Source: Solirubrobacterales bacterium (lineage in GTDB: Bacteria > Actinomycetota > Thermoleophilia > Solirubrobacterales > Solirubrobacteraceae). Taken from it: DNA of 44,698 nucleotides. The notes under the pieces are model-generated. The model had not been told where the DNA came from, made no database searches, and saw only the letters and a program-made list of their open reading frames with translations. The stretch spans positions 1 through 44,698 of the forward strand of contig JAFAPR010000021.1 of the NCBI GenBank assembly GCA_019247075.1, read 5' to 3'. Made by a program: the position numbers and the translations under genes. Shown here in pieces: positions 1 through 44,698 of the stretch; the first letter of the stretch is position 1, and each line of letters starts with the position of its first letter.

Positions 1-18
1 TGCAGGACTTCTCCGCAG

Positions 19-92
19 TACCCCCAGCCGGATTCGAACCGGCGATCTCCGGCGTGAAAGGCCGGCGTCCTGGACCACTAGACCATGGGGGC
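19..92 (-). tRNA. tRNA-Glu (anticodon UUC)
   Basis: The minus strand folds as a complete 74-nt cloverleaf. The acceptor arm GCCCCCA pairs with TGGGGGT (one G-U at the end), the T arm carries GGTTCGAATCC, and the anticodon loop is CTTTCAC, giving anticodon TTC at plus positions 56-58. The discriminator base is A. CCA is not encoded, since CTG follows, so it would be added enzymatically. The gene is divergent from tRNA-Lys. Confidence 0.95.
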
Positions 93-101
93 CTCGGGGC
101 G

Positions 102-107
102 ATTGTA
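102..107 (-). promoter_or_regulatory. Candidate -10 element for tRNA-Glu
   Basis: On the minus strand TACAAT lies 9 nt upstream of the mature tRNA-Glu 5' end, the right distance for a -10 box. I see no good -35 hexamer 16-18 nt further upstream, so this rests on the -10 match and its position. Confidence 0.4.
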
Positions 108-142
108 TGGAGCCTACGAGCTCGGGCCGGGCCAGGCCTGAC

Positions 143-148
143 TATTCT
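143..148 (+). promoter_or_regulatory. Candidate -10 element for tRNA-Lys
   Basis: TATTCT ends 9 nt before the mature tRNA-Lys 5' end in the short spacer between the two divergent tRNA genes, mirroring the minus-strand TACAAT at 102-107. No clear -35 hexamer is visible. Confidence 0.35.
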
Positions 149-157
149 GAGACGCCG

Positions 158-232
158 GGGCCGCTGGCGTAATGGCAACGCACGAGCCTTTTAAGCTCTG
201 AGATCCGGGTTCGAATCCCGGGCGGCCCACCA
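158..232 (+). tRNA. tRNA-Lys (anticodon UUU), CCA encoded
   Basis: The cloverleaf has acceptor arm GGGCCGC pairing with GCGGCCC, discriminator A229 and an encoded CCA (230-232). The T arm is CCGGGTTCGAATCCCGG. The anticodon loop CTTTTAA gives anticodon TTT. It converges on purH, whose stop codon is 17 nt downstream. Confidence 0.95.
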
Positions 233-264
233 CTTCGTCCCAAGCCGGCTCAGTGCCGGAAGTG
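231..264. terminator. Inverted repeat between tRNA-Lys and purH
   Basis: CACTTC (231-236) pairs with GAAGTG (259-264), and CCGGC (245-249) pairs with GCCGG (255-259) around a 5-nt loop. The structure starts in the encoded CCA of tRNA-Lys and includes the purH stop codon, so it could serve both convergent transcripts. There is no T tract. Confidence 0.3.
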
Positions 265-1893
265 CCTGCGGCTGGTGAAGATCAGCGCCGCGCCGGCCTT
301 GTCGACGGCGTCTATCACCAGCGGGTCGCGGATCGAGCCGCCGGGCTCGATGATGACGGTCACTCCCGCGGCGGTGGCCAGCTCGGCGCTGTCCGGGAAG
401 GGGAAGAAGGCGTCCGAGGCCATCGCGATCCGCTCGCGCAGACGGGCCTCAGTGTCCGGCATGGACCCATCTCGAGCTGAGTCAGCCAAGGCCGAGTGCT
501 TCTCGAGCGCGATCCTCACGGCGTCCACGCGACTCATCTGGCCCGCCCCGACCCCCACCGTCCGCAACCCCGCAGAGAGCACGATCGCGTTGGAGCGCAC
601 GTGCTTGCACACCTTCCACGCAAACAACGCCTCGCTCCACTCGGCCTCGGTCGGCTGACGGGCCGAGACCACGGTCATCTCTTCCCGCTGCTCGAGACCC
701 GTGTCGCGATCCTCGACCAGCATCCCTCCGGCGACCTGCCGAAAGTCGGCCTCGATCTGGCTTCGTGAGCGCTCCTCACGATCGTCCAAAATGCGCATGT
801 TCTCCTTGGCGCGGAGGACCTCCAGCGCGCCGGCGTCATATCCGGGCGCGCACAGAACCTCGATGAACTGGTCCACCAGGGCCACGGCCAGCTGACGCTC
901 GACCCGCCGGTTTAGGCAGACGATCCCGCCGTATGCGGACAGTGGGTCGGCGGCGAACGCGCCCTGGTAGGCCTCCAGCACGTCCGACCCGAGCGCCACG
1001 CCGCACGGGTTGTTGTGCTTGACGATCACGCACGCCGGCACTTGGAACTCCCCCAGCAGGTCCCGGGCTGCGTCGAGGTCGAGCAGGTTATTGAACGAAA
1101 GCGGCTTGCCGCCCAGCTGCGAGACCGCCGAGAGCAGATGGGTGGGAGCGCCGAGCTGGGCGTAGTAGGCGCCCCGCTGGTGGGGGTTCTCGCCGTATGG
1201 CAGCTCGAGCACCTTCTCGTAGGCGCGCACCAGCAGCGGGGGGAAGTCGTCACGCTTCTCCTGGAACCAGCGGGCGATCGCGGCGTCGTATCGGGCGGTG
1301 ACCGCGAAGGCCTCCGCCGCGAGGCTCTCGCGCGTCGCCGGCGACAGTCGCCGGTCGGACCCGCGCAGCTCGTCCAGGACGGCGTCGTAGGACTCGGGCG
1401 TTGTGACCGGCGCGACGTAGCACCAGTTCTTAGCCGCGGCACGGATCAGCGTCGGTCCCCCGATATCGATGTTCTCGATTACCTCGCGCTCGGAGGTGTC
1501 CCGGCGGGCTGCTGTCCGCTCGAACGGATAGAGGTTGACGCACACCAGGTCGATGAACTCGACATCGTGCTCCTCGACTGTCCGCACGTGGTCGGGGTCG
1601 TCGCGCAGCGCCAGCAAGCCCGCGTAGAGCCGCGGGTGCAGGGTCTTCACCCGGCCGTCCATGATCTCGGGAAAGCCCGTCAGGTCCGAGATCGAACGGA
1701 CGTGGATCCCCGCCTCCGCCAGGGCCGTGGCCGTCCCGCCGGTCGAGATGATCTCGATTCCCAACCCGCTCAGGCCCCGGGCGAACTCCACGACGCCTGT
1801 CTTGTCCGAGACCGAGATCAGCGCCCGCGCAACTCGCACCTCCCCGGCGGTGTCGAGTCCAGCCTCGTGAAGCTGCTCGGTGCCCGCGTCCAT
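250..1893 (-). CDS. purH: Bifunctional AICAR formyltransferase / IMP cyclohydrolase PurH
   Basis: PurH catalyses the last two steps of IMP synthesis: formylation of AICAR with 10-formyl-THF, then ring closure. The 547-residue product has the family's usual length. The N-terminal MGS-like cyclohydrolase domain contains ALISVSDKTGVVEFA near residue 24 and STGGTATAL near residue 50. The transformylase domain carries LPYGENPHQRGAYYA near residue 231, VKHNNPCGVALG near 293, and AFFPFPDSAELA near the C-terminus. It begins with ATG, 12 nt after the purN stop codon, and is the last gene of the minus-strand purine run. A PurH identity is secure. The first 20 residues are poorly conserved in this family, so the exact start is less certain. 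Confidence 0.97.
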   Translation of the reverse strand: MDAGTEQLHEAGLDTAGEVRVARALISVSDKTGVVEFARGLSGLGIEIISTGGTATALAEAGIHVRSISDLTGFPEIMDGRVKTLHPRLYAGLLALRDDPDHVRTVEEHDVEFIDLVCVNLYPFERTAARRDTSEREVIENIDIGGPTLIRAAAKNWCYVAPVTTPESYDAVLDELRGSDRRLSPATRESLAAEAFAVTARYDAAIARWFQEKRDDFPPLLVRAYEKVLELPYGENPHQRGAYYAQLGAPTHLLSAVSQLGGKPLSFNNLLDLDAARDLLGEFQVPACVIVKHNNPCGVALGSDVLEAYQGAFAADPLSAYGGIVCLNRRVERQLAVALVDQFIEVLCAPGYDAGALEVLRAKENMRILDDREERSRSQIEADFRQVAGGMLVEDRDTGLEQREEMTVVSARQPTEAEWSEALFAWKVCKHVRSNAIVLSAGLRTVGVGAGQMSRVDAVRIALEKHSALADSARDGSMPDTEARLRERIAMASDAFFPFPDSAELATAAGVTVIIEPGGSIRDPLVIDAVDKAGAALIFTSRRHFRH

Positions 1894-1905
1894 CTCTGCG
1901 CGACT

Positions 1906-2514
1906 CTATCGCTCAATCACGACGCGGCGGGGGTTATCGGCGTCGATCCGGACCGCCCCCGAGGCGATCAACCGGACCGCCTCGGGCAGCAGCTCGTGCT
2001 CGATCGGCGCCAGGCGCTCTCGCACCTCCTCAACGGTGCGCGCGCTGGGCAACTCGACAGCCCGCTGCAGGAGCACCGGACCTGAGTCGATCCCTTCGTC
2101 CACGAAATGGACGGTCACGCCGAAGACCTTGACGCCGTAGTCGAGCGCCTGCTCGATCGCGCGCAGACCGGGGAACGCCGGCAGGAGCGCCGGGTGGACA
2201 TTGATCACGCGACCGTCAAACCTGCGTAGGAACCCGGGGCTCAACAACTGCATGTAGCCCGCCAGCACGATCAGCTCGGCTCCCTGCCCGGCCAGCCACG
2301 TCGCCATCGCGCGGTCGCGCGCCGCGCGGTCGCCGTACCGCTCGAGCGGAAAGACGGAGGACTCCACGCCGACCGCACGCGCCCGTTCGAGCGCCCGCGC
2401 CCCGGGCTTGTCGGAGGCCACCGCGACCAACGCGATCCCGTCCCGACCGTGCACGCGATCTAGCAAGGCCTGAAGGTTTGTGCCCTCGCCCGACGCCAGG
2501 ACCGCGATTCGCAC
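1906..2514 (-). CDS. purN: Phosphoribosylglycinamide formyltransferase PurN
   Basis: PurN transfers a formyl group from 10-formyl-THF to GAR, the third step of purine synthesis. The 202-residue protein begins with the phosphate-binding motif RIAVLASGEGTNLQALLD. It contains LAGYMQLLSPGFLRRF and INVHPALLPAFPG, which carry the catalytic Asn and His of the formyltransferase fold, and VHFVDEGIDSGPVL with the catalytic Asp. The start is a GTG immediately before the conserved strand. It sits 43 nt downstream of purF and 12 nt upstream of purH, so it is almost certainly cotranscribed. In many bacteria purM lies between purF and purN; it is absent here. Confidence 0.96.
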   Translation of the reverse strand: MRIAVLASGEGTNLQALLDRVHGRDGIALVAVASDKPGARALERARAVGVESSVFPLERYGDRAARDRAMATWLAGQGAELIVLAGYMQLLSPGFLRRFDGRVINVHPALLPAFPGLRAIEQALDYGVKVFGVTVHFVDEGIDSGPVLLQRAVELPSARTVEEVRERLAPIEHELLPEAVRLIASGAVRIDADNPRRVVIER

Positions 2515-2557
2515 GATGCGGTCAGATCAGACTCATGCCCGGGCTCGCACCGCGAGA

Positions 2558-4036
2558 TTAGGCCCGGATCAGCGGCAGCTGCGCCTCCAGCGCGTGCTTG
2601 CCGTGTGCGGCCTCGGTCCCCGCCAGCGGATACGAGCCCGTGAAGCACGCGTCGCAGTGGACCGAGCGCGTGCGCTCGCTGGCCTCCCGCGAGCCTCCGA
2701 TCGCCTCGTATACGCCCTCCATCGAGAGGTAGTGGAGCGAGTCGCAGCCAAGCTCCGCCGCCACCTCCTCGACCGTGCGGCCGTGAGCGATCATCTCCTC
2801 GCGGGTGGACATGTCGATCCCGTAGTGACAGGGGTGCTTGATCGGCGGCGCCGAGATGCGCAGGTGGATCTCCTTCGCCCCCGCCTCCCGCAGCATGGCC
2901 ACGATCTGGCGCGTCGTGTTGCCGCGTACGATCGAGTCGTCGACCACCACGAGCCGCTTGCCCGCGACGACCTCGGGCAGCGGGTTGAACTTGAGCCTCA
3001 GCCCGTGCCGGCGCAGCTCCTGTCCTGGCTGGATGAAGGTCCGGGCGACGTAGCGGTTCTTGATGAAGCCGTCGTCCTGGGGCAGCCCGGCCGCGCGCGC
3101 GAGCCCGCGGGTGGCCGCGTTGCCAGAGTCGGGAACGGGGATCACCACGTCGGCCTCCACCGGCGCTTCGCGCCACAGGATCTCGCCCATGCGCGCGCGG
3201 CTCACCTGGAGGACGTTGCCGCCCATCCTCGAGTCCGGACGGGCGAAATAGATGTGCTCGAAGACGCACAGGGCGCTGCGCTGCGCCCCGCCGACAGTGC
3301 GCGTGCGCAGGCCGCCCTCGGTCAGGATGATCACCTCGCCCGGCTGCACGTCGCGCAGGTAGCGTGCCCCGATCAGGTCAAACGCGCATGATTCGCTCGC
3401 GATGCAGTACGCCGGCGGCCTGACGTCGTCCTGTGGCTCGATCACGCCCAGCGAGAGCGGCCGTAGCCCATACGGGTCCCGGAAGGCGATGACCGCCTCG
3501 TCCGTGAGCGCGACGGTCGAGAACGCGCCGCGCAGCCGCGAGACGACATCCGCTACGGCGTCCTCGATCCGCTCTGCCGGGTGCCGCGCCAACAGCGTGG
3601 CGATGATCTCCGAGTCCGAGGTGGAGGCGAACTCGACGCCCTCGTCGCGCAACTCGGCGTACAGCTCGACCGCGTTGATCAGGTTGCCGTTGTGGGCCAG
3701 TGCGAGCGTGCGGCGGTCGTCGCGGACGACTGGCTGGGCGTTCTGCCATTGCGACGAGCCGGTGGTCGAGTAGCGGACGTGGCCGATCGCCATCTCGCCC
3801 TCCAGCGACTGGAGCGTGTGCTCGTCGAACACCTGCGCCACGAGACCCTGGTCACGGATCGCCATCATGTTCCCGCCGCGCGCCGCGGCCGCGATTCCAG
3901 CCGACTCCTGCCCGCGGTGCTGGAGCGCGAACAGCGCGAAGTACGCGAGGCGGGCGACGTCATGTTCGGGACCGTAGATCCCGAAGACGCCGCACTCGTC
4001 GCGTGGACCGTCGCGATGGTCGGTGTGAGAAGACAT
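2558..4036 (-). CDS. purF: Amidophosphoribosyltransferase PurF
   Basis: PurF makes 5-phosphoribosylamine from PRPP and glutamine, the committed step of purine synthesis. The N-terminal nucleophile domain starts at DECGVFGIYGPE, with the catalytic Cys about 15 residues after the chosen ATG, so a short propeptide must be removed. The PRPP-binding signature VVVDDSIVRGNTTRQ lies near residue 360. Cysteines in CVFEHIYFARPDS, IKHPCHYG and CDACF match those that hold the structural [4Fe-4S] cluster of Bacillus-type PurF. The open frame runs on upstream to 4138: an ATG at 4084, 8 nt after the purL stop, and a GTG at 4060 are alternative starts. None has a convincing ribosome binding site. The protein identity is certain; the start is not. 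Confidence 0.95.
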   Translation of the reverse strand: MSSHTDHRDGPRDECGVFGIYGPEHDVARLAYFALFALQHRGQESAGIAAAARGGNMMAIRDQGLVAQVFDEHTLQSLEGEMAIGHVRYSTTGSSQWQNAQPVVRDDRRTLALAHNGNLINAVELYAELRDEGVEFASTSDSEIIATLLARHPAERIEDAVADVVSRLRGAFSTVALTDEAVIAFRDPYGLRPLSLGVIEPQDDVRPPAYCIASESCAFDLIGARYLRDVQPGEVIILTEGGLRTRTVGGAQRSALCVFEHIYFARPDSRMGGNVLQVSRARMGEILWREAPVEADVVIPVPDSGNAATRGLARAAGLPQDDGFIKNRYVARTFIQPGQELRRHGLRLKFNPLPEVVAGKRLVVVDDSIVRGNTTRQIVAMLREAGAKEIHLRISAPPIKHPCHYGIDMSTREEMIAHGRTVEEVAAELGCDSLHYLSMEGVYEAIGGSREASERTRSVHCDACFTGSYPLAGTEAAHGKHALEAQLPLIRA

Positions 4037-4091
4037 CCGGCTGAGAGCAGCTTCAGTCACGTTCGATTCTAGTGGTCGCGGCATGCATTGA

Positions 4092-6371
4092 TCAGAAGAA
4101 CGGTGCCAGCCCCTCCGCCCAGCCGGCCTGAAGCTCACTCACTGCGAGGCTTACCCGCTCGGCGATCTCGAGAACGGCTCCGCGCACCTCGCCGATGATG
4201 GTGCACGGGGCGGACGGCTCCGCCTGCGCCCACTCCTTTAGCGAAAGAGCCGAGCCCGAGACGATGAACCCCCGCCCGGGCGCCTCGGCGAACGGGTGCA
4301 GTCCGTCGGGCAGCTTCACCTGGACCCCGATCCGGCCAGCCACGCAGCACTCCGCCAGAGCCACGGCGACGCCCCCCTCGGCGATGTCGTGGGCACTTTG
4401 TAGCGCCTGTGAGCGGACTCCCGACCGGATCTTCTCCTGCGCATCACGGACACTGCCACCGTCCGTGTCGGGGAGGAGGCCACGCGGGAGCCTGCCCCAG
4501 AGTTTCTCCAGCTCAGAGCCGGCCAGCGAGGGCTCGAAGGGCCCGACCAGCGCGACCACGTCCCCCGCGCGCACGAAGCCCAGGCGACCCGTCCGCGTCA
4601 CATCCGGCACCTTGCCCACGATCCCAACCACCGGCGTCGGAAAGATCGGCCCGGCCGGCGCCTCGTTGTAGAGCGACACGTTGCCGCCCACGACGGGGAC
4701 CCCGAGCGCCTCGCACGCCAGCGCAAGCCCCTCGACCGCCTCGGTCAGCTGCCACGCGACCGCCGCCTTCTCAGGGTTGCCGAAGTTCAGGCAGTTCGTC
4801 AGGCCGAGCGGCTCGGCCCCCACGCAGGCGAGGTTGGCGGCGCACTCGTATACGGCCTCGGCTGCGCCACGCCGGGGGTCGGCGGCTACGCGCCGGCCGT
4901 TGCCATCGATCGAGACCGCGATCCCGGAGCCGTCGGGCAGCACCAGCACGGCCGCGTCGGCCTGCTCGGGGTGCCTGACGGTCCTCGACTGCACGAGCCA
5001 GTCGTACTGCTCAAACAGGGGGCGGCGGGAGCAGATGTTGGGGGATGCAAGCAGCGCTAGCAAGGTGTCGACGTCCGGCCCCGCGCCGGCGCCAGGGAGC
5101 GCGCCTTCGCGCATGCCCTCAAGACTCACGGGCTCGACGCGACCGGCGCCGGGCGCGGGCCCGACGTCGGCCCCCTCCTCCGTAGTAGCTCCCCCAACAG
5201 CCGGCTCCCTTGCTGGAGGAGCTTCTGGGTTCAGGTCGTAGAGGGGGCAGTCGTCGACAAGGACGTGGACCGGGAGGTCCGCCACGAGCTCGCCGTGGGC
5301 AAGCACGCGCACGCGGCCGGACTCGTTGACGTGGCCGATCGCGGTCGCGAGCGTCTCCCAGCGCTCGCAGGTCTCGAGCACGTCGTCGAGTCTCGAGGGC
5401 TCGATCACGCACAGCATCCGCTCCTGGGACTCGGAGATCATGATCTCGAAGGACTCCATGGCTTGCTCTCTGAGCGGCACGCGGGAGATATCGAGCTCGA
5501 TGCCCACGCCGCCCTTACTGGCCATCTCCGAGACAGATGAGGTGAGACCCGCGGCGCCCAGGTCTTGAAGCGCGACGAGCAGACCGCGCTCGAGCAGCTC
5601 TAGGCAGCACTCGAGCAGCTTCTTCTCCGCAAAGGGATCGCCGATCTGAACCGAGGGCCGCTTGGCCTCGTCGCCCTCGCCGAGCTCGGCGCTGGCGAGT
5701 ACGGAGGCGCCCCCGATGCCGTCGCGGCCGGTCAGCGCTCCCAGCAGCACGATCAGGTTGCCGGGACCGGCGGCGGCCGAGCGGATCAGCCGCTCGCGCG
5801 GGGCAAGCCCCAGGCACATCGCGTTCACGAGGCAGTTCTGCTCGTAACTGCGCTCGAAGTAGACCTCGCCCCCCACGGTCGGGACGCCGATCGAGTTGCC
5901 GTAGTGGCCGATGCCGGCGACGGCCCGCCCGAGCAGGTAGCGCGAGCGCTCCGAGTGCTGCGGTTCGCCGAACCGGAGTGAGTCGAGCAGCGCCACCGGG
6001 CGCGCGCCGACGGCAAAAATGTCGCGCAGGATTCCGCCGACCCCCGTGGCGGCACCCTGGAACGGCTCGACCGCGCTCGGGTGGTTGTGGGACTCGACCT
6101 TGAACGCGAGCGCCAGACCGCCGCCCACATCGACCGCGCCGGCGTTCTCACCCGGCCCGAGCAGGACGTGTGGCCCCGTCGTCGGCAACCGCCGCAGGAG
6201 CTTGCGCGAGTGCTTGTAGGCGCAGTGCTCGGACCACATCAGCGACAGCATCGCCAGCTCGACCGTGTTCGGCTCGCGCCCCAGGCGCTCGAGAATCAGC
6301 TCGTACTCGTAGTCGGTCAGTCCGAGCCGGCGGTGGCGTGGAGCCTCAGACAGGGACGCGGCTGTCGACAT
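4092..6371 (-). CDS. purL: Phosphoribosylformylglycinamidine synthase subunit PurL (small type)
   Basis: PurL is the ATP-dependent synthetase subunit that converts FGAR to FGAM with ammonia supplied by PurQ; PurS bridges the two. At 759 residues this is the short PurL of the three-subunit enzyme, not the ~1300-residue fused form. It opens with GLTDYEYELILERLGREP and MWSEHCAYKHSRK, followed by ALAFKVESHNHPSAVEPFQG, the ATP and substrate site typical of the family. A Pro/Ala/Gly-rich linker near residues 385-430 joins the two PurM-like halves. The ATG start overlaps the 3' end of purQ by 26 nt, pointing to coupled translation. Confidence 0.97.
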   Translation of the reverse strand: MSTAASLSEAPRHRRLGLTDYEYELILERLGREPNTVELAMLSLMWSEHCAYKHSRKLLRRLPTTGPHVLLGPGENAGAVDVGGGLALAFKVESHNHPSAVEPFQGAATGVGGILRDIFAVGARPVALLDSLRFGEPQHSERSRYLLGRAVAGIGHYGNSIGVPTVGGEVYFERSYEQNCLVNAMCLGLAPRERLIRSAAAGPGNLIVLLGALTGRDGIGGASVLASAELGEGDEAKRPSVQIGDPFAEKKLLECCLELLERGLLVALQDLGAAGLTSSVSEMASKGGVGIELDISRVPLREQAMESFEIMISESQERMLCVIEPSRLDDVLETCERWETLATAIGHVNESGRVRVLAHGELVADLPVHVLVDDCPLYDLNPEAPPAREPAVGGATTEEGADVGPAPGAGRVEPVSLEGMREGALPGAGAGPDVDTLLALLASPNICSRRPLFEQYDWLVQSRTVRHPEQADAAVLVLPDGSGIAVSIDGNGRRVAADPRRGAAEAVYECAANLACVGAEPLGLTNCLNFGNPEKAAVAWQLTEAVEGLALACEALGVPVVGGNVSLYNEAPAGPIFPTPVVGIVGKVPDVTRTGRLGFVRAGDVVALVGPFEPSLAGSELEKLWGRLPRGLLPDTDGGSVRDAQEKIRSGVRSQALQSAHDIAEGGVAVALAECCVAGRIGVQVKLPDGLHPFAEAPGRGFIVSGSALSLKEWAQAEPSAPCTIIGEVRGAVLEIAERVSLAVSELQAGWAEGLAPFF

Positions 6372-7023
6372 GCGCGCGCAGCGACTCGAGGATCAACAGG
6401 CCATCCGTGGAGCCGGTGAGGGGGTCGGCGGCGTGCTCGGGATGTGGCATCAAGCCGAACACGTTGCCCTCCGCATTGCGGACCCCCGCGATGTCATTCA
6501 TCGAGCCGTTCGGGTTCTGGCCGGCGCCGTAGCGCAGGACGACCTGGCCGCCGGCGGTCAGCTCCTGCAGCTGGTCGGCCGGGGCGTAGTAGCGGCCGGT
6601 GGTGTGCTTGACCGGGATCGATAGCTCGCGGCTGGTCTCGCAGGCGCAGGTGAAGGGCGTATCGCATCTCACCACCTCGAGGGCGACCTGTCGGCAGACG
6701 AACCGCAGAGACAGGTTGGGCAGCAGCGCCCCGGGCAACAGCCCGGCCTCGCATAGAACCTGGAAGCCGTTGCAGATGCCGAGCACCAGCCCGCCCTCCG
6801 CAGCGAAGTCCGCGACTTCCGCCATCACGGGCGCGAAGCGCGCGATCGCTCCGACACGGAGATAGTCGCCGTAGGAGAACCCGCCGGGGATCACGACCGC
6901 GTCGACGCCGTGCAGGCCGCGCTCCGCGTGCCAGAGAATGACCGCGTCGCCCACCCGCTGGGCGGCCCGGAGCGCGTCGACGTCATCGCAGGAGCCGGGA
7001 AAGCGCACGATCCCGAACTTCAT
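6346..7023 (-). CDS. purQ: Phosphoribosylformylglycinamidine synthase, glutaminase subunit PurQ
   Basis: PurQ is the class I glutamine amidotransferase that releases ammonia for PurL. The 225-residue protein starts MKFGIVRFPGSCDDVD. It has the oxyanion segment VIPGGFSYGDYLR near residue 45, the nucleophile elbow GICNGFQVL with the catalytic Cys near 86, and GLMPHPEHA with catalytic His and Glu near 198. An open frame extends far upstream to 7668 but shows no homology there; the ATG at 7021-7023 overlaps the purS stop as ATGA, which fixes the start. Confidence 0.97.
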   Translation of the reverse strand: MKFGIVRFPGSCDDVDALRAAQRVGDAVILWHAERGLHGVDAVVIPGGFSYGDYLRVGAIARFAPVMAEVADFAAEGGLVLGICNGFQVLCEAGLLPGALLPNLSLRFVCRQVALEVVRCDTPFTCACETSRELSIPVKHTTGRYYAPADQLQELTAGGQVVLRYGAGQNPNGSMNDIAGVRNAEGNVFGLMPHPEHAADPLTGSTDGLLILESLRAHVDSRVPV

Positions 7024-7322
7024 CCCGCGCCCCGGACCTCCTCGGCGCCGGCGCGCTCGTTCGCCGCGGCGCCGGCGCCCTCGGTCGTCATGCCGGCGCC
7101 GTCCCCGTACTCGATCTCCCAATCCTCGATCAAGGGGTTGGCGAGCAGCCGGTTGCACATCTCGGGCAGCCGTTGTGGATCGTCGAGCTCGAGCTCGATC
7201 ATGCGGCCGACGTGGACGTTGCGGACGCCCGCAAAGCCGAGCGCCTTCAGCGCCCGCTCGACCGTCTGGCCCTGGGGGTCGAGGATCCCTTCCTTGGGCC
7301 GCACGAGCACGCGAGCACGCAT
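7020..7322 (-). CDS. purS: Phosphoribosylformylglycinamidine synthase subunit PurS
   Basis: PurS is the small structural subunit that ties PurQ to PurL. The start [18 protein letters not shown] and the segment ALGFAGVRNVHVGRMIELEL are typical of the family, which is usually about 80 residues. Here the 100-residue product has an extra C-terminal tail of some 20 Ala/Gly/Glu residues after the conserved core. The chosen ATG forms TGATG with the purC stop, a 1-nt overlap; an earlier in-frame start at 7346 would lie inside purC and is less likely. Confidence 0.93.
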   Translation of the reverse strand: MRARVLVRPKEGILDPQGQTVERALKALGFAGVRNVHVGRMIELELDDPQRLPEMCNRLLANPLIEDWEIEYGDGAGMTTEGAGAAANERAGAEEVRGAG

Positions 7323-8200
7323 CAGCCCCTGGTGCGGCGCAGCCATGCCTCGAACGGCTCACCGGTGATCCGCTCGTAGGCCTCGAAGTACTTCTCGCGC
7401 GTGCGGGCCACCACGTCGGCCGGGATCTCCGGCGCCGGCGGGTTCCGATCCCACCCGGTGGACGAGGCCCAGTCGCGCACGAACTGTTTGTCGAAGCTGG
7501 GCTGAGAGCGTCCCGGCTCGTACCCCTCGACGGGCCAGAAGCGAGACGAGTCGGGCGTGCACACCTCGTCGCCCAGGACCAGCTCGCCGTGCCCATCAAG
7601 CCCGAACTCGAACTTGGTGTCGGCGAGGATGATTCCCCGTTCGCGCGCGTGGTCGGCCGCGTGCGCATACACCGCCAGCGAGGCGTCGCGCAGCCTCTCG
7701 GCGAGCGCTCGGCCTCCCACCAGCTCCACCGCGCCCTCGAAGTCGATGTTCTCGTCGTGGCCCACCGTGGCCTTGGTCGAGGGAGTGAAGATGGGCTCGG
7801 GCAGCCTGTCGGACTCGCGCAGCCCGCCGGGCAGCCCTATTCCGCACACGGCCCCGGTGCGCTGGTAGTCCTTCCACCCCGAACCGCTGAGATAGCCGCG
7901 CACCACGCATTCCACCGGCAGCATCTCGAGCCTGCGGACCAGCATGCCGCGCCCACGCACCGCGTCGGGCACGCCCGCGGTCACGGAGAGCACGTGGTTG
8001 CGGACGATGTCCGCGGTGTGCTCGAACCAGAAGGACGAGAGCCCCGTGAGGACCTCTCCCTTACCGGGGATCGGGTTGGGGTGGACCACGTCGTAGGTCG
8101 AAATACGGTCGGAGGCCACGATCAGCAGCTTGTCGCCGCTGTCGTAGATCTCGCGAACCTTGCCCGAGGCAAGCAGTGGCAGATCACTAAGTGCAGTCAT
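7322..8200 (-). CDS. purC: SAICAR synthase PurC
   Basis: PurC joins CAIR and aspartate using ATP to form SAICAR. The 292-residue protein begins [20 protein letters not shown], the phosphate-binding hairpin of the family. It then has [36 protein letters not shown] and [14 protein letters not shown], all diagnostic; the last holds the metal- and substrate-binding acidic residues. The ATG at 8198-8200 was chosen because conservation starts within five residues of it; a GTG at 8263 would add a non-conserved Pro/Ala-rich leader. It heads the tightly overlapping purC-S-Q-L block. Confidence 0.96.
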
Positions 8201-8346
8201 CGGCGGGTGAGGTTGGGGGAAGGCGGCAGCGACCGCGGCGAGGCAAGTCGACGATGGTCGCACTTCGATCCTAGCGACCGCGCCCGATGGCAGTCCGGGA
8301 ATCGCGCCTCCAACCCGGCGACCGTTCGCCAGGCTCAGAGTCTGTC
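8201..8346 (-). promoter_or_regulatory. Spacer upstream of purC with a possible -10 element
   Basis: This 146-nt gap between the DUF488 stop and the purC start holds TAGGAT on the minus strand (8268-8273), which resembles an actinobacterial -10 box and would give a leader of about 60 nt. I see no matching -35 hexamer and no riboswitch-like fold that I recognise. The region may give purCSQLFNH a promoter separate from purB. Confidence 0.3.
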
Positions 8347-8691
8347 TCAGTGCCCCAGCAGCTCGGCCAGCACCACGGCGTTGTTGTGGTCCGTGTCACG
8401 GGCGGCGAACAGAAGCGTCACCGTGCCCCGACGGCTGCGCTTGCGAAGCGCTTCGAGCTCGCCGGTGTGAGCGCTCAGCTCCTCGCGGTAGCGGCGGCGG
8501 AACCCTTCAAACCGTTCGGGCTTGTGCGCGAACCACTGGCGAAGCTCTTTACTCGGCGCCAGCTCACGCGCCCACTCCCCGAGCACCGCGTCCTCCCGGC
8601 TTACCCCGCGCGGCCACACGCGGTCGACAAGTACGCGGTAGCCCTCCCGCGTCGACGGCGGCTCGTAGACGCGTTTAATGTGGACCGTCAT
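8347..8691 (-). CDS. DUF488 family protein (YeaO-like)
   Basis: The 114-residue protein matches the DUF488 family: it opens [20 protein letters not shown], followed by [11 protein letters not shown] and [15 protein letters not shown], and ends with [19 protein letters not shown]. The biochemical role of this family is not settled. It sits between purB and purC on the same strand but has no known purine function, so cotranscription may only reflect position. It is separated from purB by a strong hairpin and starts with ATG. Confidence 0.88.
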
Positions 8692-8703
8692 CTCGGTCTA
8701 GGG

Positions 8704-8748
8704 GGCTGGGCGAATTAACGACACCATACGTCGTTAATTCGCCCAGCC
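8704..8748 (-). terminator. Perfect 19-bp hairpin immediately after purB
   Basis: Positions 8704-8722 and 8730-8748 are exact reverse complements separated by a 7-nt loop, and the structure abuts the purB stop codon. The outer half of each arm is GC-rich and the inner half (GAATTAACGAC) is AT-rich. There is no T tract on either strand, so if it is a terminator it is of the non-canonical type; it could instead stabilise the purB mRNA end or bind a protein. Confidence 0.6.
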
Positions 8749-10056
8749 TCACGACGGCACAGCCACGGACTCCCGGTCCGCGGGCACGATCGCGTCCAAG
8801 CGGCCGACGATCTCCTCCGCGTAGCGTACGAACGGGCCGTAGTCGAAGATCGCTGCGGTGTCCAGGCCGGCGACAGCGCCCTCCTGTAGCAGCAGTTCGC
8901 GCAACTGGATCCGCTCGCTGACCGCCCGCTGGGCCAGCCGCTGGACGATCCGGTAGGCGTCGTCTCTGTTCGTGCCATTGTCCACCAGGGCCAGCAGCAC
9001 GCGCTGGGAGAACAGCGCCCCATACGTCAGCTCGAGATTCGCGCGCATCCGCTCGGCGTCGACCACCATCCCCTCGACCAGCGCCAGCGCGCGACGCTGG
9101 AGATGGTCCAACAGCGTGGTCGAGTCAGGGATGATGATCCGTTCGACCGAGGAGTGCGATATGTCCCGCTCGTGCCAGAGGGCCACGTTCTCGAGCGCGG
9201 CCTGAGCGTTGGCGCGCAGCACGCGAGCGAGGCCCGTGACCTGCTCGGCCTTGATGGGGTTGCGCTTGTGGGGCATCGCACTCGAGCCTTTCTGCCCCCT
9301 GCGGAAGGGCTCCTGGACCTCGCCCACCTCGGTGCGGGCGAGGTGGCGGATCTCGGTCGCGAGCCGCTCCAGGCCGGCGCCGGCAAGGGCGACCGCTTGC
9401 AGCAACTCGGCGTGCCTGTCGCGGGCGACAACCTGGGTCGAGACGGGCTCGGCCGCGAGCCCCAGTCGATCGAGGACGCGGCGCTCGAAATCGGGCGAGG
9501 CGGAGGCGTACGTGCCGACTGCCCCCGAGATCGCCCCCACCGCCACCTGTGTAAAGGCGCGCTCCAGCCGCTGCGCATTGCGCGCCGCTTCGAAGGCGAA
9601 CGACGCCAGCTTGATCCCAAACGTGGTCGGCTCGGCATGGACACCGTGGGTGCGTCCGGCGGTGAGCGTGTGGACGTGCTCGCGCGCCCGCGCGGCCAGC
9701 GCCTCCACCAGACGGCGGGAGTCGGGCAGGATCAAATCCCCCACCTGACGGAGCTGCAGGGCGAGGGCGGTGTCGAGCACGTCGCTCGACGTCAGCCCAT
9801 AATGGAGCCAGCGGCCCCCCGGCTCGGCCGAGGCGGCAAGGACGTCCACGAACGCCGCCGTGTCGTGCTCGGTCACCCGCTCGCGCTCGGCAATCTCCTC
9901 GACCGTGAAGGTGGCGCCGCGGATCGCCTCGAGCTCCGCTTCGGTGGGGCCCTCGAGCTCCTCGGCGGCGGCGATCTCGACCTGGCGCATGGCTTCGAAC
10001 CGCGCCCGATCGGACCAGATCTTGGCGAGCTCGGGGCGCGTGTAGCGCAGGATCAT
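8749..10056 (-). CDS. purB: Adenylosuccinate lyase PurB
   Basis: PurB cleaves SAICAR to AICAR plus fumarate and adenylosuccinate to AMP plus fumarate. The 435-residue protein starts MILRYTRPELAKIWSD. It has the fumarase/aspartase-superfamily features HYGLTSSDVLDTA near residue 85, GRTHGVHAEPTTFG near 133, and the signature GSSAMPHKRNPIKAEQV near 255, whose serine is catalytic. The length is normal. It is the first gene of the purine run on the minus strand and is divergent from mreB across a 173-nt spacer. Its ATG start agrees with the conserved N-terminus. Confidence 0.97.
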   Translation of the reverse strand: MILRYTRPELAKIWSDRARFEAMRQVEIAAAEELEGPTEAELEAIRGATFTVEEIAERERVTEHDTAAFVDVLAASAEPGGRWLHYGLTSSDVLDTALALQLRQVGDLILPDSRRLVEALAARAREHVHTLTAGRTHGVHAEPTTFGIKLASFAFEAARNAQRLERAFTQVAVGAISGAVGTYASASPDFERRVLDRLGLAAEPVSTQVVARDRHAELLQAVALAGAGLERLATEIRHLARTEVGEVQEPFRRGQKGSSAMPHKRNPIKAEQVTGLARVLRANAQAALENVALWHERDISHSSVERIIIPDSTTLLDHLQRRALALVEGMVVDAERMRANLELTYGALFSQRVLLALVDNGTNRDDAYRIVQRLAQRAVSERIQLRELLLQEGAVAGLDTAAIFDYGPFVRYAEEIVGRLDAIVPADRESVAVPS

Positions 10057-10229
10057 GCGGAGCTTCTCATGTCGCTGCGCCTGAGCCTAGCCGAGCGCGT
10101 TGCCGGCTCCGAGCGAGGACGGCTTCGCGGGAGTTCTGGCAATCTTTCGCGATCAGGCTTCGGCACACGGGCATCCAGCATCCCACCACCAGCCGCCGTC
10201 ATCTGATCCCGAGCATCGGCGTCCATGAC
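10057..10229. other. Divergent spacer between purB and mreB
   Basis: This gap must hold the promoters for purB (leftward) and mreB (rightward). I see no convincing -35/-10 pair. The mreB reading frame stays open across much of it without any ATG, GTG or TTG. Confidence 0.5.
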
Positions 10230-11249
10230 ATGGCGATCGACCTCGGCACGGCGAACACGCTCGTGTACGTGGCGGGCAGGGGCATCGTCGTTTCCGAGCC
10301 ATCCGTCGTCGCCTCGGACCTCGAGACGGGGACCGTGCACGCGGTGGGCGCTGACGCCGAACGGATGATCGGGCGCACCCCGGCGACGATCTCGGCCACG
10401 CGGCCACTGCGTCACGGTGTGATCGAGGACTTCGAGGTGACCGAGGAAATGCTTCGCTACTTCATCCGCAAGGTGCTCGACCGCAGGCGGGCCTACCCCC
10501 GCCTAATCGTCTGCGCTCCGTCGGGCGTGACCGAAGTCGAGAGGCGGGCGGTCGAGGAGGCCTCGCTGGCGGCCGGCGCGCGGCGCGTCCACCTGATCGA
10601 GGAGCCGATCGCGGCCGCGCTCGGGGCCGGCCTCGACATCGAGGAGCCGGTGGGGCGGATGGTCGTCGACGTAGGCGGTGGAACGAGCGAGATGGCTGTG
10701 ATCACGCTCGGAGGAATCGCTGTCTACCGCTCGCTGCGGGTCGGCGGCTACGAGATGGACGACGCGATCAGCCACTACATCCGCGCCGTGCACAAGCTCG
10801 TGATCGGCTCGCGGACGGCGGAGACGATCAAGATCGCGATCGGGTCGGCGATGCCCTGCGAGGAGGAGCAGGCGGTCGAAGTTAAGGGCCGCCACCTGCT
10901 GACAGGACTGCCCACGCGGATCGAGCTGTCCAGCGCAGAGGTGCGCGAGGCGATCGGACCCACGCTGCGCGAGATCATGCGGGCGATCCGCGACACGCTC
11001 GAGGAAACCTCGCCGGAGCTCGCCAGCGACATCGCCCGCGACGGGATCCTGCTGGTCGGCGGCGGGACCTTGGTTCGCGGGTTTGCAGAGCTGGTCGCCG
11101 CCGAGACCGGCATGCGCGTCTGGAGCGCTGACTCGCCGCTCACCTGCGTGGCATTTGGCTCGGGCACCGCACTTGATCACTTCGACTCGCTGACCCGAAC
11201 CCCGCGACCGCCTCGCACGGCGCTCGTCCCCAGCGAATGGCGCGGCTGA
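10230..11249 (+). CDS. mreB: MreB-like actin homolog
   Basis: The 339-residue product is a bacterial actin of the MreB family, which assembles into filaments that guide lateral cell-wall synthesis. The phosphate 1 motif AIDLGTANTLVYV lies at the very N-terminus, VVDVGGGTSEMAVI (phosphate 2) near residue 148, and LVGGGTLVRGF near 276. GGYEMDDAI and IKIAIGSAMP are also typical. Most MreBs carry about 8-12 residues before the first motif. Here the frame is open upstream (IPSIGVHD) but the only near-start codon is CTG at 10203, so the annotated ATG may be internal. No mreC, mreD, pbp2 or rodA follows; the gene is alone and converges on a glycosyltransferase. Confidence 0.93.
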   Translation: MAIDLGTANTLVYVAGRGIVVSEPSVVASDLETGTVHAVGADAERMIGRTPATISATRPLRHGVIEDFEVTEEMLRYFIRKVLDRRRAYPRLIVCAPSGVTEVERRAVEEASLAAGARRVHLIEEPIAAALGAGLDIEEPVGRMVVDVGGGTSEMAVITLGGIAVYRSLRVGGYEMDDAISHYIRAVHKLVIGSRTAETIKIAIGSAMPCEEEQAVEVKGRHLLTGLPTRIELSSAEVREAIGPTLREIMRAIRDTLEETSPELASDIARDGILLVGGGTLVRGFAELVAAETGMRVWSADSPLTCVAFGSGTALDHFDSLTRTPRPPRTALVPSEWRG

Positions 11250-11272
11250 CTGGCCCGTTCACCGCGCCGCGA

Positions 11273-12733
11273 TCATCGCGCCGGATGCGCGCGCGGCTGC
11301 GCGCGCCGTAGCCGGGGCTGGCGCAGTAATCGCGCGGCCAGCGAGGCGGCGGCGCACGCCGCCAGCATGATCAGGTAGGGATCGATCGGGGCGCGGAAAC
11401 GGGGTGTCTCGGCGTTGACCAGGATCACGCTCAGGGCGAGCAGGATCGGAACCGCCCACAACCAGTCAGGCGCCCGCCGCGCCCGGCGCGTGAAGAGCCC
11501 CGCCACCGCCAGCGCGGCGACCACCCAGAACGCGTACACGCCGATCCTCGTGGTCGCGACGCTCAGCCCGATCGACGCGCCCGAGATGCGCCAGGCGGCC
11601 GACCCCTCGAGTTCCAGCAAACGGCGGAAGTTGTGGTAGGCGGCCTCCGCCGGGGCGAGCGGATGGCTGCGGACGTAGCGCAACGCGGCCGTGGTGAGCC
11701 GACTCGAGAGCGCGGGCTCGGTGAGATGCAGCGACGCCCTGGCGATCGACGCGTAGGCTGGGACGGCGCCGTAGTACTTCCACCGGTAGGGAATCTGGGA
11801 GTCTGCGGCCGAGGAAGGGTTGTACGTCCCCGCGAGCGTGATCCCCATCTCATCGGACACCGGAATGAAGCGGTGCAGCACGATCGCGTTACGGATCGTC
11901 CACGGGGCGATCGTCAGGGCCGCGCACGCGAGCAGCACCACCGGTCCGGCCAGCGTCGTCGCCGCCGACCGGCGCCCTCGACCCCGGGAGGTGACCGCTC
12001 GTGCCCCGGTCCCGGTGACCCGGCGCGCGCTCTGCACGGCACAGATGATCAGGGGCAGCAGGATCACGACCCCGTTCTGGTGGGTCAGCGTGGCCAGTCC
12101 GGCAAAGATCCCCGCGAGAGCCAGCAGCGGGAAGGGATTGGCGGCCCGGCTCGCGCGGAGGCCGGTCCACACCGCGGCCAGCTCGAGGGGGATGAGGAGG
12201 TTCTCGGAATACGGAGTGCCCGAGAGCTCGATCAGGGGCGGGTACAGCGCCGCGAGCAGCATCGCGATCATCGCTACGCCGAGCCCGAACGCCTCAAACG
12301 CGACCAGGCCAATGAGCCCAACCGATACCGCGCCCAGAGCCGCCGTCGCCAACCGCGCGGCATGGACGGCCTGGCCGCCGCCGCTGGTGTTACCGGTGAC
12401 CAGGTCCACCGCCGCAAGGAAGTAGGGGTATCCGGGCGGAAAATAGGTAGTGGGACCGATCGATCCACCGGCGCCCGAGCGGGGGGCGTGGTTGTCGAGG
12501 TAGTCGCCGTGGTGGGCCACCTGGGAGGCCAACGTGAGATAGGACTGCCCGTCGTTGATCGGCCGGTACGGCGAGGTCCGCTGCACCTCCCACACGCGCA
12601 CGCCCAGCGCGACCAAGAGGATCGCCAGCACCGCGAGTCGCTTTGGCCAGGAGCCTCGTCTGGTGCGCGCCGCAGCCCAGCTGGCGGTCGGCTGGTCCGC
12701 CGTGAGCCGGCCGGGCGCTGACTGTCCGCTCAC
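11273..12733 (-). CDS. Polytopic membrane glycosyltransferase, GT-C type (family 39/ArnT-like)
   Basis: The 486-residue protein has about ten hydrophobic segments, beginning LAVLAILLVALGVRVWEV near residue 32. An extracytoplasmic loop after the first segment contains the acidic PINDGQSYLTLA and TTYFPPGYPYFLA, the arrangement seen in GT-C enzymes that use polyprenyl-phosphate sugars. The acceptor is unknown. PYSENLLIPLEL and TLTHQNGVVILLPL are also typical of the ArnT/PMT superfamily. A GTG start precedes a polar N-terminal tail of about 30 residues. It lies 61 nt after ychF on the same strand. The superfamily is clear; the substrate cannot be read from sequence. Confidence 0.8.
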   Translation of the reverse strand: MSGQSAPGRLTADQPTASWAAARTRRGSWPKRLAVLAILLVALGVRVWEVQRTSPYRPINDGQSYLTLASQVAHHGDYLDNHAPRSGAGGSIGPTTYFPPGYPYFLAAVDLVTGNTSGGGQAVHAARLATAALGAVSVGLIGLVAFEAFGLGVAMIAMLLAALYPPLIELSGTPYSENLLIPLELAAVWTGLRASRAANPFPLLALAGIFAGLATLTHQNGVVILLPLIICAVQSARRVTGTGARAVTSRGRGRRSAATTLAGPVVLLACAALTIAPWTIRNAIVLHRFIPVSDEMGITLAGTYNPSSAADSQIPYRWKYYGAVPAYASIARASLHLTEPALSSRLTTAALRYVRSHPLAPAEAAYHNFRRLLELEGSAAWRISGASIGLSVATTRIGVYAFWVVAALAVAGLFTRRARRAPDWLWAVPILLALSVILVNAETPRFRAPIDPYLIMLAACAAASLAARLLRQPRLRRAQPRAHPAR

Positions 12734-12794
12734 GAGCAGCAGGTTACGGCGTGCAGCCGCCGCCTAGGTCGCACCACGATCGCGAGCCGAGGCG

Positions 12795-13874
12795 CTATGG
12801 CGAGAACCTGATCAGGACGACGTCGCCGTCCTTGACCGCGTAGTCGCGGCCCTCGATCCGTAACGTGCCTCGTTCCCGCGCGCCCGCGTACCCGCGCGCG
12901 TCCACGAGCTCCTGCCAGGGGGCTACCTCGGCGCGAACGAAGCCACGCTGCATGTCCGTGTGGACCAGTCCGGCCGCTCGCCAGACGGACATCCCCTGAC
13001 GGATGTGCCAGGAGTGAGCGGGTCGGCCGCTATCGGCGGTGAAGAACGCGATCAACGACAGCAGCGAGAACGCGCCGCGCAGCACAGTCTCGAGAGTTGA
13101 CTGCTCCAAACCGAACTCGGCCCGGATCGCCTGCGCCTCGGACGGAGCGAGCTCGGTCAGCTCCGCCTCGAGCGCTGCGGAGACCGCCACGATGCCGGCG
13201 CCCGCCGCCGCGGCGTGGCGCGCGAGCTCGGGTGGGATTGCCATGCTCCCCTCCTCAACGTTGGCGACGTAGAGCACAGGCTTGGCGGTCAGCAGCGAGA
13301 GCGCGCGCAGCTCCTCGGGCAACCCGTCCGGGCCATCGAGGACGGAAGCGGGCCGCCCCGTCTGCAGCACCTCGACGAGTTCGCGCAGCGAGCGCTCCTC
13401 CGCGCTCGCGCCGCGGTCACCGCCGCGAGCGGCTCTCGCCACGCGCTCGAGCCGCCGCTCGGCCTGCTCGAGATCTGCGTAGATCAGCTCGGTCTCAACG
13501 ATCTCGGCGTCGGCGAGGGGGTCTATGCGCCCCTCGGGGTGGACCACCTCGGGGTTCTGGTGGACGCGGACGACGTGCACGATTGCGTCGGTCTCGCGGA
13601 TCTGAGCGAGAAATTGATTGCCCAACCCCTCGCCCGCGTGCGCGCCCGCGACCAGCCCGGCTATGTCGTGGAAGGTGATGGTGTCGGCAACCACTTCGGA
13701 GGCGTGCACCGCGCCGGCAACCGCCTCGAGCCGGTGGTCGTTGACCGGCACCACCGCCACATTTGGCTCGATCGTCGTGAAGGGGTAGTTCGCCGCCTGC
13801 GCGGCCACCCCGGTCAGGGCGATGAAGAGCGACGACTTGCCCGCGTTGGGGAGCCCGACGATGCCTACCTTCAC
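12795..13874 (-). CDS. ychF: Redox-regulated/ribosome-binding ATPase YchF
   Basis: YchF is an Obg-related P-loop ATPase that binds ribosomes and is linked to oxidative stress responses. The 359-residue protein starts KVGIVGLPNAGKSSLF (Walker A), with FHDIAGLVAGAHAGEGLGNQ as switch II/G3. NVEE replaces the canonical NKxD, as expected for ATP preference. The C-terminal TGS domain includes FFTADSGRPAHSWHIRQG and AGLVHTDMQRGFVRAEV. The GTG start forms GTGA with the stop of the upstream PAP2 gene, implying translational coupling. The open frame continues to 14261 but that part is antisense-like noise. Confidence 0.96.
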   Translation of the reverse strand: MKVGIVGLPNAGKSSLFIALTGVAAQAANYPFTTIEPNVAVVPVNDHRLEAVAGAVHASEVVADTITFHDIAGLVAGAHAGEGLGNQFLAQIRETDAIVHVVRVHQNPEVVHPEGRIDPLADAEIVETELIYADLEQAERRLERVARAARGGDRGASAEERSLRELVEVLQTGRPASVLDGPDGLPEELRALSLLTAKPVLYVANVEEGSMAIPPELARHAAAAGAGIVAVSAALEAELTELAPSEAQAIRAEFGLEQSTLETVLRGAFSLLSLIAFFTADSGRPAHSWHIRQGMSVWRAAGLVHTDMQRGFVRAEVAPWQELVDARGYAGARERGTLRIEGRDYAVKDGDVVLIRFSP

Positions 13875-14494
13875 GGTCGTTGCCCCGCGGCCGCCGGTGC
13901 ATCTGTCGCGTTGGGGCGCGCGGCGCTGCGATGGCGCGACGGCTGCGGCCAGGCGCCGGCGATCGCCGACCCCAGCAGCGCGCCGGCGATCACGTCGCTC
14001 GGATAATGAACGCCCAGATAGGGACGGGTCACCGCAAACGCGACCGCTGGGGCATACACGGCGCTCGGCGGCACCAGGCCCGTGAACGCGCGGGCGGCGG
14101 CGAACGAGGTCGTCGCGTGAGCGCTCGGGAACGACAGGCTTGAGACGGTGGCTGTAAGTGGCGGCAGCCCCGGCAGTTCGGGTCGCCGCCGGTGGACGAT
14201 CACCTTGACCGCATAGTTCAGGCCGTAGGCGGCCAGGACGATGCCAACTCCCCGCAGCCATCGGGGCCGGTGCTTGGGCTGGCGGTCGAGAAGCGCTCCC
14301 CCGCCGCCGAGCGCCAGCCAGCAGGCGGCGTGCTCCCCGAGCCGCGAGTAGGCGGCGATCCAGCGCTCCGCGCCGGCATTGTGCAGATGCGTCCGGGCGG
14401 CGACGAGAGCGGCCCGATCGAGGGCCGCAGCGCGTCGGGTCTGGCGAGCAAGGACTGCGCGCACGGTCGGGACCGTAAACGTTCGTTGCGCCAC
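13871..14494 (-). CDS. PAP2-family membrane phosphatase
   Basis: The 207-residue protein carries the three-part acid phosphatase signature: KVIVHRRRPELPG near residue 116, SFPSAHATTSF near 140 with the catalytic His, and TRPYLGVHYPSDVIAG near 170 with the second His and the Asp. Four to five hydrophobic stretches fit a membrane enzyme acting on lipid phosphates such as undecaprenyl diphosphate or phosphatidic acid; the true substrate is not known. It overlaps ychF by 4 nt and is divergent from the universal stress gene. The pairing with ychF probably reflects an operon rather than a shared pathway. Confidence 0.88.
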   Translation of the reverse strand: MAQRTFTVPTVRAVLARQTRRAAALDRAALVAARTHLHNAGAERWIAAYSRLGEHAACWLALGGGGALLDRQPKHRPRWLRGVGIVLAAYGLNYAVKVIVHRRRPELPGLPPLTATVSSLSFPSAHATTSFAAARAFTGLVPPSAVYAPAVAFAVTRPYLGVHYPSDVIAGALLGSAIAGAWPQPSRHRSAARPNATDAPAAAGQRP

Positions 14495-14533
14495 CCGGCG
14501 ATCGATGCGTCGGCTCTCACCGCGCTGTCGCTC

Positions 14534-14564
14534 CCGACAACCGCGACCGGGCGGATGGTAGGGT
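14534..14564 (+). promoter_or_regulatory. Candidate promoter for the universal stress gene
   Basis: TAGGGT at 14559-14564 could be a -10 box, with CCGACA at 14534-14539 as a weak -35 at 19-nt spacing. It would start transcription near 14571, about 19 nt before the ATG and just upstream of the AAGGAG ribosome binding site. Confidence 0.3.
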
Positions 14565-14589
14565 CCCGCCCTAATCGAAGGAGATCCAG

Positions 14590-15024
14590 ATGGGCGAAGT
14601 GATCGTTGTGGGTACCGACGGATCTGAGACCGCCGCGAAGGCGGTGCAGGAGGCGATTCGCGTGGCGAAGGCGTTCGACGCCGAGGTCCACATCGTGTCT
14701 GCCTACAAGCCTCTCCACGGCGCCCACGTCGCAGGCGCCCCCGAGGGCGCGGCCAAGGTATGGCAGCCCCTCCCCGACTCGCGCGTGGAGGCGGTGCTGG
14801 CGGAAGCTGCGGCCGCGGTGCGGCTGAAGGACGTGCCGGTCAAGACCCACCCCAGCCGGGAGGAACCCGCCGATGCCCTGCTCTCGGTCGCCTCAGAGAC
14901 GAACGCCGACCTCATCGTGGTGGGCAACCGGGGAATGCATGGCGCGAGACGAGTGCTGGGGAGCGTGCCCAACAAGGTCGCGCACCGCGCCGGCTGCAAC
15001 GTCCTGATCGTCTCTACGACCTGA
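14590..15024 (+). CDS. Universal stress protein (UspA family)
   Basis: The 144-residue protein is a single Usp domain. It begins EVIVVGTDGSETAAKAVQEA, and the ATP-binding signature GNRGMHGARRVLGSVPNKV is near residue 116, matching G-2x-G-9x-G(S/T). ATP-binding Usp proteins usually act as stress-linked signalling or chaperone-like dimers. A strong ribosome binding site, AAGGAG, precedes the ATG by 7 nt, one of the clearest in this window. It is a single-gene unit: divergent from the PAP2 gene and convergent with the next small gene. Confidence 0.93.
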   Translation: MGEVIVVGTDGSETAAKAVQEAIRVAKAFDAEVHIVSAYKPLHGAHVAGAPEGAAKVWQPLPDSRVEAVLAEAAAAVRLKDVPVKTHPSREEPADALLSVASETNADLIVVGNRGMHGARRVLGSVPNKVAHRAGCNVLIVSTT

Positions 15025-15048
15025 AGCTCCAGCTTCAGCGCTCAGGTC
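15018..15048. terminator. Bidirectional hairpin between convergent genes
   Basis: Two nested options exist. GACCTGA (15018-15024) pairs with TCAGGTC (15042-15048), and CTGAAGCT (15021-15028) pairs with AGCTTCAG (15031-15038). Both convergent stop codons lie inside the outer arms, so the structure is symmetrical for either transcript. No T tract. Confidence 0.5.
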
Positions 15049-15266
15049 CCGAACCCGACGCGATGCTCCTCGTGCTCGGCGATCACGTAGGCGACCTTCT
15101 CCAGATCGATAGCGATCGTCCCATCCTCGGCCGCCACGTCATGCCACCCGGTGGACCCGAGCGCATTGCGCAGCTTGGTCAGCTCGTCAGGAAGCACCCG
15201 CGCTGCCAGCGCCTGCCCGCCGATGAAGCCGATCGTGATCCGTTGCGGCCGCTCCCGCTCCGCCAT
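15042..15266 (-). CDS. Small conserved-looking protein, possibly DUF3107-like
   Basis: The 74-residue protein is soluble, with no signal or membrane segment. It has a beta-rich start RITIGFIGGQALAARVL and an end DGTIAIDLEKVAYVIAEHEE that resembles small DUF3107-type proteins, where a C-terminal strand carries IAYV. The match is by eye and weak. It overlaps the methylmalonyl-CoA epimerase stop by 1 nt (TGATG), so it is translated from the same message. Function unknown. Confidence 0.65.
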   Translation of the reverse strand: MAERERPQRITIGFIGGQALAARVLPDELTKLRNALGSTGWHDVAAEDGTIAIDLEKVAYVIAEHEEHRVGFGT

Positions 15267-15676
15267 CAGCGATCCTCCGCGGGCTGCACGATTTCGGTCA
15301 GCACGCCCCCGGCCGAGGCGGGGTGCACGAACGCGACCCGCGACCCCCGGATGCCTATCCGCGCGCGCTCGTCGATCAACCGGATCCCGGCTTCTCTGAG
15401 GTCACTCAAGGCCCGCTCGATGTCAGCCACCCGATAGGCGACGTGGTGCAGTCCGGGACCCCGCCGAGCGAGGAACCTCCCCACGGTGGTATCAGGTGCA
15501 AGCGGCTCGAGCAACTCGACGTGACCTTCGCCCACGTCCAAAAGGGCAGCGTCAATGCCCTGGTCGGTGACTGTCTCGCGGTGGACCAGGGGCAGCCCGA
15601 GCGAGTCCCGGTAGACCGCGAGGGCGGCATCGAGGTCCTCGACTGCGATCCCGACGTGGTCGATCGCGGCGAGCAT
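15266..15676 (-). CDS. mce: Methylmalonyl-CoA epimerase
   Basis: This 136-residue VOC-superfamily protein interconverts (S)- and (R)-methylmalonyl-CoA, linking propionyl-CoA metabolism to succinyl-CoA. It opens AIDHVGIAVEDLDAALAVY with the metal-binding His, then has GEGHVELLEPLAPDTTVGRF with a second ligand region, GPGLHHVAYRVADIE with the third His, and HPASAGGVLTEIVQ with the Glu ligand. Length and motif order are normal for the family. No mutase gene (mutA/mutB) is in the window. It is transcribed with the small downstream gene. Confidence 0.93.
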   Translation of the reverse strand: MLAAIDHVGIAVEDLDAALAVYRDSLGLPLVHRETVTDQGIDAALLDVGEGHVELLEPLAPDTTVGRFLARRGPGLHHVAYRVADIERALSDLREAGIRLIDERARIGIRGSRVAFVHPASAGGVLTEIVQPAEDR

Positions 15677-15718
15677 CGGGCGGGGAGCATAGCGGGGCGG
15701 CCGATGCTCGCCGGTTCG

Positions 15719-16813
15719 TCAGTCCACGCGCTCGAGCCGCGGGTTCGGACGGTAGCCGCGCCCTGCTTTGGCGCACGGTCGCCCCTCGAGCAGCACGACG
15801 TCGGCAGTGAAGTCGTTTTTCCCGCGGATGAGCGAGGAGCCCACACCGTAGGCGTCGACCGGCACGCCCGAGTCCTCGAACTCCCGGATCCGCTGGGCGT
15901 CAAAGCCGCCGCTCGCGACGATGCGGACGTTCGTGAAGGCCGCCCGGTCGAGCGCATCGCGGACCTTCTCGATCAGCCGCGGGTTGACGCCCGTCGGGGT
16001 GAAGCCGCCCATCTCGTCGAGGAGGGAGCGGTCGACGAGTTGCTCGGAGGTATCGAGTCGCACTCCCCAGAGCCGTGGACCGAGCGCTTGCGCGACCTCG
16101 AGCGCCGTGTTGATGGAATCGTTCTCGAAGTCAACCAGGACGGTGATGTTCATCTCTCCGTAGAAGTGGTCGGCAAACGCGGCAGCGGCGGCGACGGTAT
16201 CCCCCCCGAATGCGGCGATCAGACCGTGCGGGACGGTCCCGATTCCTCGGCCACCCCACCAGGACGCCTGGGCGTCGGTCGAGACGCCGATCGCTCCGGC
16301 GACGTGGGCGGCCCAGCCGTCGCCGGTCTGGACCAGCCAATGGTCGTGCCGGGCGGGGAAGTAGAAGATCTGCTTGCCGCGAGCGGCGGCCACCACCTCG
16401 GTCACGTTGCTCATGATCAGGGAGCGACGAGCCATGCAGCCCAGGTAGACGGTCTCGAGGTGGGCGAACAGGCCGTAGTCGCCCTCGATCGTCATCACGG
16501 TCTCCCAGGGCGCGATGCGGTCGCCTTCGTAGAGGGCGTGGACTTGTAGGTCGCCCCAGCCCTGGACCCACTCGTTGTCGGCTCCCCTGCGCCCTGAGCA
16601 CGTCTTCAGCACCGCGATTGCCTCATCGACTCCACCGAGCACGGAATCGCGTTTCTGGAAGACCTGCATGGTCACATGGGGGTGCCGGTCCTCCGCTTCC
16701 AGCAACTGCTTGGTGTAGACAAAGTAGGCGTCGGAGTAGTAGCCGTCGCGGATCCGTTCCAACGGCAGCCGGAAGATCGCCGGATCCAACCGCGGCGCAA
16801 CCTGGGTTGCCAT
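15719..16813 (-). CDS. Nicotinate phosphoribosyltransferase-like enzyme
   Basis: The 364-residue protein belongs to the nicotinate/quinolinate phosphoribosyltransferase fold and probably makes nicotinate mononucleotide from nicotinate and PRPP for NAD salvage. Supporting segments are RIRDGYYSDAYFVYTKQLLE, GDYGLFAHLETVYLGCMARR, GGRGIGTVPHGLIAAFGGD, LVDFENDSIN, LWGVRLDTSEQ and VRIVASGGFDAQRI, which is the phosphate-binding end of the barrel. It is shorter than E. coli PncB (400 residues), like the compact forms seen in several phyla. The ATG follows a possible -10 element by only 6 nt, suggesting a leaderless message. Confidence 0.87.
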   Translation of the reverse strand: MATQVAPRLDPAIFRLPLERIRDGYYSDAYFVYTKQLLEAEDRHPHVTMQVFQKRDSVLGGVDEAIAVLKTCSGRRGADNEWVQGWGDLQVHALYEGDRIAPWETVMTIEGDYGLFAHLETVYLGCMARRSLIMSNVTEVVAAARGKQIFYFPARHDHWLVQTGDGWAAHVAGAIGVSTDAQASWWGGRGIGTVPHGLIAAFGGDTVAAAAAFADHFYGEMNITVLVDFENDSINTALEVAQALGPRLWGVRLDTSEQLVDRSLLDEMGGFTPTGVNPRLIEKVRDALDRAAFTNVRIVASGGFDAQRIREFEDSGVPVDAYGVGSSLIRGKNDFTADVVLLEGRPCAKAGRGYRPNPRLERVD

Positions 16814-16819
16814 GGGGGC

Positions 16820-16825
16820 AGTTTA
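16820..16825 (-). promoter_or_regulatory. Possible -10 box giving a leaderless pncB-type mRNA
   Basis: TAAACT on the minus strand ends 6 nt before the ATG at 16813. Such spacing would start the transcript at or next to the ATG, and no Shine-Dalgarno sequence is present. No clear -35 is visible. Confidence 0.35.
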
Positions 16826-16889
16826 TTCGGGCATCGTCGCCTCTCCCGAGCGCGAGTGGGCTGCTGCGGAGCGGGAGCGCCGCCGCCTT

Positions 16890-18221
16890 TTACCCCAACA
16901 GGTCTCGCGCGATGTCGCGGAAGAACTGCGCCGCAAAGCCGAGATCGCGGACGTCGATCCGCTCGTTCGCGCTGTGCACCAGCGGGGCCGTCTCGTGCAT
17001 CGACATGTGACGCTGGGGAAAGAAGCCGTAGGCCACGCATTCCGGAAACGCAGCGCGGAACCAGCGGGAATCCGAGCCGCCGGAGAGCACCACCGGCACC
17101 GTCCCGGCGCCGGCGTCGCTGGCCTCCACCCAGCGCGAGATCGCCTCCATCAACGGCGTCTCGATCGGAGACTCGTTGCCGGTGATGATCTCGGTGAAGT
17201 CAAGCTCGACCTGGTCGGAGCTCTCGCCCAGCGCCTCGGCGACCCGCTGCTGCACTCGCTCCGTGCTGAGCCCCGGAGGCACGCGGCAGTCGACCCGGAC
17301 CCACGCGCGCGAGGGAATCACGTTGATCTTGTCCGAAGCGTGGACCATCGTCGGTGCCATCGTCACGCCCAAGAGGGGCTCGACGAGCGCTGCCAGCAGA
17401 GGGTCTGCGGCGGCTATCCGAGCCACGGCGGCCGCCGGATCATCGGGATCCTCGCCCAACTCCCTCAAAAGCGCGGCCGGGACCGGACCGACGTCGTAGG
17501 CGAGCTCCGAGCGGCCGAGCTTCTCCAGCACGGGAACGAGCTTGAGCAGCGCGTTGTCGCCCATCCGTGGCAGCGACGCATGACCGGCGACACCTCGCAC
17601 CGTTAGCTCGAAGCGGAAGATGCCCTTCTCCGCGCAGCAGACTCCGTATCGGCGCCTGCCGGCGTATTCGAACACCTCGCCGGCGCCCTCGTTCACCAGC
17701 AGGTCGCACGCGACCTTCTCGGGGCGCTGTTCGGTGAGCCAGCGGGCGCCCAGCGCGCCGCCGGTCTCCTCGTCGCACACGAACATCAGCTTCAGCCGGC
17801 CAAGCGCGGGCCGCCAGCCCGCACCGGCCAGCGACATTGCGCCAACGGCCTCCGCGGCGACCTGCGACTTCATGTCGATCGCGCCCCGGCCCCACAGAAA
17901 GCCATCCGCAACCTCTCCGGACCAGGGATCGTGGGTCCATTCCGAGGGATCGGCGAGCACCGTATCGACGTGACCGAGGAAGCCGAGCGTCGGCCCGTCC
18001 GCGGCACCCGAAAGCGTGGCGATCAGGTTGGGACGGTCCTCGCGAGTCCCCAGCAGCTCGGTCTCGAAGCCCGCGGTACGGAGGTAGGAGGCGAGGTACT
18101 CCAGCGCGGGCCGCTCGTTACCCGGTGGGTTGACTGTGTTGAAGCCTACGAGTCGCCGCAGGACCGTCGTCGTCTCGCGCTCCAGCGCGGTCGCGTCCCA
18201 CTCCCGCTCAGCGACGGTCAT
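16890..18221 (-). CDS. M20-family zinc metallopeptidase (ArgE/DapE/CPG2 group)
   Basis: The 443-residue protein is an M20 aminoacylase/carboxypeptidase-type hydrolase. GFLGHVDTVLADPSEW supplies the first metal His and the catalytic Asp, WGRGAIDMKSQVAAE the bridging Asp, and MFVCDEETGGALGARWL the catalytic Glu pair. HASLPRMGDNALLKLV marks the lid/dimerisation domain, and HMSMHETAPLVHSANERI carries the last His ligand near the C-terminus. Substrate choice among N-acyl amino acids, dipeptides and diaminopimelate precursors cannot be told from sequence. Its start overlaps the end of ltrA by 14 nt, so the two are likely cotranscribed. Confidence 0.9.
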   Translation of the reverse strand: MTVAEREWDATALERETTTVLRRLVGFNTVNPPGNERPALEYLASYLRTAGFETELLGTREDRPNLIATLSGAADGPTLGFLGHVDTVLADPSEWTHDPWSGEVADGFLWGRGAIDMKSQVAAEAVGAMSLAGAGWRPALGRLKLMFVCDEETGGALGARWLTEQRPEKVACDLLVNEGAGEVFEYAGRRRYGVCCAEKGIFRFELTVRGVAGHASLPRMGDNALLKLVPVLEKLGRSELAYDVGPVPAALLRELGEDPDDPAAAVARIAAADPLLAALVEPLLGVTMAPTMVHASDKINVIPSRAWVRVDCRVPPGLSTERVQQRVAEALGESSDQVELDFTEIITGNESPIETPLMEAISRWVEASDAGAGTVPVVLSGGSDSRWFRAAFPECVAYGFFPQRHMSMHETAPLVHSANERIDVRDLGFAAQFFRDIARDLLG

Positions 18222-19386
18222 CGCGGCTGAGCTTACCCGGGACGTCCACCAGCGACACCACCGCGAGCACGCCCGTGACGATCGCGGCTGCTACCCACGG
18301 CGCCACCGTGGGCACGAACAGGCCCACGGCCAACAGGACGAGGGCGGCGGCGAGCTTAAAAAGATCAATTGACCCCAGAAGGCGCCAGGCGGCCGCGTCG
18401 AGCCCGACCAGGTAGAGCGCCACCCCGCCGCATAGGGCCAGCCTGCCCGCCTCGCCAAGCGACCCCCCGACCGCGAGTCTCGCGCCAACCGCAAACACGA
18501 CGATGCCCGCCACGATCACGAGATGGAGATAGCTGTAGGCGTCGGAGGCCGCGAGCACCGGCTCGCGCGCCGCGCGCAGGCCGGCCTCCGCTTGCTGCGC
18601 GAAGCGCGTGAAGTAGGTCCACCACAGACCGAACGTGATCAGCAGGCACAGCATGACCGTGACGATCAGCCGTGCATCCATCTGCGCGGTCCGGGTGCGC
18701 ACACCGACCGCGATGATCGATTCGCCGAGGGCGATGATCACGAACAGCCCGTAGCGCTCGGCGAAGTGGGCGACGGCGACTCGCTGCAAGCCGCGGAGGC
18801 GGCCCCGCGTCAGCCACCCCGGTCCGGCGTAGTCGATGGCCGCGGCCGTGCCCCAGAGGGCGAGGCGAGGCCCCTCGGGCAGGAACGATCCCGCCACCAG
18901 GAGCGCAATTCCCAGCACCACTGACCACGCGAACCCCGCGATCGCGCTCCACGCCGCGTTGCCTCTTCGCGAGGCGTCGGCGTACAGCAGGAGGTGGAGC
19001 AAGCGCACGGCCGCGTAGGCGGCCGCGAACAGCGTCGCCTCACCCGCGAACGCCCGCGGCAATGCGATTCCCGCGATGAAGATGCACGCCGTCGCGGCCA
19101 GCAGCACCGCGAGCAGCACGGGCGAGCTCTCGCTCTGCGCGTTCGCCGCCCATACGAAGGCAGACCACGCCCACCAGACCAGGGCGAGCACGAGCATCGA
19201 GCGTCCAAACCCGGCCCAGCTGAGCTCTTTGGACAGCAGCGTCGTCACCTGCGTCAAGGCGAACGCGAAGACGAGGTCCCAGAGCAACTCGACTGGCGTC
19301 GTGCGGCGCTCTTGCTCGAGCTCGGCGACGCCCTCGGTTGCCGGGCCCTGACCCGGTTCGGCGGCGGCTTCGCGGGTTGCGCCCAT
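18208..19386 (-). CDS. LtrA-family membrane protein (low temperature requirement A)
   Basis: The 392-residue protein matches the LtrA family. After a polar N-terminus of about 28 residues comes TTPVELLWDLVFAFALTQVT, the family hallmark, then a run of about ten hydrophobic segments. The second hallmark, HFAERYGLFVIIALGESI, lies near residue 210 and carries the conserved ER-x-G...GES. LtrA was named from a Listeria cold-growth mutant; its molecular function is unknown. The start at 19386 is 24 nt from the divergent HisN-like gene, so the two promoters must overlap. Confidence 0.92.
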   Translation of the reverse strand: MGATREAAAEPGQGPATEGVAELEQERRTTPVELLWDLVFAFALTQVTTLLSKELSWAGFGRSMLVLALVWWAWSAFVWAANAQSESSPVLLAVLLAATACIFIAGIALPRAFAGEATLFAAAYAAVRLLHLLLYADASRRGNAAWSAIAGFAWSVVLGIALLVAGSFLPEGPRLALWGTAAAIDYAGPGWLTRGRLRGLQRVAVAHFAERYGLFVIIALGESIIAVGVRTRTAQMDARLIVTVMLCLLITFGLWWTYFTRFAQQAEAGLRAAREPVLAASDAYSYLHLVIVAGIVVFAVGARLAVGGSLGEAGRLALCGGVALYLVGLDAAAWRLLGSIDLFKLAAALVLLAVGLFVPTVAPWVAAAIVTGVLAVVSLVDVPGKLSRDDRR

Positions 19387-19396
19387 CAGGGGAGCG

Positions 19397-19402
19397 TACG
19401 AT
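19397..19402 (+). promoter_or_regulatory. Possible -10 box giving a leaderless mRNA for the HisN-like gene
   Basis: TACGAT ends 8 nt upstream of the GTG at 19411, so transcription would begin at or one nucleotide before the start codon. The divergent gene starts at 19386, leaving no room for a long leader. No good -35 hexamer is visible. Confidence 0.35.
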
Positions 19403-19410
19403 CACGCGCC

Positions 19411-20235
19411 GTGAGCAGCCATGAAGATGACCTCGCGCTCGCGTTCGAGCTCGCCGACGTGGCCGACTCGATCACGCTGAGCCGCTTCCGTGCCGAGGAC
19501 CTGCAGGTCGAGACCAAGCCCGACCTCACGCCGGTGACAGAGGCCGACCGCGCCGTCGAACGGGAGATCCGGCGACGGCTTGCGGCGGCCCGACCCGGCG
19601 AGTCCATCGTGGGCGAGGAGTATGGAGATTCAGACGGCAAGGCAAACGCCCACCACCGCGGACGCGCGACCGACAACGGCCGCCGCTGGATCATCGATCC
19701 CATCGACGGGACCAAGGGATACATGCGCGGGACCCCGGTATGGGCCACGCTGCTCGCGCTCCAACAGGACGAGGACGTCGAGGTGGCCGTGGTCTCCGCG
19801 CCCGCGCTGGCGCGGCGCTGGTGGGCCACGCGCGGAGGAGGCGCGTTCATGCGCGACGGACTCGGTCCGGAGCCCCGCCCGCTTCATGTATCGGCGATCA
19901 AGAAGCTCGAGGACGCTCAGGCTTCCTATGGAGGCATGGCCGAGTGGGCGAAGATCGGGCGGCTCGACGCGCTGCTCGAGCTAGTCTCCCGGTGCTGGCG
20001 GTCGCGAGCGTTCGGCGACGTCTGGTCGTACATGCTGGTGGCGGAGGGAGCGGCCGATGTCGGCGGGTTCGACCCAAAGGTGACGCTCTGGGACCTGGCC
20101 GCCCCGCTGCTAATAGTCGAGGAGGCGGGCGGGCGGTTCACGGACCTCCACGGGGTAAGGCGCGCCGACGGCGGCAGCGGCGTGGCCACGAACGGGTTGC
20201 TGCACGATGCCACGCTCGCGATCGTAGGATGGTGA
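19411..20235 (+). CDS. Inositol monophosphatase-family phosphatase, probably histidinol-phosphatase HisN
   Basis: The 274-residue protein is a Mg-dependent phosphatase of the IMPase superfamily. It contains TKPDLTPVTEADRAVEREI, GESIVGEEYG with the first metal Glu, WIIDPIDGTKGYMRG with the DPxDGT metal site near residue 94, and WDLAAPLLIVEEAGGRFTD with the C-terminal Asp ligand. GTKGYMRGTPVWATLLAL and GGMAEWAKIG resemble the HisN branch that dephosphorylates histidinol phosphate in actinobacteria, but no other his gene is here, so an inositol phosphate or other sugar phosphate is possible. The GTG start gives MSSHEDDLALA. An earlier in-frame start at 18994 lies inside ltrA and is rejected. Confidence 0.85.
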   Translation: MSSHEDDLALAFELADVADSITLSRFRAEDLQVETKPDLTPVTEADRAVEREIRRRLAAARPGESIVGEEYGDSDGKANAHHRGRATDNGRRWIIDPIDGTKGYMRGTPVWATLLALQQDEDVEVAVVSAPALARRWWATRGGGAFMRDGLGPEPRPLHVSAIKKLEDAQASYGGMAEWAKIGRLDALLELVSRCWRSRAFGDVWSYMLVAEGAADVGGFDPKVTLWDLAAPLLIVEEAGGRFTDLHGVRRADGGSGVATNGLLHDATLAIVGW

Positions 20236-20275
20236 GACGGTGGCGATGCTCGCGATCGTGGAGCGCTGAGCCGCG

Positions 20276-21580
20276 GTGGAGCGCCTTTTCGGCGAGGAGC
20301 CTGACCGCGAGCTTGCGGATGTGGTGTCGGGACTGGCTCCGCTGGCGACGCGGCTGCGACCGCGGACGCTCGACGAGTTCGTCGGGCAGGAGGAACTCCT
20401 GCGCGCCGGCTCCTCGCTGCGGCGGGCGATCGAGGAGGGCCACCCCCACTCGATGATCCTTCACGGCCCCCCCGGGACCGGCAAGACAACGCTCGCCCGC
20501 CTCGTTGCAGACGCGGCCGACGCGGCCTTCGAGGAGCACAGCGCGGTCGCGGTCGGCCGCGCCGAGGTGCGCGAAGTGATCAAGCGGGCACGCGAGCGGC
20601 TCACGTTGACGGGCAGGCAAACCATCTTCTTCCTCGACGAGATCCACCGGTTCAACAAGGCTCAGCAGGACGCGCTGCTTCCGGCGGTCGAGGAGGGGCT
20701 GATCACGTTGATCGGCGCGACGACCGAGAACCCGTACTTCGAGGTCAACTCGGCGTTGCTCTCGAGGGTCCAGCTGTACGCGCTCGAGCCGATCTCGGCG
20801 GACCAGATCCTAGTGCTGCTGCACCGCGCGCTCGACCATCAGCTGTGCGGACCGGGACGCGAGGTGCAGCCCGCCGCACTCGATTTCCTCAGCTCGAGGT
20901 CGGGCGGAGACGCGCGCACCGCGCTCAACGCGCTTGAGCTCGCCTGCCAGGCCGCCGACGGGGGACGGGCGGTCACGCTGGCCCACGCCGAGGACGCCTT
21001 GCAGCGCCGGGCGCTCCTCTACGACCGCCAGGCCGACTACCACTACGACACGATCTCGGCCTGGATCAAGGCCACGCGCGGCTCGGATCCGGATGCCTCC
21101 CTCTACTACCTGGCGGTGATGCTCGAAGGCGGTGAGGACCCTCGCTTCATCGTCAGGCGGATGGTCATACTGGCATCGGAGGATGTCGGGAACGCCGACC
21201 CCCAGGCCCTCAGCGTGGCCGTGGCCGCCGCCCACGCCGTCGAGCACGTCGGCATGCCCGAATGCCAGTTCGCGCTCGCGCAGGCCGCTATCTACCTCTC
21301 CCTGGCTCCCAAGTCGGATGCAGCCAAGCGAGCGATCTTCGCGGCGCGGGAGCTGATCGGCGAGCGTGGAGCGGATCTGCCGCCAAACTACCTCCGTTCC
21401 TCGACCCGCAGTGACCACCGCTACGACAACCCCCACCGGCGCCCCGGCCACCTCTCGCCGCAGGAGCTGATGCCGGATGCGGTGATCGGCCAGCGGCTGT
21501 ACGACCCCGACGAAGCCGAGGACAAGCTGCGCGACCGGCTCGCCGAAATCCGCCGGAAGCGAGGTCGAATTGACACGTAA
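20276..21580 (+). CDS. rarA: Replication-associated recombination ATPase RarA (MgsA)
   Basis: RarA is a clamp-loader-like AAA+ ATPase acting at stalled replication forks. The 434-residue protein has PLATRLRPRTLDEFVGQEEL near residue 22, Walker A ILHGPPGTGKTTLAR near 61, Walker B TIFFLDEIHRFNKAQQDALL near 115, and LIGATTENPYFEVNSALLSR with sensor 1 and the arginine finger. The C-terminal half contains DPDASLYYLAVMLEGGEDPR and ASEDVGNADPQA, both diagnostic of RarA. The start is GTG at 20276, 40 nt after the HisN-like stop. It overlaps the following dehydrogenase gene by 11 nt. Confidence 0.96.
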   Translation: MERLFGEEPDRELADVVSGLAPLATRLRPRTLDEFVGQEELLRAGSSLRRAIEEGHPHSMILHGPPGTGKTTLARLVADAADAAFEEHSAVAVGRAEVREVIKRARERLTLTGRQTIFFLDEIHRFNKAQQDALLPAVEEGLITLIGATTENPYFEVNSALLSRVQLYALEPISADQILVLLHRALDHQLCGPGREVQPAALDFLSSRSGGDARTALNALELACQAADGGRAVTLAHAEDALQRRALLYDRQADYHYDTISAWIKATRGSDPDASLYYLAVMLEGGEDPRFIVRRMVILASEDVGNADPQALSVAVAAAHAVEHVGMPECQFALAQAAIYLSLAPKSDAAKRAIFAARELIGERGADLPPNYLRSSTRSDHRYDNPHRRPGHLSPQELMPDAVIGQRLYDPDEAEDKLRDRLAEIRRKRGRIDT

Positions 21581-23153
21581 GGCGGGGGAGGGCTCGAGGA
21601 CGCTTCGGTCGTTCGACCCCGCCACCGGGGACCTGCTCGGGGCCGTTCCGATCACGCCGGTCGACGAGCTCGAGGCTGTCGTCGGCGCAGTCGCGCGGGT
21701 GCAGCCGTTCTGGGCCCAGCTCACGCTCGGCGACCGGGGGCGCTACCTCGAGCGAATGGCCCAGGTGGTGATCGACGAGGCCGACGAGATCCGTGACCTG
21801 ATCGTGCGCGAACAGGGCAAGCCGCGCAACGAGGCCGTCTCGATGGAGGTGCTGCCCTCGATCGACGCGCTGCACTGGATTGCTCGCGCCGGCGAGGAGC
21901 TACTTCGCGACGAGCGCCTCCCCATGCGTCAGCTGTACCTCAAGACCAAGCGGGCCGACCTCATCTACGAGCCGCTGGGGGTGGTGGCGGTGATCTCGCA
22001 GTTCAACTACCCCTGGAGCTCCCCGCTCGCGCAGATCGCGCAGGCGCTCATGGCCGGCAACGGCGTCGTGCTCAAGCCAGCGTCGATCACTCCGCTCGTC
22101 GGCGAGCGAATCGGGCGGGACTTCGAACGGGCGGGGCTCCCCGAGGGACTGCTACGCATCGTGCACGGCCCCGGGACGGGCCGGGCACTCGTGTCCTCGA
22201 GCGTCACCAAGGTCTTCTTCACCGGTTCCGCGGAGGCCGGCCGCGAGGTTGGCGAAGGATGCGCGCGGACGCTGAAAGGCTCGGTGCTGGAGCTCGGGGG
22301 CAAGGACCCGATGATCGTGCTCGCGGACGCCGACCTCGATCACGCGGTCGCCGGAGCACTCTGGGGAGGGTTCGCCAACGCCGGTCAGAGCTCCTCGGGC
22401 ATCGAGCGCGCCTACGTCATGCGCGAGGTCTCGGAGCGGTTCATCTCGGCGCTCGTGGACGGGGCGCGGAGGCTGAGGGTCGGCAGCCCCCTCGGGTGGG
22501 GGACCGAGATCGGCCCCTTGAGCTCGCGCGAGCAGTTCGAGCGCGTCCGCGCGCTCGTGGACGAGGCCGTCGCCGCCGGGGCCGAGCTCCGCTGCGGCGG
22601 TCCGATCGAGCCTCCGGCGGGCCTCAACGGTTCTTTCTTTGCGCCGGCGGTGTTGACGGGCGCGACGCATGCGATGAGGCTCATGCGCGAGGAGATCCGC
22701 GGGCCGGTGCTGCCGGTCATGGTGGTGGACTCCGAAGATGAAGCGGTCGCGCTCGCCAACGACAGCCGCTACGGCCTGGGCGCCTCGGTGTGGACGAAGG
22801 ACCGCCGCAAGGGCGATCTGTTCGCGCGCGAGCTCCAGGCCGGCATGGTTTGGATCAACGACCACATGGCCAGCCATGCCGCCTGGCAGTGCCCGTGGGG
22901 CGGGATCAAGGATTCCGGAGTCGGGCGGACCCACTCGAAGTTCGGCCTGTACGAGTGCGTGAACATAAAGCTCCGCACCTGGGAACCCTCGCTCGCCCGC
23001 GATCCCTGGTGGCATCCCTACGACGAGACGCTCGGCAAGGCGCTGCGCCAGACGGCAGCGATCCTCTACGGGCGCCCGTCGATCCGAGCAACAGCGTTGC
23101 GCCAGGGCGCCGTGCCGCTGATGAAGCTCGGCGCGCGGCTATTGCGAAATTAG
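21570..23153 (+). CDS. Aldehyde dehydrogenase homolog lacking the catalytic cysteine
   Basis: The 527-residue protein has the full ALDH fold: VVAVISQFNYPWSSPLAQIA near residue 138, KPASITPLVGE, KVFFTGSAEAGREVGE for the NAD site, and VLELGGKDPMIVLADADLDH near 240 with the general-base Glu. The next signature should read GQxC. Here it is GQSSSG (22383-22400), so the catalytic Cys is Ser275 (codon TCC). The C-terminal tail after residue 475 is longer than usual and ends in a basic, hydrophobic segment, as in membrane-associated ALDHs. TTG start preceded by GAGG, overlapping rarA by 11 nt. It may be inactive as a dehydrogenase or have another chemistry. Confidence 0.88.
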   Translation: MTRKAGEGSRTLRSFDPATGDLLGAVPITPVDELEAVVGAVARVQPFWAQLTLGDRGRYLERMAQVVIDEADEIRDLIVREQGKPRNEAVSMEVLPSIDALHWIARAGEELLRDERLPMRQLYLKTKRADLIYEPLGVVAVISQFNYPWSSPLAQIAQALMAGNGVVLKPASITPLVGERIGRDFERAGLPEGLLRIVHGPGTGRALVSSSVTKVFFTGSAEAGREVGEGCARTLKGSVLELGGKDPMIVLADADLDHAVAGALWGGFANAGQSSSGIERAYVMREVSERFISALVDGARRLRVGSPLGWGTEIGPLSSREQFERVRALVDEAVAAGAELRCGGPIEPPAGLNGSFFAPAVLTGATHAMRLMREEIRGPVLPVMVVDSEDEAVALANDSRYGLGASVWTKDRRKGDLFARELQAGMVWINDHMASHAAWQCPWGGIKDSGVGRTHSKFGLYECVNIKLRTWEPSLARDPWWHPYDETLGKALRQTAAILYGRPSIRATALRQGAVPLMKLGARLLRN

Positions 23154-23183
23154 TTCGCCCGCCCCGTATTACCCTTTTTGAAC

Positions 23184-23921
23184 ATGCCCGCCCAGGCCTA
23201 TACCGGTAAGGAGTGCGTCTGCCAGCTGCGCAGGGGTGTGTGCGACCAGTCGTGCGTCGAGGGCATGCTCGAGACCCGCTTCTACATCGCCTGCCTGCGG
23301 CTGACCGGCCGGCGGTGCGTGGTCGTCGGGGGCGGGGAGATCGGTTTGGAGAAGGTCGAAGGCCTGCTGGCCTGCGACGCGGACGTGACGCTGGTCGCCC
23401 CCGAGGCTCATCCCGAGCTCGCCCAGCTCGCGCTCGAGGGCTCGCTCCTCTGGCAACAGCGCGAGTATCGATCGGACGACCTCGACGGCGCCCTGATCGT
23501 GATCGCCGCCACCAGCGACACGGACGTCAACATTGCGGTGTTCGAGGACGCCGAGGAGCGGGCGATGCTTGTCAACGTGGTCGACGTGCCGCCGCTGTGC
23601 AACTTCATCCTCCCGGCGATCGTGCGCACGGGCCCGCTGGCGATCGCGATCTCGACAGCGGGCGCCTCGCCGGCGCTGGCCAAGCGGATGAAGCGCGAGA
23701 TCAGCGAGCTGTTCGGCGAGCCCTACGCCGCGCTGGCCGTGCTGCTCAACGAGGCGCGGGGCTGGGCCAAGGCCAACTTGCCGACCTACCGGGATCGCAA
23801 GGAGTTCTTCGAGGAGATCGTCAACGGAGAGCCCGATCCGGTCGCGCTGTTGCGCCAAGGTCGCGTCGAAGCGGTGCGAGAGCTGATCGCGGAGGCGATG
23901 CGGCCCCATGCCCCGGCCTGA
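23184..23921 (+). CDS. Precorrin-2 dehydrogenase / sirohydrochlorin ferrochelatase-like protein with Cys-rich N-terminus
   Basis: The core (from residue 28, ATG at 23265) matches the CysG N-terminal/Met8 family, which oxidises precorrin-2 with NAD and can insert iron to make siroheme. It shows [20 protein letters not shown] as the NAD site, [17 protein letters not shown] with the catalytic Asp, and [20 protein letters not shown]. Starting at ATG 23184 adds 27 residues containing [14 protein letters not shown]. The codons of this extension are as GC-rich at position three as the gene body, so it may be real; the shorter start at 23265 remains possible. CobA, which supplies precorrin-2, is encoded downstream at 30352. 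Confidence 0.88.
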
Positions 23922-24396
23922 GCTCAGCCACCTCGACGAGCGCGGCCACGCGCGGATGGTCGACGTCGGCCCCAAGCCGTCGACCGAGCGCAGCGCGATC
24001 GCGCGCGCGATCGTTCGCGTCTCCCCCGAGACGGCCGCCACGGTGCAGCGGGGAGACGCGCCCAAGGGAGACGTGCTTGGGGTGGCGCGTATCGCGGGGA
24101 TCCAGGCCGCCAAGCGCACCGCGGAGCTGATCCCGCTCTGTCATCCGCTCGCGCTCACCTTCGTCGGCGTGGAGGGGACGATCGATCCCGACGCGGGCAC
24201 GATCGAGTTGCGCGCCGAGGCGCGCACGACGGGCCCGACCGGGGTGGAGATGGAGGCCATGATCGCCGCCGCGGTGGCCGCACTGACCGTCTACGACATG
24301 GTCAAGGCTGTCGAGCGCGGCACGACGATCGAGGAGGTCGCGCTGCTCGCGAAGTCGGGTGGCCGGTCCGGTGATTACCGGGCCGCGCAGGCGTAG
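23908..24396 (+). CDS. moaC: Cyclic pyranopterin monophosphate synthase MoaC
   Basis: MoaC, with MoaA, turns GTP into cyclic pyranopterin monophosphate, the first stage of molybdenum cofactor synthesis. The 162-residue protein shows [18 protein letters not shown] at the start, then [32 protein letters not shown] and [20 protein letters not shown] with the catalytic Glu/Asp/Lys region. Its length is normal. The ATG overlaps the preceding gene by 14 nt. MoaA is not in the window; a MogA/MoaB protein is two genes downstream. Confidence 0.96.
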
Positions 24397-24403
24397 TTTC
24401 GGC

Positions 24404-25300
24404 GTGACGAAGCGACTTGCGGCAGTTTTCCTTTGCGGCGCGCTGGCGGGGTGCGGGACGTCTGGGTACTCCGGGGGCCCGCTCCGCGTGCCACTGACCC
24501 CGGCATACAACCGCCACGCCGCTCGCGTTGACGCGCGCTACCTGCTGGGGCTGCTGGTGCTGCCCACGGGGGCGATCCGTTCCTCCGGCGCGCCGCCCTC
24601 GTCGCTGCGCCGCCCGGCGGAGGGTCCGGCGGTCACTCCCAACATCGTCGACTTGCACCGCTGGTGGCGGGTGAAGGGAAGCCCCACCCAGATGTACGCG
24701 TTCATGGAAGGCCATGCCCCACGAGGGTCGAGCATGGCCGGATTTGGATCCTCGAACCAGCGCGGAGTTGTGCAGATGCGCTTCGTCACCTTCTCGTGGC
24801 CATCGGTGGGCGGCGTGCTCAGCCAGCGCTGGCTCGTCGTCGAGGTCGCGCCGCTCTCGCACGGTTATACCGGCGTGCGAGCCGACGCGCAGGACATCTG
24901 GCTAGAGCCCAAGGCGGCTAGTGAGCGCGTACCCGCGCAGGCACGCGTGCTCACGGTCGGCGAAGCCTTCCCCGCGCGCAAGCCCATGCTGGCGTTCACG
25001 ACTGAGAATGCCGCCAAGGTCCACGAGATCGCGACGATGGTCAACAACCTCCCAGTCGTCCAGCCGGGCATGGTCAACTGCCCCAACATCCCCGTCGGGC
25101 CCACGGTGACCTTCGTGTTCCGCGCGCGTCGCGGCGGCCAAGTCCTGGCATGGGCGAGCGTCTTGGCGACCGGGGCGGGCGGAGAGTGCCCTGGCATCTA
25201 CTTCACCGTCCACGGCCGACCCCAACCATCCCTGGCCGCCCAGCCTGACTTCCTGCACAAAGCCCAGCGTGTGCTCGGGGTGATGCTCCCGAGCAAGTAG
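24404..25300 (+). CDS. Unrecognised lipoprotein
   Basis: The 298-residue product begins with a short basic n-region (VTKR), a hydrophobic stretch and the lipobox LAGC at residues 14-17, so it should be exported and lipid-anchored. The GTG start at 24404, 8 nt after the moaC stop, places the signal correctly; the longer frame from 24359 would overlap moaC and hide it. The mature part has no membrane segment and two later cysteines (in VNCPNIPVG and GGECPGIYF) that could pair. I do not recognise the family. It sits between moaC and mogA/moaB, which is unexpected for an exported protein. Confidence 0.8.
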   Translation: MTKRLAAVFLCGALAGCGTSGYSGGPLRVPLTPAYNRHAARVDARYLLGLLVLPTGAIRSSGAPPSSLRRPAEGPAVTPNIVDLHRWWRVKGSPTQMYAFMEGHAPRGSSMAGFGSSNQRGVVQMRFVTFSWPSVGGVLSQRWLVVEVAPLSHGYTGVRADAQDIWLEPKAASERVPAQARVLTVGEAFPARKPMLAFTTENAAKVHEIATMVNNLPVVQPGMVNCPNIPVGPTVTFVFRARRGGQVLAWASVLATGAGGECPGIYFTVHGRPQPSLAAQPDFLHKAQRVLGVMLPSK

Positions 25301-25310
25301 CTTTCGCTGC

Positions 25311-25808
25311 GTGAGAGCAGCGGTAATCACGATCTCGACATCGGTCGCTGGCGGCAGGCGCGTGGATCTCTCCGGCCGCGCCCTGGTGCAGCGCGCGGAG
25401 GCCGCCGGCGCCGAGGTGGTCGCCCACGAGGTCGTCGCCGACGACCGCGCCGCGATCGAAGAGACGCTGCGACGCCACTCTTCGCCAGAGGCGCGGACGG
25501 CGCTGATCTTCACCACCGGGGGGACAGGGCTCACGCCCGATGACGTCACGCCCGAAGCCACCCGGGCCGTGATCGACCGCGACGCGCCGGGGTTCGCCGA
25601 GGCGATGCGCGCCGAGTCGCTCAAGCACACGCCGATGGGCATCCTCACGCGCGGAGTCTCGGGGATCAGCGGGCGGACGCTGATCGTGAACTTCCCCGGC
25701 AACCCGAAGTCGATCCACGAGCTGTTTCCGATCGTCGCGCCGGTGCTCGAGCACGCGGTCGCGACCCTGGAGCGCGATGGTGGATCAGGACCAGCAGCCG
25801 GCCATTGA
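25311..25808 (+). CDS. Molybdopterin adenylyltransferase-type protein (MogA/MoaB)
   Basis: The 165-residue protein adenylates molybdopterin before molybdenum insertion in its family. It starts RAAVITISTSVAGGRRVDLS and contains IFTTGGTGLTPDDVTPEAT near residue 63, the MPT-binding signature with catalytic Asp residues. LTRGVSGISGRTLIVNFPGN near residue 112 is also typical. It starts with GTG, 10 nt after the lipoprotein stop, and overlaps ccmA by 32 nt. MogA and MoaB are hard to separate by eye, so no symbol is given. Confidence 0.92.
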   Translation: MRAAVITISTSVAGGRRVDLSGRALVQRAEAAGAEVVAHEVVADDRAAIEETLRRHSSPEARTALIFTTGGTGLTPDDVTPEATRAVIDRDAPGFAEAMRAESLKHTPMGILTRGVSGISGRTLIVNFPGNPKSIHELFPIVAPVLEHAVATLERDGGSGPAAGH

Positions 25809-26472
25809 GCTGCGCGGCCTGACCCGCCGGTTCGGCGAGCGGGCCGCGCTGAACAACGTGACGGTCCAGGTGCCCACGGGAACCACGTTGGCGGTTCTGG
25901 GCCGCAACGGCGCGGGCAAATCGACGCTGCTGCGGATCCTGGCGACGCTGCTGCGGCCGCACGGCGGTGAGGTGTCCGTGCTCGGGGAGCGGCTTCCGCA
26001 GCGAGCCCATGTGGTGCGCTCGCGGGTCGGACTCCTGGGGCACGAGCCGCTGCTCTATCGCGACCTGAGCGGCCGCGAGAACCTGCACTACCACGCGCAG
26101 CTGCACTGCGTGGCGCCCGAGCGGGTGGAGCGGCTGATCGAGGCGGTGGGCATGGGGAAGCGCGCGGACGACCCGGTTCGAGCGCTCAGCCGCGGCATGG
26201 TGCAGCGGCTGGCCGTCTGTCGCGCCGTGCTCCACGAGCCCGCCGTGCTGCTGCTGGACGAGCCCCGGGCGAACCTCGACCCGGCTGCCGTGGAGTTGAT
26301 CGAGCCACTGATCGGCAGCGGCAACGGGCACACGCGGGTGCTGACGAGCCACGATCCCGGTGCGGCGATCGAGGACGCCGACCTCGTGCTCGGGCTGCGC
26401 GACGGCAAGGCGGCCTTCGTCCGCCAGCCCGGCGAGGTCGGGGCGCAGCAGCTGCGAGAGCTCTACGGATGA
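25777..26472 (+). CDS. ccmA: Heme exporter ATP-binding subunit CcmA
   Basis: CcmA powers the CcmABCD complex that loads and releases heme-CcmE in system I cytochrome c maturation. The 231-residue ATPase has Walker A VLGRNGAGKSTLLRILATL near residue 40, signature LSRGMVQRLAVCRA near 131, Walker B VLLLDEPRANLD near 150, and a switch His in TSHDP. Its identity as CcmA rather than another ABC protein rests on the following ccmB and ccmC. It overlaps ccmB as ATGA. Confidence 0.93.
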   Translation: MVDQDQQPAIELRGLTRRFGERAALNNVTVQVPTGTTLAVLGRNGAGKSTLLRILATLLRPHGGEVSVLGERLPQRAHVVRSRVGLLGHEPLLYRDLSGRENLHYHAQLHCVAPERVERLIEAVGMGKRADDPVRALSRGMVQRLAVCRAVLHEPAVLLLDEPRANLDPAAVELIEPLIGSGNGHTRVLTSHDPGAAIEDADLVLGLRDGKAAFVRQPGEVGAQQLRELYG

Positions 26473-27140
26473 GGGCCACCTTCGCCGTCCTCGCCAAGGA
26501 CCTGCGACTCGAGCTGCGCACCTTCGAGACGCTCCCGGCGATGGTGCTGTTCTCGCTCAGCACCTTCGTGATCTTCCACTTCGCCCTCGGACGCTCCGCG
26601 GTCGGCGGCCAGCTGGCGGCTGGAATCCTCACCGTCACGCTGCTGTTCGCGGCCCTGCTCGGCGCAGGCCGCCTGTTCGTGGCCGAGCGCGAGCAGGGAG
26701 GGTTCGACGCCTTCCTGCTCGCCCCTGTCGACCGCACCTCCCTGTTGGCGGCCAAGGCCGCCGCCATGTTCCTCTTCCTGGCGCTGCTCGAGGTGGTCGC
26801 GGTGCCCGCCTTCGGCGTGCTGCTGCTCGGACCCGCGCTGGGACCCCGGCTGCCCGGTCTGATCGCCGTGCTGGCGCTGGCGGACCTCGCGCTGGCGGTG
26901 ATCGGGACGCTCGTCTCCGCGATCGCGATCCACACCCGCGCGCGCGACATGATCTCGCCCATCATCGGCCTGCCCCTGCTGCTGCCGGCGCTGATCGCCA
27001 GCGCGCGGGCGGCGGCTCCGGTGTTCTCGGTCCACGGGTCTGGCGCGCCGCCCGGCAAGTGGCTGCTAATCCTCGCTCTTTATGATGTGGTGTTCGCTCT
27101 CATCGCCTACGCGGTGTTCGATTTCCTGCTGGAGGACTGA
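26469..27140 (+). CDS. ccmB: Heme exporter membrane subunit CcmB
   Basis: The 223-residue protein has six hydrophobic segments and matches CcmB, the permease partner of CcmA. After a short cytoplasmic KDLRLELRTFETLPAMVLFS come GRLFVAEREQGGFDAFLLAP near residue 67, with the conserved E-x-x-x-G-x-D motif of CcmB, and a hydrophobic C-terminal half. Its ATG overlaps ccmA by 4 nt and its stop is 3 nt before the ccmC start, so the three genes are one translational unit. Confidence 0.92.
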   Translation: MRATFAVLAKDLRLELRTFETLPAMVLFSLSTFVIFHFALGRSAVGGQLAAGILTVTLLFAALLGAGRLFVAEREQGGFDAFLLAPVDRTSLLAAKAAAMFLFLALLEVVAVPAFGVLLLGPALGPRLPGLIAVLALADLALAVIGTLVSAIAIHTRARDMISPIIGLPLLLPALIASARAAAPVFSVHGSGAPPGKWLLILALYDVVFALIAYAVFDFLLED

Positions 27141-27143
27141 CTG

Positions 27144-27872
27144 TTGACCAGTTACGGGCGCGGCCTGCGCGGCCTCTCGGTCGCCACGATCGCAACCATC
27201 ACGGTCGCGCTGGCGCTCGTGTTCTTCTATGCCCCGCTTGACGCCAACCAGGGGTTCATCCAGAAGATCTTCTACATCCACGTGCCCCTGGCGATCGTCG
27301 CCCTCTGCGGCTTCGTCGTCGGAGGCCTGCTGGCGATTGCGCACCTGCGCACGGGAGATCGAAAATGGGATTTGCGCTCCTACGTGGCGATTCACATGGC
27401 GCTGATCTTCGGCGTCGGGGGTCTGATCACGGGCTCGATCTGGGCGAAGGCCTCGTGGGGCCACTGGTGGGTGTGGAGCGACCCCACGCTGGTCTCGTTC
27501 CTGATCGTGATGCTGCTGTTCGCGACCTATCAGCCACTGCGCTTCTCGATCGAGGATCCCGAGCGCCAGGCGCGCTACGCGAGCGTGTTCGCGATCGTGG
27601 CAGGCGCCTTCGTACCGCTGAACTTCATCGCGGTGCGGATGGCGCAGGGGGTGGTACACCCGCGGGTGCTGACCCTCACGGGGGGCCGTCTGCCCGGATC
27701 GATGGGGCTGACGTTCGCCGTATCGCTGCTGGGGATCGCTCTCCTCTACGCGACCCTGTGGAACTACGAGATCGCGGCTAAGCGCGCACGCATGCAGCTG
27801 CGCAGGCTGCGGCGAGCTGCGCTGGGCGACGACGCCGCGGGCGCGCTTGGGCGGAGCGCGGCGCCATCGTGA
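27144..27872 (+). CDS. ccmC: Heme-handling protein CcmC
   Basis: CcmC presents heme to the chaperone CcmE on the outer face of the membrane. The 242-residue protein has six membrane segments, QKIFYIHVPLAI with a heme-ligand His in the first loop, the tryptophan-rich WGHWWVWSDPTLVSFLI near residue 109, and a second conserved His in GVVHPRVLT near 173. The start is TTG at 27144. No CcmE or CcmF is in the window, so the rest of the maturation system must lie elsewhere. Confidence 0.93.
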   Translation: MTSYGRGLRGLSVATIATITVALALVFFYAPLDANQGFIQKIFYIHVPLAIVALCGFVVGGLLAIAHLRTGDRKWDLRSYVAIHMALIFGVGGLITGSIWAKASWGHWWVWSDPTLVSFLIVMLLFATYQPLRFSIEDPERQARYASVFAIVAGAFVPLNFIAVRMAQGVVHPRVLTLTGGRLPGSMGLTFAVSLLGIALLYATLWNYEIAAKRARMQLRRLRRAALGDDAAGALGRSAAPS

Positions 27873-28123
27873 CGGGCGTGTTCGCAGTGGCCCCGGCGCT
27901 GCCCCTCCACACGGCGGGGCCCTATGTCGCGGCCGCCTACATCGTCTTCGTCGCCCTGATCCTGATCTACGTCGCGATCATGGCGCGCAAGCAGCGGCGT
28001 ACCGAGCGGGAGCTTGCGCAACTGCGCCGCGACCTTCACCTGCCCGACCAGGTGCGCCCGGCGGACGAGCGCGCCCCTGAGGGTCGCCCCCAGACTGAGC
28101 TGCCCCAGGAGCGGATCGCGTGA
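27869..28123 (+). CDS. CcmD-like small membrane protein
   Basis: This 84-residue protein has one membrane segment (YVAAAYIVFVALILIYVAIM) followed by a basic, charged tail RKQRRTERELAQLRRDL. That layout and the position right after ccmC match CcmD, which stabilises CcmABC and helps release heme-CcmE. Sequence conservation in CcmD is low, so position is the main evidence. The GTG start overlaps the ccmC stop as GTGA. Confidence 0.75.
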   Translation: MTGVFAVAPALPLHTAGPYVAAAYIVFVALILIYVAIMARKQRRTERELAQLRRDLHLPDQVRPADERAPEGRPQTELPQERIA

Positions 28124-29457
28124 GCGAGCTGCTCGCACTGGGGATCTCGCAAAAGACCGCTCCCGTCGAGCTCCGGGAGCGGCTGGCGCTGCCGGATGCG
28201 CGGGCGGCGGGGTTCCTGCGCGACCTGCGCGGAGCCGGCGACGTGCGCGAGGCGGTGGCGATCTCCACCTGCAACCGTACCGAGCTGTACCTGGTGGTCG
28301 GCGATCCCGTCGAGGCTGAGTCGAGGGTGCTCGCGATGCTCTCGAGCCAGGCCTCGATCCGCCCGACAGCTCTCGCTCCCGCGATCTACTCGCACCGCAA
28401 CTGCGACGCGGCGCGCCACCTGTATCGCGTCACCGCCGGCCTGGAGTCGATGATCGTCGGCGAGAACGAGGTCCAGGGACAGGTCAAGCGCGCCTACGAG
28501 GCCGCGCTCGCGCAGGAGATGACCGGACCACTCACCAACAGGCTGTTCAAGGCCGCGCTCGAGGCGGGCAAGCGCGTCCGCACCGAGACCGGGATTGGCG
28601 AGCGCGCGCTGACCCTGCCCGCCGTGGCGGTCGCGCTGGCTCGCGAGCTCCTGGGGGCGCTCAAGGGCCGTCAGCTCGTGATCATCGGCACCGGCGAGAC
28701 AAGCGAGCTGACCGCGCGCGCGTTGGCCGATTCCGGCGTGCGCGCCGTGTTCGTGGCCAGTCGCCGACGCGACCGTGCGATCAGTCTCGCGCGCCGCTAC
28801 GGGGGCGCGAGCGTGAGCTTCGACGAGTTGCCGGAGGAGCTCGAGCGGGCGGACATCGTCGTGTCCGCGACCGCGTCACCCCACCTGTTGCTCGGGTCGC
28901 GCGAGGTGGCGGAGGTGATGGAGAAGCGCGGCGGTCACCCCATGCTACTGATCGACCTGGCGGTTCCGCGCGACATCGACCCCGCCTGTTCAGAGCTCGA
29001 CGGCGTGGCGCTTTATGACGTGGACGATCTCGAAGCCGTGATCGCCCGGAATCGCAGGGTGCGCCAGGCCGAGGCCAGGACCGCCGAGGGGATCATCGAG
29101 GAGGAGATCCAGCACTTCGCGGCCTGGCTGGGCTCGCTGGAGGTGCTGCCGACGGTGGCTGCGCTGCGTGCCCACGCGGACGAGATCGCCGCGCAGGTGG
29201 TGCGGGAGAACGAGGGAAAGTGGGAGACCACGTCGCCGCGCGACCTCGAGCGGATCAGGACGCTCGCCAAGGCCGTGGTCAGTCGCCTGCTGCACGACCC
29301 CACGCTGCGGATGAAAGAGCTGGGCGACGACCGCGTCCACATGCGTACGGCGCTCGTGCGAGAGCTCTTCGGCCTCGATGACGAGGAGCCGGCGTCTTCG
29401 CCGGCAAGAGCCCCGGCACAACCGCCGCTGGCGAAGGTACGCCAGCTTCGCCGTTGA
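28120..29457 (+). CDS. hemA: Glutamyl-tRNA reductase HemA
   Basis: HemA reduces glutamyl-tRNA to glutamate-1-semialdehyde, the first step of C5-pathway tetrapyrrole synthesis. The 445-residue protein begins LLALGISQKTAPVELRERLA and has ISTCNRTELYLV near residue 47 with the catalytic Cys. VTAGLESMIVGENEVQGQVK near 105 is diagnostic, and VIIGTGETSELTARAL near 186 forms the NADPH site. The GTG start overlaps the CcmD-like gene as GTGA. HemL and HemB are not in the window. Confidence 0.97.
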   Translation: MSELLALGISQKTAPVELRERLALPDARAAGFLRDLRGAGDVREAVAISTCNRTELYLVVGDPVEAESRVLAMLSSQASIRPTALAPAIYSHRNCDAARHLYRVTAGLESMIVGENEVQGQVKRAYEAALAQEMTGPLTNRLFKAALEAGKRVRTETGIGERALTLPAVAVALARELLGALKGRQLVIIGTGETSELTARALADSGVRAVFVASRRRDRAISLARRYGGASVSFDELPEELERADIVVSATASPHLLLGSREVAEVMEKRGGHPMLLIDLAVPRDIDPACSELDGVALYDVDDLEAVIARNRRVRQAEARTAEGIIEEEIQHFAAWLGSLEVLPTVAALRAHADEIAAQVVRENEGKWETTSPRDLERIRTLAKAVVSRLLHDPTLRMKELGDDRVHMRTALVRELFGLDDEEPASSPARAPAQPPLAKVRQLRR

Positions 29458-30329
29458 TCCGAGTGGGGACGCGCGCAAGCGCGCTGGCGCTGGCCCAGGC
29501 GCGCTGGGTGGCGGAATTGCTCCCCGAGGAGAGCGAACTGGTCCCCATCAGCACTAGCGGCGATCGCCGCGGGCCGGTGTCGGACAAGTCGCGGTGGATT
29601 GCGGAACTCGAGCGCGCACTGCTCGAAGAGCGGATCGACATCGCCGTGCATTCCGCCAAGGATGTGCCCGCCGAGCTCGCGGAGGGGTTGTCGCTGGTGG
29701 CGATCCCGCGGCGGGCTGATGCTCGCGACGCAATCTGCGGCGCGGGCGGGCTTTCTGAGCTCGCTCAGGGCGCGACCGTCGGGACCAGCAGCCTGCGCCG
29801 GGCTGCGCAGCTCCGGGCGGCGCGCGAGGACCTTCGGGTCGTCGAGATGCGCGGAAACGTCGACACGCGCCTGCGCAAGCTCAGCGAGGGCGCCGCCGAT
29901 GCGCTCGTGCTCGCCTGCGCGGGCCTCGAGCGCCTCGGTCGGTTCGACGAAGCCGGCGGCGTGCTCGAGGAGCTTGTGCCCGCCGCCGGTCAGGGCGCGC
30001 TCGCGATCGAGGGCCGCGGCGGTCACGTGCCCGCCGCTGTCGTCGAGGCGCTTGATGACCCCGAGACGGCCGCCAGCGTTCACGCCGAGCGCGAGCTCAC
30101 CCGGCGCCTAGACGCCTCCTGCAACACGCCGGTCGGAGCTCATGCCCGCCCGTGTGGGGGCGCCACGATTGAGCTGCGCGCCTGGGTCGGGCTGCCGGAC
30201 GGCTCGCGCTGGATCAGCGACAGCATGCGGGGCGCCTCGGAGGGGCTGGGGGTGGCGGTGGCGGAGCGGATGCTGGCCGTGGGGGCCCGCGAGCTGCTCG
30301 AGCGCGCAGAGCTGGAGGTTGGCGCGTGA
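29454..30329 (+). CDS. hemC: Hydroxymethylbilane synthase HemC
   Basis: HemC polymerises four porphobilinogen molecules to hydroxymethylbilane. The 291-residue protein has IRVGTRASALALAQARWVAE at the start, IDIAVHSAKDVPAELAEGL near residue 60, GTSSLRRAAQLRAAREDLRV near 106, and AAGQGALAIEGRG near 178. The dipyrromethane cofactor Cys is in LDASCNTPVGAHA near 222. The TTG start overlaps the hemA stop as TTGA, and the cobA-hemD fusion follows after 22 nt. Confidence 0.97.
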   Translation: MIRVGTRASALALAQARWVAELLPEESELVPISTSGDRRGPVSDKSRWIAELERALLEERIDIAVHSAKDVPAELAEGLSLVAIPRRADARDAICGAGGLSELAQGATVGTSSLRRAAQLRAAREDLRVVEMRGNVDTRLRKLSEGAADALVLACAGLERLGRFDEAGGVLEELVPAAGQGALAIEGRGGHVPAAVVEALDDPETAASVHAERELTRRLDASCNTPVGAHARPCGGATIELRAWVGLPDGSRWISDSMRGASEGLGVAVAERMLAVGARELLERAELEVGA

Positions 30330-30351
30330 CAGCCGATCCGAGGGCGGACCG

Positions 30352-31830
30352 GTGACCGTGTATCTCGTGGGCGCGGGACCGGGTGACCCCGGGTTGCTGA
30401 CCTCTCGCGCGCTCGAGTTGATCGCGGCCGCCGACGTCATCGTCTACGACCGGCTGATCCCGCCGGGAGCCCTGGACCACGCTCGGTCCGACGTCCAACT
30501 GATCTACGCCGGCAAGGAAGGTGGCGGAGAGTCGACCCCACAGGGGGAGATCGAACGCTTGCTGGTGGAACACGGCGCGGCCGGGCGGACCACCGTGCGG
30601 CTCAAAGGCGGCGATCCCTTCGTCTTCGGACGCGGAGGCGAAGAGGCCGAGGCGCTGGCCGCGGCAGGCATACCTTTCGCGGTGGTGCCGGGAGTGACCG
30701 CCGGCGTGGCAGCCCCGGCCTACGCCGGGATACCGGTTACGCACCGGGAGCAGTCAAGCGCGGTGGCGTTCGTGACCGGGCACGAGGATCCGGCAAAGCC
30801 CGGATCGGCGCTCGACTGGTCAGCGCTCGCGCGCTTCCCCGGCACGCTCGTGATCTACATGGGGGTCCGTCGGCTGGGCGCGATCGCGGCGCGCCTGTTG
30901 GAGGCGGGAAGACCGGCCGACGAGCCCGCGGCGGTGATCGAGCGGGGCACCTTTCCCGACCAGCGCGTGGTCAGCGCCACGCTCGGGACGCTGCCCGCAG
31001 CGGCCACCGAGGAGGACGTGCGCGCGCCCGCGGTGGCGGTCTTCGGGCAAGTGGCGGCGCTGCGAGAGCGCCTCGAGTGGTTGGGCCGACGCCCCTTGGC
31101 GGGGCTTGCGGTGGCCGTGACACGCGCCCGCTCGCAGTCGAGCGGGCTTGCGAACCGCCTCCGGGAGCTGGGCGCGGAGGTCATCGAGGCGCCCGCGATC
31201 AGGATCATCCCCGTCGACGGGCCGGCCCCGCCGCTCGAGCGGTATGACCTGGTGTGCCTGACCTCCGTGAACGGCGTGCGCCTGCTGTTCGAACGGCTTT
31301 ATCGCGAGGGTCGGGATGCCCGGGCGTTCGCCGCTGCCCGCGTGGCGGCGATCGGGCCGGGAACCGCCGCCGCGCTCCGGAACCACGGCGTGGTCGCGGA
31401 CGTGGTGCCGGAGCGGTTCGTGGCCGAGGCGCTGGCGGAGGCGCTGGCGGCGCTTGAAGTAAAACGAGCCCTCGTGGCCCGCGCCGCGGGAGCCCGCGAC
31501 GCGCTCCCTGATGCGCTGGGCGACCAGGGCGCCGAGGTCGATGTGCTCGAGCTCTACCGCACGGTCGCCGAGCCGTTGAGCGAGGCCGAGATCGCAGCGG
31601 TCGCGCAGGCGCGATACATCACCTTCACCTCGTCCTCGACGGTCCGCTTCTTCCTCGAGTCGGCGGGAACGCTGCCCGAGGGCACGCGCATCGTGAGCAT
31701 CGGGCCGATCACGAGCGCCGCCCTGCGAGACCGCGGCCTGGCGCCGGATGTGGAGGCGGAGGCACACGACATCGACGGGCTTGTGCGAGCCCTGGTAGAG
31801 GACGCCACCGCTCAGCGGGCGTCGGCTTGA
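30352..31830 (+). CDS. Uroporphyrinogen-III C-methyltransferase / uroporphyrinogen-III synthase fusion
   Basis: The 492-residue product joins two enzymes. The first ~245 residues are CobA/SUMT, which uses two SAM to make precorrin-2: VYLVGAGPGDPGLLTSRALE, VIVYDRLI, RLKGGDPFVFGRGGEEAEAL and GVTAGVAAPAYAGIPVTHR are all present. The rest is HemD, which closes hydroxymethylbilane to uroporphyrinogen III: LAVAVTRARSQSSGLANRLR, LVCLTSVNGVRLLFERL, VAAIGPGTAAALRNHGV and FTSSSTVRFFL. The GTG at 30352 has GAGGGCGG a few nt upstream and precedes the first conserved residue by two. The fusion lets one gene feed both heme and siroheme branches. Confidence 0.95.
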   Translation: MTVYLVGAGPGDPGLLTSRALELIAAADVIVYDRLIPPGALDHARSDVQLIYAGKEGGGESTPQGEIERLLVEHGAAGRTTVRLKGGDPFVFGRGGEEAEALAAAGIPFAVVPGVTAGVAAPAYAGIPVTHREQSSAVAFVTGHEDPAKPGSALDWSALARFPGTLVIYMGVRRLGAIAARLLEAGRPADEPAAVIERGTFPDQRVVSATLGTLPAAATEEDVRAPAVAVFGQVAALRERLEWLGRRPLAGLAVAVTRARSQSSGLANRLRELGAEVIEAPAIRIIPVDGPAPPLERYDLVCLTSVNGVRLLFERLYREGRDARAFAAARVAAIGPGTAAALRNHGVVADVVPERFVAEALAEALAALEVKRALVARAAGARDALPDALGDQGAEVDVLELYRTVAEPLSEAEIAAVAQARYITFTSSSTVRFFLESAGTLPEGTRIVSIGPITSAALRDRGLAPDVEAEAHDIDGLVRALVEDATAQRASA

Positions 31831-32648
31831 TCGTGCGCAGGGCACCGGTGATCACGTTCCTGTCCGACTACGGCTTCAGCGACGACTTCGTCGGCGTCTG
31901 CCACGGCGTGATCGCCTCCATCTGTCCGCGGGCGCGCGTGATCGACCTGAGCCACGGGATTCCGCGTCACGATGTCCGGGCGGGAGCGGTGGTCCTGCGC
32001 GAGGCCCTCCCATATGTTCCGATCGGCGTGCACCTGGCGGTTGTCGATCCCGGCGTCGGCGGGCAGCGGCGGGCGGTGGCGCTGCGGCTGGACGACGGAC
32101 GCGTGCTGGTCGGGCCCGATAACGGTCTCCTGGGGCCGGCGGCGGAGGCAAGCGGTGGGATCAGCGAGGCCGCCGACATCGGCCGCTCGGCCTTCCGCCT
32201 GGAGCCGGTGTCGGCGACCTTCCACGGGCGCGACATCTTCGCGCCGGTGGCCGCCCACCTGGCGGCGGGGGCGACCGTCGCCGACGCCGGTGAGCGCTGC
32301 GATCCCGGCCAGCTCGTGAAGCTCGAGTTCCCGCATCCGCAGCTCGAGGGAGGCGCGCTCGTCGCTCACGTCATCTACGTCGACCGCTTCGGCAATCTGG
32401 CGCTCGACGCACGCGAGGCCGACGTGGCCGGCATGGAGTTGCGGCCCGGCCGGCGCCTGGCGCTCGAGGCGGGCCGCTCGGGGCCGTGTGAGGGCCTTTA
32501 CGGCCGCGCATTCGCCGAGGTGGGCGCCGGCGAGCTGCTGGTCTACGAGGACTCCAATCGCCGGCTTGCGATCGCGGTCAGCCATGGCAGCGCGGCGCAG
32601 AGGCTCGGGATCTCGGTCGACGCCGAGGTGAGGATCCGGCTTACATGA
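31827..32648 (+). CDS. SAM hydroxide adenosyltransferase (DUF62 / SAM_HAT family)
   Basis: Proteins of this family hydrolyse S-adenosylmethionine to adenosine and methionine; relatives make halogenated adenosine. The 273-residue protein has ITFLSDYGFSDDFVGVCHGV near residue 9, HLAVVDPGVGGQRRAVAL near 70, VLVGPDNGLLGPA near 93 and HGRDIFAPVAAHLAAG near 133, followed by a smaller C-terminal beta domain with VIYVDRFGNLAL. These are the family's substrate-site motifs. The TTG start overlaps the fusion gene stop as TTGA; GTG 31833 is an alternative. It lies right after the SAM-using CobA domain. Confidence 0.92.
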   Translation: MIVRRAPVITFLSDYGFSDDFVGVCHGVIASICPRARVIDLSHGIPRHDVRAGAVVLREALPYVPIGVHLAVVDPGVGGQRRAVALRLDDGRVLVGPDNGLLGPAAEASGGISEAADIGRSAFRLEPVSATFHGRDIFAPVAAHLAAGATVADAGERCDPGQLVKLEFPHPQLEGGALVAHVIYVDRFGNLALDAREADVAGMELRPGRRLALEAGRSGPCEGLYGRAFAEVGAGELLVYEDSNRRLAIAVSHGSAAQRLGISVDAEVRIRLT

Positions 32649-33364
32649 CGCCGCTGGACGCCCCTGGCTGGGGGGCCGCGCCAGATTCGCGCCGGGCCAT
32701 CGGCTTCCCGCGCGTCCATTACCGCACGGTCGACTCGACCAACGAGCGGGCCCGGCTGCTCGCCATGGCGGGCGCGCCCGACGGAACGCTGGTCACCGCG
32801 GAGGAGCAGCGCGCTGGGCGCGGGCGGCAGGGACGGAGCTGGAGCGCGCCTCGCGGCCGGGCCCTGCTGTGCTCGCTGGTCGTGCGCGAGCCGCCGCGGT
32901 TCCTGCCGCTTGCCGCCGGCGTAGCGGTCGCGTCGGTCGCGGGCGGGGAGGCGGGCCTCAAGTGGCCCAATGACGTGCTCATGGACGGGCGGAAGGTGGC
33001 GGGCATCCTGGTCGAGGGCCGCCCGCAGGAGCGCTGGGCGGTACTCGGAATCGGGGTCAACGTGGCCGTTTCGACCTCCGACCTGCCATCCGAGGTACGC
33101 GCGAGGGCGGCGACGCTCGGACTCTCGATCGAGGACATCGAACCATGGCTCGCGCGCCTCTTGGCGGCCCTGCGGCACTGGCTCGCGGCGGGCGAAGCCG
33201 AGGTGCTGGACGCCGTCCGCGCCCGCGACGCCCTGCTTGGCCGACCCGTCAGGTGGGCGGGCGGGGGCGGGACGGGCGCTGGAATCGACGGCGACGGGCG
33301 ACTCGTGGTGGCGACGGCCGAGGGTCGCGTGGCGCTCGACTCGGGCGAGGTCCACTTGGGGTGA
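32645..33364 (+). CDS. birA: Biotin--[acetyl-CoA-carboxylase] ligase BirA (no DNA-binding domain)
   Basis: BirA activates biotin as biotinyl-AMP and attaches it to carboxylase carrier domains. The 239-residue protein is class I: VDSTNERARLLA near residue 29, AEEQRAGRGRQGRSWSAPRG near 52 with the adenylate-binding loop, LKWPNDVLMDGRKVAGILVE near 104, and a small C-terminal SH3-like domain. It has no N-terminal helix-turn-helix, so it should not act as a biotin repressor. The ATG overlaps the previous stop as ATGA, making it the end of the long plus-strand run. Confidence 0.95.
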   Translation: MTPLDAPGWGAAPDSRRAIGFPRVHYRTVDSTNERARLLAMAGAPDGTLVTAEEQRAGRGRQGRSWSAPRGRALLCSLVVREPPRFLPLAAGVAVASVAGGEAGLKWPNDVLMDGRKVAGILVEGRPQERWAVLGIGVNVAVSTSDLPSEVRARAATLGLSIEDIEPWLARLLAALRHWLAAGEAEVLDAVRARDALLGRPVRWAGGGGTGAGIDGDGRLVVATAEGRVALDSGEVHLG

Positions 33365-33376
33365 GGGACCCCTGGC

Positions 33377-33395
33377 GGCCGCGCAGCTCGCGGTC
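33377..33395. terminator. Hairpin between convergent birA and the histidine-rich gene
   Basis: GGCCGCG (33377-33383) pairs with CGCGGTC (33389-33395) around a 5-nt loop, with one G-T pair. It ends next to the stop codon of the minus-strand gene and is 12 nt after the birA stop. No T tract. Confidence 0.4.
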
Positions 33396-34202
33396 CTACA
33401 ACCCCGTCCCGGTGAAGCTCACCTTCTCCGGCGCGATCAGCGGCGTACCCACGTCGAGCTGGATCTGGAAGTGGCTCCCCAGCGGGATGTCGCGCGGGTC
33501 GCCCGTGTACACCTGGCCGTTGAAGAAGGCAGTCACCTTGCCCTTGGCGGGGCCGACCTGGTTTCGGCTGAGCGTCTCACGCCAGACGTCGAAGAAGTCG
33601 CCCAGCGTGTACGTCCGCACCGAAGGCGACTCGATGTGGATGATGCCGTCGGCGGCGTGGGTGTGCAGCCAGTAGAAGCACGTGCCGCTGACCACGAACG
33701 GGCCCTGCGCCGTCTGGTCCACCTGGCGCGGGGGAACGATGCCGATTCCGTAGGGGATCTGCCGCGGGGAGCCGTTGACGAAGACGGTCAGGTGAGTGTG
33801 GACGTGGTAGACGAGCTTCTCACCCGCGTTGCAATGGATCCCGTCCACGGCGGTGCCGGTCGACGAAGATGAGTTCGTCGCCAGCAGAGGCGCGCTGTGC
33901 GGAATGGGGACTCCCTCGGGCCCCAGCGGTCCAGGAGTTGGCGTCGGGTGCAGGTCGGAAGCGAGCGTCTTTATCGGCTCGGTGGACACCTTTGGCTGAG
34001 AAAACGAGCTGTTGGCGCCCTTGCTGGTGCTCGAACCGCCCGACACCACGACCACCACGACGATCGCGGCGATGACGAGCGCGGCTGCCGAAAGGCCGTA
34101 GACCGTGAGCATCCGGCGCCGGCGAGTGGCAGCCGCCAGTTCGCGCTCGCGAGCAAGGCGCTCCTGGCGCAGCCGTTCCTTCTCTGCCTTTCTGCTGGCC
34201 AC
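33396..34202 (-). CDS. Membrane-anchored protein with HxHxH motif, function unknown
   Basis: The 268-residue protein has a cytoplasmic, strongly basic and probably coiled-coil N-terminus (residues 1-31). One membrane segment follows at about 33-53, then a Ser/Thr/Pro-rich linker and an extracytoplasmic domain. That domain carries YHVHTHLTVFVNG (132-144) and CFYWLHTHAADGIIHIESP (165-183), with seven histidines and Cys124/Cys165 that could bind a metal. TYTLGDFFDVWRETL follows. I do not know the family name. It starts with GTG, 68 nt downstream of selD on the same strand, and could be cotranscribed with it. Copper or another soft metal is a guess. Confidence 0.85.
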   Translation of the reverse strand: MASRKAEKERLRQERLARERELAAATRRRRMLTVYGLSAAALVIAAIVVVVVVSGGSSTSKGANSSFSQPKVSTEPIKTLASDLHPTPTPGPLGPEGVPIPHSAPLLATNSSSSTGTAVDGIHCNAGEKLVYHVHTHLTVFVNGSPRQIPYGIGIVPPRQVDQTAQGPFVVSGTCFYWLHTHAADGIIHIESPSVRTYTLGDFFDVWRETLSRNQVGPAKGKVTAFFNGQVYTGDPRDIPLGSHFQIQLDVGTPLIAPEKVSFTGTGL

Positions 34203-34270
34203 GGCCGTCGAGGGTAGCGAAGGCGCGCGGAAGGCTAGCCGGTACGCACGCCGGGACCGTCAACGGGTTG

Positions 34271-35284
34271 TCAGTTGACGCGGATCTGACCCGGCTCGCC
34301 CTCGACCAGGTGCCCGATGACCACGCCGGGCAGCTTGCCGGTCCGGTCGGCCGAGGTCGCGATGAGGAGGCCCCCTGACGTCATCGCGTCGCACACCAGC
34401 CAGCGCCGCGATTCCGAAACTGTTGGTGCGAACGCCGTGTAGGTATCGGCCTCTTCGCGGTTGCGGCGGGTGCCGCCGGCGAGCGTCCGCCCGTCCTTTA
34501 GGAGATCGAGCACGCCGGGGATCTCCGGCACGGCTTCGGCGTTGACCTCCGCCGCGACCCCGCTCGCGGTGGCCAAGCCGTGAAGGTGGCCCAGCAACCC
34601 AAATCCGGTCACGTCCGTGACCGCGTGCGCGTCAGCCGCGCGGGCAGCGGCGGCCGCCGCCGCGTTGAGCTCGGTCATGACCGCCACCGCGGCTGCGACG
34701 ACCTGGTCGGCGGCAAGGCCTTTCTTGAGCGCCGTCGCGACCACGCCGGCGCCCACCGGTTTTGTCAGCGCCAGCGCATCTCCAGGCCGGCCACCGGCGA
34801 TCGTCAGAAGCTCTCGCGGATTCACGGTGCCCGTCACCGACAGTCCGTATTTCGGCTCGGCATCGTCGATCGTGTGGCCGCCGAGGACCGCGACCCCGGC
34901 CGCGCTGGCCACCTCTTCTCCCCCGCGCAGGACTTGGGCCAGAGCTTCGGTTCCGAGATCCTCGACCGGCCACGCCACCAGGTTCAGCGCTGTCACCGGC
35001 CGCGCGCCCATGGCGTAGATGTCCGACAGAGAGTTGGCGGCTGCGATGCGGCCGAAGTCGTGAGGGTCATCGACGATCGGCGTGAAGAAGTCCACGCTCT
35101 GGACGAGCGCAAGGTCCTCGCGCAGGCGGTAGACGCCCGCGTCGTCCGCAATCGCGGTCCCAACCAGCACGTCGGGATCCTTGGGTCTTGGCAGCGCTTC
35201 AAGCAGCGACGCCAACTGCGCCGCTCCCGCCTTGCACGCTCAGCCCGCGCCGTGCGAGAAAGAGGTCAGCTTCAGGTTGCTCAC
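34271..35284 (-). CDS. selD: Selenophosphate synthase SelD containing selenocysteine (UGA at codon 15)
   Basis: SelD makes selenophosphate from selenide and ATP for selenocysteine and selenouridine synthesis. The body matches the family: ADDAGVYRL, TPIVDDPHDFGRIAAANSLS, LGGHTIDDAEPKYGLSVTG, VTDVTGFGLLGHLHG and DAMTSGGLL. From the first ordinary start (TTG 35215) the catalytic N-terminus is missing. Reading upstream in frame through TGA at 35240-35242 gives LKLTSFSHGAG-U-ACK, which aligns with E. coli SelD SHGAGCGCK, so the TGA replaces catalytic Cys17 and the essential Lys follows three residues later. The GTG at 35284 then yields 337 residues. The start sits 7 nt after a GATACT box, suggesting a leaderless mRNA. 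It is divergent from egtD. Confidence 0.9.
35200..35239 (-). promoter_or_regulatory. Bacterial SECIS-like hairpin in selD
   Basis: Immediately after the UGA, AGCGGCGC (35225-35218) pairs with GCGTCGCT (35212-35205) through eight base pairs including one G-U, closing the 5-nt loop AGTTG. A lower stem CAAG/CTTG can add four pairs. The second loop base is G, 24 nt after the UGA, matching the described bacterial SECIS pattern of a G in the first two loop positions 16-37 nt from the UGA. It should recruit SelB. Confidence 0.65.
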
Positions 35285-35291
35285 CGGACCG

Positions 35292-35297
35292 AGTATC
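35292..35297 (-). promoter_or_regulatory. Possible -10 box for selD
   Basis: GATACT on the minus strand ends 7 nt before the GTG at 35284. If used, transcription would begin at the start codon, which supports that start and the UGA read-through. No good -35 hexamer is visible. Confidence 0.3.
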
Positions 35298-35385
35298 CTC
35301 TTTGGCGACTCGACGAGCAGCCGCGCCCCACCAGGGCTGCTGGCGTTGACCTCGTCGAGGGACGCAATCGACACGGGATACACCC

Positions 35386-36420
35386 TTGACAGAACCCGAC
35401 GCGGCTGAAGACGTGGCCACCGAGTCAGCGCTGCAGAGGCAGGACTCGAAGATCAGGATCGAATCCTGGCTTGCGCGAGCGGATGAGCGCTCGCTCGCCG
35501 ACAACGTGCGCAAGGGGCTCACATCTCGCGTCAAGCAGCTGCCCCCCAAGCATTTCTACGACGAACGCGGCTCGGCGCTGTTCGAGCGCATCTGCGACCT
35601 GCCCGAGTACTACCTGACGCGGGCCGAGCGGGAGATCCTCACCGAGCGCGCCGAGGTGATCGTCTCGGCGACCGAAGCCGGCGAGCTGGTCGAGCTTGGC
35701 TCGGGCTCCCCCGACAAGGCGCGCCTGCTGCTGGACGCGATGTTCGCGCGGGGCGCGCTCGTCCGGTACGTGCCGGTGGACGTGTCCGAGGCCGCGCTCA
35801 CCGACGCGGCCGCCGAGCTGGCGTCCGAATATGAAGGGCTACAAATCCACGGGGTGGTCGCTGATTTCGAGCGCCAGCTAGACCGCATGCCGCAAGCGGA
35901 CGGGACACCCCGGGTGGTCGCTCTGCTGGGCTCGACGATCGGGAACTTTCCGCCCGCGAGCCGGCGCGCGCTGCTCGCACAGATCGCGACTCTGCTCGGG
36001 GCTTCAGATCGGCTGTTGATCGGCGCCGACCTGGTCAAGGATCCGGCGGTGCTCGAGGCGGCGTACAACGACTCGCAGGGCGTCACCGCCGAGTTCAACC
36101 GCAACATCCTCTATGTGATCAACCGCGAGCTCGACGGTGATTTCGACCCGCCGGCGTTCGAGCACGTCGCGTTCTTTGACCCTCGCCAGGAGTGGATGGA
36201 GATGCGGCTGCGCGCCCGCCGCAAGATGACTGTCCGGATCGCCGACCTCGGCCTGGAGGTCAGCTTTGCGCGTCGCGAGGAGGTCAGAACCGAGATCAGC
36301 GCCAAATTCACCCGGGCACGCCTTCGATCCGATCTCGCCGCCGCGGGCCTGGAGGTGCGCGAGTGGTACACCGACGACGAAGAGCGGTTCGCGCTCGCGG
36401 TGGCGGGGCTTTTGGGCTAG
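35386..36420 (+). CDS. egtD: L-histidine N(alpha)-methyltransferase EgtD
   Basis: EgtD trimethylates histidine to hercynine, the first step of ergothioneine (and selenoneine) synthesis. The 344-residue protein has the family signature LPPKHFYDERGSALFERICD near residue 53 and LPEYYLTRAEREIL next to it. The SAM site is VELGSGSPDKARLLLDA near 101, followed by VALLGSTIGNFPP and LLIGADLVKD. The C-terminal FFDPRQEWMEMRLRARR is also diagnostic. The start is taken as TTG 35386, which has no strong ribosome binding site; GTG 35416 is an alternative. No egtB, egtC or egtE is in the window. Its divergent neighbour is the selenoprotein SelD. Confidence 0.95.
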   Translation: MTEPDAAEDVATESALQRQDSKIRIESWLARADERSLADNVRKGLTSRVKQLPPKHFYDERGSALFERICDLPEYYLTRAEREILTERAEVIVSATEAGELVELGSGSPDKARLLLDAMFARGALVRYVPVDVSEAALTDAAAELASEYEGLQIHGVVADFERQLDRMPQADGTPRVVALLGSTIGNFPPASRRALLAQIATLLGASDRLLIGADLVKDPAVLEAAYNDSQGVTAEFNRNILYVINRELDGDFDPPAFEHVAFFDPRQEWMEMRLRARRKMTVRIADLGLEVSFARREEVRTEISAKFTRARLRSDLAAAGLEVREWYTDDEERFALAVAGLLG

Positions 36421-36456
36421 CCCGCCCGTCGCAGCTGTCCAGCGGTCCGTCTAGCC
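36415..36456. terminator. Inverted repeat spanning both convergent stop codons
   Basis: GGCTAG (36415-36420, egtD stop) pairs with CTAGCC (36451-36456, the stop of the opposing gene). GGGCTAGCCC at 36414-36423 is itself a perfect palindrome. The stem is short and there is no T tract, so its role as a terminator is uncertain. Confidence 0.25.
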
Positions 36457-38088
36457 GCCGTGCGCGAAGCTCTGGATGTCCTGCTCCAGCGTCCCCTCGC
36501 TCACGTACTGGCCGCTGTGGACGTAGAGGACCTTGCCCGTCGGGCCGATGAAGATCGTGGTCGGCAGCCCCACCATCGCCGCCATGGAGCGCAGCGAGCC
36601 GACCGTGGTCTGGTAGCTCGGATACGTGACGGGGTGCTTGCGCAGGAATGCCTGCGCGGCGCCGGCCGAGTCGTCGGTGTCGGCGCCCAGGAACGCGACG
36701 CGGCGCCCGAACCGGGCTGCCGCGGCGGCGAAGAGGCCGAACTCCTGCTGGCACGGGGTGCACCACGAGGCCCACGCGTTGATGACCGCCGGATAGCCGC
36801 GCAAGCTGCGGATCTCCCCGCTCAGTGAGGAGCCCGAACCGAGCAGCTGGCCCGCCTCGCGGTGCAGCGCCGCCAGCGGTGGTGGCGAGCCCCTCAGCTG
36901 CTTTAGCGCGGATGACAGACCGGCGGCTTCGGGCGGCGCGTGGCTGAGCGCCCCGCGCACCCGGCTCGCGAGCCGCGCCAGCGCGGGCCAAGCCGAGGTG
37001 GACACGTCGGAGTACCACAGGATCTGTCCGCCCGCCGAGGTGAGCACGAGCCAGGGCTCATCCTGGACGCCATATCCGTCGGCGACGCGTCCCGAGCGGT
37101 CGATCGCGACCGGATAGGACAACGGCTTCGGCAGCGCGCCGAGCAGCTGCGACAGCGCATGGGCCGACGGCTCCACGCTGCCCTCGTCGACAGCGGTCAG
37201 CGCCGGCAGCCGGTCTCGAGCTGCGGCTCGCTGGTAGCGGTTGAGGTCATCGAGGTGCGCGGCGAGGTTCGTCACCTCGGAATCCCAGCTGGCAAAGAAC
37301 AGATACAGGCGCGGGGAAGGCCCAGGCCCGACACGTACGGTGCCGCCGCCGGCCCGCGGAAGGGCGATGGTCGCGTCGGGCTTGATCGAGGGAATCGGCT
37401 GATACGAGAGCCGCGCGAGCACCGGTGGGTGATCTGGCAGCAGACGCGATGCCTCCTGGGCCAGCAGCTGGCCGGCCTGACCCACCGTGGCGTAGGACAT
37501 CTGGGTGAGGTAGACCCGCCGCAGTAAGCCCTTGGGATCGATCGCAAAAAGCGCCGGCGTGTGGTCGATCTGGCCGTGCTCCACCTCGGCGGCGATTCCG
37601 TATCGCGCCCACACCCGCCTGAGCGCCGCCGGCGGCGCCGTGAGGAAGCGCCACTGCCGCATCATCCCGTGGGCGAGCGAGTAGGCGCGCACGTCGCTGA
37701 CCTTGGTGGCGGTGGGGTTGGCATTGATCCCCAGCAGCGCCACTCGCGAGCCGGCGCCGCCCAGCAGCCGCCGCGCCTGCACCATCGAGTTCGTGGTCAG
37801 CGGGCAGATCGTCGTGCAGCGCGAGTCGACGAACGCGAGGATCACCACCTTGCCTCTGTAGGTGGTCAGCGATAAGCGCCGTCCGAACTGGTCGCTGAGG
37901 GTGAAGTCCGGCGCCCGCCGGTGAAGCTGGGTACCTGGATCGAGGTACGGATTGCGCTCGAGTGCCGCGGCTGAATTCGATGAGCGCACGAGCGCGCTCA
38001 CCCCTTCGGTAGCCCCCAGCACCACGGCAACCAACGCCACCAGCAGCGCAATCACCGCCCACGGTTTGTTCGCGATCTTGTTCGTCAC
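36451..38088 (-). CDS. Anchored SCO1/SenC - thioredoxin-like - TlpA-type fusion protein
   Basis: The 545-residue protein has one N-terminal membrane segment (residues ~9-30) and three thioredoxin folds outside the membrane. Domain 1 is SCO1/SenC-like: RAPDFTLSDQFGRRLSL, CTTICP at 81-86 and the distal His in HTPALFAID at 156, the usual copper ligands of CuA-assembly proteins. Domain 2 (about 205-375) starts PRLYLFFASWDSEVT, where the CxxC is lost. Domain 3 is TlpA/ResA-like with VINAWASWCTPCQQEF (CxxC at 423-426) and cis-Pro segment VGLPTTIFI. GTG 38088 was chosen because it directly precedes the anchor; the frame runs to 38205 but would overlap divergent ccdA. Likely copper or thiol delivery to cytochrome oxidase or cytochrome c. 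Confidence 0.88.
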   Translation of the reverse strand: MTNKIANKPWAVIALLVALVAVVLGATEGVSALVRSSNSAAALERNPYLDPGTQLHRRAPDFTLSDQFGRRLSLTTYRGKVVILAFVDSRCTTICPLTTNSMVQARRLLGGAGSRVALLGINANPTATKVSDVRAYSLAHGMMRQWRFLTAPPAALRRVWARYGIAAEVEHGQIDHTPALFAIDPKGLLRRVYLTQMSYATVGQAGQLLAQEASRLLPDHPPVLARLSYQPIPSIKPDATIALPRAGGGTVRVGPGPSPRLYLFFASWDSEVTNLAAHLDDLNRYQRAAARDRLPALTAVDEGSVEPSAHALSQLLGALPKPLSYPVAIDRSGRVADGYGVQDEPWLVLTSAGGQILWYSDVSTSAWPALARLASRVRGALSHAPPEAAGLSSALKQLRGSPPPLAALHREAGQLLGSGSSLSGEIRSLRGYPAVINAWASWCTPCQQEFGLFAAAAARFGRRVAFLGADTDDSAGAAQAFLRKHPVTYPSYQTTVGSLRSMAAMVGLPTTIFIGPTGKVLYVHSGQYVSEGTLEQDIQSFAHGG

Positions 38089-38164
38089 CGAGGTCTTGAG
38101 ACGATGATGGCAACTCGCGGCCGCATGGCCCGTCGGCACCCGTCCTGGTCTACGATTTTTTGCC

Positions 38165-38920
38165 GTGATTGCAGCGCTCACGAGCGACCCAGCAAGCGGG
38201 GTCACGGTGTTCGCCGCGGTCGCTGCCGGTGCCGTTTCCTTCCTCTCGCCGTGCGTGCTGCCGCTCGTGCCCGGCTACCTTTCGACGGTCGCGGGGGTCG
38301 CGCCGGCGGACCTCAGGCGGACGCAGAAGCGGCGGGTCCTGATACCGAGCCTGCTGTTCGTCGCGAGCTTCTCGGCGATCTTCGTGATTCTGGGGGTGGG
38401 AGCGTCCCTGTTCGGCTCGAGTTTCGCGGCCGATCGCTTGGTGCTCGACAAGATCGCCGCGGTGGTGATCATCGCGCTCGGCGTCTACTTCGTGTTGAGC
38501 ACGGTCGTGACGCGGCTCAATCGCGAATGGCACATCGACGCCTTGATGGAGCGCGCCGGTCGCGGTGGCCCGCTGGTCACGGGGGCGGCCTTCGCCCTCG
38601 CCTGGACCCCGTGCATCGGCCCCACCCTGGGGGCAATCCTCTCGGCGGCGGCGCTGTCCAGCTCGGCCCTGCACGGCGCCGTCTTGCTCGCGTTCTACTC
38701 CGCCGGCCTGGCGATCCCTTTCTTGCTCACCGCGCTCGCGTTCGAGCAGATGACCTCAGTGTTCACCGCGGTCAAGCGCCACTACCAGGTCGTGATCGCG
38801 GCTGGGGGCGTGGTCCTGATCGCGATGGGCGTGCTCGTCTGGTCGGGCGAGCTCTTCCAGCTCAACATCCAAGCCCAGCAGGCGCTCAACGGCTTGGGAA
38901 TCAACTTCTTCAACATCTGA
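38165..38920 (+). CDS. ccdA: Thiol-disulfide transporter CcdA
   Basis: CcdA passes electrons from cytoplasmic thioredoxin across the membrane to extracytoplasmic thioredoxin-like proteins used in cytochrome c maturation. The 251-residue protein has six membrane segments with the two active Cys in the expected places: VSFLSPCVLPLVPGYLSTV near residue 24 and FALAWTPCIGPTLGAIL near 145. The GTG start is 76 nt from the divergent SCO-thioredoxin fusion, which is its natural redox partner. Its distance from the ccm genes (10 kb) suggests separate regulation. Confidence 0.94.
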   Translation: MIAALTSDPASGVTVFAAVAAGAVSFLSPCVLPLVPGYLSTVAGVAPADLRRTQKRRVLIPSLLFVASFSAIFVILGVGASLFGSSFAADRLVLDKIAAVVIIALGVYFVLSTVVTRLNREWHIDALMERAGRGGPLVTGAAFALAWTPCIGPTLGAILSAAALSSSALHGAVLLAFYSAGLAIPFLLTALAFEQMTSVFTAVKRHYQVVIAAGGVVLIAMGVLVWSGELFQLNIQAQQALNGLGINFFNI

Positions 38921-39245
38921 GGGAGTTTGAGCCCCAACGCGGTGTGGCGCACCGTAAGTCGCGCGGCGAGGGCGTGCCGGGGCCGAGGGGTGGCGAAAAG
39001 TCCCCAAATCAGCGACGGTCTGGAAGGCGTGGGCCCTGAGCGCCAACAAGGCACCCAAGAGTCCCCACGCTTGGTGAGGGTCCTCGGTCGCCGGGCGCTT
39101 TTGCGCGTCGGGAAGACCGTGAACAGCGCGTCATCATGCGACACGCGGCCCACTGCTCTCTTTGTCTGGCGATGAAGACCACAGAGTGAGCACAGGCGCC
39201 GACTGCCCCGCACCGATCGGTCCGGGGCCTTCTACCGACTTCCCG
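38921..39245. other. Intergenic region between convergent ccdA and helicase genes
   Basis: This 325-nt stretch has no reading frame that I believe. Open frames across it on both strands lack any recognisable protein and are extensions of antisense frames. It contains an imperfect inverted repeat around 39052-39076 (CACCcAAG/CTTGGTG), the octamer AGTCCCCA twice (39000-39007, 39059-39066), and the strong hairpin at 39205-39228. No tRNA or known structured RNA was recognised. Confidence 0.6.
39205..39228 (-). terminator. Hairpin downstream of the helicase gene
   Basis: GCCCCG (39205-39210) pairs with CGGGGC (39223-39228), and the inner ACC/GGT pair around GATC, with one C/C mismatch between the stems. 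It lies 17 nt after the helicase stop codon in transcription order. No T tract follows. Confidence 0.5.
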
Positions 39246-41885
39246 TTAGCCCGCAGCCGTCTCGGTCTGCTCTGGCCCTGCCGACCCGTTCCCCGACCCC
39301 GGCGACCCGTTCTCTGACCGCGCCTCCTCGGATCTCACCTGCTCGACGAAACCCATCTCGTCACCGGCAACGACGCCCCGATCAGCGGCGGTCTCACCGT
39401 CAACGTCCTGGACGACGTCATCGTCGGTCCCCGCGACCGCGCCGACGAGCTCGCTCACTTGGGGCGTGCCCGGCATCCCGCCATTGCCCTCGGCGTCCGA
39501 CGCCACCGCCTTCTTGCGCCGGCGACCGCGACCGCGGCGGCCCTTGGGGAAGTTGCGCAACAGCTCGCGTGCGAGCGCGGCGGGCTTCCGGGCGAGCCTG
39601 GTCCGCGCACCGCGAAGCGCCTCTTCGGCCTCCGGCGTATGTGCGAGCGCGGCGGCCAGCAGCGCCGCCGACAGCCGCCTGTCCTCCTTGCGCGCGGCGT
39701 GCACCAGCCGGCGCGCGTTGCGCGCGTGGGCGGGCCCGCTCGAGTTCACGAGCAGTCCCAAGAGGCGCTTGGTCTCGGGCCACCGCTGGGTGGCGTACTC
39801 CTCGTGCACCTCGCGGGTGTACTCGGCCATCCGCCAGATCCAGGCGTTGGCCTGGTCGCGGCGGCCGATCCGCCGCTCGGCGAGCGCCTGCAACATGACC
39901 TTGACCCCCTCGCGACGCTCGTCCCTCGGCCAGCCGGCCATGATGTCGATCGCGGTGTCGAATGCCTCTGCGTCCTTGCTCGCGGCTATCTCCTGGAGGG
40001 CGCGCAGCCGCAACTGGGAGTGGCGGTTGCGCTGCAGGGCGGTCAGCAGAAAGCGCCGCTTGAGCTCGCCGCTGCGATCGAAGTGGAGCATCGCCTTGGC
40101 GCGGCGCCAGCCATTGGGCGCCACGCGCGCTCCCGCGAGCGCGGCCCACACGTGCTGCTCGCCGTAGTCGAGGTACTCGACCGCGATCCGCCACAGCTCG
40201 CGTTCGAACACCGTCGCACGCCGCTCAGGGTCTGGCGTGACCGGCAGCACCCGGCGCTCCACGCGGACCCGGCGGCCACGTCCGCGGCGGACCGGACCGA
40301 CCACGATCGCGCCACCGCGATACACATCGCGGTCCAGCAGGGAGTGGAGCGTGACGACGGGGTCGTCATTCTTGGTCGCAGGGTGGACGAAGTCGACCAC
40401 GATGCCGGCCTCCTTGCCGGGGTGACGACGGGTCACGCGTCCGACGCGCTGCTGGTAGACGCGCCTCGAGGCCGTGGGGGCGAGGTGCATGCAGAGGGTC
40501 GCGCGCGGCGAGTTCCAGCCCTCGGCGAGCAGCATCGCGTTGACGAGCACGTCTACCTTCCCCGACTCGAAGTCGGCGAGGATCGTCGCCAGCTGGCGCT
40601 TGGGCGTCTCGCCGGATACTGCCTGAGCGTTGATCCCGAGCTCGCGGAAAGCACGCGCGACGTTGTGGGCGTGGCGCACGCCGGCCGCGTACACGATGCC
40701 CGGGATGCCGTTGAAACGGGTCCTGTAGAGGTCGGCGACCGCCAGGTTGAACGGCGTCTGGTCCAACAGCTCGGCCAGCATCTCCTGGTCGAACTCGGTG
40801 TCCACCTCGCCCCGTCGGAGCGGCACTTTGGCGATCGTGCGCACGCCGGGACCGGGCGGAATGCGGACGCAGCGCAGCGGCACGATCACTCCCCGCCGGG
40901 CCGCTTGGGCGAGATCGAAGCGCGAGGTCTGGGTCGGGAAGAGGTCAGTTACGTGGCGCGCGATCAGCGCCCCGGTAGCTGTCATACCGATGAAGATCGG
41001 GCCGGACCAGGCGCGGATCGCGGCCGAGGTCTTCTCGCCCAGTGCGGTGTGTGCCTCGTCGCAGATCACGATCGCGTACGCGTCGGAGATCTGGCCCGCG
41101 TTGCGCACGAACCACTGGTAGGTCTCGACCGTCACCGGTCCAACCACCTGCTCGGGTGCCGGCCGGGAGCCGTTGTGCGCGAGCAGTGGCGCGTGGATGC
41201 GGTCGCGGTACCCCCGATCGCGCAGCTCGCCGTTGAACTGGTCGACGAGGTTGCGCCGATGGGTGAGGATCAGGATCCCGCCGGTGCGCGAGGCCTCGAC
41301 AAAACCGAGCGCAGCCACGGTCTTACCGGCGCCGGTGGCATGCTCGAACCAGAACCGCCGGGCCGCGTTGGGATCCTCGGGCTGGTCGGATAGCGCAACG
41401 TCCTCATCGAGCTCTCGGTCGGTCCAGTCGAGCGGCTCCTCGTCCTCATCGCGTTCGTCCTCTTCTTCCTCGTCGTCTTTTACGCGCTCGAGGTCGGGGG
41501 GCTGCTCCGCCAGCGGATCGCGACCGTCCATGGCCAGCACGCCGACTCCGTTGCGCTGTGCCTCCGCCAGCAGCGCCGTCAGCGTCCCCGAGAGCGCGTC
41601 CACCTGGTGGGCCGAGAGCACCGTTCCGTCCGCGAGATGGGGCTCCTCTTCGGAGAGCAGGCGCTCGAGCCCCAGGAGCAGCGAGTACTTGCGCCGCCAC
41701 TCGATCGAGGGCTGCTCTGCTCCCTCGTCGATCTCGGCCAGCGCAGCGTCAAGCGCCCGGCGGCGGGCGCCGCCGGATGCCAGCGCGTCGTCGAGCAACT
41801 CGCCGTCGTAGACGAAACGTTCGCGCGTGAAAAGCTCCGCCCGCGCAATAGCGGAAGTAGACGGGAACGGGCTAGATCCACCCAT
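39246..41885 (-). CDS. Superfamily 2 helicase with acidic insert and C-terminal helical repeats
   Basis: The 879-residue protein is a DEAD/DEAH-type SF2 helicase of the ResIII group. A Q-like motif LSAHQVDALSG is near residue 92. A very acidic segment of about 35 residues (DDEEEEDERDEDEE core) then precedes Walker A EHATGAGKT near 182. DEAH box CDEAHTALGEK is near 276, motif III MTATGALIAR near 301, and motif VI QQRVGRVTRRHPGKEAG near 475. Beyond residue 560 lies a long Arg- and Leu-rich helical region that may form HEAT-like repeats, then a basic stretch GRRGRGRRRKK and an acidic, Gly/Ser-rich tail. ATG 41885 is preferred over TTG 41894. No methyltransferase or specificity gene is adjacent, so a classic restriction system is unlikely. 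Role unknown. Confidence 0.85.
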   Translation of the reverse strand: MGGSSPFPSTSAIARAELFTRERFVYDGELLDDALASGGARRRALDAALAEIDEGAEQPSIEWRRKYSLLLGLERLLSEEEPHLADGTVLSAHQVDALSGTLTALLAEAQRNGVGVLAMDGRDPLAEQPPDLERVKDDEEEEDERDEDEEPLDWTDRELDEDVALSDQPEDPNAARRFWFEHATGAGKTVAALGFVEASRTGGILILTHRRNLVDQFNGELRDRGYRDRIHAPLLAHNGSRPAPEQVVGPVTVETYQWFVRNAGQISDAYAIVICDEAHTALGEKTSAAIRAWSGPIFIGMTATGALIARHVTDLFPTQTSRFDLAQAARRGVIVPLRCVRIPPGPGVRTIAKVPLRRGEVDTEFDQEMLAELLDQTPFNLAVADLYRTRFNGIPGIVYAAGVRHAHNVARAFRELGINAQAVSGETPKRQLATILADFESGKVDVLVNAMLLAEGWNSPRATLCMHLAPTASRRVYQQRVGRVTRRHPGKEAGIVVDFVHPATKNDDPVVTLHSLLDRDVYRGGAIVVGPVRRGRGRRVRVERRVLPVTPDPERRATVFERELWRIAVEYLDYGEQHVWAALAGARVAPNGWRRAKAMLHFDRSGELKRRFLLTALQRNRHSQLRLRALQEIAASKDAEAFDTAIDIMAGWPRDERREGVKVMLQALAERRIGRRDQANAWIWRMAEYTREVHEEYATQRWPETKRLLGLLVNSSGPAHARNARRLVHAARKEDRRLSAALLAAALAHTPEAEEALRGARTRLARKPAALARELLRNFPKGRRGRGRRRKKAVASDAEGNGGMPGTPQVSELVGAVAGTDDDVVQDVDGETAADRGVVAGDEMGFVEQVRSEEARSENGSPGSGNGSAGPEQTETAAG

Positions 41886-42103
41886 AGAGTTCAAAAGGTC
41901 TTACGTCCGACGAGTCGCGGCTATACGTCGAAGCGACTCAGGCCGCCCGGAAGGAACCGAGCTAGCGAGGGTCCTCAGAAGCGGCTACCTCCGCACCCCT
42001 CTGGATTGGAGGATAGCGAGTATTTAAGCAGATCTGGAGCCGGCGGCACGTGTGCGGCCGGCGCACGTGTGCGCCGGGCAAAACGTATGTCAAGCTGTCG
42101 CTG
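41886..42103. other. Divergent promoter region between helicase and GNAT genes
   Basis: The 218-nt spacer must drive both genes. It holds the inverted repeat GAGTCGC (41912-41918) / GCGACTC (41933-41939) just upstream of the helicase start. TTGACA on the minus strand (42088-42093) has no good -10 partner. A pair of tandem hairpins lies at 42039-42077. No LexA-type box was found by eye. Confidence 0.5.
42039..42077. repeat. Tandem hairpins sharing a GCCGGC core
   Basis: Hairpin 1 pairs GCCGGC (42039-42044) with GCCGGC (42057-42062) plus GCA/TGC around CGTG. Hairpin 2 pairs CCGGCGCA (42058-42065) with TGCGCCGG (42070-42077) around CGTG. They overlap at the GCCGGC and are therefore mutually exclusive. 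GCACGTGTGCG occurs twice. The pair lies 26 nt upstream of the GNAT start. Confidence 0.6.
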
Positions 42104-42544
42104 ATGCCGGTCGCCTCCTACCAGGTTCGCCGCGCAACATCCGCCGACGAGATGGCCGCCGCCGTCGCATTGCGGCACGAGGTTTTCTGCCGCGAGCAGG
42201 GAGTGCCCGAGTGGGAGGAACTGGACGGTCGCGACCACGAGGGCATCCACCTCGTCGCGGTCACCGATCAGGAGCTGCTCGGCACCTGCCGATTGCTCCG
42301 CGTCGGGAAGACGATCCAGTTCAGCCGTTTGGCAGTGCGGTCCGATGCGCGCCGCCAGGGAATCGCGACCGCGCTGCTGGCGCTGGCCGAAGACGAGGCT
42401 CGAGCGCTCGGTGCGCGGCGGTTGGTGCTCCATGCCCAGACGTACGCGCTGAAGCTCTACGAGAACGCGGGCTACCGCGCGCGCGGGCGCGTCTTCGTGG
42501 AGGCTGGGATCGAGCACCAGGCGATGGACAAGACGGTTGACTGA
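42104..42544 (+). CDS. GNAT-family N-acetyltransferase
   Basis: The 146-residue protein has the GNAT fold. It starts YQVRRATSADEMAAAVALRH and EVFCREQGVPEWEELDGRDH, the start seen in ElaA/YitI-like members. The acetyl-CoA loop is FSRLAVRSDARRQGIATALL near residue 70, and the C-terminus has YALKLYENAGYRARGRVFVE. The acceptor is unknown. The ATG at 42104 was chosen over the in-frame GTG at 42050, which lies within the tandem hairpins. It overlaps the next gene by 8 nt. Confidence 0.88.
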   Translation: MPVASYQVRRATSADEMAAAVALRHEVFCREQGVPEWEELDGRDHEGIHLVAVTDQELLGTCRLLRVGKTIQFSRLAVRSDARRQGIATALLALAEDEARALGARRLVLHAQTYALKLYENAGYRARGRVFVEAGIEHQAMDKTVD

Positions 42545-43574
42545 GCGCTCCGGCGACCTTTCTCTCGCCCCGCAGCTGCGCATCGATCCCCTCAGCGGAC
42601 AGCGTGCGATCGTCGCGGGCGCGCGCGCGGGCCGCCCCGGAGGCGAGCTGCGCGCGCCGGTCCCGCGTCAGCTCGACCCCGAGAGCGACCCCTTTGCCGA
42701 AGGCCATGAGGACCGCACACCGTCCGAGATCTATGCGCTGAGAGCCGCCGGCACCGCTCCGGACAGCCCGGGATGGACGGTACGGGTGGTACCCAACCTG
42801 TATCCCGCTCTGGATCAGGGATGCGCGCACCCATCCCAAGAGCCGTCGCCGCGCCCGGGTGCGAACGCCGATCGGGACCTCTTCTGGTCGGCGCCGGCTG
42901 TTGGAGCGCACGAGGTGATCATCAACACGCCCGCGTCCGTCACCTCGTTGGCCGAGCTCTCCGACGATCAGCTCGCCCGCGCGCTGGACGTGTGGCGGGA
43001 GCGCACGCGGGCCCACTCGGATGCGTCGTACGTGCACCTGATCGTCAACGAGCAGGCGGAGGCCGGAGCGTCGCTTCTTCACAGCCACGCGCAGCTGTAT
43101 GCGCTCGACTTCGTCCCCGCCGCCGTGGCCCGCGAGCGCGAGCGCTTCGGCGCCTACGCGACCCGGACGATGGGCGGCAACCTGCTCGCAGACCTCGTCC
43201 AGGAGGAGGTGCGCAAACGGGAGCGAGTGGTCGCGATCGACGATGAAGCGGTGCTGATGGCGCCCTACGGCGCCCGCACGCCGTACCAACTGATGATCGC
43301 CCCGCGCGTGCCGAGGATGCGGTTCGAGGACGAGGGCCCGACCGGCGCCGCGATACTGCGCGACGCGCTGCGGCGGCTGGGAGCCCGGCTAGGGACACTG
43401 CCCCCGCTCAACATGTGGGTACGCACCGCGCCCCGGGGCGCCGAGCAATTCTGCTGGCGAATCGACATCCTGCCGCGGCTCGCACTCCTAGCTGGTCTCG
43501 AGCTGGGTGCGGGCCTCTATCTCAACATCGTCCCGCCCGAGAAGGCGGCCGCCGAGCTGCGCGGCGCCATCTAG
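42537..43574 (+). CDS. GalT-like HIT-superfamily nucleotidyltransferase lacking the zinc cysteines
   Basis: The 345-residue protein resembles galactose-1-phosphate uridylyltransferase: LRIDPLSGQRAIVAGARAG at the start, DPFAEGHEDRTPSEIYALR near residue 52, VRVVPNLYPALD near 82 and the catalytic HxHxQ in SLLHSHAQLYALDFVP near 183. In classic GalT the second segment begins CPFC and its cysteines hold zinc; here both positions are changed (D and A). Relatives include ADP-glucose phosphorylase-like and DUF4921/DUF4931-type proteins, so the sugar nucleotide is uncertain. It starts with TTG, overlapping the GNAT gene. Confidence 0.8.
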   Translation: MTERSGDLSLAPQLRIDPLSGQRAIVAGARAGRPGGELRAPVPRQLDPESDPFAEGHEDRTPSEIYALRAAGTAPDSPGWTVRVVPNLYPALDQGCAHPSQEPSPRPGANADRDLFWSAPAVGAHEVIINTPASVTSLAELSDDQLARALDVWRERTRAHSDASYVHLIVNEQAEAGASLLHSHAQLYALDFVPAAVARERERFGAYATRTMGGNLLADLVQEEVRKRERVVAIDDEAVLMAPYGARTPYQLMIAPRVPRMRFEDEGPTGAAILRDALRRLGARLGTLPPLNMWVRTAPRGAEQFCWRIDILPRLALLAGLELGAGLYLNIVPPEKAAAELRGAI

Positions 43575-43584
43575 GGTGCACCTA

Positions 43585-44016
43585 GTGCGAGCGCTGGTCC
43601 AGAGGGTCAGCCGGGCGGCCGTGAGGGCGGAGGGAGCTACGGTCGCCGAGATCGGGCCGGGACTGCTGGTGTTGCTTGGCGTGCGCCGCGACGACACGGC
43701 ACAGGACGCCGAGTGGCTCGCCGACAAGGTGAGGGCGCTGCGCGTCTTCGAAGACGACGGGGGGCGCATGAACGAGCCGCTCGGGACGCGGGAGACGCTT
43801 TGCGTAAGCCAGTTCACGCTCTACGGAGACGCGCGCCGCGGCAACCGGCCGAGCTACGGAGAGGCCGCGCCCGGCGTGCTCGCCGAGCCTCTGTACGAGC
43901 GCTTCTGCGAGCGCCTGGGATCAAAGCGGGGCGTGTTCGGCGCGGTCATGTCGATCGAGATGGTGGCGGAGGGTCCGGTGACCGTGCTCGTGCAGAGCCC
44001 GTCGGAGCGCCGTTAG
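43585..44016 (+). CDS. dtd: D-aminoacyl-tRNA deacylase Dtd
   Basis: Dtd removes D-amino acids (and glycine mischarged on tRNA-Ala) from tRNA. The 143-residue protein starts RALVQRVSRAAVRAEGA and has the catalytic signature CVSQFTLYGDARRGNRPSY near residue 73. The C-terminal motif VAEGPVTVLVQSP lies near 128 and matches the GP cross-subunit motif (usually NxGPVT). GTG 43585 was chosen because it directly precedes the conserved start; GTG 43576 would add three residues. It begins 11 nt after the GalT-like stop. Confidence 0.95.
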   Translation: MRALVQRVSRAAVRAEGATVAEIGPGLLVLLGVRRDDTAQDAEWLADKVRALRVFEDDGGRMNEPLGTRETLCVSQFTLYGDARRGNRPSYGEAAPGVLAEPLYERFCERLGSKRGVFGAVMSIEMVAEGPVTVLVQSPSERR

Positions 44017-44019
44017 CGG

Positions 44020-44616
44020 GTGAAGGATTACTACGAAGAGCTTTGGGAGCGGCTGCCGGACGAGCTTTATCCACCTTTCTTTCAGTTGCGCCGGCGTTTC
44101 CTACAAGAGCACGTCCGCGCCGGTTATCGCGCGCTCGACCTGGGCTGTGGCAATGGCGCCTTCACCGCTGCACTCGAGCAGGCAGGCGCCGAGGCGGTCG
44201 GCGTGGACGTAGCCGAGGAAGCGCTGCGGCGCGCCCGAAAGGCCCATCCCGGGATGCGGTTTATGCTCGCGCCGTTCGAGGGGCCGCTGCCGCTCGAGGA
44301 CCTCGCGTTCGACCTGGTGTGGGCGAGCGAGGTGATCGAGCACGTGGCTGACACCGCGCGCTGGCTGTCAGAGGTCAGACGGGTGCTCCGTCCCGGCGGC
44401 AGCCTGCTCGTGACTACCCCAAACCACAGCCGGCTCACGATTCTGTTCCGCGGTCTGGAGCGCTTCGCCGAGCCGCTCTCCGATCACCTTCATCTGTACA
44501 CGCGCAAATCGCTGCGGGAGACGCTCGCGTGGTCGCACTTTCGCCAGGTCGATGTGCGCGCGGCCGGCGGTCCGCCGTTGATGCGCGCGCTGCTGCTCGC
44601 GCACGCGGTGCGGTGA
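44020..44616 (+). CDS. Class I SAM-dependent methyltransferase
   Basis: The 198-residue protein is a compact Rossmann methyltransferase. Motif I ALDLGCGNGAFTAALEQAG is near residue 38, the acidic end of strand 2 in VGVDVAEEALRRAR near 62, and FDLVWASEVIEHVADTARWL near 96. RRVLRPGGSLLVTTPNHSR near 118 forms strand 5. The acceptor cannot be told; the EVIEHV segment is common in small-molecule and lipid/quinone methyltransferases. GTG start 4 nt after dtd, so it is likely in the same transcript. Its stop codon lies in the first unit of a degenerate tandem repeat. Confidence 0.88.
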   Translation: MKDYYEELWERLPDELYPPFFQLRRRFLQEHVRAGYRALDLGCGNGAFTAALEQAGAEAVGVDVAEEALRRARKAHPGMRFMLAPFEGPLPLEDLAFDLVWASEVIEHVADTARWLSEVRRVLRPGGSLLVTTPNHSRLTILFRGLERFAEPLSDHLHLYTRKSLRETLAWSHFRQVDVRAAGGPPLMRALLLAHAVR

Positions 44617-44673
44617 GGGCGGGCGCGGTGAGAGCGGGCGTCGCAGTGAGGGCGGGCGCTGCGGTGAAGGGGC
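44610..44673 (+). repeat. Degenerate tandem repeat, about 15-18 nt unit, four copies
   Basis: The units are GCGGTGAGGGCGGGC (44610-44624), GCGGTGAGAGCGGGC (44625-44639), a third GCAGTGAGGGCGGGC with a 3-nt insertion before it (44640-44657), and a partial fourth GCGGTGAAGG (44661-44670). The repeat overlaps the methyltransferase stop codon. Confidence 0.6.
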
Positions 44674-44698
44674 ATTACCACGCATTTTGCGTTCTCAA

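What the first reader, a model, noticed from the sequence alone, without database searches (positions are those of the whole stretch)
34271..35284. selD is a selenoprotein gene whose N-terminus is normally missed
Seen: the frame upstream of TTG 35215 continues through one TGA (35240-35242) to GTG 35284 and encodes LKLTSFSHGAG-U-ACK. Known: E. coli SelD has SHGAGCGCK with catalytic Cys17 and Lys20, and several bacteria use Sec at that Cys. A standard start at 35215 deletes the catalytic segment and ATP-site Lys. The organism should therefore have a full Sec insertion system.
Basis: partly seen in the sequence, partly recalled or inferred. Interest (0 to 1): 0.75.

Follow-up and report, generated by a model that had tools for sequence, protein, structure and literature searches.

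The report
Selenocysteine-containing SelD in Solirubrobacterales
The bacterium's selenophosphate synthetase gene carries selenocysteine (an in-frame TGA) at its catalytic position, so ordinary gene finders cut off its front end; such enzymes are well known, but this one sits inside a large branch that otherwise uses cysteine, so it looks like a recent switch from cysteine to selenocysteine.

Summary
On the minus strand, selD runs from GTG 35284 through one in-frame TGA (35242-35240) to the stop at 34273-34271. The TGA stands exactly at the catalytic Cys17 position of E. coli SelD. A standard caller starts at TTG 35215 and loses the catalytic segment. The genome (a Solirubrobacterales-type MAG, 87% complete) has selA-selB, a tRNA-Sec (UCA) and two formate dehydrogenases with TGA at the Sec position. 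Downstream of the UGA, 21 nt fold into a hairpin that meets every constraint of the published bacterial SECIS model; the miscalled TTG start is the UUG of its apical loop.

Sec-SelD itself is long known. Less ordinary: in the 88 genomes of the order with SelD, only this one and one divergent homologue show a TGA, although close relatives have selA/selB and Sec-FdhA. Trees place this SelD inside the Cys clade, and grouping it with Sec-SelDs is rejected. Best reading: a lineage-specific Cys-to-Sec change with a newly evolved SECIS. One such change in SelD is documented (Pasteurellales). Weak points: a single MAG with no independent copy of the locus, and tree tests that do not formally exclude a basal position for this gene.

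The parts
34271..35284 (-). selD coding region read with TGA=Sec, GTG start at 35284, TGA stop 34273-34271 (337 aa)
35240..35242 (-). in-frame TGA (Sec codon) at the position of E. coli SelD Cys17
35205..35225 (-). putative bacterial SECIS hairpin AGCGGCGC[AGUUG]GCGUCGCU: 8-bp stem, 5-nt loop starting 22 nt after the UGA, -12.9 kcal/mol
35213..35217 (-). apical loop AGUUG; its UUG (35215-35213) is the false start of the standard ORF
34271..35215 (-). truncated ORF that a standard caller reports (314 aa), lacking the GAG-U-ACK catalytic segment
35296..35300 (-). GAGGA, possible ribosome binding site 11 nt before GTG 35284
   Evidence: sequence; inference

Best explanation
selD encodes a Sec-containing selenide, water dikinase. 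SelB with Sec-tRNA(UCA) recodes the UGA at residue 15, guided by the hairpin at 35225-35205, and the Sec serves in place of the catalytic Cys. The enzyme makes the selenophosphate that SelA uses to form Sec-tRNA, so SelD depends on its own product. In this lineage the Sec most likely arose from a Cys codon (TGC to TGA), with a new SECIS hairpin evolving in the following coding sequence. Shown: the frame, the codon and its conservation, selA/selB/selC, other Sec proteins, the hairpin, and the tree placement among Cys-SelDs. Inferred: actual Sec insertion, catalysis by Sec, and the direction of the Cys/Sec change.
For: The TGA stands where homologues have Cys or TGA. selA, selB, tRNA-Sec and two Sec-FdhA are in the genome. 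The hairpin meets the published bSECIS model (loop 3-9 nt, stem 4-16 bp, G then U in the first loop positions, 16-37 nt from UGA, <= -7.5 kcal/mol; PMC13188914). With synonymous codons redrawn, 1.5% of sequences have any such hairpin and 0.14% one as stable; 14 of 102 Cys-selD have one, 1 of 102 as stable, against 27 of 38 other Sec-selD. Among the order's genomes with SelD only the window and divergent G222 show a TGA. The 72-row tree puts the window with three same-genus Cys-SelDs (support 99/94) inside the Cys clade. Grouping it with Sec-SelDs is rejected (p-AU 0.005 and 0.0095). A two-state model on the 113-row tree gives P(Sec) about 0.01 at the ancestor shared with its three nearest Cys relatives. 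Close relatives with Cys-SelD have selA/selB and Sec-FdhA.
Against: The TGA rests on one fragmented MAG; one base separates it from TGC, and no independent copy of the locus was found. The AU test does not reject a tree in which the window's SelD lies outside all Cys-SelDs of the order (p 0.31 and 0.38), so a retained or transferred ancestral Sec form is not formally excluded. No expression or biochemical data.
Confidence: 0.9

Rival explanations
1. Assembly or sequencing error: the organism has TGC (Cys) here like its relatives.
For: One MAG; one base from TGC; the relatives in its order carry Cys.
Against: The error would have to fall on the one codon where homologues use Sec, in a genome with the whole Sec machinery, and be followed by a bSECIS-type hairpin whose stability about 0.14% of synonymous sequences reach.
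Confidence: 0.07
2. The protein is Sec-SelD, but Sec is ancestral in the order and was kept only here (or this gene came from an unsampled basal Sec lineage), while the other lineages changed to Cys.
For: Other families of the class have Sec-SelD; AU does not reject a basal position (p 0.31).
Against: Nested placement at 99/94 and 97/93; on that tree a Sec ancestor would need several separate losses; P(Sec) at inner nodes 0.01 or less; the hairpin lies in a different register from those of the other Sec-SelDs.
Confidence: 0.2
3. A nonsense mutation: selD is a dying gene, or only the truncated 314-aa form is made.
For: A TTG ORF of 314 aa exists.
Against: Intact full-length SelD (372 bits), sole copy, in a genome that keeps Sec-FdhA and selABC; the truncated form would lack the catalytic residue and the conserved Lys.
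Confidence: 0.03

Closest known systems
Sec-containing SelD / SPS2 (second most widespread prokaryotic selenoprotein family, PMC13188914; 19% of SelDs in the reference set of PMC4561486)
   Same: Sec at the same catalytic position, SelD sequence, bSECIS-type hairpin downstream, in a Sec-decoding organism
   Different: Nearest homologues have Cys; its hairpin lies in another register than in Sec-SelDs of other groups
Pasteurellales SelD (the documented Cys-to-Sec conversion in SelD, PMC4561486)
   Same: Sec-SelD emerging inside a Cys-SelD clade
   Different: Another phylum (Actinomycetota); here one genome only, and the direction is less firmly shown
Sec-SelD of other Thermoleophilia-class families (L183-L190, L194-L196)
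   Same: Class and Sec position
   Different: Not sister in the tree; SECIS-like hairpin GCCCCAA[GGAC]TTGGGGC at +20, or one at +33, rather than at +22

Membership tests
SelD (TIGR00476) | Full-length match over the curated cut-off | tested here: met
   372.4 bits against 125, profile 1-309/311
SelD (TIGR00476) | Catalytic segment HGAG-[C/U]-x-C-K at the N-terminus | tested here: met
   HGAGUACK
Bacterial selenoprotein | In-frame UGA aligned with a redox Cys of homologues | tested here: met
Bacterial selenoprotein | bSECIS hairpin after the UGA | tested here: met
   -12.9 kcal/mol, loop AGUUG, 22 nt after UGA
Bacterial selenoprotein | selA, selB and tRNA-Sec in the genome | tested here: met
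Bacterial selenoprotein | Sec present in the protein | not testable with these tools
   needs mass spectrometry or 75Se labelling
Cys-to-Sec conversion in SelD | Sec form nested among Cys forms | tested here: inconclusive
   Nested with 99/94 support, but AU does not reject the basal alternative

The most novel reading that the evidence does not exclude
A recent, lineage-specific Cys-to-Sec conversion in SelD within Solirubrobacterales, with a SECIS that evolved de novo in a high-GC coding region; after Pasteurellales it would be a further case in this family, against the earlier finding that no Cys-to-Sec events were seen in SelD (Zhang et al. 2006, PMC1794560).
Probability: 0.7. Interest if true: 0.42.

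Novelty: new member of a known kind. Interest (0 to 1): 0.3.

Why it matters
It corrects the annotation of an essential enzyme of the Sec pathway whose catalytic end is lost in standard calling. If the Cys-to-Sec direction holds, it is a recent natural experiment: same-genus SelDs with Cys (68-70% identical) and the non-hairpin sequence from which the SECIS arose can be compared to see how a new UGA recoding site evolves.

Tried and rejected
A tRNA-Sec just upstream of selD was suspected by eye; no tRNA or Rfam match there; the real one is on C203. A conserved selD-egtD neighbourhood (selenoneine idea): no window neighbour found beside selD in relatives' flanks, so dropped; senA/senB were not searched. 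Selenouridine synthase ybbB: not found in the genome, so SelD here most likely serves Sec only. The 79-nt stretch spanning the UGA is not unusually stable (z +0.58); only the local hairpin is. The smaller 46-row tree left the placement unresolved.

Full report
Observation. On the minus strand the frame from GTG 35284 to the stop at 34271 contains one TGA at 35242-35240 and reads VSNLKLTSFSHGAG-U-ACK.... Standard calling gives only 34271-35215 from a TTG. Read through, it is full-length SelD (TIGR00476 372 bits), the only one in the genome. The GTG lines up with relatives' ATG/GTG starts.

Genome test. The window lies in a 3.88 Mb, 367-contig assembly, 87% complete. It holds selA and selB next to each other (C99), a tRNA-Sec with anticodon UCA (C203) and two formate dehydrogenases with TGA at the Sec position, in contexts CNRT-U-HAPSVVGL (C41) and NQARI-U-HSSTVPGL (C209), each followed by a hairpin with a GGUCU loop (the C209 hairpin as a simple stem is weaker, -5.7 kcal/mol). 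ybbB was not found.

SECIS. The 21 nt AGCGGCGC[AGUUG]GCGUCGCU at 35225-35205 form an 8-bp hairpin with its loop 22 nt after the UGA. Published constraints (PMC13188914) are all met. Drawing synonymous codons at the window's usage gives any such hairpin in 1.5% and one as stable in 0.14% of 5000 draws. Among real Cys-selD, 14 of 102 have some such hairpin and 1 of 102 one as stable; 27 of 38 other Sec-selD have one. The hairpin evidence is therefore good but not absolute. The loop's UUG is the false TTG start of the standard ORF.

Relatives. In 232 genomes of the order, 88 have a SelD match at E <= 1e-60. Apart from the window, only one match contains a TGA: G222, in a separate group at about 46-47% identity, also at the Sec position (QKAG-U-ASK). 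Of the order's SelDs whose DNA was read at this position, all others carry Cys. Other families of the class (f6, f8, f9, part of f10) have Sec-SelD. About half of the nearest 60 relatives have selA and selB, and six of seven close relatives that were checked have FdhA with TGA, so Sec decoding appears older than the Sec in this SelD.

Phylogeny (Sec/Cys column masked). The 113-row quick tree and the 72-row careful tree both place the window with three same-genus Cys-SelDs (L023-L025), with support 99/94 in the latter, inside the order's Cys clade. Holding the window with Sec-SelDs is rejected (p-AU 0.005; with the class's f8 Sec-SelDs 0.0095). Holding it outside all Cys-SelDs of the order is not rejected (p-AU 0.31 with 72 rows; 0.38 with 46 rows). 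A two-state model on the 113-row tree gives P(Sec) about 0.01 at the ancestor shared with its nearest Cys relatives; that figure takes the tree as given.

Literature. Zhang et al. 2006 saw Sec-to-Cys but no Cys-to-Sec changes in SelD (PMC1794560). Mariotti et al. [quoted passage not shown] Sec-SelD as such is ordinary; the case here would be a further conversion, in Actinomycetota. I found no paper on Sec in Solirubrobacter, within an open-access library only. The naming of the order rests on the titles of the nearest named records (Solirubrobacterales MAGs).

Verdict. Real, well supported, a new member of a known kind, with a plausible recent Cys-to-Sec switch as the only feature of special interest. 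Limits: one MAG, no reads, no independent copy, no experiment.

Noticed in passing
L132:16233-18626 (G000:C99, minus strand): selB is one open frame with a C-terminal methylisocitrate lyase/PEP-mutase-like domain (797 aa; prpB-type match at residues 534-732). Several relatives also show selB frames over 690 codons, but their extensions were not read; a fusion or a lost stop is possible.
   Followed up: partly
G000:C203:4487-4525 and 5536-5574 (L134): The 3' end of the tRNA-Sec gene is repeated exactly (39 bp) about 1 kb downstream, like the attachment sites of a decayed element integrated at selC; no obvious integrase was seen in the ORF list of the segment.
   Followed up: partly
35386-36420: egtD (hercynine-forming methyltransferase, TIGR03438 366 bits) lies divergently next to selD; no window neighbour was found beside selD in relatives' flanks.
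   Followed up: partly
36451-38205: 584-aa protein with an SCO1/SenC-type domain (residues 99-226) and a C-terminal TlpA/ResA-type thioredoxin domain (WASWCTPC) in one chain.
   Followed up: no
L183-L190: Sec-SelDs of family f8 of the class share a nearly invariant SECIS-like hairpin GCCCCAA[GGAC]TTGGGGC at +20, conserved at the nucleotide level.
   Followed up: no
L194-L198: In family f10 of the class, Sec- and Cys-SelDs pair as nearest neighbours twice over, so Sec/Cys exchange in SelD seems frequent there.
   Followed up: no
L173 (G222), L201, L222: A divergent SelD group (about 46-50% identity) with QKAG-U-ASK / AKSG-U-AAK in place of HGAG-U-xCK: Sec kept but the second Cys replaced.
   Followed up: no
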